A stretch of 64,000 nucleotides of DNA from Agrobacterium larrymoorei. Lineage in GTDB: Bacteria > Pseudomonadota > Alphaproteobacteria > Rhizobiales > Rhizobiaceae. A program made the position numbers and the translations under genes. Below are positions 1 through 64,000 of the stretch, one piece after another. Each line of letters starts with the position of its first letter. Position 1 is the stretch's first letter. The stretch is from positions 550,001-614,000 of the forward strand of contig NZ_CP039692.1 in NCBI RefSeq assembly GCF_005145045.1, in the 5' to 3' direction. Under the pieces are notes generated by a model. The model worked only from the letters and a program-made list of their open reading frames with translations. It made no database searches and was not told the origin of the DNA.

Positions 1-1411
1 CAGCTGAAGTCAGCGTGCCATTCAAAATCGCGACCTGCTGCGCTGTCCCAACATAGTCAGACACCTCTGTATGAACAAACTGATATCGCAGCCCTCCGTT
101 TAGCGTCAGCCTGTCTGTCGCCTCATAGGAAGCTTCGGCAAAACCGGCTACAGTCGTCACGTCAATGTCGGGGTATAGACCTGTTATACCAACCGTATCG
201 AAATTCAGACCACCGGAAGACAGCGCTCGGCTGAAATCAAAAATATTCTGGTGAGAGGAGAACGAGTCGTGATCGGCATCGATACCGTAGGTAATTTTGA
301 GCGCGTCGGTCGGCTCTGCAACCAAAGCTGCTTTGAAGGTATAGTAATTCGTGTCCTGAGAACTCGCCCAGAAATATGTCGAAGCAGGGAAAGGATTAAA
401 TTGAATCTCCTCACGACGCACGGCTGCCTGGATGAGCAGTTCCTGATTCAAGAAGTCCTCGTCCTTATACGCGATGTCGAACATCGCGCGCTGGGTTCTA
501 GGATTGAAATCCGAGCTGTATCCACTCCGCGGCTCCAGCAAGCTCGGATTTCCAAGCCCAGCAAGGTTTACACCATAGAACAGTCCATAGTCTGGATTCT
601 GCTTGCTGTCATATAATTGGGCCGAAACCTCAAGACGACGAGTATCGTCGATTTGAAAACCGACCGATCCCATGACATCCAACCTCTTATTGAATGCATT
701 GGAAGACTGCACGATGTCCGGCATGACCATCTCGCCACTACCATCATAGAGCGCACCGCTGCGATTACCTGCTATGGAAAGACGGGCGTCCCAATTCTCC
801 GCATTATAGGTCACTGCAGCTTTCGCATTGCGGTCAAAATCCTGGCTGCCGGAAAATCCGCTTTCGGCTCCTACAGTGACCTCGCTGTGCATGCCAAGCT
901 CAGCGTCCTTACCTTTTTTAGTGATGATATTGATGATACCGCCTGTCGCATTACCGCCGTAAATGGCGGTCGCACCGGAAAGAACTTCGACCCGAGCGAT
1001 ATTGAAGGGATCGATTGAATCGAACTGGCGGCTCAGTCCGCGGGCAGAGTTCATGGATATGCCATCAATCAGCACCAGTGCTGTTCTTCCGCGCAGGTTC
1101 TGGCCGTAAGAGGTTCTTGCACCGACGCTAACAGGATCGAAGCTTGGAATGGTATCTCCCAAAATCTGCTGCAGGGATTTCCCGGCGCTTGCCTGCTGCT
1201 GAATTTCTTCCGCTTCAACGACATAGATCGTCTTGGCAGTATCGGAAATCTGCTGCGGAGAGCGTCCACCCGTCACGACAATGGTCTCCAGCACTGTGGA
1301 ACCATTTTCAGACGGTGCGTTCTGCGCGGTATCCTGCGCTCTTGCATCGTTCACGCCCATTGCGACGGCGAGAGCCAAAAAGCTGACGCCGAAATTCCAC
1401 CTGCCGTTCAT
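1..1411 (-). CDS. rhtA: TonB-dependent ferric-siderophore receptor RhtA-like (partial, runs off window edge)
   Basis: Outer-membrane receptor, probably for the siderophore made by the adjacent rhb operon. The frame is open from the ATG at 1411 to base 1, so about 470 residues are present and the C-terminal barrel strands are missing. A signal peptide of about 25 residues ends near ARAQ. It is followed by a TonB-box-like segment (STVLETIVV) and then the plug domain, with the typical run ATAIYGGNATGGIINIIT. There is no N-terminal STN signalling domain, so it should be a plain importer rather than a signalling receptor. It is divergent from the AraC regulator rhrA. Gene order rhtA/rhrA/rhbFEDCBA/rhtX matches the Sinorhizobium meliloti rhizobactin 1021 locus. 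Substrate assignment rests on this context. Confidence 0.85.
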   Translation of the reverse strand, partial: MNGRWNFGVSFLALAVAMGVNDARAQDTAQNAPSENGSTVLETIVVTGGRSPQQISDTAKTIYVVEAEEIQQQASAGKSLQQILGDTIPSFDPVSVGARTSYGQNLRGRTALVLIDGISMNSARGLSRQFDSIDPFNIARVEVLSGATAIYGGNATGGIINIITKKGKDAELGMHSEVTVGAESGFSGSQDFDRNAKAAVTYNAENWDARLSIAGNRSGALYDGSGEMVMPDIVQSSNAFNKRLDVMGSVGFQIDDTRRLEVSAQLYDSKQNPDYGLFYGVNLAGLGNPSLLEPRSGYSSDFNPRTQRAMFDIAYKDEDFLNQELLIQAAVRREEIQFNPFPASTYFWASSQDTNYYTFKAALVAEPTDALKITYGIDADHDSFSSHQNIFDFSRALSSGGLNFDTVGITGLYPDIDVTTVAGFAEASYEATDRLTLNGGLRYQFVHTEVSDYVGTAQQVAILNGTLTSA

Positions 1412-1464
1412 ATTGCCCCCAGAAGCATGAAAATATCCGCAGCCGTCCCGCCGCGCTAAATAGA

Positions 1465-1482
1465 AGACTATTTTCATCATGT
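1465..1482 (-). promoter_or_regulatory. Near-match to RirA iron-responsive operator between rhtA and rhrA
   Basis: Read on the minus strand the site is ACATGATGAAAATAGTCT. The rhizobial RirA operator is usually given as TGA-N9-TCA, and here the last base is T rather than A (TGA-N9-TCT). It shares 14 of 18 bases with the exact match upstream of the fecI-like gene at 34326-34343. It lies in the 60-160 bp region from which rhtA and rhrA diverge and overlaps the upstream candidate start of rhrA. Iron repression by RirA is inference. Confidence 0.45.
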
Positions 1483-1568
1483 TTTATGAGGTATGGAATG
1501 GTGGGGCTTGGATGGGAACGAACCCGACTTGGATAAACGCGAACCTCAACAGAAAAGGTATTCGTTTC

Positions 1569-2513
1569 ATGGAAGTGATACGCCCGTTGAAATTCGGAGC
1601 CCTTTCGCAACCGGATGCAGAAAGCAGGCTGGTCTGCAGAACAATCCTGTTCGACATGCTGGGTGAAGCGACAATTGCGGTTGAAGAGGGCGATCTTTCG
1701 GGTGTTACCGGACTTTTGTGGAAACACGTCGATATGTCGCTCGCTACGCTCTATCTGCCGAAAGCGCCTTTACGCCTGACCGCAAGAGGCGTGGAAACGC
1801 CGGATGTGGTAATATTGCGCGCGACCGATGGCCCAATGGTCATACATCACCGCCAACGCGTCTTCGAACTCAAGCCTCGCGAGGTCATCCTGCTTCCTGC
1901 CGATACATTCTCGGAAATAAGCATGCCGAGTGGAGGACGGCTGGATTTTGCCCACCTCCCTCACCCGGCAATTTCGCGATTGAAAAGATCGATAGACAGT
2001 GTGCTGCTTCAGATTTTTCCTGAGGACTGCCTGCCGTTGCAACTTCTGACGAATTATGCGGGCTATCTTTTACGTCAAGAACATCAGGACAAGCAGCACG
2101 CAAGCATGATGGTCGATCACTTTTACGGTCTGATCCCGGTGTTGGCACAGCACGTCACGCAGACCGTGCCGGCTGGGTTACCCTTGAACCGGATGGAGTC
2201 CATTAAAGCTCTGATCGAGAACAGCCTCGCCGATAGCAGTTTTTCCATCGCTGACGTGGCGAAGGCCGAAGGCGTTACTCCTCGAGCGATTCAGAAACTC
2301 TTCAGCCGGTCGGGAACAACGTTTTCCCGATATGTCCTGGACCGGCGGCTGGTTCTTGCAAAGAGCCTGATACTCGCCAGTACAATGACTAAACCCATAA
2401 GCCAGATAGTTTATAGTGTAGGCTTCAACGATCTTTCCTATTTCAATCGCACGTTCCGTAGTCGCTACGGTATTCGTCCGACGGATTTGCGCCGGATGAC
2501 TGCGCAAAATTAG
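1569..2513 (+). CDS. rhrA: AraC-family transcriptional activator of the siderophore locus
   Basis: DNA-binding activator, 314 residues from the ATG at 1569. The C-terminal AraC/XylS domain has two helix-turn-helix units: one around SIADVAKAEGVTPRAIQKLFSR and one near the end with the signature VGFNDLSYFNRTFRSRYGIRPTDLR. The N-terminal part resembles the cupin-like AraC_binding_2 sensor (REVILLPADTFSEI). In S. meliloti RhrA activates rhbABCDEF and rhtA under iron limitation; the same role is inferred here from identical placement. An in-frame ATG at 1479 would add 30 residues. I prefer 1569 because an AAAGG-type ribosome site precedes it and the extension has low complexity and no family resemblance. 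Confidence 0.85.
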   Translation: MEVIRPLKFGALSQPDAESRLVCRTILFDMLGEATIAVEEGDLSGVTGLLWKHVDMSLATLYLPKAPLRLTARGVETPDVVILRATDGPMVIHHRQRVFELKPREVILLPADTFSEISMPSGGRLDFAHLPHPAISRLKRSIDSVLLQIFPEDCLPLQLLTNYAGYLLRQEHQDKQHASMMVDHFYGLIPVLAQHVTQTVPAGLPLNRMESIKALIENSLADSSFSIADVAKAEGVTPRAIQKLFSRSGTTFSRYVLDRRLVLAKSLILASTMTKPISQIVYSVGFNDLSYFNRTFRSRYGIRPTDLRRMTAQN

Positions 2514-2522
2514 GCCAGTTAC

Positions 2523-2556
2523 ATCGATGCCGTGGAGCATTCTCCACGGCATCGAT
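2523..2556. terminator. Bidirectional terminator between convergent rhrA and rhbF
   Basis: A perfect 15-bp stem (ATCGATGCCGTGGAG at 2523-2537 and its complement at 2542-2556) closes a 4-base loop (CATT). It lies 9 bases after the rhrA stop and 16 bases after the rhbF stop. An A-rich tract (2557-2567) on the plus strand gives a U-like tract only weakly, so rho-independent function is likely in at least one direction. Confidence 0.8.
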
Positions 2557-2572
2557 ATCAAAAAATCACCCT

Positions 2573-4378
2573 TCAGGCTGCGCTTTGCTTCCTATTGAAG
2601 TGAACCAGAGGGTTGTCGACCGTACCTTGGAAATCCGGAACCGGGCGTTCGTCATCATCAGCATAACCGTGAGTAAACAGCCGCACCCGGTTCAGGCAAA
2701 GTCGTGGGTACTCGTCACCGAATAGATCGAAGGTGGTGAAACGATCTGTCATATCAGGGAATTTGGCCTGATAGCGCTGGACGGCTTCTGTTGCCAGCTT
2801 CCAGAATACGTCCTCCGAAAGGCCTGATCGCTTGTTGAGAAGAACCGACATGTAACGGAAAACGCAGATGAACAATGTCGTCTGGATGAAGTGGATCAGG
2901 AAATCCGGTGGAAGGCGCAAGAGAACGTCCTGGACTTCTTTCGGAAGACTGTCGGTTTCTGGGAAATTCAGATCGCAGACGATCACGTCATCGATAAAGT
3001 CGCGTAAAGCGAGACGCTCCGGCATGCCGTTTTTCAAGATAAGCGTAGCGTTTTGTCCATGTGCAGAAAAGGCAAGCCCGTGCCGTGCAAGCAGGTGGTA
3101 AACGGGCGGAATGACCACGTCGAAGAACCGCGCCATCCAGTTTTCGACACTGACGCCAGCCTTCTCCGTCAAGGCTTGAACGACCGGTTTCCCATCGCTG
3201 CCGTAATGCATGAATGCGGCCAATGGCAGGCCGATTTCATCCTGCGTGAGATGTCCGGCAAGGCTATCCCGCCAGAGGCACCCCAGCATTTCGTTGAACT
3301 GATAGGGCGCACCGGCAACCTTCGAAAATTGTGGGTGTGCATAATGCATGCCTGCACGCTCTCCCAACAAAACGAGGCCGCAATCCTTGGAGAGAAACTG
3401 ATCCCGCTCCAGAAGCTTATCCAGCCAAGTTGTGAAGGGTGCGGCGGTAAGCGCCCTTTTGCCGGGAATGCCGCGGTAGACAGCCGTATTGAGGATTGTC
3501 ATGCACAGCTTCAGTGTGGACTTCTCCGGTTGGCTGACATTCGACATCGTCCGCACTGATTGCTGAGGCAGATAATGATCCTCACCCTCACCTAGAAAGA
3601 TGATGTTTCCGGACGCAATATCGCCAGCAAAATGGGTGATGATCATATGATCCCATTGCCAGGGATGAACGGGCATCATGTGATGACTGTCCTGAGAAGC
3701 TCCTGCCTTCTCCAGCTTGGAAACGAATAATGCGTACTGGTCTTTTCCAAGGGCCTCGGTAGCAAGACTTTCGTTCGTTAGTCCTTCCTCAGAAACAAAA
3801 GAAGCACGGTCCCGGCTTACGGCGATCCAGACGATTTTGGTGGCTGCGCGATTTTCGGGAGTGAAAGCCAGATAATCAGAATATCCAAGCCCAATCCGTC
3901 CCTTGCTCACCGTTACCCAAGGATGGCCAGTCGTCTCGCCTTCCATGCGGATGTCATCGAGTTCAGCAAGCTCGGCCCCGGTCTTGGTCGCTCTCGCAGC
4001 GATGTGGGCATCTGCGACGAGAGTGTTGCCGAGTTCGCGGATGAAGTGCGCGACGGTCATCGGCTTTACACCGATCTCCGGTAATATTTCTGCGCAGAAT
4101 GCAAGCGGATCATGAACGGGGCTGCTGATACCTTCCGCGTGCTTGACTATGCTGCCGGGTTCGACCGAAAGATTATCGAAAACGTATCGCCTCGCCTTGA
4201 AGCTATAGGATGCATCAGCAAACTCGATACGATAATGTCCCTGTGTTTCCTGCTTTACCGGAAAAACGCGCTCATAAGCGAACTCTTCGATAACCTTTGC
4301 TAGCAGACGACGAGATGTTTCCTTCCAGAGAGCCGGATCGAAGGCGGGCTGAAAAAGTGTTTCAGATGGCACGCGCAT
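2573..4378 (-). CDS. rhbF: IucA/IucC-type NIS siderophore synthetase RhbF
   Basis: NRPS-independent siderophore synthetase that condenses a hydroxamate-bearing diaminopropane with a citrate carboxylate using ATP. It is 601 residues, a normal length for the family. Seen in the sequence: the IucA/IucC core motif MMPVHPWQWDHM (about residues 235-246), the ATP-site segment SNVSQPEKSTLKLCMTILNTA, and a C-terminal FhuF-like part with HGLAFSAHGQNATLIL. The ATG at 4378 overlaps the end of rhbE by 17 bases, indicating translational coupling. It is the last gene of the rhtX-rhbABCDEF operon. It is one of two synthetases here; RhbC and RhbF are expected to act on the two ends of citrate. Confidence 0.93.
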   Translation of the reverse strand: MRVPSETLFQPAFDPALWKETSRRLLAKVIEEFAYERVFPVKQETQGHYRIEFADASYSFKARRYVFDNLSVEPGSIVKHAEGISSPVHDPLAFCAEILPEIGVKPMTVAHFIRELGNTLVADAHIAARATKTGAELAELDDIRMEGETTGHPWVTVSKGRIGLGYSDYLAFTPENRAATKIVWIAVSRDRASFVSEEGLTNESLATEALGKDQYALFVSKLEKAGASQDSHHMMPVHPWQWDHMIITHFAGDIASGNIIFLGEGEDHYLPQQSVRTMSNVSQPEKSTLKLCMTILNTAVYRGIPGKRALTAAPFTTWLDKLLERDQFLSKDCGLVLLGERAGMHYAHPQFSKVAGAPYQFNEMLGCLWRDSLAGHLTQDEIGLPLAAFMHYGSDGKPVVQALTEKAGVSVENWMARFFDVVIPPVYHLLARHGLAFSAHGQNATLILKNGMPERLALRDFIDDVIVCDLNFPETDSLPKEVQDVLLRLPPDFLIHFIQTTLFICVFRYMSVLLNKRSGLSEDVFWKLATEAVQRYQAKFPDMTDRFTTFDLFGDEYPRLCLNRVRLFTHGYADDDERPVPDFQGTVDNPLVHFNRKQSAA

Positions 4379-5720
4379 AGATATCTCCTGTCAGTTTTGC
4401 AGATGAGTCGCTTGGAACACCGAAATTCTGGAACGCAGACGGCGAATTGACCCGATAATGTTGTCGTCCAAGTAGTTGGTTGATGATGGATGCGTTGCGA
4501 TAAGCGCCCAAGCCGAGATCTGGCGCCCCCACACCATGCTGGAATGTTTCGGCGTTTTGGACAAAGACGGCTCCATCGCCACCATCGCAGCGACGGGCGC
4601 GGAAATCGCCTTCAACGATGAGGTCGCCCTTTTCACAGGTTTCAAGAACCTGGCCCTTCAGGCTCTCGATCCATTCCGGCCAGGCATGACGATAGCCGGT
4701 AGCAGCGACAATCGCGTCTGCCTCGACGAGGCTTTCTTCACCGGAAAGATTATGGCGCAGAGCAACCTTGAAGCTGCCACCAAAGCCGGCAGCTTTGACG
4801 TCCTTGACTTCGCAATTTGGTGACAACGAGAGACCGGGGTCTCTACCGCCAATTGAGCGTTCGTATAGAAGATCGTAAATATCCGCGATGGTTGAGAAGC
4901 TGATGCCCTTATAGAGAAGGCCCTGATCAGCGACCGTCTGGCGGCGCGTGGAACGTGGCAGCTTGTGAAACTCACGCATGTAGTCTGGGGTGAAATACTC
5001 GAGCCCGAGCTTCGAATACTCCATGGGAAAAAATCCTGCGGACCTAGTGATCCAGCGAATGGAGGCGCCAGCGGCAACTTTTTCCGGTGTCAATTCGCTG
5101 AACAAGGCTAGCACGCATTCTGCAGCGCTTTGACCCGAGCCGACAACCGTCACACGCCGCGCCTTCATAAGCTCCGCCTTGCGCTTGGCAAATTCGGCGG
5201 AGTGATAGATTGATCCATTGCTTTGCAAGGCAGTCCATTTCGGCAAGTAGGGCGATGTTCCTATGCCAACGACGATGTTTTTGCTGCGATAAATGCGAGA
5301 GGCGCCCGCAGACGAGCGGCTTTCGGTGATAAATGCTTCGTCACTACGATCAAAACGTACATCCACGACGCTTTCACCAAAGCGGCAGGACGACAACTGC
5401 TGGGACGCCCAGCGGCAATAATCATCGTATTCCTGACGAGGAATAAGAAAGTTTTCGTAGAAGTAGAATTTGTAAAGCCTGTCGTGTGCAGCCAGATAAT
5501 TGAGAAAACTCAATTTGTTGGTCGGGTCTGCCATGGAAACGAGATCCGCAAGAAATGGCACCTGCAAGGTCGTTCCGGGTAAAATCAATCCCTCATGCCA
5601 ACGGAAACCAGGCTTACGCTCCAGAAAGGTTGCACACACCTCAGGATGAGAAGAAAGAAGGGATGCGAGCCCCAGATTGAATGGCCCGATGCCGATGCCG
5701 GCAAGGTCGAGTGTGGTCAT
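4362..5720 (-). CDS. rhbE: Diaminopropane N-monooxygenase RhbE (IucD-like)
   Basis: FAD- and NADPH-dependent N-hydroxylase, 452 residues, which makes the N-hydroxy amine of the hydroxamate. Seen: the N-terminal FAD site GIGIGPFNLGLA, the substrate-region motif WHEGLILPGTTLQVPFLADLVSMADPTNKLSFLNYL typical of lysine/ornithine monooxygenases (residues about 42-78), the NADPH site VVGSGQSAAECV near residue 195, and the C-terminal ATGY motif (IVAATGYRHAWPE). Start choice: a GTG at 5726 overlaps the rhbD stop in a GTGA arrangement, but the ATG at 5720 lies 8 bases after a GGA ribosome site and fits better. The substrate 1,3-diaminopropane is inferred from RhbA and RhbB upstream. Confidence 0.92.
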   Translation of the reverse strand: MTTLDLAGIGIGPFNLGLASLLSSHPEVCATFLERKPGFRWHEGLILPGTTLQVPFLADLVSMADPTNKLSFLNYLAAHDRLYKFYFYENFLIPRQEYDDYCRWASQQLSSCRFGESVVDVRFDRSDEAFITESRSSAGASRIYRSKNIVVGIGTSPYLPKWTALQSNGSIYHSAEFAKRKAELMKARRVTVVGSGQSAAECVLALFSELTPEKVAAGASIRWITRSAGFFPMEYSKLGLEYFTPDYMREFHKLPRSTRRQTVADQGLLYKGISFSTIADIYDLLYERSIGGRDPGLSLSPNCEVKDVKAAGFGGSFKVALRHNLSGEESLVEADAIVAATGYRHAWPEWIESLKGQVLETCEKGDLIVEGDFRARRCDGGDGAVFVQNAETFQHGVGAPDLGLGAYRNASIINQLLGRQHYRVNSPSAFQNFGVPSDSSAKLTGDIYARAI

Positions 5721-5722
5721 GG

Positions 5723-6313
5723 TCACAATCCAAATTGTTCGATGAAGCGCTGTCGGTGGCAGAACATGAGCTTTGCCCGCTTATCCGGTAGATCGATCTC
5801 ACCCTGCTCTTCGAAAGCGCAGACAGGTGCATATCGAAGCAGCCGTTTCGCCTCGACGCTCGGCTCCCCAACCACCTTTTCAGTGGCGAGATCGTCGAGA
5901 AAAAGGAAACGTGTGAAAGCGCGGATCACTGCAGGAGCAATACCTCGTCCAAAAAACGAAGGCTCGCCCACTAGCATGTGCCAGCCACGATCCTTGTCCG
6001 CCGCAGAGTAATGCCGACCGAGTATATCGTCCTTCGCCCAATAAGCTTCCCAATAACTCATCGGCGTTCCATCGATAAAACCGATATACGGATCCTGATG
6101 CGGGTCTGTAAGATTCGTATCGATATATGCGGCAATGTGCTCTTTCGGCTTAGCCATCTTCCATTGCGGGACGACATGAGGCTCATTCATCCATCGCCAC
6201 AGAAGATCGAGATCGCTCTCCTTCTCAAGCAGCCGGAAGCTGATCGTTTTGCCGATATCCGGGTCATATCTGGAATAAGCAAAACGAGCGTGGGTCAGGA
6301 GTTGATCAGCCAT
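5723..6313 (-). CDS. rhbD: N-acyltransferase RhbD (IucB-like, GNAT)
   Basis: GNAT-fold acyltransferase of 196 residues that acetylates the hydroxylated diaminopropane to give the hydroxamate. The IucB-family pattern is visible: [15 protein letters not shown] near residue 40, then [19 protein letters not shown] and the acetyl-CoA part [24 protein letters not shown]. The ATG at 6313 overlaps the rhbC stop by 8 bases. A longer reading from a TTG at 6388 would lie inside rhbC and adds no family sequence, so I reject it. In S. meliloti rhizobactin one acyl group is a long-chain unsaturated acid attached by a separate function; nothing in this protein shows that ability. Confidence 0.9.
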
Positions 6314-8060
6314 GTGCCCGCGCCTGCACCTGTTGAAACAGAGGGTTGTCGATTTCCAGATAGACGGACTGCGTTTCGAGTGGCCCAACCAGCTCGTCCA
6401 TCTGCGCCAGCCGTGTTCTCAAGTTCGCCTTGCACTGCAACGTCGGCGCCAGCGTTTTTCCGACAAGCACGGATTGCCCACCTTCCCTCGCATCTAGGCT
6501 GATCAAGGCATCGCGCAAGATCGAGATCAACGTTTCTTCACTAACAAAACCCTCTCGGCCGAGAGCGCCGATCATGCCCAGAGTGGAGTTGATGAACGCG
6601 TAGTAAAGAACCCGCTCATCGACGGCTTCCTCACCGAAAACGGATTCGCTTCGCTCGCCGATCCCAGGAATGGCTGCATGTAGGGCGGCGTGAGCCCGTT
6701 CATGATGAAAGAAGCCCTGATTATCGCGGTAGAAAGCAGAGACCGGATAACCATCCTCGATCTCCAGCAACACGTTTTGCTGGTGCGCCTCTGTTGCGAT
6801 GCCATGCCGCAGATAAAGCGCGAATACGGGTTTCACGAAAACTTCGAGAAACCGCTCAAACCAGTCGATTGCCACAGCACCGACGTCCCTGTTTTCAATA
6901 CGCGCGTGTTTACGAATTAACGCTCCAACCCGGCTACCTCGCTCCGGCAGATGCTCGCAGAGAGCAGCCAACAAGGTCACGTTTCGATTGAAATGCGCGC
7001 CATGAAACGGATTTTCGCGCATCGAAACTGAAAGCCCGTCGATGACGTCGCCATTTGGTGCAACGCCGATATAGGCCGGGTCGGGCATCAGGTTGAATCC
7101 TGGATAATCCTTCGTCAGTTCCTGCCCCAGTTTATTGCTTCGGAAGCGATACATGTCGTCGCCGCGCAGAAGTTCCCGAGCCAAATTGATCCGCACCGAG
7201 TTGGTGATACCAATACCGAGTGAAAGCTTCAGCATGAAGGGTGCATCGGAGCGATAAAGCGTGCGCACCGAAGACGTTGGAAACCAGGGAGCACCCGCCT
7301 CACCGCAATCCACTATTTTGCCAGAGGCAACAAGCGACGCGACTTCTACGCCTTTGAGCATCGCGTCTGCCTGCCATGGGTGAACAGGAAGGAAGGCAAA
7401 GTCGCCGTTTGGCAGATTGGCGCGCAAGGCCGACAGTGCTTCACCTTCTACTGCCTCCAACCAATCTTCGGACGAGGGTGACCCTTCGGAATGCCCAGAG
7501 TGATAGATATCTCTCGCCACCGCGAACCAACGCAACCGGAAGCTCGCTGCGAATTCGGGAGAATAGCGTCGCCCCTCTTCTTCGGTCATTCCCTCACGGC
7601 TTTTTGGGCAAGGGTGGATACCATGTCCCGCGATCAAACCCTGTTCGGCCGCGATGAAGGACACATGATCATCGATGAGTGCCTCCAGATCGCTCTCGCG
7701 GTTCGCCAGAGCGGCTTCGATCAGCAAGCAACTGGAATGCGCCCGCTTTAGAAGATCTTCGCGGCCTTCATCTGAGCTATTGGCCTCAATTCTTTCAATG
7801 ATGACACTGATGGCATCTTCGGCACTGACGGTGTTGGTTCCGCTATCATCGTTCAACACGACAGGTTCGGCAAAAAGATTGTGCCCTGTGATCGACCGAT
7901 AGACGACCGGCACCTTCAAGCTACCGCCGTTGTTTGGGAAGTTCAGCGTCAGTTTTTGTTTCGCTGCCTCCTGGCTCCATACGCTACGATCCGCATATTC
8001 GCGAACCACGCAGTTCAGAAGGGAGCGGAGGGCGAGTGTTGCAGCCTTATGTGCGTGCAT
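6306..8060 (-). CDS. rhbC: IucA/IucC-type NIS siderophore synthetase RhbC
   Basis: Second NIS synthetase of the operon, 584 residues from the ATG at 8060. Motifs seen: [15 protein letters not shown] (equivalent to HPWQW in RhbF), the ATP-binding segment [35 protein letters not shown], and the C-terminal FhuF-like [24 protein letters not shown]. The start overlaps the end of rhbB by 14 bases; a TTG at 8114 upstream is inside rhbB and unlikely. RhbC and RhbF are clearly different paralogues, which fits sequential addition of two diaminopropane hydroxamates to citrate, as in schizokinen and rhizobactin 1021. Confidence 0.93.
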
Positions 8061-9528
8061 GATCGTTCTCCATTTCGCGCGCCATGTCTTGAACCGCGTC
8101 CAAAACACGGCCAATGACTTCGGGGGTTGAATTCGGGTTGAGAAGTGTGAGCTTGAAATGAACTCTGCCGTTGAGGACGGTCGTCGCTAGTGCGGCAATT
8201 CCTTTACGGAAGAGTTCTGCGCGTACCCGCAATGTAATTTCGTCTGAACGCTTCTCCCCTTGCGGCGAGAGATATCTGAACAGGACGGTGGAGAGTGAGG
8301 GTTCTGCCGCCAACTTCAAATTCGCTCGAACACGAATATCCGCAGCAGCCGCGACAGTATTATCCAGCGTCCTGCAGATCAGTGCGTCCAGATTATCCGC
8401 CCCAACGGACCGAAACGTCATCAAGACCTTGAGGGCATCGGCTCGTCTCGTCGTCTGCATGGACGACTCCACGAAATTTGGAACATCGCCAAAAATCGAC
8501 ACCTCCGGGTTCAGATAATCCGCCTTCATTGCCAAAGGCGAAAAGTCAGCGGCGTTGCGGACCAGAAGCACTCCGCAGCTGATTGGCTGAAACAGCATCT
8601 TGTGGAAATCGAGCGTGATTGAGTCCGCCCGTTCTATTCCCGCCAGGCGCTGTCTGTGCCGGGAAAATAGCAGGCCTCCGCCATAGGCAGCGTCTACGTG
8701 GAGCCATATTCCATATGAGGCTGCAAGATCGGCAATTTCCTGCAAAGGATCCGTCGCGCCGAGATCTGTCGTGCCCGCCGTTGCAGCAATGACGAATGGC
8801 GATCGGCCTTGCGCGAGTGCGGATTCTATCGCATTTTTCAACGCTGCTTGGGACATTCGTCCATCAGCGTCAGTAGAGACAGTGACCACTGCGTCCTCTG
8901 GAAAACCAAGAATAGAGGCGCTTTTCCGGATACTGAAGTGCGACTGTTCCGACGTAAAGATGACCACTTTTCGGTCCGCCGGAGCTCCTTGCCGCTCAGC
9001 CGCCAGATAAAGAGCCGTCATATTGGACTGGCTGCCGCCGCTGGTAAAACTGCCGCCTGCGCTCTCGGGCAAGCCTGCAAAATCCGTCAGCCAGGAGAGC
9101 ACCCTCTCCTCCACAAGCGTTGCGAAAGGCGACTGATCCCAGGAATCCAGAGACTGGTTTGTCGCAGAAAGCAGAACTTCCGCCGCCAAGGCCGGAATTG
9201 CAACAGGGCAATGAAGATGCGCCACTGTCGCGGGATTGCCTACGTTCAGTGCATGGCGAACGGCGAGAAAACCAACCTCATCAAAAGCCGACAACGTGCC
9301 GGTTCCATTGTCTGGAAGCACATCCATGCCGTTGAGCAGTGCTCGCATCTGCTCTACATCCGCGCCGTGGTGGATGCTGTCTTTGGATGTGTTATCCGAA
9401 ATCAACGCAACCGCTGCTGCCATCGCTTGACGGTAGGATGCCTGAGCGTCAGCATCAGGTCCAAGGATGAAGGAAGACATATTCGACGCCGCAGGCGTTT
9501 CCCTGGTGTTCAATAGCGTCACATTCAT
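8047..9528 (-). CDS. rhbB: L-2,4-diaminobutyrate decarboxylase RhbB
   Basis: PLP-dependent group II decarboxylase of 493 residues converting 2,4-diaminobutyrate to 1,3-diaminopropane, the backbone amine of the siderophore. Seen: FTSGGSQSNMTALYLAAERQ near residue 165, ATAGTTDLGATDPLQEIADLA, HVDAAYGGGLLFS (cofactor aspartate) and SITLDFHKMLFQPISCG with the PLP lysine. The ATG at 9528 overlaps the rhbA stop as ATGA. Pairing with an adjacent diaminobutyrate aminotransferase is the usual arrangement for diaminopropane supply. Confidence 0.93.
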   Translation of the reverse strand: MNVTLLNTRETPAASNMSSFILGPDADAQASYRQAMAAAVALISDNTSKDSIHHGADVEQMRALLNGMDVLPDNGTGTLSAFDEVGFLAVRHALNVGNPATVAHLHCPVAIPALAAEVLLSATNQSLDSWDQSPFATLVEERVLSWLTDFAGLPESAGGSFTSGGSQSNMTALYLAAERQGAPADRKVVIFTSEQSHFSIRKSASILGFPEDAVVTVSTDADGRMSQAALKNAIESALAQGRSPFVIAATAGTTDLGATDPLQEIADLAASYGIWLHVDAAYGGGLLFSRHRQRLAGIERADSITLDFHKMLFQPISCGVLLVRNAADFSPLAMKADYLNPEVSIFGDVPNFVESSMQTTRRADALKVLMTFRSVGADNLDALICRTLDNTVAAAADIRVRANLKLAAEPSLSTVLFRYLSPQGEKRSDEITLRVRAELFRKGIAALATTVLNGRVHFKLTLLNPNSTPEVIGRVLDAVQDMAREMENDHART

Positions 9529-10880
9529 GCCGCGTGGCGTCCCAGGCGCAGAAAGGCGTCCGACAGAATATTCGACGCGTCATCGATCTCGGCGTCGGAA
9601 ATGATCAATGGCGGCAATAACCGCAGGACACCGCCCCCTCGGCCGCCCGTCTCCAAAATCAGGCCTGCCCGAAACGCGTCAGCCTGTAGCATTTTCGCGA
9701 TGTGTCCACCAAAAGGCGGATGACCTGAGCCCTCTGGCTTACCCATTGGATCGACAACTTCGATGCCGAGCATGAGGCCTTCGCCACGTATTTCGCCGAT
9801 ATAGCGCGTGTGGTTTTGAATGCGTTCAAGGTTTGCACGCAGCCTGCGCCCTGCTATAGCCGTGCGCTCCACGAGACCATCACGTTTGATGATCTCTAAC
9901 GTCTTCGAACCTGCGGCCATGGCAAGCTGATTGCCGCGAAACGTCCCGGCATGGGCGCCCGGCTTCCAGACATCCAAATTGTCACGGTAAATCATGACTG
10001 CCATAGGCAGACCACCGCCGATCGCCTTTGAAAGAACAATGATATCTGGAGATATACCGGCCTTCTGGAACGCGTAAAAAGTTCCTGTCCGACCCACGCC
10101 ACTCTGCACTTCATCCAGAATGAGAGGGATACCAAGCTCACTTGTAACGGCGCGGATTTTACGCAGCCATTCCACGGGGGCCGGAATGACACCGCCCTCG
10201 CCCTGAACAGCTTCGAGTATGACTGCCGCAGGGAGATTGACGCCGCCTTCGGGATCGCGAAATGCTTTTTCGAAATAATCCGCCGCTAGTGTGGCGGTCT
10301 CTTCGCCGCCGCGTCCGAATGGGCAGCGGAACGAATAGGGATAAGGAAAGAAGTGCGTGCCTGGCACAAGTTGGCCAACATCAGCCTTCGGCCCCAATGA
10401 TCCCATCAGAGACAGGGAGCCTTGCGACATCCCGTGATAAGCGCCACGAAAAGCAATGACATCGGTTCGCCCGGTCGCAGTCTTGGCAAGCTTGATTGCA
10501 GCTTCTACTGCGTCCGTTCCACTGGGAGAGCAGAACTGGATTTTGGCGACATCGCGCAAGTCTGCTGGCAACGTCTCGTAAATATCGGAGACGAACTTAT
10601 CCTTCACAGGCGTTACGAGATCCAGTGTATGCAAAGGCAGACCGGATGTAAGCACGTTTTGCAGGCTGTCGATCACCTCAGGATGGTTATGTCCAAGTGC
10701 GAGGGTTCCGGCACCAGCAAGGCAATCCAGATAGGTCCTGCCTTCGACATCCGTTACCGTGCAGCCCGATGCTGATTTCAATGCCAGAGGGAAGCGTCGA
10801 GGATAGCTGCGCGCATTGGACTCGCGGCGCGCCTGCCGCTTGAGATAATAATCATTGTCGCACCGTGGGAACGTGTCCAT
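9525..10880 (-). CDS. rhbA: Diaminobutyrate-2-oxoglutarate aminotransferase RhbA
   Basis: Class III aminotransferase of 451 residues that makes L-2,4-diaminobutyrate from aspartate semialdehyde and an amino donor. Seen: DCLAGAGTLALGHNHPEV, the cofactor segment FCSPSGTDAVEAAIKLAKTATGR, FRGAYHGMSQGSLSLMG, ILDEVQSGVGRTG, and the Schiff-base lysine in IIVLSKAIGGGLPMAV. I use the ATG at 10880, which follows GGAG by 8 bases. A GTG at 10931 only 7 bases after the rhtX stop is possible and would add 17 polar residues. No gene lies between rhtX and rhbA, unlike S. meliloti as I remember it. Confidence 0.92.
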   Translation of the reverse strand: MDTFPRCDNDYYLKRQARRESNARSYPRRFPLALKSASGCTVTDVEGRTYLDCLAGAGTLALGHNHPEVIDSLQNVLTSGLPLHTLDLVTPVKDKFVSDIYETLPADLRDVAKIQFCSPSGTDAVEAAIKLAKTATGRTDVIAFRGAYHGMSQGSLSLMGSLGPKADVGQLVPGTHFFPYPYSFRCPFGRGGEETATLAADYFEKAFRDPEGGVNLPAAVILEAVQGEGGVIPAPVEWLRKIRAVTSELGIPLILDEVQSGVGRTGTFYAFQKAGISPDIIVLSKAIGGGLPMAVMIYRDNLDVWKPGAHAGTFRGNQLAMAAGSKTLEIIKRDGLVERTAIAGRRLRANLERIQNHTRYIGEIRGEGLMLGIEVVDPMGKPEGSGHPPFGGHIAKMLQADAFRAGLILETGGRGGGVLRLLPPLIISDAEIDDASNILSDAFLRLGRHAA

Positions 10881-10937
10881 GAGATCAACTCCAGTGGAAT
10901 TATTCTTGGAATTCGCGTTCGTATCAGGCACCTGCCG

Positions 10938-12191
10938 CTATACAGGTGCCCTCGAACAGTGCTCGATCCTTCGGAGAAACCAAATGGATAGCGCCGCTCC
11001 GGCCAGAGAGATTATGGTTGCGATGGAGAAAAGTGCGGAATAGCCAAGCTTGTCTGCAACGAAGCCTGCAACTGAAGCGCCGATCATGTAGACAATCAGC
11101 TCTGCACAGGTGAGGATCGTGAAATCCGTTCCGGGCTGGTCGCTCGATGACGACTTCATGAAGAATGAGTAGATTGCCACCAACTCCATGTATCGGATCA
11201 GGGTTTGGAACGCCGAGGCAGACATGGCGACCCAGATGCCTGGCCAAACGCCGAACGCGTTGAGAGAGAAGGCAAGAAAGCAGACGCTTCTAAGTCCTCC
11301 CAGAAGAATGAGCGTTGCGGTCAGGCCGACCTTGCGGATGATGAACGCGGCTATGATGACACCGATCAAGCCCGCCGTCGCTGCGGCGCCTCCGGAAAGA
11401 TAGCCGATCCAGTCGGTAGGGACCTTGTTGTCCACCAGATAGGTGCCTTCCATGCCGCGCACCAGACCTTCACTTGCACGATAGGTCAAAGCAAAGCCAA
11501 GGACGAGCCAGGCTTGAGGCATTCTGAAGAACCCTGACAGGCTCGCGCGCTTTCGCGTGCCTCCAACCACATTGGTTTCCGGGCCCATATAGAATGCTGC
11601 GATCACCGGCAAAAGCGAGAGTGCGGCGACGAGCAGAATCATCGTCTGCCAGCCTACGTAGTGGAAAACGACCAATGCTGCGGTTCCACCGATGATCACG
11701 CCAAGCGCAACGGCGCCAGCCTGCACAGCATTGCCCATGGAACGTGTTCTGTCCGTCAGATGTCGAACTGCGTAGCCGTCGGTCGCTATATCCTGAACCG
11801 AGGAGACAATCGTTATGCACAGGCAGATCGCGAATAAAGTTGTGGCATCGCCTGGCCCGATCAACGCCAGCGACGCAATACCGAAGCTGACAAGAAATTG
11901 TGTCGGTATGATCCAACCACGCCTATGCCCGAGCCTAGGCGCTGGAGACCAGCGATCCACCAGCGGCGCGACGAGAAACTTAAGAATGAGCGGCAGCATT
12001 AAAAGTGAGAAGAGGCCGATCGCAGTCCTGGAGGCCCCGCTTTCGCGCATGATAGGCGGTAAAGCGACCAGAAGCAGATAGGTTGGAATGCCTTGCGCCA
12101 GATAAAGACCGCCCAGGACGGAATAGAGCCTACGAGCTGAAGCAGATGTAGCAGACAATGCAGTCGATTGTGTATCGCTCGCGCTCAGCAT
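10938..12191 (-). CDS. rhtX: RhtX/FptX-family inner-membrane siderophore permease
   Basis: Single-polypeptide importer of the major facilitator superfamily, about 417 residues and twelve predicted membrane segments. RhtX/FptX proteins move a ferric siderophore across the inner membrane without an ABC transporter. Seen: an N-terminal LYSVLGGLYLAQGIPTYLLLVALPPIMRESG and the family-type loop FLVAPLVDRWSPAPRLGHRRGWI. It is the first gene of the rhtX-rhbABCDEF operon. The ATG at 12191 is preferred over an upstream TTG at 12248. A second member of this family occurs at 38425-39651. Direction (import of the home-made siderophore) is inferred from context. Confidence 0.88.
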   Translation of the reverse strand: MLSASDTQSTALSATSASARRLYSVLGGLYLAQGIPTYLLLVALPPIMRESGASRTAIGLFSLLMLPLILKFLVAPLVDRWSPAPRLGHRRGWIIPTQFLVSFGIASLALIGPGDATTLFAICLCITIVSSVQDIATDGYAVRHLTDRTRSMGNAVQAGAVALGVIIGGTAALVVFHYVGWQTMILLVAALSLLPVIAAFYMGPETNVVGGTRKRASLSGFFRMPQAWLVLGFALTYRASEGLVRGMEGTYLVDNKVPTDWIGYLSGGAAATAGLIGVIIAAFIIRKVGLTATLILLGGLRSVCFLAFSLNAFGVWPGIWVAMSASAFQTLIRYMELVAIYSFFMKSSSSDQPGTDFTILTCAELIVYMIGASVAGFVADKLGYSALFSIATIISLAGAALSIWFLRRIEHCSRAPV

Positions 12192-12378
12192 TTCCGGCAC
12201 CCACCTGTCAGGATTGTAATTTTCGGGTCGCGTTTGCGACCTCACCAAAAGACGACTTTTAAACTCATATATTCAGTCGTCAGCGGCGACGCTTGGTCAA
12301 GTGCGAACCTAGATAGGAAAATTGCGAACGCCGGTTTCAGTCCACGTGTAGGGAAGAAGCAAATTTGAAAATGCAAAA

Positions 12379-12398
12379 AGGGCACCGTTAAGTGCCCT
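12379..12398 (-). terminator. Rho-independent terminator of the uracil permease gene
   Basis: On the minus strand a 7-bp stem (AGGGCAC/GTGCCCT) with a 6-base loop is followed by a run of T (GTGCCCTTTTTG). It lies 26 bases past the permease stop codon. The segment between it and rhtX (12192-12378) is gene-free and should carry the rhtX promoter; I could not find an exact TGA-N9-TCA iron box there. Confidence 0.85.
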
Positions 12399-12423
12399 CT
12401 CATGCTTACAATCTGGCCGAAGG

Positions 12424-13743
12424 TCAGCCAGCGCTTCTCTTCCCCAACCCCAATAGATGATAGAAAACGATTGCCCCGATGGTTGCTGTTCCGATGCCAT
12501 CAAGGGTGAAGCCGCCGACTTCGAGTTTGAAGTTTCCGGCGCCCAGAACGAGAGCGATGCCGACGGTGATCAGGTTGCGCGGATCTGAAAAATCCACCTT
12601 GTTCTCTACCCAGATGCGGCCAGCGGTGGCGGCGATGAGGCCGAAGACGACGATGGAGAGGCCGCCGATGACGGGGCCGGGGATCGTCTGGATCAGCGCT
12701 CCGAATTTAGGCGAGAAGCCGAGTAGGATGGCGACAGCAGCGGCAACGACGAAGACCAGCGTGGAGAAGATGCGGGTAATGGCCATGACGCCCATGTTTT
12801 CCGCATAAGTGGTCATGCCCGTTCCGCCGAAGGCACCGGAAATCATCGTGGCGAGACCATCGCCAATGAAGGCGCGGCCGAGATACGGATCGAGCGAACG
12901 ACCGGTCATCGCGCCGATGGCTTTGATGTGGCCGAGGTTTTCCGCGACCAGAATGACGACCACGGGCGCGATGAGGGCAACCGACGATGCGGAGAAGACC
13001 GGCGCAGTGAACTTGGGCAGGCCGAACCAGGCGGCGGCGGACACGCTTGAGAAATCAACCGCCGCACCCATACCCATGCCGTTTGCGAGCAAGAGATAGA
13101 CCAGATAGGCAATTGCACCGCCGATGAGGATAGGCAGGCGGCGCACCATTCCCGGCGCGTAAACGGCCACAGCGCCGACGGATATTACCGTCAGCAAAGC
13201 AATCCATCGCGATAGCTGGCTGCCATCCGGATTATTAGGCCCAGTGCCGGAAGCGCTGGCGATTGCCACCGGCGCAAGAACAAGACCGATGGCTGCAACG
13301 ATTGCACCCGTCAAAACCGGCGGCATCAGGCGTTCGATCCAGCGATGACCGGCAAACATGACGATGCAGCCGACAAGCGCGTAAAGAGCACCGGCGGCGA
13401 TGATGCCACCGAGCGCGAGACCGATATTGGGGCTGGTAGCACCTGCCGCCGCACCCGTCGCAACCAGAACCGGGCCGATGAAGGCGAAGGAGGAGCCGAG
13501 ATAGCTGGGAACGCGCCCGCCGACAGCGATGAAGAAAATCAGCGTGGAGATGCCGGAAAACAGGATCGATACATTGGGGTCGAAACCCATGATGATGGGC
13601 GCAAGCACGGTTGAACCGAACATTGCCACCACATGCTGAAAACCGAGAACGACCGTTTGCCCGGTAGGCAGGCGCTCATCGGGCATGATCTGCCCATGCG
13701 TTTTCAGTTTCCAGCGTGGAAAATAGCTTCTTGCATCGCTCAT
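12424..13743 (-). CDS. uraA: NCS2-family uracil/xanthine permease (UraA/RutG type)
   Basis: Proton-coupled nucleobase uptake protein of 439 residues with about 14 membrane segments. The family signature is visible: VILVAENLGHIKAIGAMTGRSLDPYLGRAFIGDGLATMISGAFGGTGMTTYAENMGVMAITRI, with the substrate-binding glutamate in AENLGH and the conserved TTYAENMG. The ATG at 13743 follows GGAG by 6 bases; alternative starts up to 13854 lack a ribosome site. Monocistronic, with its own terminator. Whether uracil or xanthine is preferred cannot be read from the sequence, though the AENLGHIKA form is that of the uracil branch. Confidence 0.8.
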   Translation of the reverse strand: MSDARSYFPRWKLKTHGQIMPDERLPTGQTVVLGFQHVVAMFGSTVLAPIIMGFDPNVSILFSGISTLIFFIAVGGRVPSYLGSSFAFIGPVLVATGAAAGATSPNIGLALGGIIAAGALYALVGCIVMFAGHRWIERLMPPVLTGAIVAAIGLVLAPVAIASASGTGPNNPDGSQLSRWIALLTVISVGAVAVYAPGMVRRLPILIGGAIAYLVYLLLANGMGMGAAVDFSSVSAAAWFGLPKFTAPVFSASSVALIAPVVVILVAENLGHIKAIGAMTGRSLDPYLGRAFIGDGLATMISGAFGGTGMTTYAENMGVMAITRIFSTLVFVVAAAVAILLGFSPKFGALIQTIPGPVIGGLSIVVFGLIAATAGRIWVENKVDFSDPRNLITVGIALVLGAGNFKLEVGGFTLDGIGTATIGAIVFYHLLGLGKRSAG

Positions 13744-13941
13744 CGTGATCTCCGTCCCCACGATCCGGCTGGCGCGAACCGAAATGGTCCCACCGATAAG
13801 TCGCGCATGCCAGACAGGATTTCTTGTTGTCGAAACGGCTGATACTCGACTCATCAGCCCCTATCATTTTCGATAACGCGAATGTTAGAGCCTGTCATTC
13901 ACCCGCCGTGAGTTTCCCACAGAGCTTTGCAAGCGCGCAAA

Positions 13942-14598
13942 TTATTGCGCTACCTTACTGCCGATGACGAGCCTGTCGCCCTCGATCCGGACGGAAAGCG
14001 CGCGGTAATCGCCAACACTTGCGCGGCCCTGAAGCGTTGCACCTCCCGTGTGGCTGATGACAAGAACGGAAGCGCCCGCAGCTTCGCCCGCGCGAATGCC
14101 AGCATCGGCATCCTCAAAGACCAGACAATTGGCGGGATCGACCGAAAGAAGGCGAGCACCAGCCAGAAACGGATCGGGCAGCGGCTTGCCGCCTTTCACA
14201 TCTTCCGCAGCAATGATGATCGGCGGGACGGAAATCCCCGCTGCCTGCATGCGCCTTATGGCGAGCTCCCGAGGAGCGGAGGTGACGACCGTCCATTTGT
14301 GGGCAGGGAGTGTTTTCAGAAACTCCGGCGCGCCCGGAATTGCCACCACGCCATCAAGATCATCAAGTTCGCGCTGCTTGATCTGCTCGGCGCCTTTTTC
14401 GATGTCGATGCCGAAGGCTGTCAAATCTGCAATCGTGTCTTCCACGCGCCTGCCGTGATAAGGCGGCGTCGGAATGCCGTTTTCTTTTGCCCACCCACCC
14501 CAGACGCGCTCGGAAGCAGCGCTGGAATCAAGGATCGTGCCATCCATGTCGAAAAGGAAAGCATCGAAAGAGCGGGTTTTAAGCGGGTCCAGTGACAA
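13942..14598 (-). CDS. HAD-superfamily sugar-phosphate phosphatase
   Basis: Haloacid-dehalogenase hydrolase of 218 residues. Motif I is FLFDMDGTILDS near the N terminus, motif II is the threonine/serine in VVTSAPRE, motif III the lysine in VKGGKPLPDPF, and motif IV CLVFEDADAGIRAGEAAG. This set is typical of the subfamily containing 2-deoxyglucose-6-phosphatase, Gpp and beta-phosphoglucomutase-like phosphatases; the exact substrate is not visible. No ATG is available near the motif. The TTG at 14598, six bases after AAAGGA, is the most plausible start. A longer frame reaches TTG 14673. Confidence 0.75.
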   Translation of the reverse strand: MSLDPLKTRSFDAFLFDMDGTILDSSAASERVWGGWAKENGIPTPPYHGRRVEDTIADLTAFGIDIEKGAEQIKQRELDDLDGVVAIPGAPEFLKTLPAHKWTVVTSAPRELAIRRMQAAGISVPPIIIAAEDVKGGKPLPDPFLAGARLLSVDPANCLVFEDADAGIRAGEAAGASVLVISHTGGATLQGRASVGDYRALSVRIEGDRLVIGSKVAQ

Positions 14599-14734
14599 AA
14601 GTCTTCCTTTCGGCAGTTCATTTCCGCCGGAGCAAATCGACTCGGCGTGGCAATTCTTTGCCACGGTGGTCAACGACTGGCGGTTTTAAGTCAAGCCGCC
14701 TGTTCGAAACAACGGACTTCGCGCGCGATTTGTC

Positions 14735-16141
14735 TCAGGCCGTGCGGCGTAGTGGTTCTGCGGGGGTTGGCGTTTCAGTGGGCGCAACGCGGCTTGCATT
14801 CTTTGCCTGATAGAGCGCTTCGTCGGCGCGCCTGAAGGCGATGGTCGAATCCGTTTCGCTTGGAAGAACTTCGCTGACACCGAAGGATGCGCCCACGCTT
14901 ACAACAGCGTTGCCAATGCGATAAGGACGGGAAAGATGCGTTACTAGCTTGCGGCAGCACGCTTCCGCGGCCTGTCTGGAGATGAGCGGCATCAATATGG
15001 CGAACTCATCGCCGCCAAGCCGGAATACCACATCCTGCTCGGAGCAGCTTGAGAGGAGCCGGTTTGCCACCTGCTTCAACAACTCGTCGCCATCGGCATG
15101 GCCGTAACGGTCGTTGATGGCTTTGAAGCCGTCGAGATCGAGGCAGGCGACGGTCACACCGCCCTCCCGGGTCATGCGGGCAAATTCGGTTGCGACAAGA
15201 GAACGATTGGCAAGGCCGGTAAGAAAATCATGAGAAGCAGCATGGCGCATGCGTTTTTCTGCCTCAACGAGGGCGGCCAAAGCCCGGCGGGAGATGCCCA
15301 CTGCGAATATCGCGCCCGCGATGAAGACGACGGCCAGCGCTGCGGCCAACGGAAGCGATTGGCGCAGCAAATCCCGCGCAGGCGTATTCGGACGCCAGGA
15401 CAGGCTCTGGGACTTGCCATTTTCACCGACAGCGATTTCGACGCTCGCGCGGTCAGGTCTCACATTGCTCGTGGGACCAACCACGGCATCATCGAGAAGG
15501 AAGCGATTTCCGAGGAATTCCTGAAGACTTCCGGCAATCGGGACCGCGGTGATGAGAATGGGGGCGCGTTTTCCTTTGAGTTTCGCAGTGCCAAAGTCAG
15601 GCTGAAAAAGGCTTGCCGTCAACAAAACGGCATCATCCCCAATGACCTCGATCTTGCTGAATGCCAACGGGTCGGGAATGCCCGGCTTCTTTACCCTGTC
15701 CTCCGATGCACGCACCAGACCGAACAGTGAATGCGCCTCCTGCACAATCTCTGCGGCGCCTCTTTTAAAGAAAGGGCGTTTAGCCACCTCATCTGAGATT
15801 TTAGAATAGATCAGCAGATCTTCGCCATCGATAATCGCCGCAAAGCGCGTGCGCGATGTTCCGATCAGCGAACTGCCCATGTTCCGGTCGACCCACTCAT
15901 AGTCGAAATTATTTTCGACTTTGGAGATGGCTTCATCCCAAACGGTCCAGGATGTGAGCGCGAATTCAACGTCTGAAATCCAGACGGAGATGTTGCGCTT
16001 GACCAGCGTTTCCTGACGCTCGCGTACCCCGGCATCGAGTTTTTCCACGCCGAAATAGGGAATGGCGGCCAGCCCTACCAGCAGGATTGCTATCAGCACT
16101 GCCGCAGGCCCGACCAGCCTTAAATGGGTAAAGCGCACCAT
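14735..16141 (-). CDS. Membrane-bound diguanylate cyclase with CHASE4 sensor and GGDEF domain
   Basis: Makes cyclic di-GMP from GTP, 468 residues. An N-terminal membrane segment (residues about 10-30) is followed by a periplasmic domain with the CHASE4 pattern WTVWDEAISKVENNFDYEWVDRNMG. A second membrane segment lies near 275-295, then a GGDEF domain starting at HDFLTGLANRS. The active-site GGDEF at about 376-380 is intact. The position of the inhibitory I-site (RxxD five residues before GGDEF) reads SEQD, so product inhibition through that site is probably absent. There is no EAL domain. The external ligand is unknown. Confidence 0.85.
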   Translation of the reverse strand: MVRFTHLRLVGPAAVLIAILLVGLAAIPYFGVEKLDAGVRERQETLVKRNISVWISDVEFALTSWTVWDEAISKVENNFDYEWVDRNMGSSLIGTSRTRFAAIIDGEDLLIYSKISDEVAKRPFFKRGAAEIVQEAHSLFGLVRASEDRVKKPGIPDPLAFSKIEVIGDDAVLLTASLFQPDFGTAKLKGKRAPILITAVPIAGSLQEFLGNRFLLDDAVVGPTSNVRPDRASVEIAVGENGKSQSLSWRPNTPARDLLRQSLPLAAALAVVFIAGAIFAVGISRRALAALVEAEKRMRHAASHDFLTGLANRSLVATEFARMTREGGVTVACLDLDGFKAINDRYGHADGDELLKQVANRLLSSCSEQDVVFRLGGDEFAILMPLISRQAAEACCRKLVTHLSRPYRIGNAVVSVGASFGVSEVLPSETDSTIAFRRADEALYQAKNASRVAPTETPTPAEPLRRTA

Positions 16142-16272
16142 CTTGGTATGTTCCGATTGTCTTGTTCGGAGCTTTCTACCGTAACGGAAGTTTCAACCGG
16201 GTTACTGTCGGAACAAATCGAACCAACCGGTTAATATTTCGATGATGAAGACAGGGAGACGACGGGGACGAA

Positions 16273-16304
16273 AAAAAGGCCGGGATGCGTTTCCCGGCCT
16301 TTTT
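16273..16304 (-). terminator. Rho-independent terminator of prc
   Basis: A 13-bp stem (AAAAAGGCCGGGA with its complement) and a 6-base loop directly follow the prc stop codon at 16311; the minus-strand descending arm runs into a T tract. The remaining gap 16142-16272 upstream of the diguanylate cyclase shows no further gene. Confidence 0.85.
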
Positions 16305-16310
16305 GTTCAG

Positions 16311-18401
16311 TTATTGCGCGGCAGAGGCGCCTTTGGTCAAGTCCATGACGTCCGCGACGATTGCCGCGGATTCCGTTTGAAGAACATCTTTTACGTTCTT
16401 GCGCGCGTTCTCGATTGCCAGATTGGCGCTAAGGCTGCGCTCATTGGCCTGAAGGCCGTCATCCTGTGATTGCAGAATCCCGCTTCCATCGTCCTGACGA
16501 GCTTTCAAACGCGCGGTCAGTGCCGCCATTTCCTTGCGACGCTCGGCCTCGTTGAGAGAGATCGTCTTCTTTTCCCGCTCGGTTTTCAGCTCTGCCACAT
16601 CTTCTACGAAGCGCTGGAAATCCTTGTCGTTCTTCACGCGCTCTTCATGGCGCTTTTCAAGCTGCGGCACTTCTGCAGCAACATCACCAAGCTTCTTGTA
16701 GCGCGCGGGCTTGATCTTCGTCCAAGGCAGGGCGTTATCATAGCTGGATTCACCCAGCGTCTTGGGGTCCGAGATGCCCGGCAAAGCGAGGTCCGGTGTC
16801 ACGCCCTTCAACTGGGTGGTGCCGCCATCGACGCGGAAGAACTGCGCGATGGTGAGCTTCAGCTGGCCAAGTTCCGGCTTCTGGTTGCCCGCAACCCGGT
16901 CAAGATCGACCACCGTCTGCACGGTGCCCTTGCCGAAGCTGGGCTCGCCAACAATGACGCCGCGCCCATAATCCTGAATTGCCGCAGCAAAAATCTCGGA
17001 AGCCGAGGCCGAACCGCGATTGATCAGAACGCCGAGAGGGCCGTCCCAAACGGGTGCGGAAATGTCGTCATTTTCGACTTCAACCTTACCGGCCGCGTTA
17101 CGCTGCTGAACGACCGGGCCCTTGCCGATGAAGAGGCCCGTCAGGTCGATGGCTTCGCTCAACGAGCCACCGCCATTGTCGCGGAGATCGATCAGGACAC
17201 CATCGACCTTCTCGTCTTTCAACTCGCCCAGAAGTTTTTCCACATCGCGGCTGGCGCTTCGGTAATCCTTGTCGCCTTTGCGGCGAGCGTCGAAATCCTC
17301 ATAGAAGGTCGGAAGCGTAATGACGCCGATCTTGGACGTGGCATCGCCGTTCTTGACCGATAGGACAGACTTCTTGGCCGCCTGCTTTTCAAGGCTCACC
17401 TTGTCACGCACGAGGTCTATGATGCGGTGACCGCCGGTACCACCAGCGTCTGCCGGAAGAATATCGAGGCGGACAACGGAGCCCTCCTCGCCGCGAATCA
17501 TCTGGACGACTTCATCCAGCCGCGTACCAACGACTTCCTTGATGGGGCCTTCCTTGCCCTGCCCCACGCCGATGATGCGGTCTCCGACCACCAGCTTGCC
17601 GGAAAGCTGGGCCGGGCCGCCGGCAACGAGCTCGCGGATCGTCGTATAGCCGTCGCGCTCCTGCAGAACGGCACCAATACCGACCAGAGAAAGCTTCATC
17701 GAAATATCGAATTCGGCAGACGTCTGCGCGCTGAAGTAATCCGTATGCGGATCGACAGCCGTGGTGAATGCGGCCATGAACGACTGGAAAACGTCGTCGC
17801 TCTTATAGGTGTAAACGCGGTCGAGAATGTTCTTGTAACGCTTGTCCAGCGTATCGCGAATTTTCGCGTCGTCCTGATCGGCAAGCTTCAATCGCAGCCA
17901 GTCGCTCTTAACGCGCTTGCGCCACAGTTCGTTGGCCTGTTCTTCTGTTTGCGCCCATGGAGCGTCTTCCCGCGAGATCGGGTAGTCTTCCTTCGCGGTA
18001 AAATCGAAGCCGTTTTTCAAGAGCGCGCGAGCATAGGTCATGCGCTCAACGACGCGTCTCGTATAGGTGTTGAACATCGAGAACGGAATTTCGATGTCCT
18101 TGTCGAGAATCTGATTGTCGATCTTCTTGCTGTCGATGGCAAAGCCATCGATGTCCGATTGCATGAACAGCATGCGGTCCGGGTCCATCGACTTGATGAA
18201 CTTGTTCATGATCTTCACGGAAAGCGCATCATCCAGCGGGATCGGCTTGTAGGCGTAGCGTTCCAGAAACTGTGCGCTGAGATTTGCAGCCTGCTCCTGG
18301 CTTGCGGATGGCGCAAGCACTGGCGGCGGGGTCGGTTCCTGCGCCTGCGCAGACGCTGCCGATATGAGAACCAGGCCAAAGAAAAGGTGCTTCAAGCGCA
18401 T
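16311..18401 (-). CDS. prc: Carboxy-terminal processing protease Prc/Tsp (S41A)
   Basis: Periplasmic tail-specific protease of 696 residues that degrades or trims envelope proteins from the C terminus. Layout: a signal peptide ending at AQA (about residues 1-21), the long N-terminal lid region with LNERYAY-type helices (AQFLERYAYKPIPLDD), a PDZ domain (IGAVLQERDGYTTIRELVAGGPAQLSGKLVVGDRI), and the S41 core. The catalytic serine is in INRGSASASEIFAAAIQDYGR and the lysine in FGKGTVQTVVDL. The C-terminal part with DNALPWTKIKPARYKKL is characteristic of Prc rather than short CtpA proteases. The ATG at 18401 follows GAGGA; a TTG at 18425 is less likely. Confidence 0.93.
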   Translation of the reverse strand: MRLKHLFFGLVLISAASAQAQEPTPPPVLAPSASQEQAANLSAQFLERYAYKPIPLDDALSVKIMNKFIKSMDPDRMLFMQSDIDGFAIDSKKIDNQILDKDIEIPFSMFNTYTRRVVERMTYARALLKNGFDFTAKEDYPISREDAPWAQTEEQANELWRKRVKSDWLRLKLADQDDAKIRDTLDKRYKNILDRVYTYKSDDVFQSFMAAFTTAVDPHTDYFSAQTSAEFDISMKLSLVGIGAVLQERDGYTTIRELVAGGPAQLSGKLVVGDRIIGVGQGKEGPIKEVVGTRLDEVVQMIRGEEGSVVRLDILPADAGGTGGHRIIDLVRDKVSLEKQAAKKSVLSVKNGDATSKIGVITLPTFYEDFDARRKGDKDYRSASRDVEKLLGELKDEKVDGVLIDLRDNGGGSLSEAIDLTGLFIGKGPVVQQRNAAGKVEVENDDISAPVWDGPLGVLINRGSASASEIFAAAIQDYGRGVIVGEPSFGKGTVQTVVDLDRVAGNQKPELGQLKLTIAQFFRVDGGTTQLKGVTPDLALPGISDPKTLGESSYDNALPWTKIKPARYKKLGDVAAEVPQLEKRHEERVKNDKDFQRFVEDVAELKTEREKKTISLNEAERRKEMAALTARLKARQDDGSGILQSQDDGLQANERSLSANLAIENARKNVKDVLQTESAAIVADVMDLTKGASAAQ

Positions 18402-18630
18402 CCGAAGATCTTCCTCATTATTCAATCAATGCGTCTTACTCTATCTTGAAGAGAAATTGCGATATTTTAAAAGCCGCGCGCGATTTATTGATCGACTTTC
18501 TGAACAACCATCGCATAACGCAGGTTGCCGCCAATCGATCCACACCACGAGCGCGGATTTTGCCTCCGCCTGTGATCCTGAACAGCATTGTGATAGTATA
18601 TTGAGCATTGAACGATGCGGAGGAAACGGC

Positions 18631-18822
18631 ATGTACCTTGATCTGCAAGGCTATTACCGGCGGCAACCCGAACCGCCACGCAAGCCGCAATATCGGCAGC
18701 TTTCCAGACGCGAGCAGAAGGTTTTGATCTGGGTCTTGGGCTTGAATCTTTTTCTGGCCCTGATCGCGCCAATCGGTGGCGCGACCGTGATCAGCGGCCT
18801 GTTATCGCTGTTGCATCACTGA
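18631..18822 (+). CDS. Small single-pass membrane protein of unknown function
   Basis: 63-residue protein with a tyrosine-, proline- and arginine-rich N terminus (MYLDLQGYYRRQPEPPRKPQYRQLSRREQ) and one hydrophobic segment (VLIWVLGLNLFLALIAPIGGATVISGLLSLL). The ATG at 18631 is preceded by GGAGG at good spacing, which is the main support for it being real. Its stop codon at 18820-18822 directly abuts the smoA stop on the other strand, with no base between. I do not recognise a family. Confidence 0.7.
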   Translation: MYLDLQGYYRRQPEPPRKPQYRQLSRREQKVLIWVLGLNLFLALIAPIGGATVISGLLSLLHH

Positions 18823-19347
18823 TCAGGCGCTTACGGTAAAGCGCCCGAACGCGCCGCGCGCGAAGCATAGGGGCTCGCCTTCGCGATGCGCGGCGCGGAT
18901 GACGCGACCGATGATGATCGAATGATCACCAGCATCGTGAACGGAAGATTGCGCGCATTCGAAGCGGCTAAGAGTGCCCGGAATGATCGGAACGCCTTCC
19001 GAATTCGGCTCCCAATCCAGCTCATCGAAACCGCGTCCACCTCGTGTGAAGCGAGAGCAAAGTGCATCCTGCTCCGCATCCAGAACGTGGATGGCGAAAT
19101 TCGTGGCCCCGACAAAAAAGTCGTGGCGCGTAGACGTCTTGGCCGGAGACCAGAGGACGAGCGGTGGGTCGAGCGAAACGGAGGAGAAGCTGTTGACCGT
19201 CATGCCAAGCGGGCCGCTCGGTGTATCGGCGGTCACCACCGTTACGCCCGTTGGAAAGTTGCCGAGCGCGTTGCGAAAGCTGCGCGCCGTCGTCGCGTCA
19301 GGCACGAAACGATGTTCATTATGCGTGTTCAAACTGCTCAGGGACAT
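18823..19347 (-). CDS. smoA: Flavin reductase SmoA of sulfoquinovose monooxygenase system
   Basis: NAD(P)H-dependent FMN reductase of 174 residues supplying reduced flavin to the sulfoquinovose monooxygenase SmoC. It has the split-barrel flavin reductase pattern: [46 protein letters not shown] near the N terminus and [15 protein letters not shown] in the C-terminal half. The ATG at 19347 overlaps the smoB stop by one base. Assignment as SmoA rests on the complete smo gene order known from A. tumefaciens C58. It is the last gene of the minus-strand smoCBA operon; no hairpin terminator follows. Confidence 0.9.
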
Positions 19348-20237
19348 CAGGGTACCTCACGACCGTTTGCAAGCGTGTAAAGCTCAAACCATGTCTGGCG
19401 ATCCATCTTGACCTCATTGGCCTTGGAGATGGTGGCGATGCGGGCCAGATTATTCGTACCCATGACCGGCAGGATTTTTGCCGGATGGGCGAGAAGCCAT
19501 GCGACGGCAACCGCTGCCGTATCGACATTGTTTTCCCGGGCGATACGTTCCAGCGCATCGGCCAGCGGACCTTCTTTGCCCATCAGCGAGCCGCCACCGA
19601 GCGGAGACCAGGCCATGATCGGCAGATCACGCTCCTGCAAATATGCCAGATCGCCATTGGTGAAGGGCGATGTTTCCGCAAGGCTGATTTCGATCTGATT
19701 CGTAACCAGCTCTTCCGTCATGTTGGATTGCAGCAGCGAGAAATCCCACGGGCGGAAATTCGAAACGCCGACGCTTTTCACCTTGCCCGATGTCACAAGC
19801 GCATCCAGCGCTTCACCGGTCTCTTCCGGGTCCAGCATAGGGTCCGGGCGATGGATCAACAGAAGATCGATGCGATCCGTGTTCATGTCGCGAAGCGAGG
19901 CTTCTACGGATTCGTTGATGTGCTTTGCAGACGTGTCGTAATGTTTTACGCGGGCAGCAGAGTGGCGGCCAGCGGGCGCAACGATGCCGCACTTGGTCAC
20001 GATCTCTATTTTGTCACGCAGCGATGGCGCTTCACGAAGGCCGCCGCCGAGAATGGCTTCTGCGGTGTAGCCACCATAAATATCGGCCTGATCCATGGTC
20101 GTGATGCCCTGCTCAAGGCACGCCTCGATCTTTGCCTGCACATGGCGCGGCGAGGTGTCGGCATCGTCACCGATGCGCCACATGCCGTAAACGATGCGGC
20201 TGAAGGAAAGACCGGAAGTGATATCGATGCGTTGCAT
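19347..20237 (-). CDS. smoB: Aldo/keto reductase SmoB (6-oxo-glucose reductase)
   Basis: NADPH-dependent aldo/keto reductase of 296 residues; in the sulfo-SMO pathway it reduces 6-oxo-glucose, left after desulfonation, to glucose. Catalytic tetrad visible: aspartate and tyrosine in [11 protein letters not shown], lysine in IVTKCGI, histidine in LLLIHRPDP. The phosphate-binding C-terminal part is present ([14 protein letters not shown]). It overlaps smoC by one base at 20237 and smoA by one at 19347, so the three genes form one coupled transcript. Related YcdF/oxidoreductases of other function exist; the neighbourhood decides the role. Confidence 0.9.
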
Positions 20238-21394
20238 TAGTGGCGCTCTCCATTGCCAAGAGGTGTTGCAGGTGTTTCTGCCGGAACGCGACCTCGCGCA
20301 TGCGGAAGCGAGCAGGTCTTCATTTGCGGCAGCACCTTTTTGCCGAAATGTTCGGCCTCATCAAGATGCGGATAGCCGGAGAAGATGAAGGCGCGTATGC
20401 CCATCTTCTGGTATTCTTCCAGCTTGCTCAAAACCTGATCGGTGGAGCCGACGAGCGCCGCACCGCAGCCGGAACGGGCACGGCCAACACCGGTCCATAG
20501 ATGCGGCTCGGTATAACCGAACTGATCCGCCTGCTCGCGCGCCTTGGCCTGATGCGCAACGCCGAGCGAAATGCTGTCATGGGCGCGGGCGCGGATCTGG
20601 CGGCCATACTCGTCATCCAGTTTCGAGACGAGGTGTTCGGCATATTCATGCGCTTCCGCTTCCGTATCGCGGACGATCATATGAACGCGCAGACCGTAAT
20701 CCAGCGTGCGGCCATGGGCCTCGGCGCGAGCATGCACGGCGCGCATGCGCTCTGCCAACTGCTCCTTCACTTCCGGCCACATCAGGTAAACGTCGCACTG
20801 CGCGCCGCAGAGTTCCAGCGCATCAGGCGAATAACCGCCGAAATAAAGCAGCGGGCCGCCATTCTGCTGGTAAGGCCGTGCCGGTTCAGTCGAGACGTTC
20901 TTGAACTGGTAGATTTCACCTTCATGGTTGATTTCATCGCGAGTCCAGGCCTGACGAAGAATCTCGACCACCTCGTGGCTGCGCTTGTAGCGATAGGCGC
21001 TATCGGCCACCTCGCCCGGAAAATCCGAACTGATGACGTTCAGCGTAAGACGGCCCTTAAGCATATGATCGAGCGTCGCGACGGTACGCGCCAGCATGAT
21101 CGGCTGCATTTCTCCGCAACGAATGGCGGCCAGAAAATTGATGTCTTGCGTAATCGGCGCGCAACCCGCAACGAAGCTCAACGTGTCCTGCCCAACCTGA
21201 TAGGAAGATGGGCACAATATATTGCGAAACTTGAGTTCTTCCGCTTTTCTGACGATGGAGGAGCAATGATCCCAGCTGGAGCGCAGGCGGCCATCCGGCA
21301 CGCCCAAAAACTCGTAGTCATCGGAGCAAAGAGCCGAAAACCAGGACACCTCGGCAGCATCGAGGTCAGCTGAGGTTACGGGCACAACGGTCAT
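20237..21394 (-). CDS. smoC: FMNH2-dependent sulfoquinovose monooxygenase SmoC (luciferase-like)
   Basis: Two-component flavin monooxygenase of 385 residues, in the same luciferase-like group as the alkanesulfonate monooxygenase SsuD. It cleaves the C-S bond of sulfoquinovose to release sulfite and 6-oxo-glucose. Seen: FVAGCAPITQDINFLAAIRCGEMQPIMLARTVATLDHMLKGRLTLNVISSDFPGE, followed by YRYKRSHEVVEILRQAW, both typical of the SsuD group. The ATG at 21394 follows GGGAGG by 6 bases; a TTG at 21454 lies inside the promoter element and is rejected. First gene of smoCBA, divergent from smoD. Confidence 0.92.
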   Translation of the reverse strand: MTVVPVTSADLDAAEVSWFSALCSDDYEFLGVPDGRLRSSWDHCSSIVRKAEELKFRNILCPSSYQVGQDTLSFVAGCAPITQDINFLAAIRCGEMQPIMLARTVATLDHMLKGRLTLNVISSDFPGEVADSAYRYKRSHEVVEILRQAWTRDEINHEGEIYQFKNVSTEPARPYQQNGGPLLYFGGYSPDALELCGAQCDVYLMWPEVKEQLAERMRAVHARAEAHGRTLDYGLRVHMIVRDTEAEAHEYAEHLVSKLDDEYGRQIRARAHDSISLGVAHQAKAREQADQFGYTEPHLWTGVGRARSGCGAALVGSTDQVLSKLEEYQKMGIRAFIFSGYPHLDEAEHFGKKVLPQMKTCSLPHARGRVPAETPATPLGNGERH

Positions 21395-21447
21395 AAAAAT
21401 CCTCCCAAAACGTCCAATGCCTATTTCAATATCATCCACCTTGATGT

Positions 21448-21468
21448 AAATCAATGATGTATCAATTT
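21448..21468 (-). promoter_or_regulatory. Shared 21-bp smo element (smoC promoter copy)
   Basis: Minus-strand sequence AAATTGATACA, then TC, then ATTGATTT. The smoE promoter copy (22304-22324) is identical except for the two central bases (CT). The element contains ATTGAT twice at an 11-base interval, i.e. one helical turn. Its second TTGATT can serve as a -35 for smoC, with a weak -10 (TATTGA) about 17 bases on. An adjoining inverted repeat TTGAT-GTAA-ATCAA spans 21441-21454. Likely bound by SmoD, which is inference. Confidence 0.6.
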
Positions 21469-21497
21469 TTTATGCCGGGGGAGTAAAGGCGTTGAAA

Positions 21498-22202
21498 ATG
21501 AAGAGTTCCAGGGGAAGCCTGCCCATGTATCTCCAGATTGCGGAGACCTTGGTGCGCGATATTGCGGCGGGCACGCTGATCGACGGAGAGAAGCTGCCGC
21601 CGGAACGGGATATGGCCAGAGACTTGGGCATCGCCGTGGGAACGCTGCGCAAGACCCTTGCCGAACTGGAAAGCCGCGGCCTGCTCGAGCGCATTCAGGG
21701 CTCGGGCAACTACATCCGCGCGGTCAACGATCCGCAGAGCGTCTACGCCATGTTCCGGCTGGAGCTGATAGAGGGCGGCGGTCTGCCGACGGCGGAGATT
21801 CTAAGCGTGAGCCGCGAGGTGAAAGACAGAGGCTTGCCGACATTCGGCACGTCATCGGAAGGCCACCGCATTCGCAGATTGCGCAGAATCGGCGGCAAGA
21901 TTGCAGCAATCGAGGAAATCTGGCTCGACGGCTCGTATGTCGATTCCATCGCGCCGGAAGACCTCTCCGAGTCGCTTTATCTTTATTATCGCACGCGGCT
22001 GAACCTTTGGATTGCCAAAGCGGAGGACTATATCGATCTCGGTCGCGTGCCGGATTGGGCGCCCTCCTTCTTCCGTCCTGCGCGCGGCGATCTGCTGCCC
22101 CATGTGCTGCGCATCAGCCACTCGCATGAGGGTGACAAGGCGGAGGTTTCCCACACATGGTACGACCATACCATAGCGCGATATGTCAGCAGGCTTCGCT
22201 AA
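21498..22202 (+). CDS. smoD: GntR/HutC-family regulator SmoD
   Basis: Transcriptional regulator of 234 residues, presumably a sugar-responsive repressor of the smo genes. The N-terminal winged helix is clear: PMYLQIAETLVRDIAAGTLIDGEKLPPERDMARDLGIAVGTLRKTLAELESRGLLERIQGSGNYI. The C-terminal half is a UTRA ligand domain (RIRRLRRIGGKIAAIEEIWLDGSYV). The ATG at 21498 has AAGG 8 bases upstream; a TTG at 21492 is also in frame. It diverges from smoC across about 100 bases carrying the shared element, and 188 bases separate it from smoE. Effector identity is not visible. Confidence 0.88.
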   Translation: MKSSRGSLPMYLQIAETLVRDIAAGTLIDGEKLPPERDMARDLGIAVGTLRKTLAELESRGLLERIQGSGNYIRAVNDPQSVYAMFRLELIEGGGLPTAEILSVSREVKDRGLPTFGTSSEGHRIRRLRRIGGKIAAIEEIWLDGSYVDSIAPEDLSESLYLYYRTRLNLWIAKAEDYIDLGRVPDWAPSFFRPARGDLLPHVLRISHSHEGDKAEVSHTWYDHTIARYVSRLR

Positions 22203-22303
22203 TATGGCGACTATAAAGACCGATACGTCTAATATCGGCAGCAGCCTTGGAAATTATGACGTGAATTCAAAGAAAAAGCGGACGAAAAAACGCCGCAGGA
22301 ATA

Positions 22304-22324
22304 AAATTGATACACTATTGATTT
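22304..22324 (+). promoter_or_regulatory. Shared 21-bp smo element with smoE promoter
   Basis: Plus-strand sequence AAATTGATACA, then CT, then ATTGATTT: 19 of 21 bases match the smoC copy at 21448-21468. TTGATT at 22318-22323 is a good -35 and TATGAT at 22340-22345, after 16 bases, a good -10 for the smoEFGHI operon. The element therefore overlaps the -35, as expected for a repressor site. Confidence 0.65.
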
Positions 22325-22390
22325 CTTTTTTTTCGTGGTTATGATTTTTGTCAAGGAACTCGTCGGTAATGACGAGCTTGGGAGGAATGG

Positions 22391-24747
<2,357 letters not shown>

Positions 24748-24825
24748 TTTACAAGGGAGTGCCGTGGTCGGACCCGGCACTCCAACCCTCCTCAATTCGA
24801 AATTCCTTTGGGAGATGCGACGGTG

Positions 24826-25755
24826 ATGACCTCGTCTCTGCACGCCACGCACGGTGCGGAAAAACCTGCCCCGCGCTGGACGAACTGGCTCGATCTCGGA
24901 GACCGGGCGCTGGCCGTGCTGCTGCTGGCTCCCGCAGGCATTCTGCTGGCGCTCATTATCGTCTATCCCGTGCTGAAACTCGGCTATACCAGCCTTTTCA
25001 GCCTGTCTCTGACTTCTGGTCTGCCCGCAGAATTCGTCGGCCTCGATAATTACCGCCTGATGCTTGAGGACCCGGTATTCTGGGAAACCACCTGGAATAC
25101 GGTGCTGATAACGCTGATCACCGTTCCCGGTGCGCTTTTGATGGGCCTCGCTCTGGCGCTGCTCGCCAACCTGCCCTTCCGCACGCAATGGCCAGTGCGT
25201 CTTTCGCTCCTCATTCCCTGGGCGCTGCCGCTTTCCTTCGCGGGCCTTATCTTCGCGTGGTTTTTCCATTCGGAATATGGTGTCGTCAACGACGTGCTCA
25301 ACCGCTTCGGTTTCGAAGGCATCATCTGGTTCAACTCGCCGCACTGGGCATTCGCTGCCATCTGCCTGACGATCATCTGGAAGACGTCATCTTTCATGGC
25401 GCTGATCATCCTCGCCGGTCTCCAGACCATTCCGCGCTCGCTTTACGAGGCAGCCGACGTGGATGGCGCGGGCAGAATTCGCCAGTTCTTCGAAATCACC
25501 CTGCCTCTGCTGAAGCCCGCAATCGTGGTGGCGCTGATCTTCAGAACCATTACCGCGCTCCAGACCTTCGATATTCCCTATATGATGACCGGCGGTGGCC
25601 CCGGCACCTCCACTGCAACGCTTGCCATGTATATCCACCAGAACACCGTGTCCTTCCTCGATCTCGGTTACGGATCGGCGCTGGCAGTGGTTATGTTTGC
25701 GCTTTCCATGGTCGTGACCGTCATCTATCTGCGCGCCATCAGAACGAAGGATTAA
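24826..25755 (+). CDS. smoG: Sugar ABC transporter permease SmoG
   Basis: MalF-type inner-membrane permease of 309 residues with six membrane segments. The EAA loop that contacts the ATPase is visible: [28 protein letters not shown]. The N terminus carries a cytoplasmic tail of about 30 residues ([28 protein letters not shown]). The ATG at 24826 follows GGGAG by 11 bases; GTG 24823 or TTG 24808 are possible alternatives. It lies 78 bases after smoF and 3 bases before smoH. Confidence 0.88.
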
Positions 25756-25758
25756 GCC

Positions 25759-26613
25759 ATGAGCACCGTCACCTCTCCCGGCCTTTCCTCCATGCTCTCC
25801 GGTCGCCCGCTTCGCCTCTTCGCAGCCGCCGCACTTCTGATCAACGGCATGTTCCCAGCGCTTTGGATTTTGTTCACCTCGCTGAAAAACGAGGCCGAAC
25901 TGACGGCGAAGCCGATTACATGGCTGCCGCACGCCCCGACACTGGCAAACTACATGCAGGCCTTTTCGGATCAGCCGCTGCATATCTTCCTGTTCAACAG
26001 TTTCATGGTGGCGCTGCTTTCCACCTGCCTGACGCTGTTCGTCTCGGTTCTGGCAGCCTATGCGCTGGCGCGGCTGAACCTGCGTTATCGCGGCCTCATC
26101 CTTTCCGCCATCATCGCCGTCTCCACCTTTCCGCTGGTCACGCTGCTGGTGCCGCTGTTTGAAATAATGCGCACGCTGAACCTGTTGAACACGTGGATTG
26201 CGCTGGTTCTGCCCTACACGGTTCTATCGCTGCCGGTCTGCACGCTGATGCTGGTGTCCTTCTTCGAAGGTATTCCGCGCGATCTGGAAAACGCCGCGAT
26301 GATCGATGGCTGCACGCGTATCGGTGCACTGTTCAAGATCGTCGTTCCGCTCTGCGCACCGGGCGTATTCACTGCTGGCATTCTGGCTTTCGTCAATGCT
26401 TGGGATGAATTCCTGCTGGCACTGTCCTTCAACTCCAATCCTTCGCTGCGCACGCTGCCGGTCGGCATCCAGCTTTATCAGGGTGAGTTCGCCTTCCCAT
26501 GGCCGGTCATTTCCGCAGCACTCGTCGTCGGCATCGTACCGGTCGCGATCCTGATCGTGATTTTCCAGGAGCGCGTGGTATCCGGCCTGACTGCTGGCGG
26601 CATCAAGGGCTAA
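25759..26613 (+). CDS. smoH: Sugar ABC transporter permease SmoH
   Basis: MalG-type permease of 284 residues, partner of SmoG, six membrane segments. EAA loop: IPRDLENAAMIDGCTRIGALFKIVVPLCAPGVF. The stop of smoG and the start here are 3 bases apart, implying coupled translation. Conserved C-terminal segment FQERVVSGLTAGGIKG is typical of CUT1-family permeases. Confidence 0.88.
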   Translation: MSTVTSPGLSSMLSGRPLRLFAAAALLINGMFPALWILFTSLKNEAELTAKPITWLPHAPTLANYMQAFSDQPLHIFLFNSFMVALLSTCLTLFVSVLAAYALARLNLRYRGLILSAIIAVSTFPLVTLLVPLFEIMRTLNLLNTWIALVLPYTVLSLPVCTLMLVSFFEGIPRDLENAAMIDGCTRIGALFKIVVPLCAPGVFTAGILAFVNAWDEFLLALSFNSNPSLRTLPVGIQLYQGEFAFPWPVISAALVVGIVPVAILIVIFQERVVSGLTAGGIKG

Positions 26614-26641
26614 GAACCCTCCATCATCGAGAGACTTTGTC

Positions 26642-28633
26642 ATGCATTTCCAAAAGACAGCCGACGGCTTTGAACTGGCCATCAACGGAACCACCGTCCT
26701 TCGCCATTCAGCCGGGAGCACTTGCATCTTCGTCGGCAAAGGCGAAGAGCGCATGGACATGTATCGCGGCAATTTCGATATCGAGGATTACGTCGTGGAG
26801 CGTCTGGCACTCCGCCACGCGGAAGTCGAAGGCGACAGCGTCACGCTTTCTGATGCGCAAGGCCAGCAGCCAAGGCTTCGCCTGAGCATCAGCGACAACA
26901 GCGTCAAGGTCGATGCGCTCGATCCCTCCGTCAATCGCTTCTGGCTTCGCATGGTGGCCGAAAAGGACGAATGCGTTTGGGGCGGCGGCGAGCAGATGTC
27001 CTATTTCAACATGCGCGGACGCAAGTTCCCGCTCTGGACATCGGAACCCGGCGTCGGTCGCGACAAGACGACTGAACTCACCTTCAAAGCCGATGTGTCC
27101 AGCAAGGCGGGCGGTGATTACTACCATACCAATTACCCGCAGCCGACCTACGTTTCGTCGCGCCACTACGCTTTGCACGTTGAAACCACGGCTTATTCCG
27201 TCTTCGATTTCCGTCGTGATGGCTTCCACGAAATCGAGGTCTGGGCCGTCCCCGACCGTCTGGAATTCTTCGCAGCAGACACATTCACAGCACTTGTCGG
27301 CCAACTCTCGCTGCGCTTCGGTCGCCAGCCGGAACTGCCGGAATGGGTCTATAACGGCGCAATCATTGGCTTGAAGGATGGCGAGCAGTCCTTTGCACGG
27401 CTGGAGAAAATCCGTGCCGCGGGCGTCAAGGTTTCCGGCCTCTGGTGCGAGGATTGGGTCGGCTTGCGCCACACCACATTCGGCGCGCGCCTTTTCTGGG
27501 ACTGGAAGGCGAATGAAGAGCGCTACCCTGCACTTCGCCAAAAGATTGCCGAACTTGCCGATAACGACATCCGCTTTCTTGGCTATGTGAACCCCTATCT
27601 CTGCATCGACGGCTCCTTTTTCCCGGAAGCGGAAGCCAAAGGCTATTTCGCCAAAAACGACACGGGCGAAACCGCGCTTGTCGACTTCGGTGAGTTCGAT
27701 TGCGGCGTGGTGGATTTCACCAACCCCGAAGCTATGGACTGGTTTGCGGAAACCATCATCGGTCAAAATATGCTGGACTTCGGCCTCTCCGGCTGGATGG
27801 CGGATTTCGGCGAATATCTCCCTATCGACATTCATCTTGCCAACGGCGTGGATGCCAAGCTGATGCACAACGCCTGGCCCACCATCTGGGCGGAGGTCAA
27901 TGCAAAGGCGGTCGCAAGCCGCGGTAAGACGGGCGAAACGCTGTTCTTCATGCGCGCAGGCTTCAGCGGTGTTCAGGCCCATTGCCCGCTTCTATGGGGC
28001 GGAGACCAGTCGGTGGATTTCACCCGTCACGATGGCCTTGTCACGGTCATGTCCGGTGCGCTGTCTTCCGGCCTGCTTGGAAACGCCTATCACCACTCGG
28101 ATATTGGCGGCTACACCAGCCTCTTCGGCAATGTCCGCACCGCAGAGCTTCTGATGCGCTGGGCCGAGATGGGCGCCTTCACCCCCGTCATGCGCACCCA
28201 TGAAGGCAACCGCCCGCGAGACAATCTGCAGATCGATCAGGACGAAACCGTGCTCGCACACTTCGCCCGCATGACCGCCATTTACGTTCACCTTGCCCCT
28301 TACCTCAAGGCTTTGTCTACGGAAGCGACCCAAACCGGCCTCCCCGTGCAACGCCCCCTCTTCCTGCACCACGAGGGAGACCGCCAGACCTACGAGATTC
28401 AGGACGCCTATCTCTATGGCACCGAACTTCTGGTCGCGCCTATATGGCAGGCAGGGCAAAGCGAGCGCACCGTCTATCTCCCGCAGAGTACAGAATGGGT
28501 ACATATTTGGAGCGGCTCGGTGCATGAAGGCGGTCAGGAAGTGACGATAGCTGCACCTTTAGGCCAACCGCCTGTGTTCTATCGCAAGGACGCCAAAAAC
28601 GCCGAGCTTTTTGCCGGCATTCGAAATATTTGA
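26642..28633 (+). CDS. smoI: Sulfoquinovosidase SmoI (GH31)
   Basis: Glycoside hydrolase family 31 enzyme of 663 residues that releases sulfoquinovose from sulfoquinovosyl glycerol. Nucleophile Asp388 lies in SGWMADFGEYLP and acid/base Asp455 in LLWGGDQSVDF; the 67-residue spacing equals that in E. coli YihQ. Arg283 and Trp286 (ARLFWDW) and Tyr491 (SDIGGYTS) sit where the sulfonate-recognising Arg, Trp and Tyr of sulfoquinovosidases are found, which separates it from ordinary alpha-glucosidases. There is no signal peptide, so hydrolysis occurs in the cytoplasm after import. Last gene of smoEFGHI; a stem-loop follows at 28726. Confidence 0.94.
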   Translation: MHFQKTADGFELAINGTTVLRHSAGSTCIFVGKGEERMDMYRGNFDIEDYVVERLALRHAEVEGDSVTLSDAQGQQPRLRLSISDNSVKVDALDPSVNRFWLRMVAEKDECVWGGGEQMSYFNMRGRKFPLWTSEPGVGRDKTTELTFKADVSSKAGGDYYHTNYPQPTYVSSRHYALHVETTAYSVFDFRRDGFHEIEVWAVPDRLEFFAADTFTALVGQLSLRFGRQPELPEWVYNGAIIGLKDGEQSFARLEKIRAAGVKVSGLWCEDWVGLRHTTFGARLFWDWKANEERYPALRQKIAELADNDIRFLGYVNPYLCIDGSFFPEAEAKGYFAKNDTGETALVDFGEFDCGVVDFTNPEAMDWFAETIIGQNMLDFGLSGWMADFGEYLPIDIHLANGVDAKLMHNAWPTIWAEVNAKAVASRGKTGETLFFMRAGFSGVQAHCPLLWGGDQSVDFTRHDGLVTVMSGALSSGLLGNAYHHSDIGGYTSLFGNVRTAELLMRWAEMGAFTPVMRTHEGNRPRDNLQIDQDETVLAHFARMTAIYVHLAPYLKALSTEATQTGLPVQRPLFLHHEGDRQTYEIQDAYLYGTELLVAPIWQAGQSERTVYLPQSTEWVHIWSGSVHEGGQEVTIAAPLGQPPVFYRKDAKNAELFAGIRNI

Positions 28634-28696
28634 TCTACAGTTCTGGAAGAGGCGTTTGACCTCCACCGAACTATGAAGAGCGGCACTCCTACTTCC

Positions 28697-28882
28697 GTCA
28701 TCCCGGACTTGATCCGGGATCCAGCCAGACCAAGTCCTTGGTCTGAAAGACTTTTTCGACACGCAGACGCGCGTCTGCTGGACCCCGCATCAAGTGCGGG
28801 GTGACGGGTGGGGGAGCTGTTTTCGCCCCAAGCACCTACTCAGTTTAAACCGGACAGCGGTGGGTCAAGCCCGAGGATGACG
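28697..28882. repeat. Cluster of three REP-like palindromic units
   Basis: Unit 1 at 28697-28724 begins GTCATCCCGGACTTGAT and continues as a palindrome to CCAG. Unit 2 at 28778-28805 is the same unit inverted (complement begins GTCACCCCGCACTTGAT). Unit 3 at 28858-28881, also inverted, is a degenerate copy (complement GTCATCCTCGGGCTTGAC). Such short palindromes with GTCATCC...CTTGA are dispersed in many alphaproteobacterial intergenic regions. They may form hairpins at the 3' end of the smo transcript. Confidence 0.7.
28726..28745 (+). terminator. Candidate terminator of smoEFGHI
   Basis: A 9-bp perfect stem (CAGACCAAG/CTTGGTCTG) with a 2-base loop is followed by AAAGACTTTTTC. The T run starts seven bases after the stem, so it is an imperfect intrinsic terminator. 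Confidence 0.45.
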
Positions 28883-29019
28883 GCAGTGGGTATTTTTTTA
28901 CCATATTGTCCCAATTGCCAGTGACAGGAGCACGGCACACAGTTACCCGGACAACCGTGGCCTTAAGCCGGGGTATAGCCGACGCGCATCCGCGTGGTGA
29001 ACAGGTCCCCTCAGCCCAA

Positions 29020-29745
29020 TCAATGCACCCCAAGAAACTGCCGCAACTCCGGCGTCTGCGGATTTGCAAACACGCTTTCCGGCGGGCCGATCTCATGCAC
29101 GCGTCCTTCATGCATGAAGACGACGCGGGAGCAGACGTCGCGCGCGAACTTCATCTCGTGAGTCACCATGAGAAGTGTCATGCCTTCTGCCGCCAGTTCA
29201 CGCACAACCGCCAGAACTTCGGACACCAGTTCGGGGTCGAGTGCTGAGGTGATCTCGTCGCAGAGAAGCGCAATCGGCTGCATCGCAAGGGCACGCGCAA
29301 TCGCCACGCGCTGTTGCTGTCCGCCGGAAAGCTCGTCCGGATAGGCATCGAACTTATGCGCCAGCCCGACGCGCTCCAGCATCTTGCGCGCCATGGCTTC
29401 GGCTTGTGATTTCGGCGTTTTCTTGACCACCGTCTGAGACACCATGACGTTGCCACCCACGGTGAGATGCGGGAACAGATTGAACTGCTGGAAGATCATG
29501 CCGACTTTCAGGCGCAACGCCTTCAGGTGAAGGTCGTCATCCAGCAATTGCGCGCCTGCCACGGAAATGCTGCCCTGAGAAATCGTCTCCAGCCCGTTGA
29601 TGCATCGAAGTAGCGTCGATTTGCCGGAACCGCTCTTGCCGATGATGGCGATGACTTCACCCGGCTCGACATCGAGATTAATGCCTTTCAGCACTTCATT
29701 GGTGCCGTAGCTCTTCCGAACTTCAGTGATTTCGATGAGCGACAT
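29020..29745 (-). CDS. Polar amino acid ABC transporter ATPase (GlnQ/HisP type)
   Basis: ATPase of 241 residues. Walker [17 protein letters not shown]-loop [15 protein letters not shown], signature [19 protein letters not shown], Walker [17 protein letters not shown]-loop [13 protein letters not shown]. The sequence ends soon after the core with no regulatory domain, as is usual in this subfamily. The start overlaps the upstream permease by 23 bases. Substrate class (polar amino acid or related compound such as an opine) is inferred from subfamily; the exact ligand is unknown. Confidence 0.9.
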
Positions 29746-30382
29746 TAAGCTTCCTTTCGAGAATTTGGCTGCTTTTCGACAGAGGCCAGCACAGCGCGAA
29801 ATATATCAGCGCGACGAGGCCATAGACGAGAAATGGTTGGAAAGTTGCGTTGGTGACGACGGTTCCGGCTTTCGACAATTCGACAAAGCCGATGATGGAA
29901 GTGACTGCCGTGCCCTTGATGACCTGAACGGAAAATCCCACGGTAGGTGGAACGGCAATTCGCATGGCCTGCGGGAGGATGATGTGGCGCATCTGCTGAA
30001 AGCGGCCCATGCCGAGGCTGGAGGATGCCTCCCACTGACCTTTCGCCACCGCATCCACGCATCCGCGCCAGATTTCCACGAGAAACGCCGCCGCCCAGAG
30101 GATCAGCGTCGCGCCCGCTGCAAACCAGGCTGGCACGTCGATGCCGAACAAACCAAGGCCGAAAAATACGATGAACAGCTGCATCAGAAGCGGCGTGCCC
30201 TGAAAAAGCTCCACATAGTATTTGACCAGCACCCGCAGCGATTTCTTTTTTGAAATACGCATGAAGAGAAGGCCGAGCGCAATCAGCGCGCCGCCGGTAA
30301 ACGACACCAGCGACAAAAGCACTGTCCAGCGCGCGGCCAGCAGCAGGTTTCTCAGAATATCCCAGGTGGTGAATTCGATCAT
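29723..30382 (-). CDS. Polar amino acid ABC transporter permease (HisM/GlnP type)
   Basis: Permease of 219 residues with about five membrane segments. The ATPase-contact loop is seen as WRGCVDAVAKGQWEASSSLGMGRFQQMRHIILPQAMRIAVPP. The ATG at 30382 overlaps the stop of the preceding permease as ATGA. It forms a heterodimer with the product of 30379-31050. Confidence 0.88.
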   Translation of the reverse strand: MIEFTTWDILRNLLLAARWTVLLSLVSFTGGALIALGLLFMRISKKKSLRVLVKYYVELFQGTPLLMQLFIVFFGLGLFGIDVPAWFAAGATLILWAAAFLVEIWRGCVDAVAKGQWEASSSLGMGRFQQMRHIILPQAMRIAVPPTVGFSVQVIKGTAVTSIIGFVELSKAGTVVTNATFQPFLVYGLVALIYFALCWPLSKSSQILERKLNVAHRNH

Positions 30383-31050
30383 CGGGCCGTTCTCCTTGGG
30401 AAGATGGCATTGCCGATTTGCGTCAACACGAAGCGCAAAAGCACCGCAAGAACCAGATAGATTACGGTCGAGACCATATAGGCCTCAAAGGCGCGGAAGG
30501 TGCGGGACTGGATGTAGTTGGCGGCGAAGGTCAGATCTTCGGCTGCAATTTGCGACACCACGGAAGAACCCAGCATCACGATGACGACCTGCGACGACAA
30601 GGCAGGCCAGATGCGCTGAAGCGAGGGCACCAGCACCACGTGACAAAAGGTCTCGAAGCGTGTCATGGCAAGACTGGCTCCCGCCTCGAACTGTCCTTTG
30701 GGCGTTGCCTGAATTCCGGCGCGAATGATCTCGCAGCTATAGGCACCGAGATTGATGATCATCGCCAGATTGGCCGCGGTCAGCTCCGACATTTGCAGCC
30801 CAAGCGAGGGCAGTCCGAAAAAGATGAAAAAAAGCTGGATCAGAAACGGCGTGTTGCGGATCATCTCGACATAGGTCGCCACAATCGGCTTCAGCCATTT
30901 TGGCCCCAGCGCACGCACCCATGCGCAGGCAATGCCCAGCGCAATGCCAAGCACGCCACCAATGGCGATGAGCTGGACCGTGATCGCCACGCCTTTGGCG
31001 ATCTGGGGATAATATTCGGCAAGCCAACCGAATTCGAAAGTATAGTTCAA
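30379..31050 (-). CDS. Polar amino acid ABC transporter permease (HisQ/GlnP type)
   Basis: Permease of 223 residues with the loop EIIRAGIQATPKGQFEAGASLAMTRFETFCHVVLVPSLQRIWPAL. It starts with TTG at 31050: no ATG or GTG is available near the N terminus, and AGGAG lies 9 bases upstream. The weak start may set permease output lower than that of the binding protein. It lies 72 bases after the binding protein gene. Confidence 0.88.
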   Translation of the reverse strand: MNYTFEFGWLAEYYPQIAKGVAITVQLIAIGGVLGIALGIACAWVRALGPKWLKPIVATYVEMIRNTPFLIQLFFIFFGLPSLGLQMSELTAANLAMIINLGAYSCEIIRAGIQATPKGQFEAGASLAMTRFETFCHVVLVPSLQRIWPALSSQVVIVMLGSSVVSQIAAEDLTFAANYIQSRTFRAFEAYMVSTVIYLVLAVLLRFVLTQIGNAIFPRRTAR

Positions 31051-31122
31051 GGCTGGTCACTCCTGAGGAGGGGTTGCGCCCCGCTCATTACGCGGGACGC
31101 TCGCGCATCATGATGCGCAGTC

Positions 31123-31908
31123 TCAAAGGTCCTTCGGAAGATCGGTCTTCAGCCACTTGGTGGCGATGGCGTTCAGCGAACCATCCGCCTTCGCGGCGGC
31201 GATGATGCCATTCACCTTTTCCAGCAGGGCTGGCTCATCTTTGTTGAGACCGATGTAGCAGGGTGAGTTCTTGATGAGGAACTTCATTTCCGGGCGCTTC
31301 GGCGGATTACGCTCGAGAATGGCGGCGGCAACGACGTTGCCCGTGGCGACCGCCTGAACCTGACCGGAAAGGAAAGCGGAGATCGTTCCGTTATTGTCCT
31401 CATACCGCTTGATGGTGGCATCGCTAGGGGCGATCTTCGTCAACTCCAGATCTTCCACAGCACCGCGCGTGACACCCACAGTCTTGCCGGAAAGATCCTC
31501 AACCTTGGCGACTGCCAGATCGGCAGGAGCGAAGACGCCGTTGAAGAAAGGCGCATAAGCGGTGGTGAAATCGATGACCTTTTCACGATCCGGGTTCTTG
31601 CCGAGGCTGGAAATCACCAGATCGACCTTGTGCGTTTGCAGATACGGGACGCGGTTGGCGCTCGTCACCGGCACCAGCTCCACCTTTACGCCCATCTTCT
31701 CGCCGATCAGTTTGGCGACGTCGATGTCGTAACCCTGTGGCGTCATGTCGGCGCTGACGCTACCAAAGGGCGGGAAATCCTGCGGCACGGCAACGCGCAG
31801 CGTGCCGCGGCTGGCAATATCCGAAAGCGCATCGGCAAATGATGGCGCAGAAAGGCCGATGCTGGCTGAGAGCGTGGCAATGGCGAGAAACAAACGTCTG
31901 TTCAACAT
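31123..31908 (-). CDS. Periplasmic polar amino acid-binding protein (SBP family 3)
   Basis: Solute-binding protein of 261 residues. Signal peptide MLNRRLFLAIATLSASIGLSAPSFA, mature start DALSDIASRGTLRVAVPQDFPPFGSVSADMTPQGYDIDVAKLIGEKMGVK, the classic family 3 opening. Asp in GYDIDVA and the Arg in DREKVIDFT match ligand-contact positions of amino-acid-binding members. AAGGA precedes the ATG. It directly follows the GntR gene (12 bases), so regulator and transporter share a transcript. Confidence 0.9.
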   Translation of the reverse strand: MLNRRLFLAIATLSASIGLSAPSFADALSDIASRGTLRVAVPQDFPPFGSVSADMTPQGYDIDVAKLIGEKMGVKVELVPVTSANRVPYLQTHKVDLVISSLGKNPDREKVIDFTTAYAPFFNGVFAPADLAVAKVEDLSGKTVGVTRGAVEDLELTKIAPSDATIKRYEDNNGTISAFLSGQVQAVATGNVVAAAILERNPPKRPEMKFLIKNSPCYIGLNKDEPALLEKVNGIIAAAKADGSLNAIATKWLKTDLPKDL

Positions 31909-31920
31909 GTCATTTTCCTT

Positions 31921-32622
31921 TTAGGTGACAGGAGCTGCGGGGAGAGAAAGGGAGCTGCGCAGGTCTGCGAGCGGATCGAGCCTGCGCGAGAGATCGAGGC
32001 CGGTTTCAACCTCATCGAGATGCTGGATGGCGTATTCGGCAGCACCGGAAAAATCGCCTTCGCACATCGCCTCATAAATGCGGCAATGGCCCTCATGCGA
32101 TTGCGCCGCATGGAAATCCGATTGGTAGAGCATGGAAATCAGGACCGTGCGTGCCGTAAGGTCACGTAGCATCTCAACGATGATGTCGTTTCCGGCAATT
32201 TCCGCGATACGAATATGGAAATCGCCCATCAGCACCGTCAGGCGCTGCCGATTGCCCTCTGCCATCGCGCTTTTCTCCTGCGCGAGATGACCGTCAAGTA
32301 TCCGGCGCCCCTCGGCGCTCAGCACAGTCATGTTTCGCAGAAGTCCGAATTCAATGACACGCCGTGCCGAATAGACCTTCATCGCATCTTCGGCGGAAGG
32401 GTGGATCACATACCAGCCGCGCCTAGGCTTGACGGTGACGATGCCCCGGCTTTGCAGCCGCATCATCGCTTCGCGGATCAGCGTGCGCGATACACCGAAA
32501 AGCGACGCAAGTTCGCTTTCTCCCAGTCGCGCGCCCGGCTTTATCCGCGCGGATAAAATCCCCGAGATAACCGAAGCTTCGATAGAATGATGAGTGGTGT
32601 CTTGTCCCGTGCTGTCTTGCAT
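31921..32622 (-). CDS. FCD-type GntR (FadR-family) regulator of the ABC operon
   Basis: Regulator of 233 residues. N-terminal winged helix: ISGILSARIKPGARLGESELASLFGVSRTLIREAMMRLQSRGIVTVKPRRGWYV. The C-terminal FCD ligand domain has the metal-binding set D..H...H...H, seen in GDFHIRIAEIAGN, and helices to SHEGHCRIYEAM. First gene of an operon with a family 3 binding protein and two permeases plus ATPase. A palindrome CTTG-CATA-CAAG at 32617-32628 overlaps the start codon and may be its own operator. Confidence 0.85.
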   Translation of the reverse strand: MQDSTGQDTTHHSIEASVISGILSARIKPGARLGESELASLFGVSRTLIREAMMRLQSRGIVTVKPRRGWYVIHPSAEDAMKVYSARRVIEFGLLRNMTVLSAEGRRILDGHLAQEKSAMAEGNRQRLTVLMGDFHIRIAEIAGNDIIVEMLRDLTARTVLISMLYQSDFHAAQSHEGHCRIYEAMCEGDFSGAAEYAIQHLDEVETGLDLSRRLDPLADLRSSLSLPAAPVT

Positions 32623-32628
32623 ACAAGC
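32617..32628. promoter_or_regulatory. Candidate FCD-GntR autoregulatory operator
   Basis: CTTGCATACAAG is an inverted repeat of CTTG around four bases and resembles TTGTATGCAA-type operators of FadR-family regulators. It covers the ATG of the regulator gene (32620-32622). Family resemblance only; binding is inferred. Confidence 0.35.
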
Positions 32629-32692
32629 AAGAAATGCAACGAGCGTGCCAATTGAAATTTCGTAATGAAAATAGAGTGCCGGCGCCTCTTTC

Positions 32693-32707
32693 GATTAAAA
32701 TTTAATC
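32693..32707. promoter_or_regulatory. AT-rich perfect inverted repeat in the 32623-32873 intergenic region
   Basis: GATTAAA, one A, then TTTAATC: a 15-base perfect dyad. It lies between the divergent GntR gene and the small membrane protein at 32874. It could be a regulator site. The rest of the 251-base gap holds nothing else I recognise. Confidence 0.3.
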
Positions 32708-32873
32708 ATCCATCGAAACAAGCTGCGCGTTGCGCTCCAAAAATGCGCTCTGAAGTTCTCCGGGCCATCTCGGCGTTACGGTAAATTATGTACCACTCAT
32801 CCTTGGGTTACTCCGGCCTTGCCTCGCCAGCATGCAGCACGTAGACAGGCTTCGTAACTTGCAGGAGTAAAAC

Positions 32874-33164
32874 ATGTCTAAAATCAAAAGCTTGGGTGCC
32901 GCAGTCATTGTGGGCGTTGCAGTGGGCGCAGCATTTATGATGCTCGACAAATCTCGCGGCGCGGAATGGGTCGTTTCGCCCCAGCAGATTGAGCAGGCGA
33001 AGGCAGAAGGCAAAGTCGGTTACGAGTCGTCCCCCGGCACCGTAACGGTTCTGCCGATCCGCAGCGAAACAGCCGATGTGCTACCGTTCAAATGGACGAT
33101 GTATGGGCTGGTTGCCGGTGTCGTGACCTTCGTCACGCTGCGCAGGAAAGAAAAGAAGGCCTAA
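32874..33164 (+). CDS. Small membrane protein of unknown function
   Basis: 96 residues with a hydrophobic segment at each end (AAVIVGVAVGAAFMML near residue 8 and MYGLVAGVVTFVTL near 76) and a polar middle of about 50 residues (EWVVSPQQIEQAKAEGKVGYES). The last residues are basic (RRKEKKA), suggesting both ends are cytoplasmic with a periplasmic loop. CAGGAG precedes the ATG at 6-base spacing. The first cuckoo hairpin (33171-33206) can terminate its transcript. No family recognised. Confidence 0.75.
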   Translation: MSKIKSLGAAVIVGVAVGAAFMMLDKSRGAEWVVSPQQIEQAKAEGKVGYESSPGTVTVLPIRSETADVLPFKWTMYGLVAGVVTFVTLRRKEKKA

Positions 33165-33170
33165 AAACGA

Positions 33171-33325
33171 AAAAGCCTGCCGCGGGAGGAGGTGCGGCAG
33201 GCTTTTCGAAAAGAACCGAACAGCAGCTGGGAGGAGGAGTGCTGCTGTTCCACCAAATGCCCTTTGGGAGGAGGATAAGGACATTTGAAACTCGAAGCTC
33301 TGCGGGAGGAGGTGCATCGCTTCGA
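33171..33325 (-). ncRNA. Tandem array of four CCUCCUCCC-loop hairpins (cuckoo/CcsR-type sRNAs)
   Basis: On the minus strand, downstream of a DUF1127 gene, four consecutive stem-loops each display CCTCCTCCC in the loop. Plus-strand motif copies are at 33184-33192, 33229-33237, 33266-33274 and 33304-33312. Stems: 33171-33183 with 33194-33206 (13 bp, then a T tract, acting as terminator), 33219-33227 with 33241-33249 (9 bp), 33255-33264 with 33277-33286 (10 positions, one mismatch), and 33292-33298 with 33319-33325 plus an inner 3 bp. This is the arrangement of the Rhodobacter CcsR and rhizobial cuckoo RNAs, processed from the 3' region of a DUF1127 mRNA and stress-induced. The exposed motif can pair with Shine-Dalgarno-like G-rich sequence. 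Confidence 0.88.
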
Positions 33326-33407
33326 TGGTTAGAAGTTAACTTGGTTTACTCGCACAATAAATACGCTTTATCGCAGGAGAGGCATGCAAATTCGCATACC
33401 TTGGAAA

Positions 33408-33557
33408 TTAGAGGCCAGCGACCGATGCGCGGGCAACGCTGCGGATATCGGCGCGGTTGATGCCGAGGTCCTGCAATTCGCGTGTGCTCATGCGGCCGAG
33501 TTCGTTGACGGTCTGACGATACTTGCGCCAGTTGTTCAAAGAGCGTGCTACGTTCAT
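33408..33557 (-). CDS. DUF1127 small arginine-rich protein (CcaF1-like)
   Basis: 49-residue protein, MNVARSLNNWRKYRQTVNELGRMSTRELQDLGINRADIRSVARASVAGL in outline: a typical DUF1127 protein with the conserved ELGRMSxRELxDLGI core. The ATG at 33557 is preceded by AGGGG. In Rhodobacter the DUF1127 protein CcaF1 is encoded upstream of the CcsR RNAs and affects their processing; the same coupling is inferred here because four CCUCCUCCC hairpins follow on the same strand about 80 bases downstream. A TTGGAAC near 33610 (minus strand) could be part of a heat-shock sigma promoter, but I cannot support a -10. Confidence 0.85.
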   Translation of the reverse strand: MNVARSLNNWRKYRQTVNELGRMSTRELQDLGINRADIRSVARASVAGL

Positions 33558-33679
33558 GATGATCCCCTTTCGTGAGGTCCTTGACGCCAGCAACCAGTTC
33601 TTAGTTCCAACGTCGTTTCGATGATTGGAATATAGTCTTTCCGGGACTTTACGATAAGTCACAGCTTATCAAGTCCGCC

Positions 33680-34236
33680 ATGCGGCAGATGCATGGGTCT
33701 GGACAAATGCTGCGCATTTCTGCCAAGAAGAGCCTTAAGACCTTCAAACTGAGCGATATATTGAACACTCCATCCCTTCAGCTTTATGTCGACGGCTCCT
33801 TCGATCCTGCCCTTAAACGCGGGGATGGGGATTGGTGGTCCTGAGGGACAATGTAGAAATCGCATCTCTTTCAGGTGGCGCAAACATATTCGATAACAGC
33901 GCCATGGAACTGGAAGCCCTTCTTGCGGGCATGTTCTGGCTAGAGCAAAACGCTCCGACCGAGGCTGCAATCATCTGGTCCGACGCGGTTTATGCGGTGA
34001 GGGGCTGCAACGAATGGCGACATATGTGGAAATCCAACGGCTGGAAGCGCCGCACTGCAAATGGTCAAGGCCGCAGCCGCGCTATTCCAAACGCTGAGCT
34101 ATGGAAGAAAATCGACCTCCATCTCACGCAAAACCCGCTGACGATCGTATCATGGTGCAAGGGCCATGCTGGGCATGGCTGGAACGAGAAGGCGGACGCG
34201 TTGGCGCAACAGGGCAGGCTTTCACTGCGTACCTGA
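33680..34236 (+). pseudogene. RNase H-family protein interrupted by a 1-nt frameshift
   Basis: Two frames together give a complete RNase H domain. From the ATG at 33680 (or 33689) the first frame reads to LQLYVDGSFDPALKRG and then hits TGA near 33840. The second frame carries on as GGWGLVVLRDNVEIASLSGG through NSAMELEALLAG, IWSDAVYAVRG and SWCKGHAGHGWNEKADALAQQG to 34236. All four acidic catalytic positions (YVDGS, MELEA, WSDA, EKADA) survive. Adding one G to the GGGG run at 33821-33824 would restore the expected RGGWG. It is therefore a recent inactivation, a sequencing error, or less likely a programmed shift. Confidence 0.75.
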
Positions 34237-34328
34237 CGTGCAATTTCGCAACAGAGTGGTTCTAAACGCCCAATCAACGGTTGATCATTGCATATCGCGT
34301 TCCGTAGACCTTGAGCTTTCCAAAAACA

Positions 34329-34343
34329 TGATGCTATTAGTCA
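34329..34343. promoter_or_regulatory. RirA-type iron-responsive operator upstream of fecI
   Basis: TGA-TGCTATTAG-TCA is an exact TGA-N9-TCA box, with flanks extending the dyad to ACATGA...TCATGT (34326-34346). It ends 68 bases before the ATG of the FecI-like sigma factor gene. In rhizobia this is the site through which RirA represses iron-uptake genes in iron-replete cells. The remainder of the gap 34237-34411 is gene-free. Confidence 0.7.
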
Positions 34344-34411
34344 TGTTATTAACGTGACCCTGGGCCCGCGTGCCGAAGGTTACGACAGAGCGATTTAGAC
34401 CAGGTCGATTG

Positions 34412-34918
34412 ATGAGTAGAGCCTTATTACAGCTTCTCGATACGCAGGAAGAAAGCCGCTTGATGCGCTTCTTCAGGCGTCAGCTACGAGATCGCGAAGA
34501 TGCGGCAGATGCATTGCAGGAAACGGCATTGCGCGCCTTGCAGGTATCTCCTTTCACCGCAATCGAAAACCCCCAGGCTTACCTTTTCCAGATCGCAAAA
34601 TCCGTCGCTCGCCTGTCCATTATCCGGCAATCGCGCGAGAGGCCCCTTCTTGTGCCGCTTGAAGATGGGCTGGGCGTCGCCTGCGACGGCCCCTCACAGG
34701 AGCAGATCGTTGCCGGTCGCCAGCAACTCGCGGCAATGGCGCGTGAAATCGAAGCCCTGCCGAAGCGATGCCAGCAGGTTTTTGTCCTAAGCCGTCTGCA
34801 TGGGTTACCGAATGGCGAGATCGCGGTGAAGCTTGGCATATCCCGCAACATGGTGGAAAAGCACATTATCAAGGCACTGCTTCACTGCCGCGCAGCGCGT
34901 GCGAAAATAAATTCCTGA
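34412..34918 (+). CDS. fecI: FecI-like ECF sigma factor
   Basis: Extracytoplasmic-function sigma factor of 168 residues, expected to direct transcription of the adjacent receptor gene. Region 2 is visible as LMRFFRRQLRDREDAADALQETALRAL with PQAYLFQIAKSVARL, and region 4 as EALPKRCQQVFVLSRLHGLPNGEIAVKLGISRNMVEKHIIKALLHCRA. The ATG at 34412 is chosen over a GTG at 34370. FecR and a TonB receptor with a signalling domain follow, giving the standard cell-surface signalling order. The iron box upstream suggests repression in iron-rich cells. Confidence 0.87.
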   Translation: MSRALLQLLDTQEESRLMRFFRRQLRDREDAADALQETALRALQVSPFTAIENPQAYLFQIAKSVARLSIIRQSRERPLLVPLEDGLGVACDGPSQEQIVAGRQQLAAMAREIEALPKRCQQVFVLSRLHGLPNGEIAVKLGISRNMVEKHIIKALLHCRAARAKINS

Positions 34919-34998
34919 TACGACGTCAGGCGCTCGTTTCTTTTGCACTCATTATATATGGATGCAACTGAACAGAAGACGAAGACGGCGCCCTGCCC

Positions 34999-35949
34999 AT
35001 GCACGAACCTGCGAACGACCTGAATGACGACGGCCTCGCCGAAGAGGCTGCGCTTTGGGTTGCACGAATGCAGTCCGCTGACGCCACGCAGGCAGACCAG
35101 CGCGACTTCGAGGATTGGCTGAACGCTAGCGCCGCGCACGGCCAAGCCTATGAGGAGATGCAAAGTCTCTGGGGTTCAATGCGTGGCATCGATCTTGAAC
35201 TCCCAAAGCAACGCAAGCGCATTTCCGGCAAGGCAGCGACTGCAACACTCGCTTTACTCTGTCTCATCGGCCTATCATTGTTTTTCGCACGACAGAGCGG
35301 CGTTGTCGAACGCCTTCAGGCAGACTACTATACCTCCGTCGGCGAAACCAAAGTCGTGACACTGGATGACGGAACACAGATCAGCCTCAACACGGACTCG
35401 GCTGTTCAGACCCGTTACACGCCCAGTGAACGAAGGGTCGTTCTGCTGCGCGGCGAGGCCTTCTTCGATGTCGCAAAGAACCCCCAGCGGCCATTCATCG
35501 TCGAGAGCGGAACGCTCACCGCTCAGGCGCTCGGCACGCATTATGCCGTTCGCTCGGCAAGCAACCTGCTTGCGCAGGAAGAGCAGGTTGAAGAAGGTGA
35601 AGTGCGGGTTGACGCTGCAGGCGAAACGACGAGGCTCGTTGCTGGAGATGCGGTGACGCTGGATGATGGCGGCAAATTTATCCGCACAAAACAAGATGTG
35701 GCCAACAATACGGCCTGGCGGGACGGAAAGCTTGTCTTTTCCGGCCAGTCGCTGGGAGAAGTCCTCAAGGTTCTGGAGCGATACCGTCACGGACGTATCG
35801 TCGTTCTTGATGATCGAGCGGCAAAGTTAAGCGTTTCCGGCATTTTCGATCTCAGGCAGACCGATCAGGCGCTTCATATTCTCGAGACCAATCTTCCGGT
35901 CACCGTCACCCACATGTCGAGCCTGATGGTTTTCGTTCGGTCCCGATAA
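34999..35949 (+). CDS. fecR: FecR-like anti-sigma/sigma regulator
   Basis: Single-pass inner-membrane regulator of 316 residues. The cytoplasmic N terminus has the FecR_N pattern EEAALWVARMQSADATQADQRDFEDWLNASAAHGQAYEEMQSLW. A membrane segment ATATLALLCLIGLSLFFA lies near residues 82-99. The periplasmic FecR domain follows (VGETKVVTLDDGTQISLNTDSAVQTRYTPSERRVVLLRGEAFFDVAK), ending in an STN-like C-terminal part. It should relay receptor occupancy to FecI. It begins 80 bases after fecI. Confidence 0.9.
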   Translation: MHEPANDLNDDGLAEEAALWVARMQSADATQADQRDFEDWLNASAAHGQAYEEMQSLWGSMRGIDLELPKQRKRISGKAATATLALLCLIGLSLFFARQSGVVERLQADYYTSVGETKVVTLDDGTQISLNTDSAVQTRYTPSERRVVLLRGEAFFDVAKNPQRPFIVESGTLTAQALGTHYAVRSASNLLAQEEQVEEGEVRVDAAGETTRLVAGDAVTLDDGGKFIRTKQDVANNTAWRDGKLVFSGQSLGEVLKVLERYRHGRIVVLDDRAAKLSVSGIFDLRQTDQALHILETNLPVTVTHMSSLMVFVRSR

Positions 35950-36058
35950 TTTTTTTCTCAAACCACGTCAGGATGCCGGGGTGTCCCTCACTCTAGGTAA
36001 AGCAGACGCGCTGCGTATTGGGCAGCGTCTTGCTGATCAGGCGTGGAAAGGGAATGAA

Positions 36059-38425
36059 ATGGCATTTGGGAAGCGGGCGGGAAGAAGAACATGGCTGACG
36101 ACGACAGCCATCTTGAGCATGACCTTGGCAACCGCAGCAGGAACGCAGACCGTGCTGGCGCAAGGTGCAGCGGTCTCTTCTTCAACGGTTAATCTGTCGA
36201 TACCCGCTGGCCCTCTGGAAAGTGCGCTTCTGACGCTCGGTCGTCAGGCGAACCTCAAAATGCTCTACCCATCCTCCATCACGACTGGCAAAACGACCGC
36301 GGGCGTTCGCGGCACAGTCGGCGTGTCCTCCGCCGTCACCCAGCTCCTCGCGGGTTCAGGCCTGAGCTTCACCATAAGCGGCAACAACACGGTCCGCATA
36401 TTCGACCCCAACGCAAACGGCTCCCAGGCGGCTGCCGCGAGCGATGGCTCGACCGTGCTGGAAACGATCGTCGTTCAGGGAAGCGGCTCCGACGGCGTAC
36501 CGGGCGTGGTGCAGACGGACGGCTATGTTGCCAAATCCGGACGCACGGCAACGAAGACCGACACGCCGGTAGCCGAGACTGCCCAGTCCGTTTCGGTGGT
36601 CAGCCGTAAACAGCTGGATGACCGGCAGCCACAGAATTTGAAGGAGGCGATTGATTACACGCCAAGCGTTCGTACTGGTGAATTCGGTACCGAGCCGCGT
36701 TTCGACGTGTTCAAACTGCGAGGCATCGAGCTGAGTTACACCGGCGTATTCCGTGACGGTCTGCGTCAGATCAGCAGCCCTAATGGTCTGTTTCGACTGG
36801 AGCCTTACGGCATCGAGGCTCTGACAATTCTAAGAGGCCCAGCAGCATCGATCTACGGTGCGAGCAGTGCAGGCGGAATAGTCGATATCATTTCGAAGCG
36901 CCCTACAGAAGAACAGATTCGCGAGGTGGAGCTGCAATATGGTTCTTACGGGAGAACCCAAGCCGCGTTCGATCTATCCGGTCCTGTGACAGAAGACGGG
37001 TCGGTTCTTTACCGCCTCACGGGCATTGGCAGAGACGCAAGAAATGAGATTGCCGCGATCAAGGACGACCGCGTCATGATCGCCCCCGCAGTCACATGGA
37101 AACCAGACGAGGGCACCAAATTCACCGTACTCGGTGAATACATGGACTCAACGACGGGCGGCACCTGGGGTTACGTCCAGAAGCCGGGCGGCGGTGCCAC
37201 CGGAACTTATGTTGGGGATGCAGATTTCAACGACTTCAAGCAAAAACAATGGCGAATTGGTTATGAGCTTGAACACGAGCTTACCGATAATCTGACATTG
37301 CACCACAAGCTGCGTTACTCAAAGCTGTGGACCCATGAGGAATGGGTTGCCGATCCCTATCTCGGCATAGTTTACGAAGACAATAAGGGGCTTTCTTCAG
37401 ATACCTATCTGGAAGGTGACTTCCAAACTGGCACTGCTCAGCACAAACTTATTGCTGGTGTAGATTACAGTTTCATGGAGTACGAAACCCGAGAGGGATA
37501 TGGCTCGACGCCGTTTACTCAAATTCCAGACGTGACTTCGATTAAAAGCCAGAAGCAAAACTCCGTCGGTGTCTACATTCAAGACCAAATCGAAATGGAT
37601 GCCTGGCGTATTGGTCTAGGCCTTCGCCACGACTGGCATGACAGCAAGTACGATGTGAATGGAGATGCTGGCTCAAGACGTGACAGCGTTACGACTGGTC
37701 GCGCGTCAGTTGGTTATGTGACCCCGTGGAACATCATGCCGTACATAAGTTACGGAACATCATATGTAGCTAATACCGGCGTTATTATAGACGGCACCAC
37801 ACGGCAAGCGGATCCTACCCGCGGCAAACAATATGAGATAGGTATAAAGTACGATCTTCCTGATCAAAACATGCTCCTCTCTGCCGCGTATTTCGATATC
37901 GAGCAGAAGAACGCGTCTTTATATGACACGACCGCCGCCCCCGCTGTTTTGCGTCAGCTCGATTTACATACGCGCGGTATCGAACTTGAGGCGACAGCAT
38001 CGCTACAAAACGGACTCAGCCTGGTAGCAGGGTACTCCTACAACGACGTAGAAATCACCAAGCAAAGTCCCACTACACTTGGAAATCAGTTGGGCTCGAC
38101 GCCGTATCACATGTTCTCGCTATGGGCTGATTATGAGATACAAAGCGGACCGCTAGAAGGTCTCGGGCTTGGTGCTGGCATAAGGTATGTTGGCTCAAGC
38201 TTCGGCGATGATGCTCACACGCCCGTATACGACAATAAGGCGCGTACCTTCGTGGATGCCAGCCTGCGCTACGACCTTGGTAAGTTAAACGCCGCAATGG
38301 AAGGTGTAAAACTACAAGTCAACGCCACCAATCTGCTGGATGAAGTCAATCAAGTCTGCTCGAAAGGCTATTGCCTTTACGACGAAGGCCGCAAGGTCGT
38401 TGCCAGCGTCAAGTATCGGTTCTGA
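36059..38425 (+). CDS. TonB-dependent siderophore receptor with N-terminal signalling (STN) domain
   Basis: Outer-membrane transducer of 788 residues. Signal peptide to about residue 35 (VLAQ), STN domain (VNLSIPAGPLESALLTLGRQANLKMLYPSSITTGKTTAGVRGTVGVSSAVTQLLAGSGLSF), TonB box region (STVLETIVVQG), plug domain (ETAQSVSVVSRKQLDD ... RGPAASIYGASSAGGIVDIISKRP) and a 22-strand barrel ending in the aromatic terminal residue (VVASVKYRF). The plug pattern RGxELSYTGVFRDGLRQ is that of FhuA/FoxA/FpvA siderophore receptors. The ATG at 36059 with GGGA upstream is preferred over GTG 35981. Which siderophore is bound is not visible; a hydroxamate is a reasonable guess. Confidence 0.92.
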   Translation: MAFGKRAGRRTWLTTTAILSMTLATAAGTQTVLAQGAAVSSSTVNLSIPAGPLESALLTLGRQANLKMLYPSSITTGKTTAGVRGTVGVSSAVTQLLAGSGLSFTISGNNTVRIFDPNANGSQAAAASDGSTVLETIVVQGSGSDGVPGVVQTDGYVAKSGRTATKTDTPVAETAQSVSVVSRKQLDDRQPQNLKEAIDYTPSVRTGEFGTEPRFDVFKLRGIELSYTGVFRDGLRQISSPNGLFRLEPYGIEALTILRGPAASIYGASSAGGIVDIISKRPTEEQIREVELQYGSYGRTQAAFDLSGPVTEDGSVLYRLTGIGRDARNEIAAIKDDRVMIAPAVTWKPDEGTKFTVLGEYMDSTTGGTWGYVQKPGGGATGTYVGDADFNDFKQKQWRIGYELEHELTDNLTLHHKLRYSKLWTHEEWVADPYLGIVYEDNKGLSSDTYLEGDFQTGTAQHKLIAGVDYSFMEYETREGYGSTPFTQIPDVTSIKSQKQNSVGVYIQDQIEMDAWRIGLGLRHDWHDSKYDVNGDAGSRRDSVTTGRASVGYVTPWNIMPYISYGTSYVANTGVIIDGTTRQADPTRGKQYEIGIKYDLPDQNMLLSAAYFDIEQKNASLYDTTAAPAVLRQLDLHTRGIELEATASLQNGLSLVAGYSYNDVEITKQSPTTLGNQLGSTPYHMFSLWADYEIQSGPLEGLGLGAGIRYVGSSFGDDAHTPVYDNKARTFVDASLRYDLGKLNAAMEGVKLQVNATNLLDEVNQVCSKGYCLYDEGRKVVASVKYRF

Positions 38426-39651
38426 TGCTGGATCGTCAAAGCTCATCTGAAAGACCGTCGCCAGTCTCCGTTTTTCTGGCTGTCGGCGGTCTTTATGTCG
38501 GACAAAGCGTAATCGGTGGATTGACCTTTCTCGGGCTTCCAGCGGTGTTGAGAACCGCTGGTTTGCCGCTGGATCAGATCGGGCTTCTTTATCTTGTCGT
38601 GCTGCCGTGGGCGCTGAAGTTTATTTGGTCACCCTATGTCGAGCGGTATCGTTTGCCGCCTATAGGGAAGAGTCGGACACGCCACATCATTGCAATCGGA
38701 ATAACGATCTGTGCGCTTGGCCTGCTTGTGCTTGCACACACCGGCCCTTCTCCCGTCAGCACCGCAATTGCAGTCCTTTTCATTATCGCCGTCATCACGG
38801 CCACGGTTGATATTGCTTGCGATGGCTTTGCAGTGGAAACGCTGGCCGAAAAGCATCACGGCTGGGCGAATGCCGCTCAGGTGGGTGGCTCCTATCTGGG
38901 CTCTGCTATAGGTGCTGGCCTGTTTCTGGTTCTCGTGGATCACTACGGCTGGAAGAGCGCGACGATCGCTATGGCGGCTCTCATTATCCTGTTGGCGTTG
39001 CCCTTCATTTTCGGCCCGGCATCCAAAACGAGAGCTGAGAGCAGAGAACAGCGCCCTTCTATTCTGCATGCACTCAAACGGCCTGAAGTCAGGCGCGGCT
39101 TGATGATAGCGGCTGTCTATGTCGCTGCCCAGAAATGGGGCTTGGCCATGCTCGGACCGTTTCTGATCGATTACGAGTTCGATCTCGCAACAATCGGCGC
39201 CTTGAACGGCGTTGGCAGCATGATTGTCGGCTTCGGTGGCGCGCTTCTCGGCGGCTTTCTGGTGCGGAACTTCGGTTCATCGCGCGTATTAATTCTATCG
39301 ATCATTGTGCAAACTTTACTGCTTTGCGCCTTCGCAGCGTTCAGCCTTTATCGAGGAACCGAGCACTGGATTGTTATGACCGTCGCTATCGTCAGTTCGT
39401 CGGGCGTGATGTCCATTGGTTTCGTCGCCCTTTACGCCTGCTTCATGGGCTGGTCGGATCCTCGACAAGCGGGGGTGGATTTCACCTTGTTCCAATGCAT
39501 GGATGGGATAGTCAGCATGGCGGGAGGCTTAGGTGCGGGCGCGATAGCCGAGCGCTTCGGATATGTCGCCGCCTTCACAATTGCGGCCATTGTTTCCCTG
39601 ATTGCGGCTCCGCTGATCCTTGTTCTCCTCAGGCAGCCGCAGAACCCGTAG
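38425..39651 (+). CDS. Second RhtX/FptX-family siderophore permease
   Basis: MFS protein of 408 residues with twelve membrane segments. The start ATG overlaps the receptor stop by one base (TGATG), so synthesis is coupled to the receptor. It shares the family layout with the rhtX product at 10938-12191: VGGLYVGQSVIGGLTFLGLPAVLRTAGLPLDQIGLLYLVVLPWALKFIWSPYVERYRLPPIGKSRTRHII, then the DGFAVETLAEKHHGWANAAQVGGSYLG segment. Probable role: inner-membrane import of the ferric siderophore captured by the upstream receptor. Confidence 0.87.
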   Translation: MLDRQSSSERPSPVSVFLAVGGLYVGQSVIGGLTFLGLPAVLRTAGLPLDQIGLLYLVVLPWALKFIWSPYVERYRLPPIGKSRTRHIIAIGITICALGLLVLAHTGPSPVSTAIAVLFIIAVITATVDIACDGFAVETLAEKHHGWANAAQVGGSYLGSAIGAGLFLVLVDHYGWKSATIAMAALIILLALPFIFGPASKTRAESREQRPSILHALKRPEVRRGLMIAAVYVAAQKWGLAMLGPFLIDYEFDLATIGALNGVGSMIVGFGGALLGGFLVRNFGSSRVLILSIIVQTLLLCAFAAFSLYRGTEHWIVMTVAIVSSSGVMSIGFVALYACFMGWSDPRQAGVDFTLFQCMDGIVSMAGGLGAGAIAERFGYVAAFTIAAIVSLIAAPLILVLLRQPQNP

Positions 39652-39731
39652 ACTAAGAGACACTTCAAGAAAGTTGGAACTGCCCTGCACAAAATATGTT
39701 TGGCTCCTATCAACAACATTGGAGCACTGAC

Positions 39732-40598
39732 ATGACCGCTGACGTTCACCGCCCGGCACCGCCCTATTCTGACCAGCAGCAGACGCCGCCCGGCTCGACC
39801 AATCAGATGCAGCCGGTGCCGGATCATGGGGAGAAATCCTATAAAGGTAGCGGCCTGCTGGAAGGTAAGGTTGCGCTTATCACCGGCGCGGATTCCGGCA
39901 TCGGCAGGGCTGTGGCCATTGCTTTCGCGCGTGAAGGGGCCGATCTCGTCATTTCCTATCTGAACGAAGAGGAAGATGCCCGCGATACCGTGAAATGGGT
40001 TGAGGAGGCTGGCCGCAGGGTTGTGGCAATTCCAGGCGACATCAAATCGGAAGAGCATTGCAAGTCGCTGATCCAACGCACTGTCGATGAATTCGGCAAG
40101 ATCGATATTCTCGTCAACAATGCCGCCTTCCAGCGGACATATGCGGATATTGGCGATATCGAGGCCGCAGAATGGGACGAGACATTCCGCACCAATATCT
40201 ACGCACCGTTCTTCCTTTCGAAAGCCGCCGTTCCACATCTGAAGCCCGGAAGCTCCATCATCAACACGGCCTCCATCCAGTCCAAGCAGCCATCCCCGCA
40301 GCTTCTGGCCTATGCCTCCACCAAGGGTGCCATCCTCAACTTCACCGCCGGTTTGGCGGGCATGGTTGCGGAAAAGGGCATCCGGGTGAATGCCGTAGCA
40401 CCCGGACCGATCTGGACACCGCTCATCCCCTCCACGATGCCTGCAGAAAAGACGCAGAAATTCGGTGAGCAGACGCTGATTGGCCGCGCCGGGCAGCCCG
40501 CCGAACTTGCCGGAGCCTATGTGCTTCTGGCATCCGAGCGCGGCAGCTACATCACCGGTGCCGTCATCCCTGTGACCGGCGGCGAAGTCATGATCTGA
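39732..40598 (+). CDS. SDR-family oxidoreductase (YghA-like)
   Basis: Short-chain dehydrogenase of 288 residues with the extended N terminus (PPYSDQQQTPPGSTNQMQPVPDHGEKSYKGSGLLEGK) typical of YghA/YdaD stress-type SDRs. Cofactor motif ALITGADSGIGRAVAIAFAREGADLVISYL, NNAA motif, catalytic SIQS...YASTK (Ser-Tyr-Lys) and GIRVNAVAPGPIWTPL are intact. The ATG at 39732 follows GGAG; an earlier ATG at 39696 has no ribosome site. Substrate unknown. Clusters with small unknown proteins that often accompany general-stress genes in rhizobia. Confidence 0.85.
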   Translation: MTADVHRPAPPYSDQQQTPPGSTNQMQPVPDHGEKSYKGSGLLEGKVALITGADSGIGRAVAIAFAREGADLVISYLNEEEDARDTVKWVEEAGRRVVAIPGDIKSEEHCKSLIQRTVDEFGKIDILVNNAAFQRTYADIGDIEAAEWDETFRTNIYAPFFLSKAAVPHLKPGSSIINTASIQSKQPSPQLLAYASTKGAILNFTAGLAGMVAEKGIRVNAVAPGPIWTPLIPSTMPAEKTQKFGEQTLIGRAGQPAELAGAYVLLASERGSYITGAVIPVTGGEVMI

Positions 40599-40624
40599 TA
40601 TCATCCTCTTTCGAAGACCTTTTG

Positions 40625-40649
40625 GAACCGCCCGGCCATCTGGCGGTTC
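40625..40649. other. Intergenic stem-loop after the SDR gene
   Basis: GAACCGCC (40625-40632) pairs with GGCGGTTC (40642-40649) around a 9-base loop. There is no T run on either side, so it may be an RNA-stability or attenuator hairpin rather than an intrinsic terminator. Confidence 0.4.
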
Positions 40650-40676
40650 GATTGTGTCGAGACGCAGGAGTTCCAT

Positions 40677-41039
40677 ATGTCGTATTCGTCACAATCTGAA
40701 ATTCCCTCCACCAACAGTGTTGAAGTGCTGAACGTGTACCGGCTGGTGCCGATAGCCGAGGAAAATGATCCGCGTTGGGTAAAGGATGCGCCTCAAGGCG
40801 TCGTCCTCGTCGCCGCAAGAACCGCCGGTGATGCTCGCATCGTGGCCTCGGAAAGCCAGCCCGATTTCCCCTCCGCCAATGCCCTGCCTGCGGAAGATGT
40901 GACGACGCGCTTTGCCAGCGCCTTTCGCGACGATAAACTCTATACGGTTATCGAAGTCGAAACTGGCCGTACCGATCTCACCCGGGGCGTGATCTCGCTG
41001 CAGACATCGCCGGAACCTATCAAGCCTCAGGCGGTCTGA
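40677..41039 (+). CDS. Conserved-type hypothetical protein
   Basis: 120 residues, soluble, no signal or membrane segment. The middle reads NVYRLVPIAEENDPRWVKDAPQGVVLVAARTAGDARIVASESQPDF. The ATG at 40677 follows GCAGGAG at 6-base spacing, good support for expression. Sits 78 bases after the SDR gene. I do not recognise the family; the layout suggests a small alpha/beta domain. Confidence 0.7.
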   Translation: MSYSSQSEIPSTNSVEVLNVYRLVPIAEENDPRWVKDAPQGVVLVAARTAGDARIVASESQPDFPSANALPAEDVTTRFASAFRDDKLYTVIEVETGRTDLTRGVISLQTSPEPIKPQAV

Positions 41040-41129
41040 CCGCGCCATCAAACTTATCGCAGGCCAGAAGGAACCTCACCAGCGCGTGAGATGTTGAAAT
41101 GGCAGTCATTGAACATGGGAGCAGATGCT

Positions 41130-41585
41130 ATGTCCGATCCAAATTCCCCAGCCGTCGCCTCGCTTCATGAAGAGCAGGCCCGTCAGCGTTCCGGTGAAAG
41201 CAACCTTCAGGAAGGGCTGGAGGAAACCTTTCCGGCCTCAGATCCGGTGTCCCACACCAGCACCACCACGGCCACAAGTTCGGGTGCCGCCGACGCAGCG
41301 GAAGATGAAACCGAAACGCCCAAGGTCGATGAGGCATTGGCGGCGGTGAAGGCGCGCTATGACCAGTCGTCTTCGGATTTTGCTACGGATGAATTGCGAG
41401 CATTGAGCGCTGAACTAGATCTTATCGCGGAATCTGCGCAAGGCATGGCCAGCGCATCGGGCCGCATCGCCAGGAGCGAAGTTCATTCCCTAAGGCGTAC
41501 CATTGTCCGGCAGGTCCGAAAGAACCCGGTACAGTCGCTAGGTCTGGCAGCACTTGTTGGTTATGTCTGGGGCATGATGCGCTGA
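41130..41585 (+). CDS. Small ElaB/DUF883-like membrane-anchored protein
   Basis: 151 residues from the ATG at 41130, eight bases after GGGAG; starts at 41091 or 41115 are less well placed. The N-terminal part carries the motif GLEETFPASDPVSHTSTTTATSS, followed by an acidic linker. The C-terminal half is helical (ATDELRALSAELDLIAESAQGMASASGRIARSEVHSLRRTIVRQVRKNPVQSLGLAALVGYVWGMM), resembling ElaB/YqjD-type stress proteins with a C-terminal anchor. Exact role unknown. Confidence 0.7.
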   Translation: MSDPNSPAVASLHEEQARQRSGESNLQEGLEETFPASDPVSHTSTTTATSSGAADAAEDETETPKVDEALAAVKARYDQSSSDFATDELRALSAELDLIAESAQGMASASGRIARSEVHSLRRTIVRQVRKNPVQSLGLAALVGYVWGMMR

Positions 41586-41668
41586 CATGCAGCTGTCATG
41601 TAGGCGTTATAATTGCTTTATCGACATGAAGTCGAAGCGATGAGTCGTAAGCGCGGAGCTGGTTACGC

Positions 41669-42808
41669 ATGGAAACTGCCCTTGCCATTTGTGCGCTTGC
41701 TCTCATATTCACGCATATGCTGAGCATTGCGCTTGCGGCTTTCCGGGTGAAAACCAGCTCCCCTGCAAGTACAGTGTCAGCGCACGACACTCCGGTTTCC
41801 ATCGTCATCCCCCTGCGCGGCATCGAGAACTTTACACCGCTGACGGTTTCCCGTGCCTTCCAGCTGGATTGGCCGGATTATGAGTTGATCTTCTGCGTTG
41901 CCGATGGCAACGATCCCGTTATTGCCGAGGTCAAATCCAAGATCGCCGCTTACCCACAGATCAGGGCGCGCATATTGATTGGTGATGACCGGATAAGCGC
42001 CAATCCCAAGCTTAACAATTGCGTCAAAGGCTGGCGCGCCGCCACGAGCGATTGGGTCATTCTGGCCGACTCCAACGTGTTGATGCCGGGCGACTATATT
42101 TCGACATTGATGTCAGCCTGGCGGCGCGATAGCGGCCTCGTCTGCTCCCCGCCCATCGGCTCGCGCCCTGCGGATATCTGGGCAGAGCTGGAATGCACCT
42201 TCCTCAATACCTTTCAGGGCCGCTATCAATATGCCTCGGAAGCAACCGGCAACGGTTTTGCTCAGGGTAAAACCATGCTCTGGAACAAGCCCTTGCTCAA
42301 CTCGCTCGGCGGCATAGAGGCTCTCGGCGCTGAAATTGCGGAGGATGCTGCCGCAACGAAACTCGTGCGTGGTAGCGGACGCAAGGTCCATCTCGTCTCA
42401 TCTCCATTCGAGCAGCCGCTTGGCACCCGCACTTTCGCGGAAATATGGGCGCGTCAGGCACGCTGGGCGCGCCTCCGCCGCGTTACCTTCCCGCAATTCT
42501 TCGCCCCGGAAATTCTGGTCGGCGCTCTTCCGCCTCTGCTCTTTGCAATGGCCGCTACTCTGGCCGCAGATGCCGAATTCAAGACAGTGGCTGGCGTTGC
42601 ACTTGGCGTCACCGCCATCATGTATCTACCTGAGCTCGCCCTTGCGAAACTAAAAGGTTGGCACCTTTCCTGGCGCAGCCTGCCTGCCATGATGCTGCGC
42701 GACGGGTTGTTGCCGCTCATCTGGGCCAAAAGCTGGCTCGGCTCCTCCGTCTCCTGGCGCGGCAATATGATGACAGTCGGAACGCAGGAAAGTACGCTCA
42801 GCAGCTAG
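41669..42808 (+). CDS. GT21-family glycosyltransferase (ceramide glucosyltransferase-like)
   Basis: Membrane glycosyltransferase of 379 residues transferring a sugar from a nucleotide sugar to a lipid. Features: N-terminal membrane segment, PVSIVIPLRGIENFTPLTVSRAFQLDWPDYELIFCVAD, the D2 motif in WVILADSNVLMPGDYIS, the D3-type aspartate in AEIAEDAATKLV, and the (Q/R)xxRW motif as RQARWARLRR. C-terminal hydrophobic segments follow. This motif set defines GT21, and a bacterial glucosylceramide synthase of this type was described from A. tumefaciens. Acceptor (ceramide or diacylglycerol) cannot be told from sequence. Confidence 0.82.
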   Translation: METALAICALALIFTHMLSIALAAFRVKTSSPASTVSAHDTPVSIVIPLRGIENFTPLTVSRAFQLDWPDYELIFCVADGNDPVIAEVKSKIAAYPQIRARILIGDDRISANPKLNNCVKGWRAATSDWVILADSNVLMPGDYISTLMSAWRRDSGLVCSPPIGSRPADIWAELECTFLNTFQGRYQYASEATGNGFAQGKTMLWNKPLLNSLGGIEALGAEIAEDAAATKLVRGSGRKVHLVSSPFEQPLGTRTFAEIWARQARWARLRRVTFPQFFAPEILVGALPPLLFAMAATLAADAEFKTVAGVALGVTAIMYLPELALAKLKGWHLSWRSLPAMMLRDGLLPLIWAKSWLGSSVSWRGNMMTVGTQESTLSS

Positions 42809-42924
42809 AATGTTTCCTTGTTAAGTGGAAACGCTCTAAGAGCCTCACCCACGCAGATGTGAAGCGTGGAAGTAAACCAATATCTCTCCCGGATGTTTTA
42901 TCAGCGCAACGCAGGATGCCTGAG

Positions 42925-43344
42925 ATGAAACACCTGATTATTGCAGCAGCACTGATGCTGCTCGCACCAACGCCGGGGGTGAGCATGGAAAGCCTTTCGC
43001 AATTCGAATGGAAGAACCGCGTCCTTGTTGTTTTCGGCGACAGTGGCGACCCGAAAATCCGCAGCCAGCTAGAAGCCATATCGACCCAAAAAGCAGAGCT
43101 GGCAGATCGTGATATGGTAGTGCTCCATGTCGATGGCGGTGATGTCAGAGCCTTTTTCGGGGAGGCTGGCAAGCTTAACGCTCGCGAAATTGTCGCGGAA
43201 GCGAGTGCGCCCGGAGATCGGTTCGAAGCAATCTTGGTCGGCAAGGATGGTGGGATAAAGCTGCGCAGTGAAGACGTGGTTTCGGCGGTGGAGCTGTTCG
43301 ATCTGGTGGACAGAATGCCGATGCGGCAATCGGAACAGCGCTGA
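42925..43344 (+). CDS. DUF4174 secreted protein
   Basis: 139 residues. A signal peptide (MKHLIIAAALMLLAPTPGVSM) is followed by a DUF4174-type domain, LSQFEWKNRVLVVFGDSGDPKIRSQLEAISTQKAELADRDMVVLHVDG ... RFEAILVGKDGGIKLRSEDVVSAVELFDLVDRMPMRQ. The ending with DxMPMR is typical of this family. The ATG at 42925 follows CAGGA by 8 bases. A thioredoxin-like fold has been suggested for the family, but no CxxC is present. Function unknown. Confidence 0.78.
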   Translation: MKHLIIAAALMLLAPTPGVSMESLSQFEWKNRVLVVFGDSGDPKIRSQLEAISTQKAELADRDMVVLHVDGGDVRAFFGEAGKLNAREIVAEASAPGDRFEAILVGKDGGIKLRSEDVVSAVELFDLVDRMPMRQSEQR

Positions 43345-43347
43345 CTG

Positions 43348-43599
43348 TCAGCTATGGGTCGTCTTATACTGGGCGATGAGCTTCTCCAGCTCCTCGCCCT
43401 CGATAAGAACATCGTGACCGCCACGATGGACATGCAGTTCTACATGGGTCGGGGCGGAACGATCATTCCGAATGAAGGCGATTGCGTCTTCCAACGTATC
43501 GAACATTTCCCGATGCGAAACATCGAACCGCTTCCACAACACCGCTGTCGTGTGGCTGGCTCCAAACCGCATTAGTGCCTCGTTGGCATCGAAAACCAC
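43348..43599 (-). CDS. Hypothetical protein
   Basis: 83 residues, soluble. A GTG at 43599, seven bases after GGAG, is the best start; an ATG at 43572 would remove nine residues. The sequence has FDVSHREMFDTLEDAIAFIRND and ends in a histidine-rich VELHVHRGGHDVLIEGEELEKLIAQYK. No family recognised. It is convergent with the DUF4174 gene, three bases apart. Confidence 0.6.
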   Translation of the reverse strand: MVFDANEALMRFGASHTTAVLWKRFDVSHREMFDTLEDAIAFIRNDRSAPTHVELHVHRGGHDVLIEGEELEKLIAQYKTTHS

Positions 43600-43745
43600 T
43601 CACGCGCTCCTCAACTTTACGTTTTGAAAGCAACGCTTCAGGCTCGCAATCGTTCAAAAAGAATGCGGCGTCATGAAATGCGCCCATTTTGCTTGCGCAC
43701 TGCGCAAAGCGTAAATGTTCCAGAAGGACGACCAAGGGGTATGAG

Positions 43746-43934
43746 ATGAAAAACGATCCATCGGCACGATTCGAAATCCGCGCAAACAACGAAGACGCCT
43801 TCTGGTCCGTTTACGAGACCGATAGTGGCGATGTCGTGCGGGTAAGCGACGAGAAGCTCGATGCGTTGAAGATGGATGAGGCCGAGGATGTGGTCAGCCT
43901 GCTCAACACGGGTTTTGTGGTAGATCAAGCATAA
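43746..43934 (+). CDS. Small acidic hypothetical protein
   Basis: 62 residues, MKNDPSARFEIRANNEDAFWSVYETDSG and further an acidic EAEDVVSLLNTGF. AAGGGG at good spacing precedes the ATG at 43746. The composition resembles small rhizobial proteins of unknown function. Convergent with the glycosyltransferase gene that follows. Confidence 0.65.
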   Translation: MKNDPSARFEIRANNEDAFWSVYETDSGDVVRVSDEKLDALKMDEAEDVVSLLNTGFVVDQA

Positions 43935-43958
43935 AGCCACCGTGCATATTTCGGGCCG

Positions 43959-45179
43959 CTAACTGTAGCGACCCCGCCTCCGGCGTGCGACGGAGAGATA
44001 AATCTCTGCCGTCTTCAGGCCAATTGACCGCCAGTTATATTTAGACATGATCCGGTTTCCGCTCTGGCGCGCTTGCCGCAGACCATTGGCGTTTTCCATC
44101 TTGCTGTGCAGCGAGGCCGAAAGTTCCTCGATATTCCCCAGCGGGAAGTAGGAACCCTCATCCAGCCCAAGCGCAAGATTTGCCTCTATATCGCTGGCCA
44201 GCACCGGCAGCCCGTAAGCCATCGCTTCTAGCAGCGCAATCGGCATGCCTTCATGGCTTGAAGGAAGAACGAACAGTCCGGCATTGGCAAACAGGCTGGC
44301 AAGACGGCGGCCCTGCTGCGGCCCGGTCAGCACCACCTGCGCGTTGGCTTTGGCCCGTTCGTGAAGATCGTCGGCATAGGTGCTATCCGCATCTCCACCG
44401 CCCACAAGCACGAGCTTGGTGTTGCCAAGACCTGCGCGCGAAAACGCCTCGATAAGGTCTGTCTGCCGCTTTTCCGCAACGAGACGCGCCACCAGCAGAA
44501 CATAACGGCCTTTCGTCAGGCCGAATTCGTTCAGCACGTCATCATCGAGGCTCTTCGTATCGACCTTCACGCCGTTGGGAATGAAATGCACCGTCTTGCT
44601 GAAATCATCCTGCATACGGTCGGCGATGTGCTTGGCAATGGCGATGCGCGCATGGGAAAACCGCATTCCCGCCCATTCCCCCAGCCGCAAAATCCGTTTT
44701 TCAACCGAACCCCACTTCTCGCGGTCATAGTCGTAACCGTGATGGGTAACGACCACTTTCAACCGCAGAACCCGCGCCAGCGGAGCAACGAGCGATGGGC
44801 CGACCGCGTGGATATGAACGATATCCGGATGTAGAAAGCGCGCCTTCACCAGCGCCAGCGCGGTATGAAGAATTGCCTCGAGACGAGTGTTACGCGGCGC
44901 CCACAGCGGATGGACGGTTATGCCGCGCCACACGTAAGGCTCTTTCTCCGCAACATAATTTCTGCGTGCAAAAACATGGACATCGGCGCCAAGATCGACC
45001 AGATTGGACACCAGCTGTTCCACATGTTTTTCAACTCCGCCCTGCACATCTGGTATGCCGCGCAGACCGATCATGCAAACACGAAGCGAGCGCAGACTGG
45101 GCGTCTCGGCAACAGGTCTATCATAGCTTTCTTCTACATCTGTCGATGGCAGAAGTTCTTCCGTTCGATAGTCATCCAT
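43959..45179 (-). CDS. Glycosyltransferase, GT4 type (exopolysaccharide locus)
   Basis: GT-B fold transferase of 406 residues. N-terminal acceptor domain begins at VCMIGLRGIPDVQGGVEKHVEQLVSNLVDLGADVHVFARR after about 30 acidic residues. The donor domain has IPNGVKVD, VLLVARLVAEKRQTDLIEAF and the E-x7-E segment SSHEGMPIALLEAMAYGLPVLASDI. It probably adds one sugar of the repeat unit on the cytoplasmic face. It is the outermost minus-strand gene of the locus. Confidence 0.85.
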   Translation of the reverse strand: MDDYRTEELLPSTDVEESYDRPVAETPSLRSLRVCMIGLRGIPDVQGGVEKHVEQLVSNLVDLGADVHVFARRNYVAEKEPYVWRGITVHPLWAPRNTRLEAILHTALALVKARFLHPDIVHIHAVGPSLVAPLARVLRLKVVVTHHGYDYDREKWGSVEKRILRLGEWAGMRFSHARIAIAKHIADRMQDDFSKTVHFIPNGVKVDTKSLDDDVLNEFGLTKGRYVLLVARLVAEKRQTDLIEAFSRAGLGNTKLVLVGGGDADSTYADDLHERAKANAQVVLTGPQQGRRLASLFANAGLFVLPSSHEGMPIALLEAMAYGLPVLASDIEANLALGLDEGSYFPLGNIEELSASLHSKMENANGLRQARQSGNRIMSKYNWRSIGLKTAEIYLSVARRRRGRYS

Positions 45180-45256
45180 CTCGCGCTCCCAAGGTACATT
45201 CGTACATTAGAATATAATAAATTAAAACAGCGTGAAGGCTAGTGGGTTTCGAGCCC

Positions 45257-46411
45257 CTAGATGGTTGCCTTCGATTCAGATTTAATATTCTGTTTAATAA
45301 ACTTATACCCGAGGTTGATCATTGGCTTCTCCAAACACTCATAGACGAAGAGTGAGAGTGCCAGCGTCAGCAGCAGGCAAACGAGCGCAATCGGCCCGTC
45401 GGTCCATTCACCGGTCAGCGGAAACATCTCGAATATGACGAGCGCCGCGATACCGTGGAACAGATAGATCGAGTAACTGAGCGCCCCGAGCCATGACAGA
45501 AACGGTATTTGAGGCTTTCCCGTTTTCACCGAAAACAGGAACACGCAGAGTGCTGCCACGTAGCTGATCAGGATCGGCGTCGTGCCCACGAGGAAGAAAC
45601 CGTCCTGCCGCGACAGCGAAAACGTGCCGATGCTGAGCAGCACCACTGCCTGCACCAGAAGCACGAGAAGCGCTCCAGCCGTCGCGCCCGCCAGCCGGTC
45701 AACCAGCGCCATGCGCAACAGAAGGCCCAGATACAGAAACGATACGTGCAGACTAATATATTGTATCGGCGCGGAAATTCCGGCGAAGCGCAGAAAGATC
45801 GGACCGGCTGTCGCCACTGCGAGCAGAATAGCAAAAGCCGTGATGACCGCCGGTCGGTACAGTGCACCGAAGGCAAAGAGACCTGCGGAGAGCAGGTAGA
45901 ACACGATCTCTATGGTCAGCGTCCAGTAAGCACCGGACATCCAGGGCTGCCCGAAAACAGATGGCAGCATCGTCATATTGGCAATAACGGTTTTGCCGCC
46001 CAAGGGCTGGCCGTGAATGAAGGCGAAGAAGGCCAGACACAGGAGAGCCAGCCACATTGCCGGGTAAAGACGAAAGAAACGCGAGATCGCAAACCGTCGC
46101 AACGGGTTTACACCGCGAATGCTGAATGGCACCACGAAGCCGCTGATGAGAAAGAACAATACAACGCCGAAGCGTCCAGCATCGAAATATGTTACGCTGG
46201 TTGAAGCGAGCTGATAGGAAACTCCCTCATGGTTCGTACCCTCCCGCAGGATATCGCCGAAGAAGTGCTGAACCACGACTGCAAGCGCCGCAATGGCGCG
46301 CAACGCATCGATGTTTTCATATCGCTGCTTGGGCTTGGGCAGAACTTTTGGAGCCTCCGTTTCTGAAACAGAGACTGCGGACGACCGTTCCATCACGTCG
46401 CCTGTCTGCAT
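45257..46411 (-). CDS. Acyltransferase family 3 membrane protein (OafA-like)
   Basis: 384 residues with about ten membrane segments. The family opening YENIDALRAIAALAVVVQHFFGDIL includes the conserved histidine; further ISGFVVPFSIRG, RRFAISRFFRLYPAMWLAL (RxxR motif) and the C-terminal LSYSIYLFHGIAALVIFE. Such proteins O-acetylate sugars, here most likely the polysaccharide of this locus. ATG 46411 or 46393 may be used. Confidence 0.85.
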   Translation of the reverse strand: MQTGDVMERSSAVSVSETEAPKVLPKPKQRYENIDALRAIAALAVVVQHFFGDILREGTNHEGVSYQLASTSVTYFDAGRFGVVLFFLISGFVVPFSIRGVNPLRRFAISRFFRLYPAMWLALLCLAFFAFIHGQPLGGKTVIANMTMLPSVFGQPWMSGAYWTLTIEIVFYLLSAGLFAFGALYRPAVITAFAILLAVATAGPIFLRFAGISAPIQYISLHVSFLYLGLLLRMALVDRLAGATAGALLVLLVQAVVLLSIGTFSLSRQDGFFLVGTTPILISYVAALCVFLFSVKTGKPQIPFLSWLGALSYSIYLFHGIAALVIFEMFPLTGEWTDGPIALVCLLLTLALSLFVYECLEKPMINLGYKFIKQNIKSESKATI

Positions 46412-46595
46412 CGAAAGCGCCCCTCACCGACTGCCTGAACCACACGATCAAGTGGTACAATAGATCTAGCTACTGTAGTTTATTCTAAAATAACAAATTT
46501 CCTCTTACGATTGCAAGATGGTAGGCTCGCTTTTTACGCAGACTGCTCGGGCTAAATTCCGGCCACACATTTGGCTGTCATATCGTGGGAAACAA

Positions 46596-47474
46596 ATGCC
46601 AGTTGCTCTTCGAAACCTGCTCTTCAAAATCACCGGCGCATTCATTCTCTTGGCCGTCTGGGCCAAACACCGGCTGACGGGTTACCGCAAGCCGAACACG
46701 GTCTCGGAAGATGATCGCAATGCCCGCATCGGCTATGTTCATGATGTCGTGCAATCATGGCTGCGCTTTATGCCGCCGGATGTTTCGGTCAGCGGGCGGT
46801 CGGTTCTTGAACTCGGCCCCGGCTCGTCGCTCGCAACAGGCTCGCTTCTACTCGCCCACGGCGCGGCCTCTTACACGGCGGTTGATGCCTTCCGGTTGGC
46901 GGGAGAAGAGACCGCGGATTTCCGACACGATGCTGTCCGTCGCTTCGACGGCGCTTTGCTGGAAGAGGATGTTCGCGCTGCAGAAGCAGTCATGAACGGC
47001 AGCTCTGATGCATTTCGTTACCACGTCGATCCGGCCTTCGATATCCCTGCCCTATGCGGCGATCAGACGTTCGACCTCATTCTCAGCTGCGCCGCCTTCG
47101 AACATTTCGACGCCATCGAGACCACCATTGACGGCCTGACGAAAGTTGCCAGAAGCGGCTGCGTCAGCCTGCACATCGTCGATCTCCAGACCCACACCAA
47201 TGCCATTCGCGAGCGCGATCCGAACAATATTTACCGCTTCTCGCCCGGCTTCTATTCACTCCTCGCTTTCCCCGGCCAACCGAACCGCAAACGCCCTATC
47301 GATTACGTGAAGGCATTCGAGAAAAATGGCTGGAGGGATATTCAGGTGATCGCGGCTAAATCCATACCGCCGGAGAATAGAAAGCTGCTGACCTCCGGGC
47401 TTGCTGCGCGGTTCGACATGCCGGAGATGGAGATGCACATTCTCGATCTTGTGATCATCAGCCGCTATCCCTAA
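46596..47474 (+). CDS. SAM-dependent methyltransferase
   Basis: Class I methyltransferase of 292 residues. SAM motif I is SVLELGPGSSLATGSLLLAHGAASYTAVDAF; FDLILSCAAFEHFDAIETTIDGL gives the motif IV/V region. The ATG at 46596 has GGGA six bases upstream; an in-frame ATG at 46518 without a ribosome site would add 26 residues. It lies within the polysaccharide locus in the opposite orientation to its neighbours. Possible targets are a sugar hydroxyl of the polysaccharide; this is inferred from location. Confidence 0.75.
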   Translation: MPVALRNLLFKITGAFILLAVWAKHRLTGYRKPNTVSEDDRNARIGYVHDVVQSWLRFMPPDVSVSGRSVLELGPGSSLATGSLLLAHGAASYTAVDAFRLAGEETADFRHDAVRRFDGALLEEDVRAAEAVMNGSSDAFRYHVDPAFDIPALCGDQTFDLILSCAAFEHFDAIETTIDGLTKVARSGCVSLHIVDLQTHTNAIRERDPNNIYRFSPGFYSLLAFPGQPNRKRPIDYVKAFEKNGWRDIQVIAAKSIPPENRKLLTSGLAARFDMPEMEMHILDLVIISRYP

Positions 47475-47478
47475 GCGC

Positions 47479-48717
47479 TTAAGCGACTTTCACGCCTAGC
47501 TCGCGGTACAGCTTCATCGTGCGCTCCAGAAAGGCCTTCTGCGAAAATTCCTTCTGCACCCAGTATCGCCCGCGCTGCCCCATCTCGCGCCGCTGGTTTC
47601 GCGAAAGCTGGTCCATGGCGGTCAGCGCGCGTGCCAGATCGTCCGGGTCACCCGGCGCGGCAATCAGGCCGGTTTCCCCATGCTGGATCAATTCCGGTAT
47701 GCCGCCAATATTGGTGCCGATAACCGGACGCCCAAGGGAATAGGCTTCCAAAAGGCTGACGGGCGCGTTCTCATACCATTCTGAAGGCAAAACGAGCGCC
47801 TTCGCACCCGCAATCATCTGATGCAGCGGGGAACCGGTCAGATAGCCGAGGAACTCCACATCCGCGCCCTCCCTCTCAGCCAGCGCACGCAAGGCGGCAT
47901 CATCGGGGCCTGTTCCGGCAATGCGAAGCCGGAGCTTTGCCCGCGCGGCAGCTTCAATCAGCGTGGCGACGCCCTTTTCCGGCGCAAGACGGCCAGCGAA
48001 GAGAAAATAGTCGCCTTCCTCCGCAGTCACCGGGTTTTCGCTAATGGCCTGCTCTACGAAATTGGGAATGTGAACCAGCTTCTCACGCGGCCAGCCCCAT
48101 TCCACCAGTTTCTGCTCATAGAAACGGCTTGGTACGACAAGCTTGTCGATGTAGTTGCGGTACAGCCCAAGCGCCCGGTGCACAGCCGTCTCCACCATAA
48201 CGAGACCACTGAGCGCCACGGATTCCTTCATGCAGCGGTGCAGCAGAACATTGTAGATGCGCCCGCCTTTGCACCTCTCGCACAGGCCATCCGGCGCCAG
48301 CATCTTGTAGGAGGGACAGGCGAGTTTAAGATCATGCACCGTCATTACGGTCGGAATTCCCTTCTGCTTCAGCAGCGGAAAGATTGACGGCGAGATGTGG
48401 TGATAAACATTGTGGGCATGGGCCACATCGGGCCTCGCCGCATCGATGAGCCGCGTCAGGCTGGCCTTTGCCTTGCGCGAATAGATGACCTCGATGGCGT
48501 GCTGGATCTTCTGACCAATCCCACCCTGACGCCCAAACTCTATTTCCGGCACGAAGTAGGATGACCAGTCCGTTGCTAGGTTGTTTGGATGCTGCATGGA
48601 AAACGGCACCGCCTGCCACCCGGCACGCTCGAACATATCCATCTGATCGAGAAAAATGGCCTCCGCACCGCCACGCCGATAATAGTAGTTGTTGATTGCA
48701 AGCAGCGTTCCAGCCAT
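47479..48717 (-). CDS. Glycosyltransferase, GT4 type (exopolysaccharide locus)
   Basis: 412 residues. NNYYYRRGGAEAIFLDQMDMFERAGW opening, HAHNVYHHISPSIFPLLKQKGIPTVMTVHDLKLACPSYKML, a zinc-like CERCKGGRIYNVLLHRC loop, and a donor domain with FLFAGRLAPEKGVATLIEAA and SEWYENAPVSLLEAYSLGRPVIGTNIGGIPELI. The CxxC...C loop is typical of one GT4 subgroup found in exopolysaccharide loci. The ATG at 48717 follows AGGAG by six bases. It is four bases from the methyltransferase stop on the other strand. Confidence 0.87.
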   Translation of the reverse strand: MAGTLLAINNYYYRRGGAEAIFLDQMDMFERAGWQAVPFSMQHPNNLATDWSSYFVPEIEFGRQGGIGQKIQHAIEVIYSRKAKASLTRLIDAARPDVAHAHNVYHHISPSIFPLLKQKGIPTVMTVHDLKLACPSYKMLAPDGLCERCKGGRIYNVLLHRCMKESVALSGLVMVETAVHRALGLYRNYIDKLVVPSRFYEQKLVEWGWPREKLVHIPNFVEQAISENPVTAEEGDYFLFAGRLAPEKGVATLIEAAARAKLRLRIAGTGPDDAALRALAEREGADVEFLGYLTGSPLHQMIAGAKALVLPSEWYENAPVSLLEAYSLGRPVIGTNIGGIPELIQHGETGLIAAPGDPDDLARALTAMDQLSRNQRREMGQRGRYWVQKEFSQKAFLERTMKLYRELGVKVA

Positions 48718-48726
48718 CACGCGCTC

Positions 48727-49497
48727 CTATCGCTCGATCTGATCGAGAGCATCCCGCACCGGCAGCACAAGACAGCCCTTGGAAACCGCGTAATGAACCA
48801 GCGTCGCAAAGGTGGATGGCGTGCAGCCATAGGGCGTCGGCGTCTCGCTGATATCATGAGTGAAGAAAACCAGCCAACCGGGCTCTGCCACCACTGCATC
48901 GATCTGGTTGACCAGCGCCAGTGCATCGCTTTCCGGCTGGCGAATTTCCATGCCCCAGAGATAGGACCGGTTCACCTCGCCGCGATTGATCCGGTCGCCG
49001 CCGCCACGCGCGGTGTCGTATCGCTCGGCAAAGAGACGCCGGTGCCGCAGCGAGCCCTGATTATAGGGATAGGCAAAATTCCGCCGCCCCGCCCCTGCCT
49101 TAAAACCATCCAGCAGTTCGTCGTTCTGTTCCAGATCGTCGCGAAGCTCTTCGCTGGAAAGCGAATGTACGGCCTTATGCGCAAAGGTATGGCAACCGAT
49201 TTCGTGACCGGCCTCGGCAAGCTGCTTGCAGCCCTGCGCCGAAATCAAGGTCCGGTCCGGCTCGATCCTGCCTAGCAAATCCCCGGCGATATAGAAGGTG
49301 CCTCTAACACCGTTTTCCTCGAGTATCCTTGCCCCCGCCGTCAGCGCGGTGTCGGGCACATCGTCAAAGGTGAAGGAAACGACGGGCCGGGTGCAGGCAA
49401 CGTTCAGCGTGGCAGCGGGAAAAGCCCTCACCGCCCGCTCCGCCACCCGCTCGCGCAGATGCCTGAACTTGCCCTCGACACTAGACAGCAACGGCAT
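48727..49497 (-). CDS. Polysaccharide deacetylase (NodB homology domain)
   Basis: CE4 deacetylase of 256 residues. Motif 1 VVSFTFDDVP carries the catalytic and metal-binding aspartates; motif 2 is AGHEIGCHTFAHKAVHSL with two histidines; the later motif RNFAYPYNQGS. The C-terminal LVFFTHDISETPTPYGC contains the catalytic histidine. No signal peptide, so it may act on lipid-linked intermediates in the cytoplasm. Its presence implies an N-acetylated sugar in the repeat unit. Overlaps the polymerase gene by 17 bases. Confidence 0.88.
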   Translation of the reverse strand: MPLLSSVEGKFRHLRERVAERAVRAFPAATLNVACTRPVVSFTFDDVPDTALTAGARILEENGVRGTFYIAGDLLGRIEPDRTLISAQGCKQLAEAGHEIGCHTFAHKAVHSLSSEELRDDLEQNDELLDGFKAGAGRRNFAYPYNQGSLRHRRLFAERYDTARGGGDRINRGEVNRSYLWGMEIRQPESDALALVNQIDAVVAEPGWLVFFTHDISETPTPYGCTPSTFATLVHYAVSKGCLVLPVRDALDQIER

Positions 49498-50818
49498 GCT
49501 TACCCTCCCAACCCGGCGATGGCTCGTTGACGAGGTTCATTCGCGATTGCATTTCCAGCCCGAAAATCGAGACGAGGAAGAAGAAGAAAATCGGGCTGCC
49601 GCTTTGAAAGAAAATGACTTCCAAGCACCCTGCATAAAGCACGTAGAGCCAAACCCGCATGAACAGCCGTGTCAGCGCAGGACTGTTGGCAGGCGCCGAA
49701 TCCAGCCGACCGATGGCGCGTAGAGGCACGAAAATGACGAGCGCGATGGACAGGAGAAAGCCCGGCAGTCCGGTCGTCAGAAACGCATCGACATAGGCAT
49801 TGTGCCCATTGAACGCCTTAACCGCCCACGTCTCCAGCCCGGCAGAACTCTGGGTAATATCGGCGGTCTGCCAAAATCCCTGAAAGCCATAACCAAGGAT
49901 CGGAGATTCGGCGATGGCATCGAAAGCCACCTTCCAGATATCGGTTCTGTTGGTGAAAGTGGGGTCCACGCCGAGCGACGCCACGACATCGCGAAACTCC
50001 TTGGAGAGCGAAGCACCGAGCGCGAGAAGATTGAACGCGGCAATCCCGCCCACCGCAATGGGCCACCGGGTCCAGCGAAATTTCTCGAATATCCATTGCA
50101 GAATAAGGATCATCGGCAACATGGCGGTGGAGGATTTACCGCCGGTATGGATCAGGAAGAAAACCGACAGCGCGATGACCGCAATCCCGCTTTTCTTCCA
50201 ACCGACACTATGGAAATAAAGCCCGAAAAACGCCGACATCAGCATCACGGCGGCGGCAAGGTTCTTGTGTGAATATTGCCCGCGCCAGAAACCCGCATTC
50301 ATCGGCTCCACCAATTCATTGGCCTGGTGGATGGCGAGTGTCGGTAAAAACATCACGCCGAAATAGGCAAAGCCCAGCGTTATCGCCGTGCCATAAACCA
50401 TCAGCCGCGAAAACTGCTCCTCGGATCGCGGCAGAAGCAGAAACATCCCAGCATTGGCGCAGGTCAAAAACGCGAGGATCAGACGTTTTATCGCATCCAT
50501 CGGATAGTTGGACAGCGCTGAGGAAATGAAGAACCAGGTAAAGAGCGCGATCACCAATATTCGCGGCTGACAGATTTGCGCCCTTAGCGGATGCGTCAGC
50601 GCCGCATAAATCGTCAACAACGTCAGGCACAGAAAAATAAGCTGGTTCAGCAGGTTGGAACCACCCGTCGCGTCCGAACCGCTCGCCTCCACCTTCACCA
50701 GATCGACATAAGGATTGGTGGTAATCCAGAAGAACAGGAACAACCCCATGAAGATCAGCACCCTGATCTTGCCATGGTGGCCATTATCCTCTTCTCTCGA
50801 TAACCGCTCCGTCTGCAT
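49481..50818 (-). CDS. O-antigen ligase/Wzy-family polysaccharide polymerase (ExoQ-like)
   Basis: Polytopic membrane protein of 445 residues with 10-11 membrane segments and the Wzy_C signature region RTDIWKVAFDAIAESPILGYGFQGFWQ followed by FNGHNAYVDAFLTTGLPGFLLSIALVIF. The GGKSSTAMLP segment is typical of ExoQ/Wzy polymerases. It should polymerise repeat units in the periplasm. The ATG at 50818 overlaps the Wzz gene stop. Confidence 0.87.
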   Translation of the reverse strand: MQTERLSREEDNGHHGKIRVLIFMGLFLFFWITTNPYVDLVKVEASGSDATGGSNLLNQLIFLCLTLLTIYAALTHPLRAQICQPRILVIALFTWFFISSALSNYPMDAIKRLILAFLTCANAGMFLLLPRSEEQFSRLMVYGTAITLGFAYFGVMFLPTLAIHQANELVEPMNAGFWRGQYSHKNLAAAVMLMSAFFGLYFHSVGWKKSGIAVIALSVFFLIHTGGKSSTAMLPMILILQWIFEKFRWTRWPIAVGGIAAFNLLALGASLSKEFRDVVASLGVDPTFTNRTDIWKVAFDAIAESPILGYGFQGFWQTADITQSSAGLETWAVKAFNGHNAYVDAFLTTGLPGFLLSIALVIFVPLRAIGRLDSAPANSPALTRLFMRVWLYVLYAGCLEVIFFQSGSPIFFFFLVSIFGLEMQSRMNLVNEPSPGWEGKHAVAV

Positions 50819-52296
50819 CAGATGATCCGTTCGAAACGCCAGTTGTTTGCGCGAAGCACGATGATGATGCGGGTCGCGATCACCATGACGATGCCCAGAA
50901 GAAGCCCGCCGATCACCCCGCCGATTGCCAGCATGGCAGTGGAAGGCGGCCAGCTGCGCTTTTCCGGCGGCACCGGCTCCGTCACGATCCTGAGGTTAGA
51001 AACGCTGATCTGCTGCTGCTCGGTCGTTTCACCCACGCGCTTGAGGAAGGTGTCGTAAAGCGCGGCCTTCGCCTCGCTGTTGCGCTGAAGTTCCTGCAAT
51101 TGCACCTGCGCGGCATCGTCGGTGGAAACACGTCCACGCGCTGCCTCCAGCTGCTGGCGAACCGAATCCATCGTAGCCTGCGCCTGATCCATCTCGATCT
51201 TCACCGCTGCCAGAGATCGCTCCGTTTCCCGAGCAAGTGCCGTGCGCAGTGTGGCAAGCTGTGCCTGAGCGCTCATCAGCTTCGGGTAGCGCGATCCATA
51301 GGTCAGCGCCAGATCGTCATATTGCTGTTTCGTCTGGATATATTGCGACCTGAGCGCCGCCAGCATCGGGGAATCGAGCGTGTCGGAAGGCGCCATCACC
51401 GTATCGGATGCGGGCTGGCTCAGCCTGTTGTAGCGCGCTTTCGCCTCCGCCAGCTTGGTGGAAGCTTCATTCATCAGCGTGTTAAGTTGCGAAAGGCTCT
51501 GGACATTGACGGAGCCGGAGCCACCAAGATCGAGAAGATTATTCCTTTGCCGGAACTGCAGAACGGCATTCGCCGCTTCCGTCGCCTGAAGTCGTAATTC
51601 CTCCAGCCGCCCGGCCAGTGCCTGGCTGGCATTGCGGGCAAGGTCGGTCTGCGTTGCCTCAAGCTCTTCGCGGAAAGCCCGTGCAAGCGTGGAAACCACG
51701 CTTACGGATTTCTGCGGGTCGCGGGTCCAGAGGCTGATATTGACGAGATAGGTGCCGCCTTCGCGGGCAACGGTAATGCGCTGCGCAAGCGTCCGCATCG
51801 CGTTCACGGTGCCATCATCCTCTGCCGGTCGCGGCGTCGTGGGCTTCAGCCAGCTTAGCAGGCCGCCCTCCTCGCTCTCCACGGCAGCGTTGAATTCCGG
51901 AAGTTGCTGCAAATTCTCCCGCTCCACCGTGCGCCGCAACACGTTGCCGGATTTGATCAGGAGCAGCTTGCTGGAAATATCCAGAATCTGTGCGTCGCTC
52001 TGAATATTCGGCGTCGTCAACTCGTTCGGCACCACCTGTCCCGTGGGCGGCGGCAGCAGCACGTCGAGGGTCGAGGTGTAACGCGGCTTCACCGCAACGC
52101 CGAAGGCCACACCCAAAGCACCACCAAGAAGTGCAAATAAAACAACGAACGGAATGCCACGGCGCAGCCAGATCACCAGTTTTTCAGGCGTAATGATCGC
52201 GCTTGAAGGCGTCGAAACCTCTGGATCAACTGCGGCGCGTGGCGCGGAACGCTCAAATCTCCGCTCCATCCGCTTCTCAGTTGGGTACTCGTACAT
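50818..52296 (-). CDS. Polysaccharide co-polymerase/chain-length protein (Wzz/GumC type)
   Basis: 492 residues. Membrane segment near residues 48-70 (FVVLFALLGGALGVAFGVAV), the Wzz opening KPRYTSTLDVLLPPPTGQVV, a long coiled-coil middle region (residues about 200-400, SQALAGRLEELRLQATEAANAVLQFRQRNN), the proline-rich RIVTEPVPPEKRSWPPST, and a second membrane segment. It ends without the tyrosine kinase domain that ExoP carries. The kinase, if needed, must be separate. First gene of a Wzz-Wzy-deacetylase-GT operon on the minus strand. Confidence 0.87.
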   Translation of the reverse strand: MYEYPTEKRMERRFERSAPRAAVDPEVSTPSSAIITPEKLVIWLRRGIPFVVLFALLGGALGVAFGVAVKPRYTSTLDVLLPPPTGQVVPNELTTPNIQSDAQILDISSKLLLIKSGNVLRRTVERENLQQLPEFNAAVESEEGGLLSWLKPTTPRPAEDDGTVNAMRTLAQRITVAREGGTYLVNISLWTRDPQKSVSVVSTLARAFREELEATQTDLARNASQALAGRLEELRLQATEAANAVLQFRQRNNLLDLGGSGSVNVQSLSQLNTLMNEASTKLAEAKARYNRLSQPASDTVMAPSDTLDSPMLAALRSQYIQTKQQYDDLALTYGSRYPKLMSAQAQLATLRTALARETERSLAAVKIEMDQAQATMDSVRQQLEAARGRVSTDDAAQVQLQELQRNSEAKAALYDTFLKRVGETTEQQQISVSNLRIVTEPVPPEKRSWPPSTAMLAIGGVIGGLLLGIVMVIATRIIIVLRANNWRFERII

Positions 52297-52420
52297 AAGC
52301 GACGGACCTCTATGTCAATCAAAACGAAACATTTTCACTATATACGATTTTACTAAATCACATAGACCGCTGAGAAATGGTTTACAGCAACGATCTTTTT
52401 GCGGCATGGAGATGAATTAT

Positions 52421-53710
52421 ATGACGAAGGACGCAAAAAAGAACAAGTCAGGGTTGCTCGGCATGCTGCTGTCCTACAGCGCGTCCTCGGCCAGCCTGTT
52501 GATTGCCAATGCGGCACAGCTCATAACCTTTGCCATATTGGCCCGTTCCTTCGGCGCAGAAGAATTTGGCCGCTATGTTTCCTTCATCGCCATCACCAGC
52601 ATTGCCGTCCACCTTTGCGGGCTTGGCGCATCGGAATGCCTTGTGCGCCGCGTGCCGCAGGATCCGGCCTGCTTCCCTCGCATCTTCGGCCATAACCTCA
52701 TTCTCACCTTTGTCAGTGGCGCGGTTCTGGTGACACTGGGAACCGTGGTCCTGCCGGAATTCATCAGCTTCGGTGAGGCGACAGGCCAGAGTGTCTGGGT
52801 TACATTCCAGCTGCTCTTGACCAATGTCGTCCTCGTTCGCCTGATCATGCTGAGCGAAAGCATTTTCCTCGCCCATTCCAGATATGGCGCGGCCAATGCT
52901 TCGGTCGTCGGCTTCGCCTTCATCCGCACCATCGCGGCGGCGCTCGCCTGTTTCGTATTCCATGTCGGCACCGTGGAGGCCTGGGCCACATGGCAGCTTG
53001 CCGCGCATCTCCTCATCCTCGTGCTTTATGCCGTCTTCGCCTTTCGCATCGGCCGCCCGAAATATGCGGTGGATAGAGATGAGATCCGGCTCGGGCTGCT
53101 CTTCGCCACGCCCTTCATTTTCCGCGCAGTGCGCCAGAATGTGGACCTTCTGGTGCTGGGTTTCGTGGCAGGTGCGGAAGTGGTCGGCAGTTATGGCGTT
53201 GCCCGGCGGATCACGGATAGCAGCTATATGGCAATCGATGCGCTGAACCGCCTCGTCTATCCGCGTCTCGCGGTCGCCAGCATGCAGGGCATCCACCACG
53301 CCTTCCGCCTGACGATCCGTATTCTTGGCGTAGCACTTGCGCTTGGCCTCGTGGCGGCAATCGTCATTTTCGCTTCCGCCTCCTTCATGCCGTTGATCTT
53401 CGGGCCGGAATATGTGTCGCTGCCGCATTTCCTCAAGATCATGGCTTGGCTGATCGTTCTCATCGCCGTCTGGTCCATCGCGGTCGATCTGCTTGGCGCC
53501 GCTGGCCGCCATTCTTCGCGCGCCTGGGTTCTCAACCTGTCCAACGGCATCGGCGCGCTGTTGATCGGCGTGGCCGCATGGGCGTGGCCGCCCTACGGCA
53601 TCTTCATCGCAGCCTACATCATAGAATTCAGCATCGTTGTGGCGGCGTGGCTCGTCGTTCGTACCCATGTCACCCGTTCTTTGAGGAAAAGCCTGGAGGT
53701 TCAACAATGA
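52421..53710 (+). CDS. Wzx-like oligosaccharide flippase
   Basis: Polytopic protein of 429 residues with twelve or more membrane segments in the polysaccharide transport family (MATE-like fold). Opening SASSASLLIANAAQLITFAILARSFGAEEFGRYVSFIAI is typical. The ATG at 52421 has GGAG nine bases upstream, better than ATG 52406 or 52412. It is divergent from the Wzz gene over a 124-base promoter region and overlaps the next gene in an ATGA arrangement. It should move lipid-linked repeat units to the periplasmic face. Confidence 0.87.
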   Translation: MTKDAKKNKSGLLGMLLSYSASSASLLIANAAQLITFAILARSFGAEEFGRYVSFIAITSIAVHLCGLGASECLVRRVPQDPACFPRIFGHNLILTFVSGAVLVTLGTVVLPEFISFGEATGQSVWVTFQLLLTNVVLVRLIMLSESIFLAHSRYGAANASVVGFAFIRTIAAALACFVFHVGTVEAWATWQLAAHLLILVLYAVFAFRIGRPKYAVDRDEIRLGLLFATPFIFRAVRQNVDLLVLGFVAGAEVVGSYGVARRITDSSYMAIDALNRLVYPRLAVASMQGIHHAFRLTIRILGVALALGLVAAIVIFASASFMPLIFGPEYVSLPHFLKIMAWLIVLIAVWSIAVDLLGAAGRHSSRAWVLNLSNGIGALLIGVAAWAWPPYGIFIAAYIIEFSIVVAAWLVVRTHVTRSLRKSLEVQQ

Positions 53711-54792
53711 CGGCAGAGCAGACGAAACTGAGGCCAGCGGCCCCATCGGATATTCCGCAGATCCGCGAAATGTTCATCTCCGTTTTCCGGCCTCACTCCA
53801 GCCCGGATAAGGACGATCTGGACGCCAGCCTGTCTCAGATGCTGTTCAGCCATCCCAACTATACCGGCGAAAATGGCAGCATGGTTTCAGCGGATGACAA
53901 TGGCACCGTCAAAAGCGCCATGACCATCGTTCCCCTCAGCTATCGTGTGGGTGAAGATATGGTCACGGGGCGAATGGCCTGCACCTTCATGGCAACCGAT
54001 GATGCCAGCCCCCGCAGCATCGCAGCTTTGATCTTCCAGTTGCGCCCACGCGGCACCGAACTCATCTTTTCAGATAGCGCCGCCCCCGTCAGCCTCTCTC
54101 ATCTCAGAGCCATCGGCGCCGTCGAATTGCCGGTTCAAGGCCTGCGCTGGTACAAGCTGTTCCGGCCCCTGCCAGCGACAGCAGGCTATGTGCGGCGCAG
54201 GCTTTTTGCCCGGGCGCCACGCTTCATCAAGCCCGGAAAACTTCCCGAATACGCACTGGCCGCAGGCGCGAAAACACCCGCAGGCTACAGCGTTTTCGAG
54301 GCAACGACCGAATCCTTTGCCGAAAATGCCAACCGCTTTCTCTCCCGCTATGTCGTAGCCCCGGTCTATACGCCAGCCAATGTGGAATGGGCCATTGCCG
54401 CATCGGACAGGCCGGGCGGGCGCAGCAAGCTTGGCCTTGCACAGGTGCATAATGAAAACGGGGAGATTTGCGGGGTTTTTTCCTTCGCTGGCGTGCTCGG
54501 CAGCGAAGCGCAGATCCTCGATCTTCTTTATGCGGATGGCGAGCTTGATAATGTTCTCGATGCCACGCTGGCAGCGCTTGATGCCTCCGGCTTTGCCTTT
54601 GCCTCAGCGCCCTTGAGGCCGGAAACCATCCCCTCCCTCACCCGCTATAACCACATCTGGTATCGTCACATTACCGGCGTTGCCGGAGCATCTCGCTCAC
54701 CAGGGTTCAAGGACGCGATGAGAAGCGGGCAGGCCTATATTGGCGGTATAGCAGGCGAAAGCTGGAGCCGTCTGGTGCGCGATTTTTACTGA
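53707..54792 (+). CDS. GNAT-like acyltransferase associated with exopolysaccharide locus
   Basis: 361 residues. N-terminal GNAT-like half, KLRPAAPSDIPQIREMFISVFRPHSSP, MVSADDNGTVKSAMTIVPLSYRVGEDMVTGRMACTFMATDDASPR. The second half has a similar outline, suggesting a tandem GNAT or FemAB-like architecture. The start overlaps the flippase stop (ATGA), so both are co-translated. The 7-base overlap of its end with the convergent glycosidase gene is unusual but clean. Probable N- or O-acylation of a sugar; not certain. Confidence 0.65.
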   Translation: MTAEQTKLRPAAPSDIPQIREMFISVFRPHSSPDKDDLDASLSQMLFSHPNYTGENGSMVSADDNGTVKSAMTIVPLSYRVGEDMVTGRMACTFMATDDASPRSIAALIFQLRPRGTELIFSDSAAPVSLSHLRAIGAVELPVQGLRWYKLFRPLPATAGYVRRRLFARAPRFIKPGKLPEYALAAGAKTPAGYSVFEATTESFAENANRFLSRYVVAPVYTPANVEWAIAASDRPGGRSKLGLAQVHNENGEICGVFSFAGVLGSEAQILDLLYADGELDNVLDATLAALDASGFAFASAPLRPETIPSLTRYNHIWYRHITGVAGASRSPGFKDAMRSGQAYIGGIAGESWSRLVRDFY

Positions 54793-56951
54793 GCCGCATC
54801 ACGCTCGACAAGAAAATACGTCGTCGGCCCGTCAGGCGTGTCATTCGTCAGCCGGATCGCATCGCGTCCACGCGCGGTGGTCACTGGTGAATGAACGTGC
54901 CCATCCAGCCCCACAGGCGAAATTCTGAAATTACCTTCGTCTTCAAAGCGCAGGCCAATTTCCATGCGCCGCACCATCACCGGCAAATCACCGAAATCCT
55001 CGATCACCCGCTGATCATTATCGCGAAATCTCATGCCGGAATTGTGCGCGTCGGAGGCCAAGATCAGAAGCTGCCTCTTGCTCTCAGCCAACGGCAATCC
55101 GTCGAGCGAAGACAGGCCAAAAAGGCCGCGCCCATCTGCGGATTGAAGACTGACCGCCCCAAGCTGGATATCCGCGTCGATGCGTTCAAACGCCACCGCC
55201 TGCGTCAGAGGCGATCTCAGCGCCAGCATTTTCTTCGGCGCATCCAGTTCCAGTTCACCACTCTGGCTGACGACCTCACCACGATCCAGATCAGCCGGAC
55301 TCGCCGGGTCAAGCTGCCCCGTCTCCTTCAGCTTCGCCAAAACGGCCATGGCCGACTGCCCCTCGCGCACGGGCGCGACGCTTACCGTATCTGCATCTGC
55401 CTCTTGCGAAGCCTGAAGCCCAATCTTTCCAACCAGACCAAGCCGCGTCAGCAGTTCCGGCTCCATATCGTTGATCCCATCAGGCAAACCCGCCTGCCCA
55501 TCGACGAGAAGCGGAATTTCCAGCGAAGCGGCCCTGGCATCCCCGCGGCGAAAGATGAGAGCGGCCAGAGTCTCCCCCGCCCGCGCCACCGGGTCGAGCG
55601 CAATCGCGTAAGGAAGCATCTGCTTCTTATGCGGAAAATCCTCACCATAGGACAGGATGATTGGACCGTGCGCATGGCGGCACAGCACATCCCAATCCTG
55701 AAGTGCGGCAAAGGCGGGTGCTGCAAGCCCCGCCTCGTATCGATAGGGGCTCCAGAACAAGTGATCATATTCCGTAATGAAGAAAGGGCGCTCCAGCCAC
55801 CGAGCGGCACCGATGGTGCGCAGATAAAGCAGCCCGTCTTCCAGCGAGCTCTTGCCCTGAATGCTGGTGCCCGGCGCGTAAGAATCCACCCAATCCTGAT
55901 AGGTATTCATCGCCACGGCGTGCTGAATGCTGCGGGTGATCCCCGTCTGGATCGTCGGCCAGTTATTGTAGGGCAGCACGATGCCCATGAAACCCAGATC
56001 TCGCAGCGCCGCTGTAAAGCGCCCGGTTGCGCGTTGCTCCACATCGATGAAAAAGGATTGCAGATCGCGCATCCGCTCGCTGCGCTCGTATCGGTTGGTC
56101 GGCAGCGCTATGGAACGATCATCCAGATTGCCCTCCTTCGCCCACCAGCCCCATTTTTCGGTCAGCGCCGCATCGGAACCGTATTTCTTCGCCAGCCAAT
56201 CGTTGAAAAGCGGCTTGAGGCGCGGCGAGAACGTGGCTCCCCGCACGCCCTCCTGCATCATGGAATCGAATTCCAGCCCATTCTCGTTGAAGGACACGAT
56301 GGCAACCAGCGCCGGATCGCGTATCGGCGCAATGCCCGTATAGGGATTGACCTTCGCCAAAAACAGCTGCTGAAATTTCAGCCAGTGGCTGAACTCCGCG
56401 TCATCGATCTGCGCACCAAGCTTCAGTTCGCCCTTCACCTCCCAGCGATCCTCGTACCCGCCATAGGCCCCGCGCGAAGAACTCAGCCCGTCGACAATCC
56501 AGTAAATGCCGTTCCGCTTCAGCGCAGCCATCAGATAATGAACGCGGTCGAGAACCTCCGGATTGAAATCGAAGTCCTCCGCCCGCCCTACCATGAGCGC
56601 CGCATCCACATAGTGAAAACGGGCAATGTTGTAGCCGTGCATTTTCAGCTGTGCTGCATAACGATCCGCCGTCTCATGATCCGGGAACCCGCCAGAGGCG
56701 GGGCTCCAGGCCAGAGATGCGCAAAGAAAGCGCTGCGCACTTCCATTAACCGGCGCAAGCTTCCCCTTTCCATTGATTGCTATGCGTTGCGCCTCATCAA
56801 TGGGCTGGTTTGGAAGAATTTGTGAAAAATCGAGCGGGCTTCCCGGCTGCACTTCCAGCGATTGCTCCCGCACCGCAAGCCACTCTTCCGCTGTGGCTGG
56901 TTGCCAGAAGGCGACAATGGCAAGAAGGCAGGAGGCGAAAGCTATTCTCAT
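54786..56951 (-). CDS. Secreted glycoside hydrolase-like protein (GH-A clan, GH5-like)
   Basis: 721 residues with signal peptide MRIAFASCLLAIVAFWQPATA. A TIM-barrel of clan GH-A type spans roughly residues 75-450. Candidate acid/base Glu223 lies in AIVSFNENGLEF and nucleophile Glu394 in FFITEYDHLFWSPYR, the usual strand 4 and strand 7 positions. The C-terminal 250 residues look like beta-sandwich domains. It may trim, release or degrade the exopolysaccharide of this locus in the periplasm. Specific linkage cannot be read. Confidence 0.7.
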   Translation of the reverse strand: MRIAFASCLLAIVAFWQPATAEEWLAVREQSLEVQPGSPLDFSQILPNQPIDEAQRIAINGKGKLAPVNGSAQRFLCASLAWSPASGGFPDHETADRYAAQLKMHGYNIARFHYVDAALMVGRAEDFDFNPEVLDRVHYLMAALKRNGIYWIVDGLSSSRGAYGGYEDRWEVKGELKLGAQIDDAEFSHWLKFQQLFLAKVNPYTGIAPIRDPALVAIVSFNENGLEFDSMMQEGVRGATFSPRLKPLFNDWLAKKYGSDAALTEKWGWWAKEGNLDDRSIALPTNRYERSERMRDLQSFFIDVEQRATGRFTAALRDLGFMGIVLPYNNWPTIQTGITRSIQHAVAMNTYQDWVDSYAPGTSIQGKSSLEDGLLYLRTIGAARWLERPFFITEYDHLFWSPYRYEAGLAAPAFAALQDWDVLCRHAHGPIILSYGEDFPHKKQMLPYAIALDPVARAGETLAALIFRRGDARAASLEIPLLVDGQAGLPDGINDMEPELLTRLGLVGKIGLQASQEADADTVSVAPVREGQSAMAVLAKLKETGQLDPASPADLDRGEVVSQSGELELDAPKKMLALRSPLTQAVAFERIDADIQLGAVSLQSADGRGLFGLSSLDGLPLAESKRQLLILASDAHNSGMRFRDNDQRVIEDFGDLPVMVRRMEIGLRFEDEGNFRISPVGLDGHVHSPVTTARGRDAIRLTNDTPDGPTTYFLVERDAAQ

Positions 56952-57943
56952 CAGCTTTTCAGCAGCTTGCTCTCGATCCAGTCATCCGGCTTCTTGCGCG
57001 ACGAGAAGAAACCAAGCGGTAGCGCCGCCGCATGGAAGCACCACGCGACAACCGCATAGAGGCCCAGCGAAAGGCTCTTCTGCTTTACGCTCATCAGCAA
57101 AACCGGCACCAGAAGCAAGATCAGCAAAGCCGCAAAGCCGAGCGGATTGAAGAACCCGTAGATGAAGCAAAGCAAAAGAACCGCCCACCAGACATAGACG
57201 CCGACCCATAGCCGAACCTCTGGAAGCTCATCGGTCAAGGCCTTCATCCGCTGCTGCTCGGACCCCGCCCGCAAAAGCTCGCCCACGCCGCGCAGATATT
57301 TTGAAGACCAGCGCCGAGTCAGAAGCAGGTAGGAATTGATGCTGTGGCCGAAGTGGTCGACAAAGCGGCGGTCCATCCGAAACAGCGTCCAGCCTCGCAT
57401 GCGAAGCCGCTGACCAAGGTCGAATTCCTCGTAGCCATGCAGGTTGCGGTCGGAAAAATACCCCGCTTCTTCGATTGCCGCCCGTCGGTAGAGACCGCCG
57501 CCATTCAGGCGGTCAAGCACGCCATGCCGGTTCTCCGGCGCGTTCCGCTGCACGCGCCTCGTGAACTCCAAATTGTCGAGATTGACCTCGTTCACATGCC
57601 CGCTCACACCCGCGACACGCGGATTTTTCTCCAGATAATCCAGCGCTGCGGGTAAGAATTCCGGATCGAGCAGCATGTCCCCATCCATCAGGCAGATGAA
57701 TTCACCCTTGCTGTACTGAAACCCCAGTTGCGGCCCGATGCCGCAACTGGCTTTGGCCGGGGCCTCGATCTGCGCAACGAGAACGGGGTATCGTGAGGCG
57801 ATCTCGACCGTCCTGTCACGCGATCCGCTATCGGCAACAATGATCTCCCCCTCGATCCCCGAAAGGGCGGCGATAACGCTTTCGATGGCAGCGCCGATGC
57901 GCTTTTCCTCGTTAAGCGTTTTGAGAATGACCGATATCTTCAA
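56951..57943 (-). CDS. Glycosyltransferase family 2 with C-terminal membrane region
   Basis: 330 residues. GT-A domain: KISVILKTLNEEKRIGAAIESVI, IIVADSGSRDRTVEIA, the DxD equivalent in FICLMDGDMLLDPEF, and LNGGGLYRRAAIEEAGYFSDRNLHGYEEFDLGQRLRMRGW with the catalytic E-D pair. Two to three membrane segments follow at about 245-310. No ATG is in frame upstream; translation likely starts at TTG 57943, giving the standard MKISVILKT opening. It overlaps the glycosidase gene start by one base. Confidence 0.83.
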   Translation of the reverse strand: MKISVILKTLNEEKRIGAAIESVIAALSGIEGEIIVADSGSRDRTVEIASRYPVLVAQIEAPAKASCGIGPQLGFQYSKGEFICLMDGDMLLDPEFLPAALDYLEKNPRVAGVSGHVNEVNLDNLEFTRRVQRNAPENRHGVLDRLNGGGLYRRAAIEEAGYFSDRNLHGYEEFDLGQRLRMRGWTLFRMDRRFVDHFGHSINSYLLLTRRWSSKYLRGVGELLRAGSEQQRMKALTDELPEVRLWVGVYVWWAVLLLCFIYGFFNPLGFAALLILLLVPVLLMSVKQKSLSLGLYAVVAWCFHAAALPLGFFSSRKKPDDWIESKLLKS

Positions 57944-58078
57944 ATCCGCATCCGCAATCTGACAGAGATGACATCAAGGATACACGTTCCAGCACGAACG
58001 TATATACATATTTGCTTAAATGCTTAACGCATGACGCGTTATTTAAGCAATTGCGCCACCGGCTTGCAACCTCGCCGT

Positions 58079-58657
58079 TCAGTCCGAAGACAGCGATTTC
58101 AGGTCTTCGACAGTATCGATATCGCGCAAAAGACTGCTGTCGCAATCCACAAACACGGCATCCTTCAACAGGCCCCGCGCGCCACCCTCACCCGTCTTCG
58201 GCAAGCTCCGCAACAAATGGGTAGCAAACACCGCCGGAGGACCGCGATAGTCACCTGACCGGGATGCGACCGCAGCACTTTCCGCTTCTCCTGCTTTCGC
58301 GAGCAAAGCAGCAATGATGCCACTTTCGATCAACGGCATATCCGCCAAACATATCATCGCGCGCGGCAGGTCTCCCGCAGCCTCTGAACCGAGATGGAGT
58401 GAGGACAGCATGCCCTGCGCCCGCTCTTCATTCTCCACCAACTCGAAACCATGCTCGGCAAACAGACCGCTCCATCGCGGCCTGCCGTGATGCACCAGAA
58501 CCTTCTTGCCCCAATTGAACGGCGCGACCGCCGCAAGAACATGATGCGCGACCGGCTTGCCCTTATAGTCCGCCCCAAGCTTGTCACCCCCGGCAAAGCG
58601 GCTTCCCAGCCCTGCTCCGAGCACAATCAAAGCGACCTGAGACGCATCAGCCTCCAT
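58079..58657 (-). CDS. MobA/MocA-like molybdenum cofactor nucleotidyltransferase
   Basis: 192 residues with the nucleotidyltransferase loop VLGAGLGSRFAGGDKLGADYKGKPVAHHVL, the metal-binding ICLADMPLI and RGPPAVFATHLL. This subgroup (MocA, CTP:molybdopterin cytidylyltransferase, and CoxMocA-like proteins) attaches a nucleotide to the pterin cofactor. Its place behind an XdhC gene and paoABC indicates supply of MCD cofactor to that oxidoreductase. The ATG at 58657 overlaps the end of the XdhC gene by 11 bases. Confidence 0.83.
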   Translation of the reverse strand: MEADASQVALIVLGAGLGSRFAGGDKLGADYKGKPVAHHVLAAVAPFNWGKKVLVHHGRPRWSGLFAEHGFELVENEERAQGMLSSLHLGSEAAGDLPRAMICLADMPLIESGIIAALLAKAGEAESAAVASRSGDYRGPPAVFATHLLRSLPKTGEGGARGLLKDAVFVDCDSSLLRDIDTVEDLKSLSSD

Positions 58658-59564
58658 GCTTTTCCAGCCTTGCTGCGGAAATATCGGCGAGCACGGATAT
58701 CGCCAGAGAAACGGAATCCCGTGTCGGCCCGAAAATACCGATTGGCGCGCGAATGCGGTCCGAAAGTTCAGGCGCGACACCGTGCTCCCGAAGCCGGTCA
58801 ACGCGCCGTCTGTGCGTGCGCGTACTTCCCAGAGCCCCAATATAAAAAGCTTTTGTGCGGAGCGCCGCTTCAAGCACCCGCTCCTCGGCATCGATGTCAT
58901 GGTGCAGCAGCACGACCGCCGTAAAGGCATCGACAACCCCGTTCAGCGCCGCCTCTGCCCGCAAATCCACCACATCATAGCCCGCAGATTCTGCCAGCCG
59001 CGCCAGCGCTTCCGCTTCACCGGCCTGCCCGGAAAAAGCAAGCCGCGTTCGGGGACGATAGACGATTGTCAAAGTCCCTTCGGTATGTGCGACTCGGGCC
59101 GGAACGTTCCGTGCCACTCGAAGTTCGCCTGCTTCGATGTCATATTCCAGCCCGGTAACCTCACGCTTTTCCAGCTTTTCCAGAACGTGAAACAGCACAC
59201 CTGCATCACGCAGAAGATGGATGGCGATGGTAATACCACCGCCGCAAGGCAGCACGATATCGAAGAATGGCGACCCGTCTCCATAGGTTACGATCTGGTC
59301 GCGCCCTTCCTCGATTGCCTTCACCGCCTCCGAAGCAAGCGCAGCCTCTACGCATCCGCCGGAAACATAGCCACAAAATCGCCCGTCTGCGGCAACTGCA
59401 ACATGGGCGCCGAGTGAACGGGCGCCACCGCCTCGAATATCGATGAGCGTACACAGAGCGACGCCACCCCGTGTGGCCTCCTCCGCGGCAAAGCGGAGGA
59501 TTTTAGCGGGATCGTCGGTCGTGCTGATGCGCTCGGGGACGATGTCGACGGTTTGCAGCTGCAT
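58647..59564 (-). CDS. XdhC/PaoD-family molybdenum cofactor insertion protein
   Basis: 305 residues. XdhC_CoxI N-terminal domain with GGVALCTLIDIRGGGARSLGAHVAVAADGRFCGYVSGGCVEAALASEA, then a Rossmann-like C-terminal domain containing AFTAVVLLHHDIDAEERVLEAALRTKAFYIGALGSTRTHRRRVDRL and RAPIGIFGPTRDSVSLAISVLADI. These chaperones bind the sulfurated cofactor and insert it in xanthine-oxidase-family enzymes. The ATG at 59564 follows GGGAGG by nine bases; ATG 59573 sits on that site. 16 bases after the large subunit gene. Confidence 0.87.
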   Translation of the reverse strand: MQLQTVDIVPERISTTDDPAKILRFAAEEATRGGVALCTLIDIRGGGARSLGAHVAVAADGRFCGYVSGGCVEAALASEAVKAIEEGRDQIVTYGDGSPFFDIVLPCGGGITIAIHLLRDAGVLFHVLEKLEKREVTGLEYDIEAGELRVARNVPARVAHTEGTLTIVYRPRTRLAFSGQAGEAEALARLAESAGYDVVDLRAEAALNGVVDAFTAVVLLHHDIDAEERVLEAALRTKAFYIGALGSTRTHRRRVDRLREHGVAPELSDRIRAPIGIFGPTRDSVSLAISVLADISAARLEKHGG

Positions 59565-59580
59565 GCCAGTCATCCTCCCA

Positions 59581-61785
59581 TCAAGCGACTGCTGGCAGGC
59601 CCGCAATCAGCTTGTCCAACGTCATCGGATAATGCCTGATGCGAACGCCGCTGGCATTATAAATTGCATTGGCGATTGCTGCCGAAACACCGCAGAGGCC
59701 AAGCTCGCCAACACCCTTCGCTTTCATCGGCGATGCATATGGATCCGCCTCATCCATGAAGATAACCTCCTGATGAGGGATATCCGCATGCACCGGCACT
59801 TCATAACCCGCCAGATCGTGATTGACGAAGAAGCCGCGACGCGTATCCACCGCCAGTTCTTCCGAAAGCGCACCACCGGCACCCATCGTCATCGCACCGA
59901 TAACCTGGCTGCGCGCCGTGATAGGGTTCAGAATACGCCCTGCGGCACAAACGGCCAGCATCCTGCGAATGCGGGTCTCGCCGGTAAACGCATCAACCCC
60001 GACCTCCACGAAGTGCGCGCCGAATGTGGATTGCTGTTTCTCTTCCGAGAGATCGCCCCATTCCATCGTGTCTTCAGCGGAAAGACCCTCGGCACCCGCT
60101 GCCTCCGCAAGTTCGACCGAGCGGCCGCCCGAGCGAACCTGACCATCTTCGAACACCACGTCATGTGAGTTCAGGCCAAGCTTTGTGGTGATTGCTTCGC
60201 GCAGCTTCGTACAGGCGGCGTAAACGCCTGAGGTGGAACAATTGGCACCGAACTGGCCGCCCGAACCGGCAGAAACCGGAAAGCTGGAATCGCCGAGCTT
60301 AACCACCACCTTGTCAACTGGAAGCCCCAGCATTTCTGCAGCGGTCTGCGCAATGATCGTATAGCTGCCTGTACCGATATCGGTCATATCGGTTTCGACG
60401 GTCAGAACGCCCTGATTATCCAGCTTCACCCGTGCACCCGAAGGAACGAGAAGATTGTTTCTGAAGGCAGCAGCCACGCCCAGCCCGATCAGCCATTTGC
60501 CCTCGCGCCGCGCTGTCGGAGCCTTCCGCTCTGCCCAGCCGAAACGGTCTGCGCCAAGCTTCAGACAGCCAACCAGATCGCGCTGGGTAAATGGTCGCTT
60601 CGGATTTTCCGGGTCTACCTGCGTATCGTTGATGATGCGGAATTCCACCGGATCGATGCCGACCTTTTCGGCCATCTCATCTATTGCGATTTCCAGCGCC
60701 ATCAGGCCCGGCGCTTCGCCGGGCGCGCGCATCGCATTTCCTTCGGGCAGGTCCAGCACCGCAAGCCGCGTCGCCGTCATGCGGTTCTCACCCGCATAAA
60801 GCAGCCGCGTCTGCATCACAGCCGTTTCCGGGTTGCCATCCGGCAAATCGCCGGACCAGCCTTCATGGCCAATCGCTGTGATCTTACCATCGCGCCCGGC
60901 ACCGATGCGAATACGCTGGATCGTGGCTGGACGATGCGTCGTATTGTTCATCATCAAAGGTCGCGGCAAAGCCACCTTCACCGCACGACCGACTGCCTTC
61001 GCACCGAGCGCTGCCAACACCGCATCCACCCGCAGAAACAGCTTTCCACCAAAACCGCCGCCAATATAGGGTGACTTCAAATGAACCTTTTCCTTGTCTA
61101 CGCCAAGCGTCTTCGCAAGGTCTGAACGCCACCAGTCGATCATCTGGCTCGATGTCCAGACGGTGACTTCGTCATCTTTCCATAGCGCAATCGAAGCGTG
61201 AGGCTCCATCATCGCATGGGATTGATCGGGCGTCGTATAATTAGCGTCGAACTGAACTTCGGCAGCGGCAAAAGCGCTTTCAAAGTTCCCTACCGCCGTA
61301 TCGGGCTCGGCACCACCAGCGTCTTCAGGCTTTTCGGCCTTGTGCTTGACGGCCTCAAGCGAGAACGCGCCGTCCTCCTCCACATATTCCGCCTTCACCA
61401 ATCCAGCAGCAGCGCGCGCCTGCTCGAAGGTCTCGGCAATAACGACCGCGATTGCCTGATGATAATGCTGAATCTTATCGCCGCCAAAGAGCGTCGCCGT
61501 GTTGTAATCGCCCTTTTCACCTACTTTCGCCGAAAGCGTCGTCACCACACCGAGAACGCCCGGAGCCTGCTCCGCAGCGCTGGTGTCTATCGAGGTTACA
61601 CGCCCTTTCGCGATTGGGGAAACGACCGGATAACCATAAGCGTATTGAATATTCGGATCATGCCATTCATAGGCATAACGCGCCTGTCCGGAGGTCTTCA
61701 ACTCGCCGTCGATGCGGTGGACCGGCTGGCCGACGACCTTGAGCCTGTCGATGGGGTTGGTTGTGGCTGGCTGATCGAATTTCAT
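59581..61785 (-). CDS. paoC: Molybdenum aldehyde oxidoreductase large subunit (PaoC-like)
   Basis: Molybdopterin-binding subunit of 734 residues. Cofactor motifs: [55 protein letters not shown] and the catalytic glutamate in [27 protein letters not shown]. The length and absence of other domains match the separated S-M-L type of E. coli PaoABC/YagTSR. It oxidises aromatic or other aldehydes in that family; the natural substrate here is unknown. The start overlaps the FAD subunit stop in an ATGA. Confidence 0.88.
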
Positions 61786-62741
61786 GCGCTCAACTCCCTT
61801 GCATCTTCAACCGCGGAGGCAAGAATGCGCTCGACGAGATCGATCTTGTAACGGTTTTGCTCCGTTGGCCGTGCGCCGGTCAGTGCCGCCGCGGAAGCCC
61901 TCTTCGCCCCCTCGGCAAGCGCCGCATCGGCCTCTTCCACTCGCCAAGGCTTATGAGCGATACCGCCAATCGCAAAGCGCCCGCTGCCATCGGGCTGGAT
62001 GATAGTTGCGACAGAAACCAGCGCAAAGGCATAGGATGCGCGGTCTCGCACCTTCCGATAGGCCTGTTCGCCACCGACCGGCGGCGGCAGGATAACGGCA
62101 GTGATGAACTCACCGGGTTCCAGCGATGTTTCGATATGCGGCGTCTCGCCCGGCAGGCGATGGAAGTCGGCAATCGGGATAGACCGCTTCTCACCGCTTC
62201 CATTCACCGTTTCCACGACAGCATCCAGCGCTCGCAACGCCACAGCCATATCGCCGGGATAGGTAGCGATGCATTCATCGCTGGAACCGATCACTGCGTG
62301 CTGACGGGAAAACCCGCCAATGGCGGAGCAGCCGCTGCCCGGTTGGCGCTTGTTGCACGGCTGGTTCACGTCATAAAAATAGGGACAGCGCGTCCGCTGC
62401 AGCAGATTGCCCGCTGTTGTCGCGCGGTTACGCAATTGGCCGGACGCACCTGCGAGGATTGCGCGGGAGAGAACTCCATAATCCCGCCGCACGGTCTCAT
62501 TCGCCGCCAGATCGGTGTTGCGCACCAGCGCCCCAATCCTCAAGCCACCCTCTTCGGTCGCCTCCACGGCGTCGAGACCAAGCCCGTTGACGTCGATCAG
62601 GTGATTGGGCGTCTCGATTTCGAGCTTCATCAGATCGAGGAGATTGGTGCCGCCCGCAATGAACTTGGCATTTTTATTGGAAATCGCGGCGCGCGCGGCC
62701 TCTTCCACGGAAGCTGCTTTCTCGTAAGTAAAGGCTCTCAT
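61782..62741 (-). CDS. paoB: Molybdenum oxidoreductase FAD subunit with extra 4Fe-4S site (PaoB-like)
   Basis: 319 residues. FAD-binding [26 protein letters not shown] and [18 protein letters not shown]. Directly after comes the cysteine insert [28 protein letters not shown], the hallmark of the PaoB subgroup that holds an additional 4Fe-4S cluster. The ATG at 62741 overlaps the small subunit stop as ATGA. Confidence 0.88.
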
Positions 62742-63274
62742 AGACGCGCTCCCGTCACTTCGGAAATCGCATCCATGATGTTGGAATACGCCCCGCACCG
62801 ACAGATATTCCCGCTCATCCGTTCGCGCACTTCCTTTGGCGAAAGTGCGACTTCCGCCGTCAAATCGTCGGTGGCGTGGCTGGGGATATTAGCCTTGATT
62901 TCTTCCAGCACTGCCACGGAGGAACAAATTTGTCCCGGCGTACAATATCCGCACTGGAACCCGTCATGCTTTATGAAAGCAGCCTGCATCGGGTGAAGAT
63001 TTCCCGGCTGGCCAAGGCCCTCAATCGTGGTGACCTCGTCGCCATCATGCATCAGGGCCAGCGAAAGACAGGAATTGATCCGTCGCCCGTTGACGATAAC
63101 CGTGCAGGCACCGCATTGCCCATGGTCGCAGCCCTTTTTTGTGCCCGTCAGATGCATATGCTCGCGCAGCGCATCCAGCAGCGTCGTTCTGTTATCGATA
63201 TCCAGTTCACGGATGTCTCCGTTCACCTTCAATGAGACCGTAGCTTGGTGTGACATATCATCTCCCGCAGGCAT
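62738..63274 (-). CDS. paoA: Molybdenum oxidoreductase 2Fe-2S subunit (PaoA-like)
   Basis: 178 residues. Plant-ferredoxin-type cluster in [27 protein letters not shown] and the second cluster in [15 protein letters not shown] and [17 protein letters not shown]. Unlike E. coli PaoA there is no twin-arginine signal, so this enzyme should be cytoplasmic. Two starts have good ribosome sites: ATG 63274 (GGGAGG, seven bases) and ATG 63256 (GGGAG, five bases); I use the first. First gene of paoABC-xdhC-mocA. Confidence 0.88.
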
Positions 63275-63401
63275 CGCTTATCCTCCCGCAACTGAATTTG
63301 CAGAAAGGCTCATGCCGATAAACCGAAGAGTGTATGTCTTGTTCCCGCAAATAATCACCGGAAAAGCAGAAGAAATCCAGACCAAATGACTCCAGATTTG
63401 G

Positions 63402-64000
63402 TCAGGCCTTGAGCTTGCCCTGCGCCAAGGCATGCTCCACGCCGCCCTGAATATGGTCCGTCAGAATGGCCTTCGCCGTCTTGAAATCCCGTTTCAGCGC
63501 CGTGTCCAGCAGTTGCTGATGTTCCCGAGACGCCACATCGCCGCGATAGGATAGCGCCACCATCTGGTAGCGCAGATACTTATCGAAAACCGCCGCATGC
63601 GTCTCCATCAAAAGCCGGGAGCCGCAGGCGGAAATCAGCGCCTGATGGAACTCCCAGTCATAACGCTTCCAGTCTTCCGTCCGGCTGATATCGCCGGTGG
63701 ACATGATGCGTTCCATGCTGGAAAGCTTGTAATGCGCCGAGACGAGCCCCGCTTCCCACTCCATGTCGCCATTGGTGAAGGATTGTTCGAGCGCATGCGT
63801 CTCAAGCAGCAAGCGCAGCGCCGCCACTTCCCTCAGATCGGAAATGGAAACCGGAGCCACCTCAAACCCCCGCTGCCCTTCCGCCGTCACCAGCCCGTCT
63901 GACGCAAGGCGGCTCAGAATTTCGCGCAAGGTGCTCACGCTGGTGCCATAAGCGTTCTTGAGACTCTCCAACTTCAGCTTCTGCCCCGGCGCCAGCCGAC
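63402..64000 (-). CDS. FCD-type GntR (FadR-family) regulator, partial at window edge
   Basis: The open frame reaches the right edge of the window, so the first part of the helix-turn-helix is cut; about 199 residues are visible, beginning RLAPGQKLKLESLKNAYGTSVSTLREILSRLASDGLV. The FCD domain follows, with HAL/DWKRYDWEFHQALISACGSRLLMETHAAVF and the histidine set in YRGDVASREHQQLLDTAL. It is 127 bases from the paoA start on the same strand. Its target is unknown; the pao operon is one candidate. Confidence 0.83.
   Translation of the reverse strand, partial: RLAPGQKLKLESLKNAYGTSVSTLREILSRLASDGLVTAEGQRGFEVAPVSISDLREVAALRLLLETHALEQSFTNGDMEWEAGLVSAHYKLSSMERIMSTGDISRTEDWKRYDWEFHQALISACGSRLLMETHAAVFDKYLRYQMVALSYRGDVASREHQQLLDTALKRDFKTAKAILTDHIQGGVEHALAQGKLKA

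Follow-up and report, generated by a model that had tools for sequence, protein, structure and literature searches.

What is the cluster of four short identical repeats that lies beside a small DUF1127 gene of Agrobacterium larrymoorei, and how might it be transcribed and act? The repeat, CCTCCTCCC, occurs four times in the window (the whole 64-kb stretch of DNA that was analyzed), always on the minus strand (33184-33192, 33229-33237, 33266-33274 and 33304-33312) and at spacings of 45, 37 and 38 bases, just as an earlier note on this DNA had it. The chance count for the window has a mean of 0.34, and none of 100 dinucleotide shuffles reaches four. As a single 9-mer, CCTCCTCCC is not enriched in the genome as a whole (45 matches, against 47 for the backwards pattern); the signal of the array therefore resides in the clustering of its motifs.

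The minus strand of the array has a folding energy of -71.5 kcal/mol, compared with a mean of -41.9 for shuffled sequences (z = -8.0, 0/200), and the predicted fold leaves all 36 CCTCCTCCC bases unpaired, spread over four loops. The stems are unlike one another while the loop motif is constant, a contrast proposed from the single sequence and borne out by the fold and by the alignment of 27 arrays that is described below. The hairpins are these:

33292..33325, minus strand: hairpin 1, loop motif 33304-33312, not covered by the ar14 model (see below); seen in fold and covariation
33253..33288, minus strand: hairpin 2, loop motif 33266-33274; seen in ar14 match, fold and covariation
33218..33250, minus strand: hairpin 3, loop motif 33229-33237; seen in ar14 match, fold and covariation
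33168..33208, minus strand: hairpin 4, loop motif 33184-33192, terminator-like; seen in ar14 match and fold

Open reading frames cross the array on both strands, but a coding function was rejected: the stems covary, and the spacing between hairpins (36-40, 34-37 and 43-45 bases between motifs across the arrays of the genus) varies by amounts that are not divisible by three, which counts against a reading frame. Hairpin 4 had been proposed as a terminator on both strands. On the minus strand it runs into GGCTTTTTCGTTTTT and is plausibly a terminator; the plus strand carries just TTTTCG after the hairpin, so that this half of the proposal is weak. A consensus terminator scan of the minus strand from 33000 to 33900 found none, the scan being limited to loops of 8 bases and the loop of hairpin 4 having 10.

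The array has a clear place among known RNA families:

33168..33293, minus strand: match to Rfam model ar14 (RF02344), 109.2 bits against a gathering threshold of 58.8 (E 2.8e-19), hairpins 2-4

This match spans the whole of the model (positions 1-123) and is the sole above-threshold cmscan match in the window. It leaves hairpin 1 over: ar14 has three hairpins per transcript, whereas the array has four, of which three fit the model and the additional one is 5'. The CcsR1 model (RF02791) gives 36.9 bits on the array (threshold 65.3) and the ar7 model 34.6 bits (threshold 60); membership of both was dropped, since both scores are under threshold. The earlier designation of the array as cuckoo/CcsR-type thus survives in its first half only, and by its sequence the array is a better fit to ar14/SmelA099 than to CcsR. 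A run of four hairpins that carry CCUCCUCCC in their loops and have variable, covarying stems is also the mark of the SmelA099 family, which was described in 2011, has a 160-nt member in S. meliloti and another, L5, in A. tumefaciens that was verified by deep sequencing and northern blot (PMC3927594, PMC2873474), and is grouped with the cuckoo RNAs, or CIN1 loci, beside DUF1127 genes. (L5 is a related member, and as an orthologue only a candidate; the available sections of these two papers make no mention of DUF1127 linkage.) The four-copy set is accordingly less new than had been supposed, and its assignment to an already published kind of RNA, found in Agrobacterium and relatives, is well supported by sequence and structure comparison. 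Two further ar14 loci in the same genome have three motifs each. PmaR was considered as an Agrobacterium counterpart and set aside, its interacting region not being anti-Shine-Dalgarno according to the accessible part of PMC6234868.

Covariation of the stems in related genomes, which the earlier note had set beforehand as a check, is found. A DNA search with the DUF1127 gene and the array as joint query gave matches in 39/39 genomes of the genus, part of them to DUF1127 genes alone. Arrays are present at 27 of the 30 loci fetched from this search (one of the 30 being the window), and 12 of these 27 are without a DUF1127 match within the fetched stretch. Eight of the 30 loci are 100% identical to a named locus, five of these being from Agrobacterium (A. 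rosae, A. rubi, A. bohemicum and two from A. tumefaciens) and the rest from Rhizobium skierniewicense, Rhizobium rhizogenes and a Rhizobiales bacterium, which makes Agrobacterium the most likely genus. All 27, with four exact or near-exact motifs each (two are altered in L049 and one in L059), were aligned, and covariation was counted on the structure given by the fold of the window, with 500 shuffles and slid partners as controls. Paired cells amount to 92.8%, compared with 88.0% in the shuffles, a percentage that is favored by the use of the window-fold structure for counting. Pairs changed on both sides number 18 of 47 (14.2 in shuffles, of which 8/500 reach 18), and the covariation score of 0.277 compares with 0.188 in shuffles (0/500); slid partners reach no more than 0.105. 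One measure opposes these: further pair types number 43, compared with 48.0 in the shuffles, 500/500 of which are at least as high. Of the 18 pairs changed on both sides, 16 lie in hairpins 1-3 and the other two towards the outside of hairpin 4; the inner stem of this last hairpin has no double change among the 27 arrays, and its stem as a whole is little varied within the genus (10/15 pairs invariant). Hairpin 2 is paired in just 75.7% of alignment cells because gaps split its arms, and RNAalifold by itself does not pair it. Folded one by one, 24/27 arrays leave all four 9-mers unpaired, the exceptions being L047, L049 and L061. A four-hairpin covariance model built from these 27 arrays of one genus gives 51 genus matches at 145 bits or more, the next match scoring 114.8; this score class is present in 38/39 genus genomes (all except G020), with motif number confirmed in the fetched loci only. 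In the genome of the window the model scores 202.1 bits at the array and 92.8 and 83.8 at three-hairpin loci. The array very probably specifies a four-hairpin small regulatory RNA, and the tags in its loops would be able to pair with the ribosome sites of mRNAs.

How such an RNA might be transcribed depends on what lies upstream of it:

33408..33557, minus strand: DUF1127 gene, 49 aa (PF06568, E 1.1e-16)

The Pfam match establishes the claim that the array lies downstream of a DUF1127 gene, one of six DUF1127 matches in this genome. A short DUF1127 gene on the same strand, here 95 nt upstream of the array, is what characterizes a CIN1 locus as cited in PMC10253847, and linkage of anti-Shine-Dalgarno hairpins to short DUF1127 genes is common to the array and the cuckoo RNAs (Reinkensmeier and Giegerich 2015, as represented in PMC10253847 and PMC7143759, which cite it). 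What may set the array apart from them is the spacer. A GC hairpin of at least six G-C pairs, often ACGCCCGC...GCGGGCGT, lies between DUF1127 gene and array in 63/66 pairs (60/63, together with 3/3 added at loci L085, L094 and L120, which had escaped a text pattern for DUF1127; the 66 pairs include at least five that are one sequence under two records), and in 49/63 it also satisfies a stricter rule that includes a T run. The three exceptions to the 63/66 are the pairs of the window, of L041 (genome G008) and of L116. In L116 the hairpin is interrupted; in the window and in L041 there is none, and the spacer, 95-96 nt long, is made up of the upstream region of the array. Read-through across such a junction could make the array the 3' UTR of the DUF1127 gene.

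A tree of 67 arrays places L041, the window and L042-L044 together with support of 0.995, and the window with L042-L044 with 0.915. DUF1127 was not found at L042-L044 in the 3.2 kb fetched; these loci retain the array, its upstream region, the convergent neighbor and an RNase H-like gene. The simplest order of events suggested by these sequences would have the hairpin lost first and DUF1127 lost afterwards in the sister lineage. It is possible, at somewhat worse than even odds, that loss of the hairpin fused two normally separate, co-regulated genes of the Rhizobiaceae, so that one transcript would comprise DUF1127 message and four-loop RNA; an arrangement like that of ccaF1 and the CcsRs would then have arisen independently in a small Agrobacterium lineage, with DUF1127 later deleted in the sister species and the array kept. 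No description of a hairpin-less junction between DUF1127 and array was found in the available passages of the literature on these RNAs, in which the 2015 cuckoo RNA paper is represented by the papers citing it. The junction offers a natural comparison for the action of DUF1127 on the RNA of its own transcript, a point that is open in the literature (available text of PMC12501420).

Several neighbors may be recorded here. The convergent one (32874-33164, plus strand) is a 96-aa protein without Pfam match, which is also found beside the array in L042-L044 (78-88% identity). The RNase H-like gene (33680-34236, plus strand) is apparently broken: its Pfam RNase_H match extends over profile positions 39-139 of 141 only, and the missing start is to be seen by eye in another frame, in a 54-aa ORF that itself has no Pfam match. 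Near the arrays of L041-L044 there are relatives of this gene, at 51-56% identity. Next comes a gene for an ECF-type sigma factor, and then an ORF that by eye resembles a FecR-type regulator (34370-35949, plus strand).

Two candidate promoters, P1 for the DUF1127 gene and P2 for the array, can be drawn on the minus strand:

33678..33695, minus strand: LysR-type (VtlR/LsrB-like) box of P1, ATGC-N7-GCAT, 11/15 to the VtlR motif (p 0.02)
33629..33635, minus strand: -10-like element of P1, CTATATT, from sequence and relatives
33381..33399, minus strand: LysR-type box of P2, GTATGCGAATTTGCATGCC, in the same position before the first motif as in relatives
33333..33340, minus strand: -10-like element of P2, GTTAACTT (GGTATCTT in many relatives), seen by eye in upstream regions at fixed offset

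A scan of the minus strand from 33000 to 33900 for consensus sigma-70-type promoters found neither of them. The P1 box stands 50 nt upstream of TATATT. The P2 box of the window matches the VtlR motif, a consensus from Brucella (CAATGCAGCCATGCA) as quoted in PMC12595884, at 10/15 positions (p 0.07-0.09, like the other box p values from mononucleotide shuffles, which preserve base composition only), and its -10 (TAACTT) is poorer than the versions in relatives. It is the relatives that give the box its weight. Stacking the upstream regions of the arrays brings ATGC-N6/7-GCAT, followed by CTGCnCTGC, into one fixed position. Of 30 array rows (two of them the window itself), 27 match the VtlR motif best at -75 to -77, counted from the first motif, and L041-L043 do so a few bases further upstream. 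Rows other than the window score 8 to 14 of 15; p is 0.05 or less in 21/30 rows and above 0.05 in 9/30. In many rows a TATCTT- or TATATT-like -10 precedes TCATCGAAGC, with which hairpin 1 begins. Upstream of DUF1127 genes (those of 80 named loci, which rank best among at least 267 relatives, and that of the window) the best match lies at -132 to -112 of the ATG in 65/81, with p of 0.05 or less in 39 of these. A LysR-type box at a fixed place upstream of the arrays of the genus and of DUF1127 genes would be the new element here, weak as it is at the array of the window. The array probably has a promoter of its own, with such a box in the interval from the DUF1127 stop to hairpin 1, and co-regulation of the two genes appears likely. 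LsrB of S. meliloti binds a box of this kind and activates NfeR1 (PMC10746234, in its available part), an RNA of the ar14 family with the box upstream; VtlR of A. tumefaciens activates abcR1, atu1667 and vrsA (PMC7486931, likewise), and atu1667 is taken as a DUF1127 gene by way of its Brucella orthologues (PMC12595884). The presumed start of the DUF1127 message in the window (33605-33634, minus strand) resembles the presumed start of a three-hairpin RNA at L002 (TATATTCCAATCATCGAAACGACG compared with TATATTCAAATCATCGAAGCGACG), as though both had received a copy of one promoter module.

What might the loops pair with? The earlier note had pointed to GGGAGG-type sites in smoC, smoF, paoA and xdhC, and all four hold up among the five GGGAGGA-N3-8-ATG places in the window (the smo and paoA names come from that note and from neighboring genes, not from a family match):

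20237-21454, minus strand: luciferase-like monooxygenase (smoC)
22391-23467, plus strand: ABC ATPase, absent from the earlier list
from about 23515, plus strand: solute-binding protein (smoF)
58647-59606, minus strand: XdhC-type gene
62738-63274, minus strand: 2Fe-2S subunit (paoA), read as an ORF only

There are 132 such places in the genome, compared with 16 for the backwards pattern; AAGGAGA-N3-8-ATG starts are equally frequent (130, and 23 backwards). Sixty starts of each kind (the first 40 listed on contig 1 and the first 20 on contig 2) were compared, leaving 53 GGGAGGA and 44 AAGGAGA genes once 7 and 16 frames of fewer than 60 codons had been dropped. The genes were scanned as sets, with the 25 commonest families listed, and the longer ones (36/53 and 23/44) also singly; a LacI-type regulator with a binding-protein domain was kept out of the binding-protein class, and one further ABC ATPase seen in the set scan alone was left out of the counts. 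Substrate-binding protein genes make up 13/53 of the GGGAGGA and 3/44 of the AAGGAGA genes (p 0.027; 0.028 when stratified by contig), NfeR1 having guided the choice of this class, and five genes of the window being part of the GGGAGGA set. By contig the figures are 5/33 and 2/31 (contig 1, p 0.43) and 8/20 and 1/13 (contig 2, p 0.056), and for all import parts 18/53 and 7/44 (p 0.062). This suggests a modest enrichment of uptake genes, which fits the target predictions for NfeR1, mostly ABC transport genes (PMC10746234, available part). NfeR1, activated by LsrB, silences ntrB through these loops (same source), and by analogy the loops of the array most likely mask GGGAGGA-type ribosome sites.

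Taken as a whole, the locus is best explained, with a probability of roughly 0.85, as specifying a small RNA that is about 160 nt long, acts in trans and is of the ar14/SmelA099 (cuckoo) kind. P2, bearing a box of the VtlR/LsrB kind, would drive leftward transcription ending at hairpin 4, and since the hairpin that normally closes DUF1127 is missing, transcripts from P1 could also continue through the array. Each loop would present CCUCCUCCC as an anti-Shine-Dalgarno tag, and its pairing with GGGAGGA-type ribosome sites would block initiation on mRNAs that include several for substrate-binding and other uptake proteins, repression being what the homologue NfeR1 leads one to expect.

R. sphaeroides provides the model for a different origin of the RNA. 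Its CcsR1-4, which have the same loop motif and also lie downstream of a DUF1127 gene (ccaF1), are released by RNase E from a single ccaF1 transcript made at an RpoHI/RpoHII promoter (PMC10253847, in the text available). The array could likewise be a DUF1127 3' UTR that is transcribed from P1 only and matured by RNase E with the aid of the DUF1127 protein, and the spacer free of a GC hairpin, shared among the 66 pairs with L041 only, is what such an origin calls for. Against it, the spacer consists of an upstream region that three orthologues have conserved without DUF1127, and a hairpin divides DUF1127 from array nearly everywhere else; an origin from P1 alone is judged unlikely. The array, below threshold for CcsR1, probably also differs from the CcsRs in having a promoter of its own.

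The other two alternatives concern what the RNA does. CcaF1 binds RNA (PMC10253847), and the loops might chiefly bind or titrate a protein, such as the DUF1127 protein, instead of pairing with mRNA; short DUF1127 proteins of A. tumefaciens, however, bind the kinase PhoR, RNA binding by the domain being under discussion (PMC12501420, available text), and the many array loci of the genus at which no DUF1127 match was seen also speak against titration, which appears quite improbable. That the repeats are structural DNA or 3'-end elements of mRNA without activity in trans, as the terminator-like and little-varied hairpin 4 might suggest, is highly improbable in view of the constant loops and covarying stems, the family score, the upstream box and the demonstrated trans activity of an ar14 homologue (PMC10746234, as available). 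In the preferred explanation, a trans-acting anti-Shine-Dalgarno RNA, the look-alike LysR-type boxes would tie the four-loop RNA to DUF1127, making for a testable link between VtlR/LsrB (a regulator of redox and host interaction), DUF1127 proteins and the translation of uptake genes.

Arrays of at least this general kind extend beyond the genus. Three-motif arrays are found in 84/121 genomes of the family of the window, and a sample of the phylum gives matches in 30/398 genomes (15 in that family, 13 in family f25 and two others), the backwards control giving 2/398. A sample of the class gives 1/385, the genome of the window itself (backwards control 2/385); apart from that genome the family is not represented in it, and its four genomes of family f25 give no match, so that it says little on distribution. 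Among the 80 named DUF1127 loci, the top-ranking ones in a set of at least 267 relatives, 51/80 have two or more same-strand motifs within 800 nt downstream, 10 have an array upstream and 19 have none, L091 being cut off by a contig end. Family f25 includes two very long runs of motifs (G692:C1 from 2243425 and G716:C1:2868584-2869070), with 14 and 10 three-motif matches that overlap and share one direction, and L154 (G595:C1:199869-200273), in the family of the window, has three tandem three-motif arrays about 160 bases apart.
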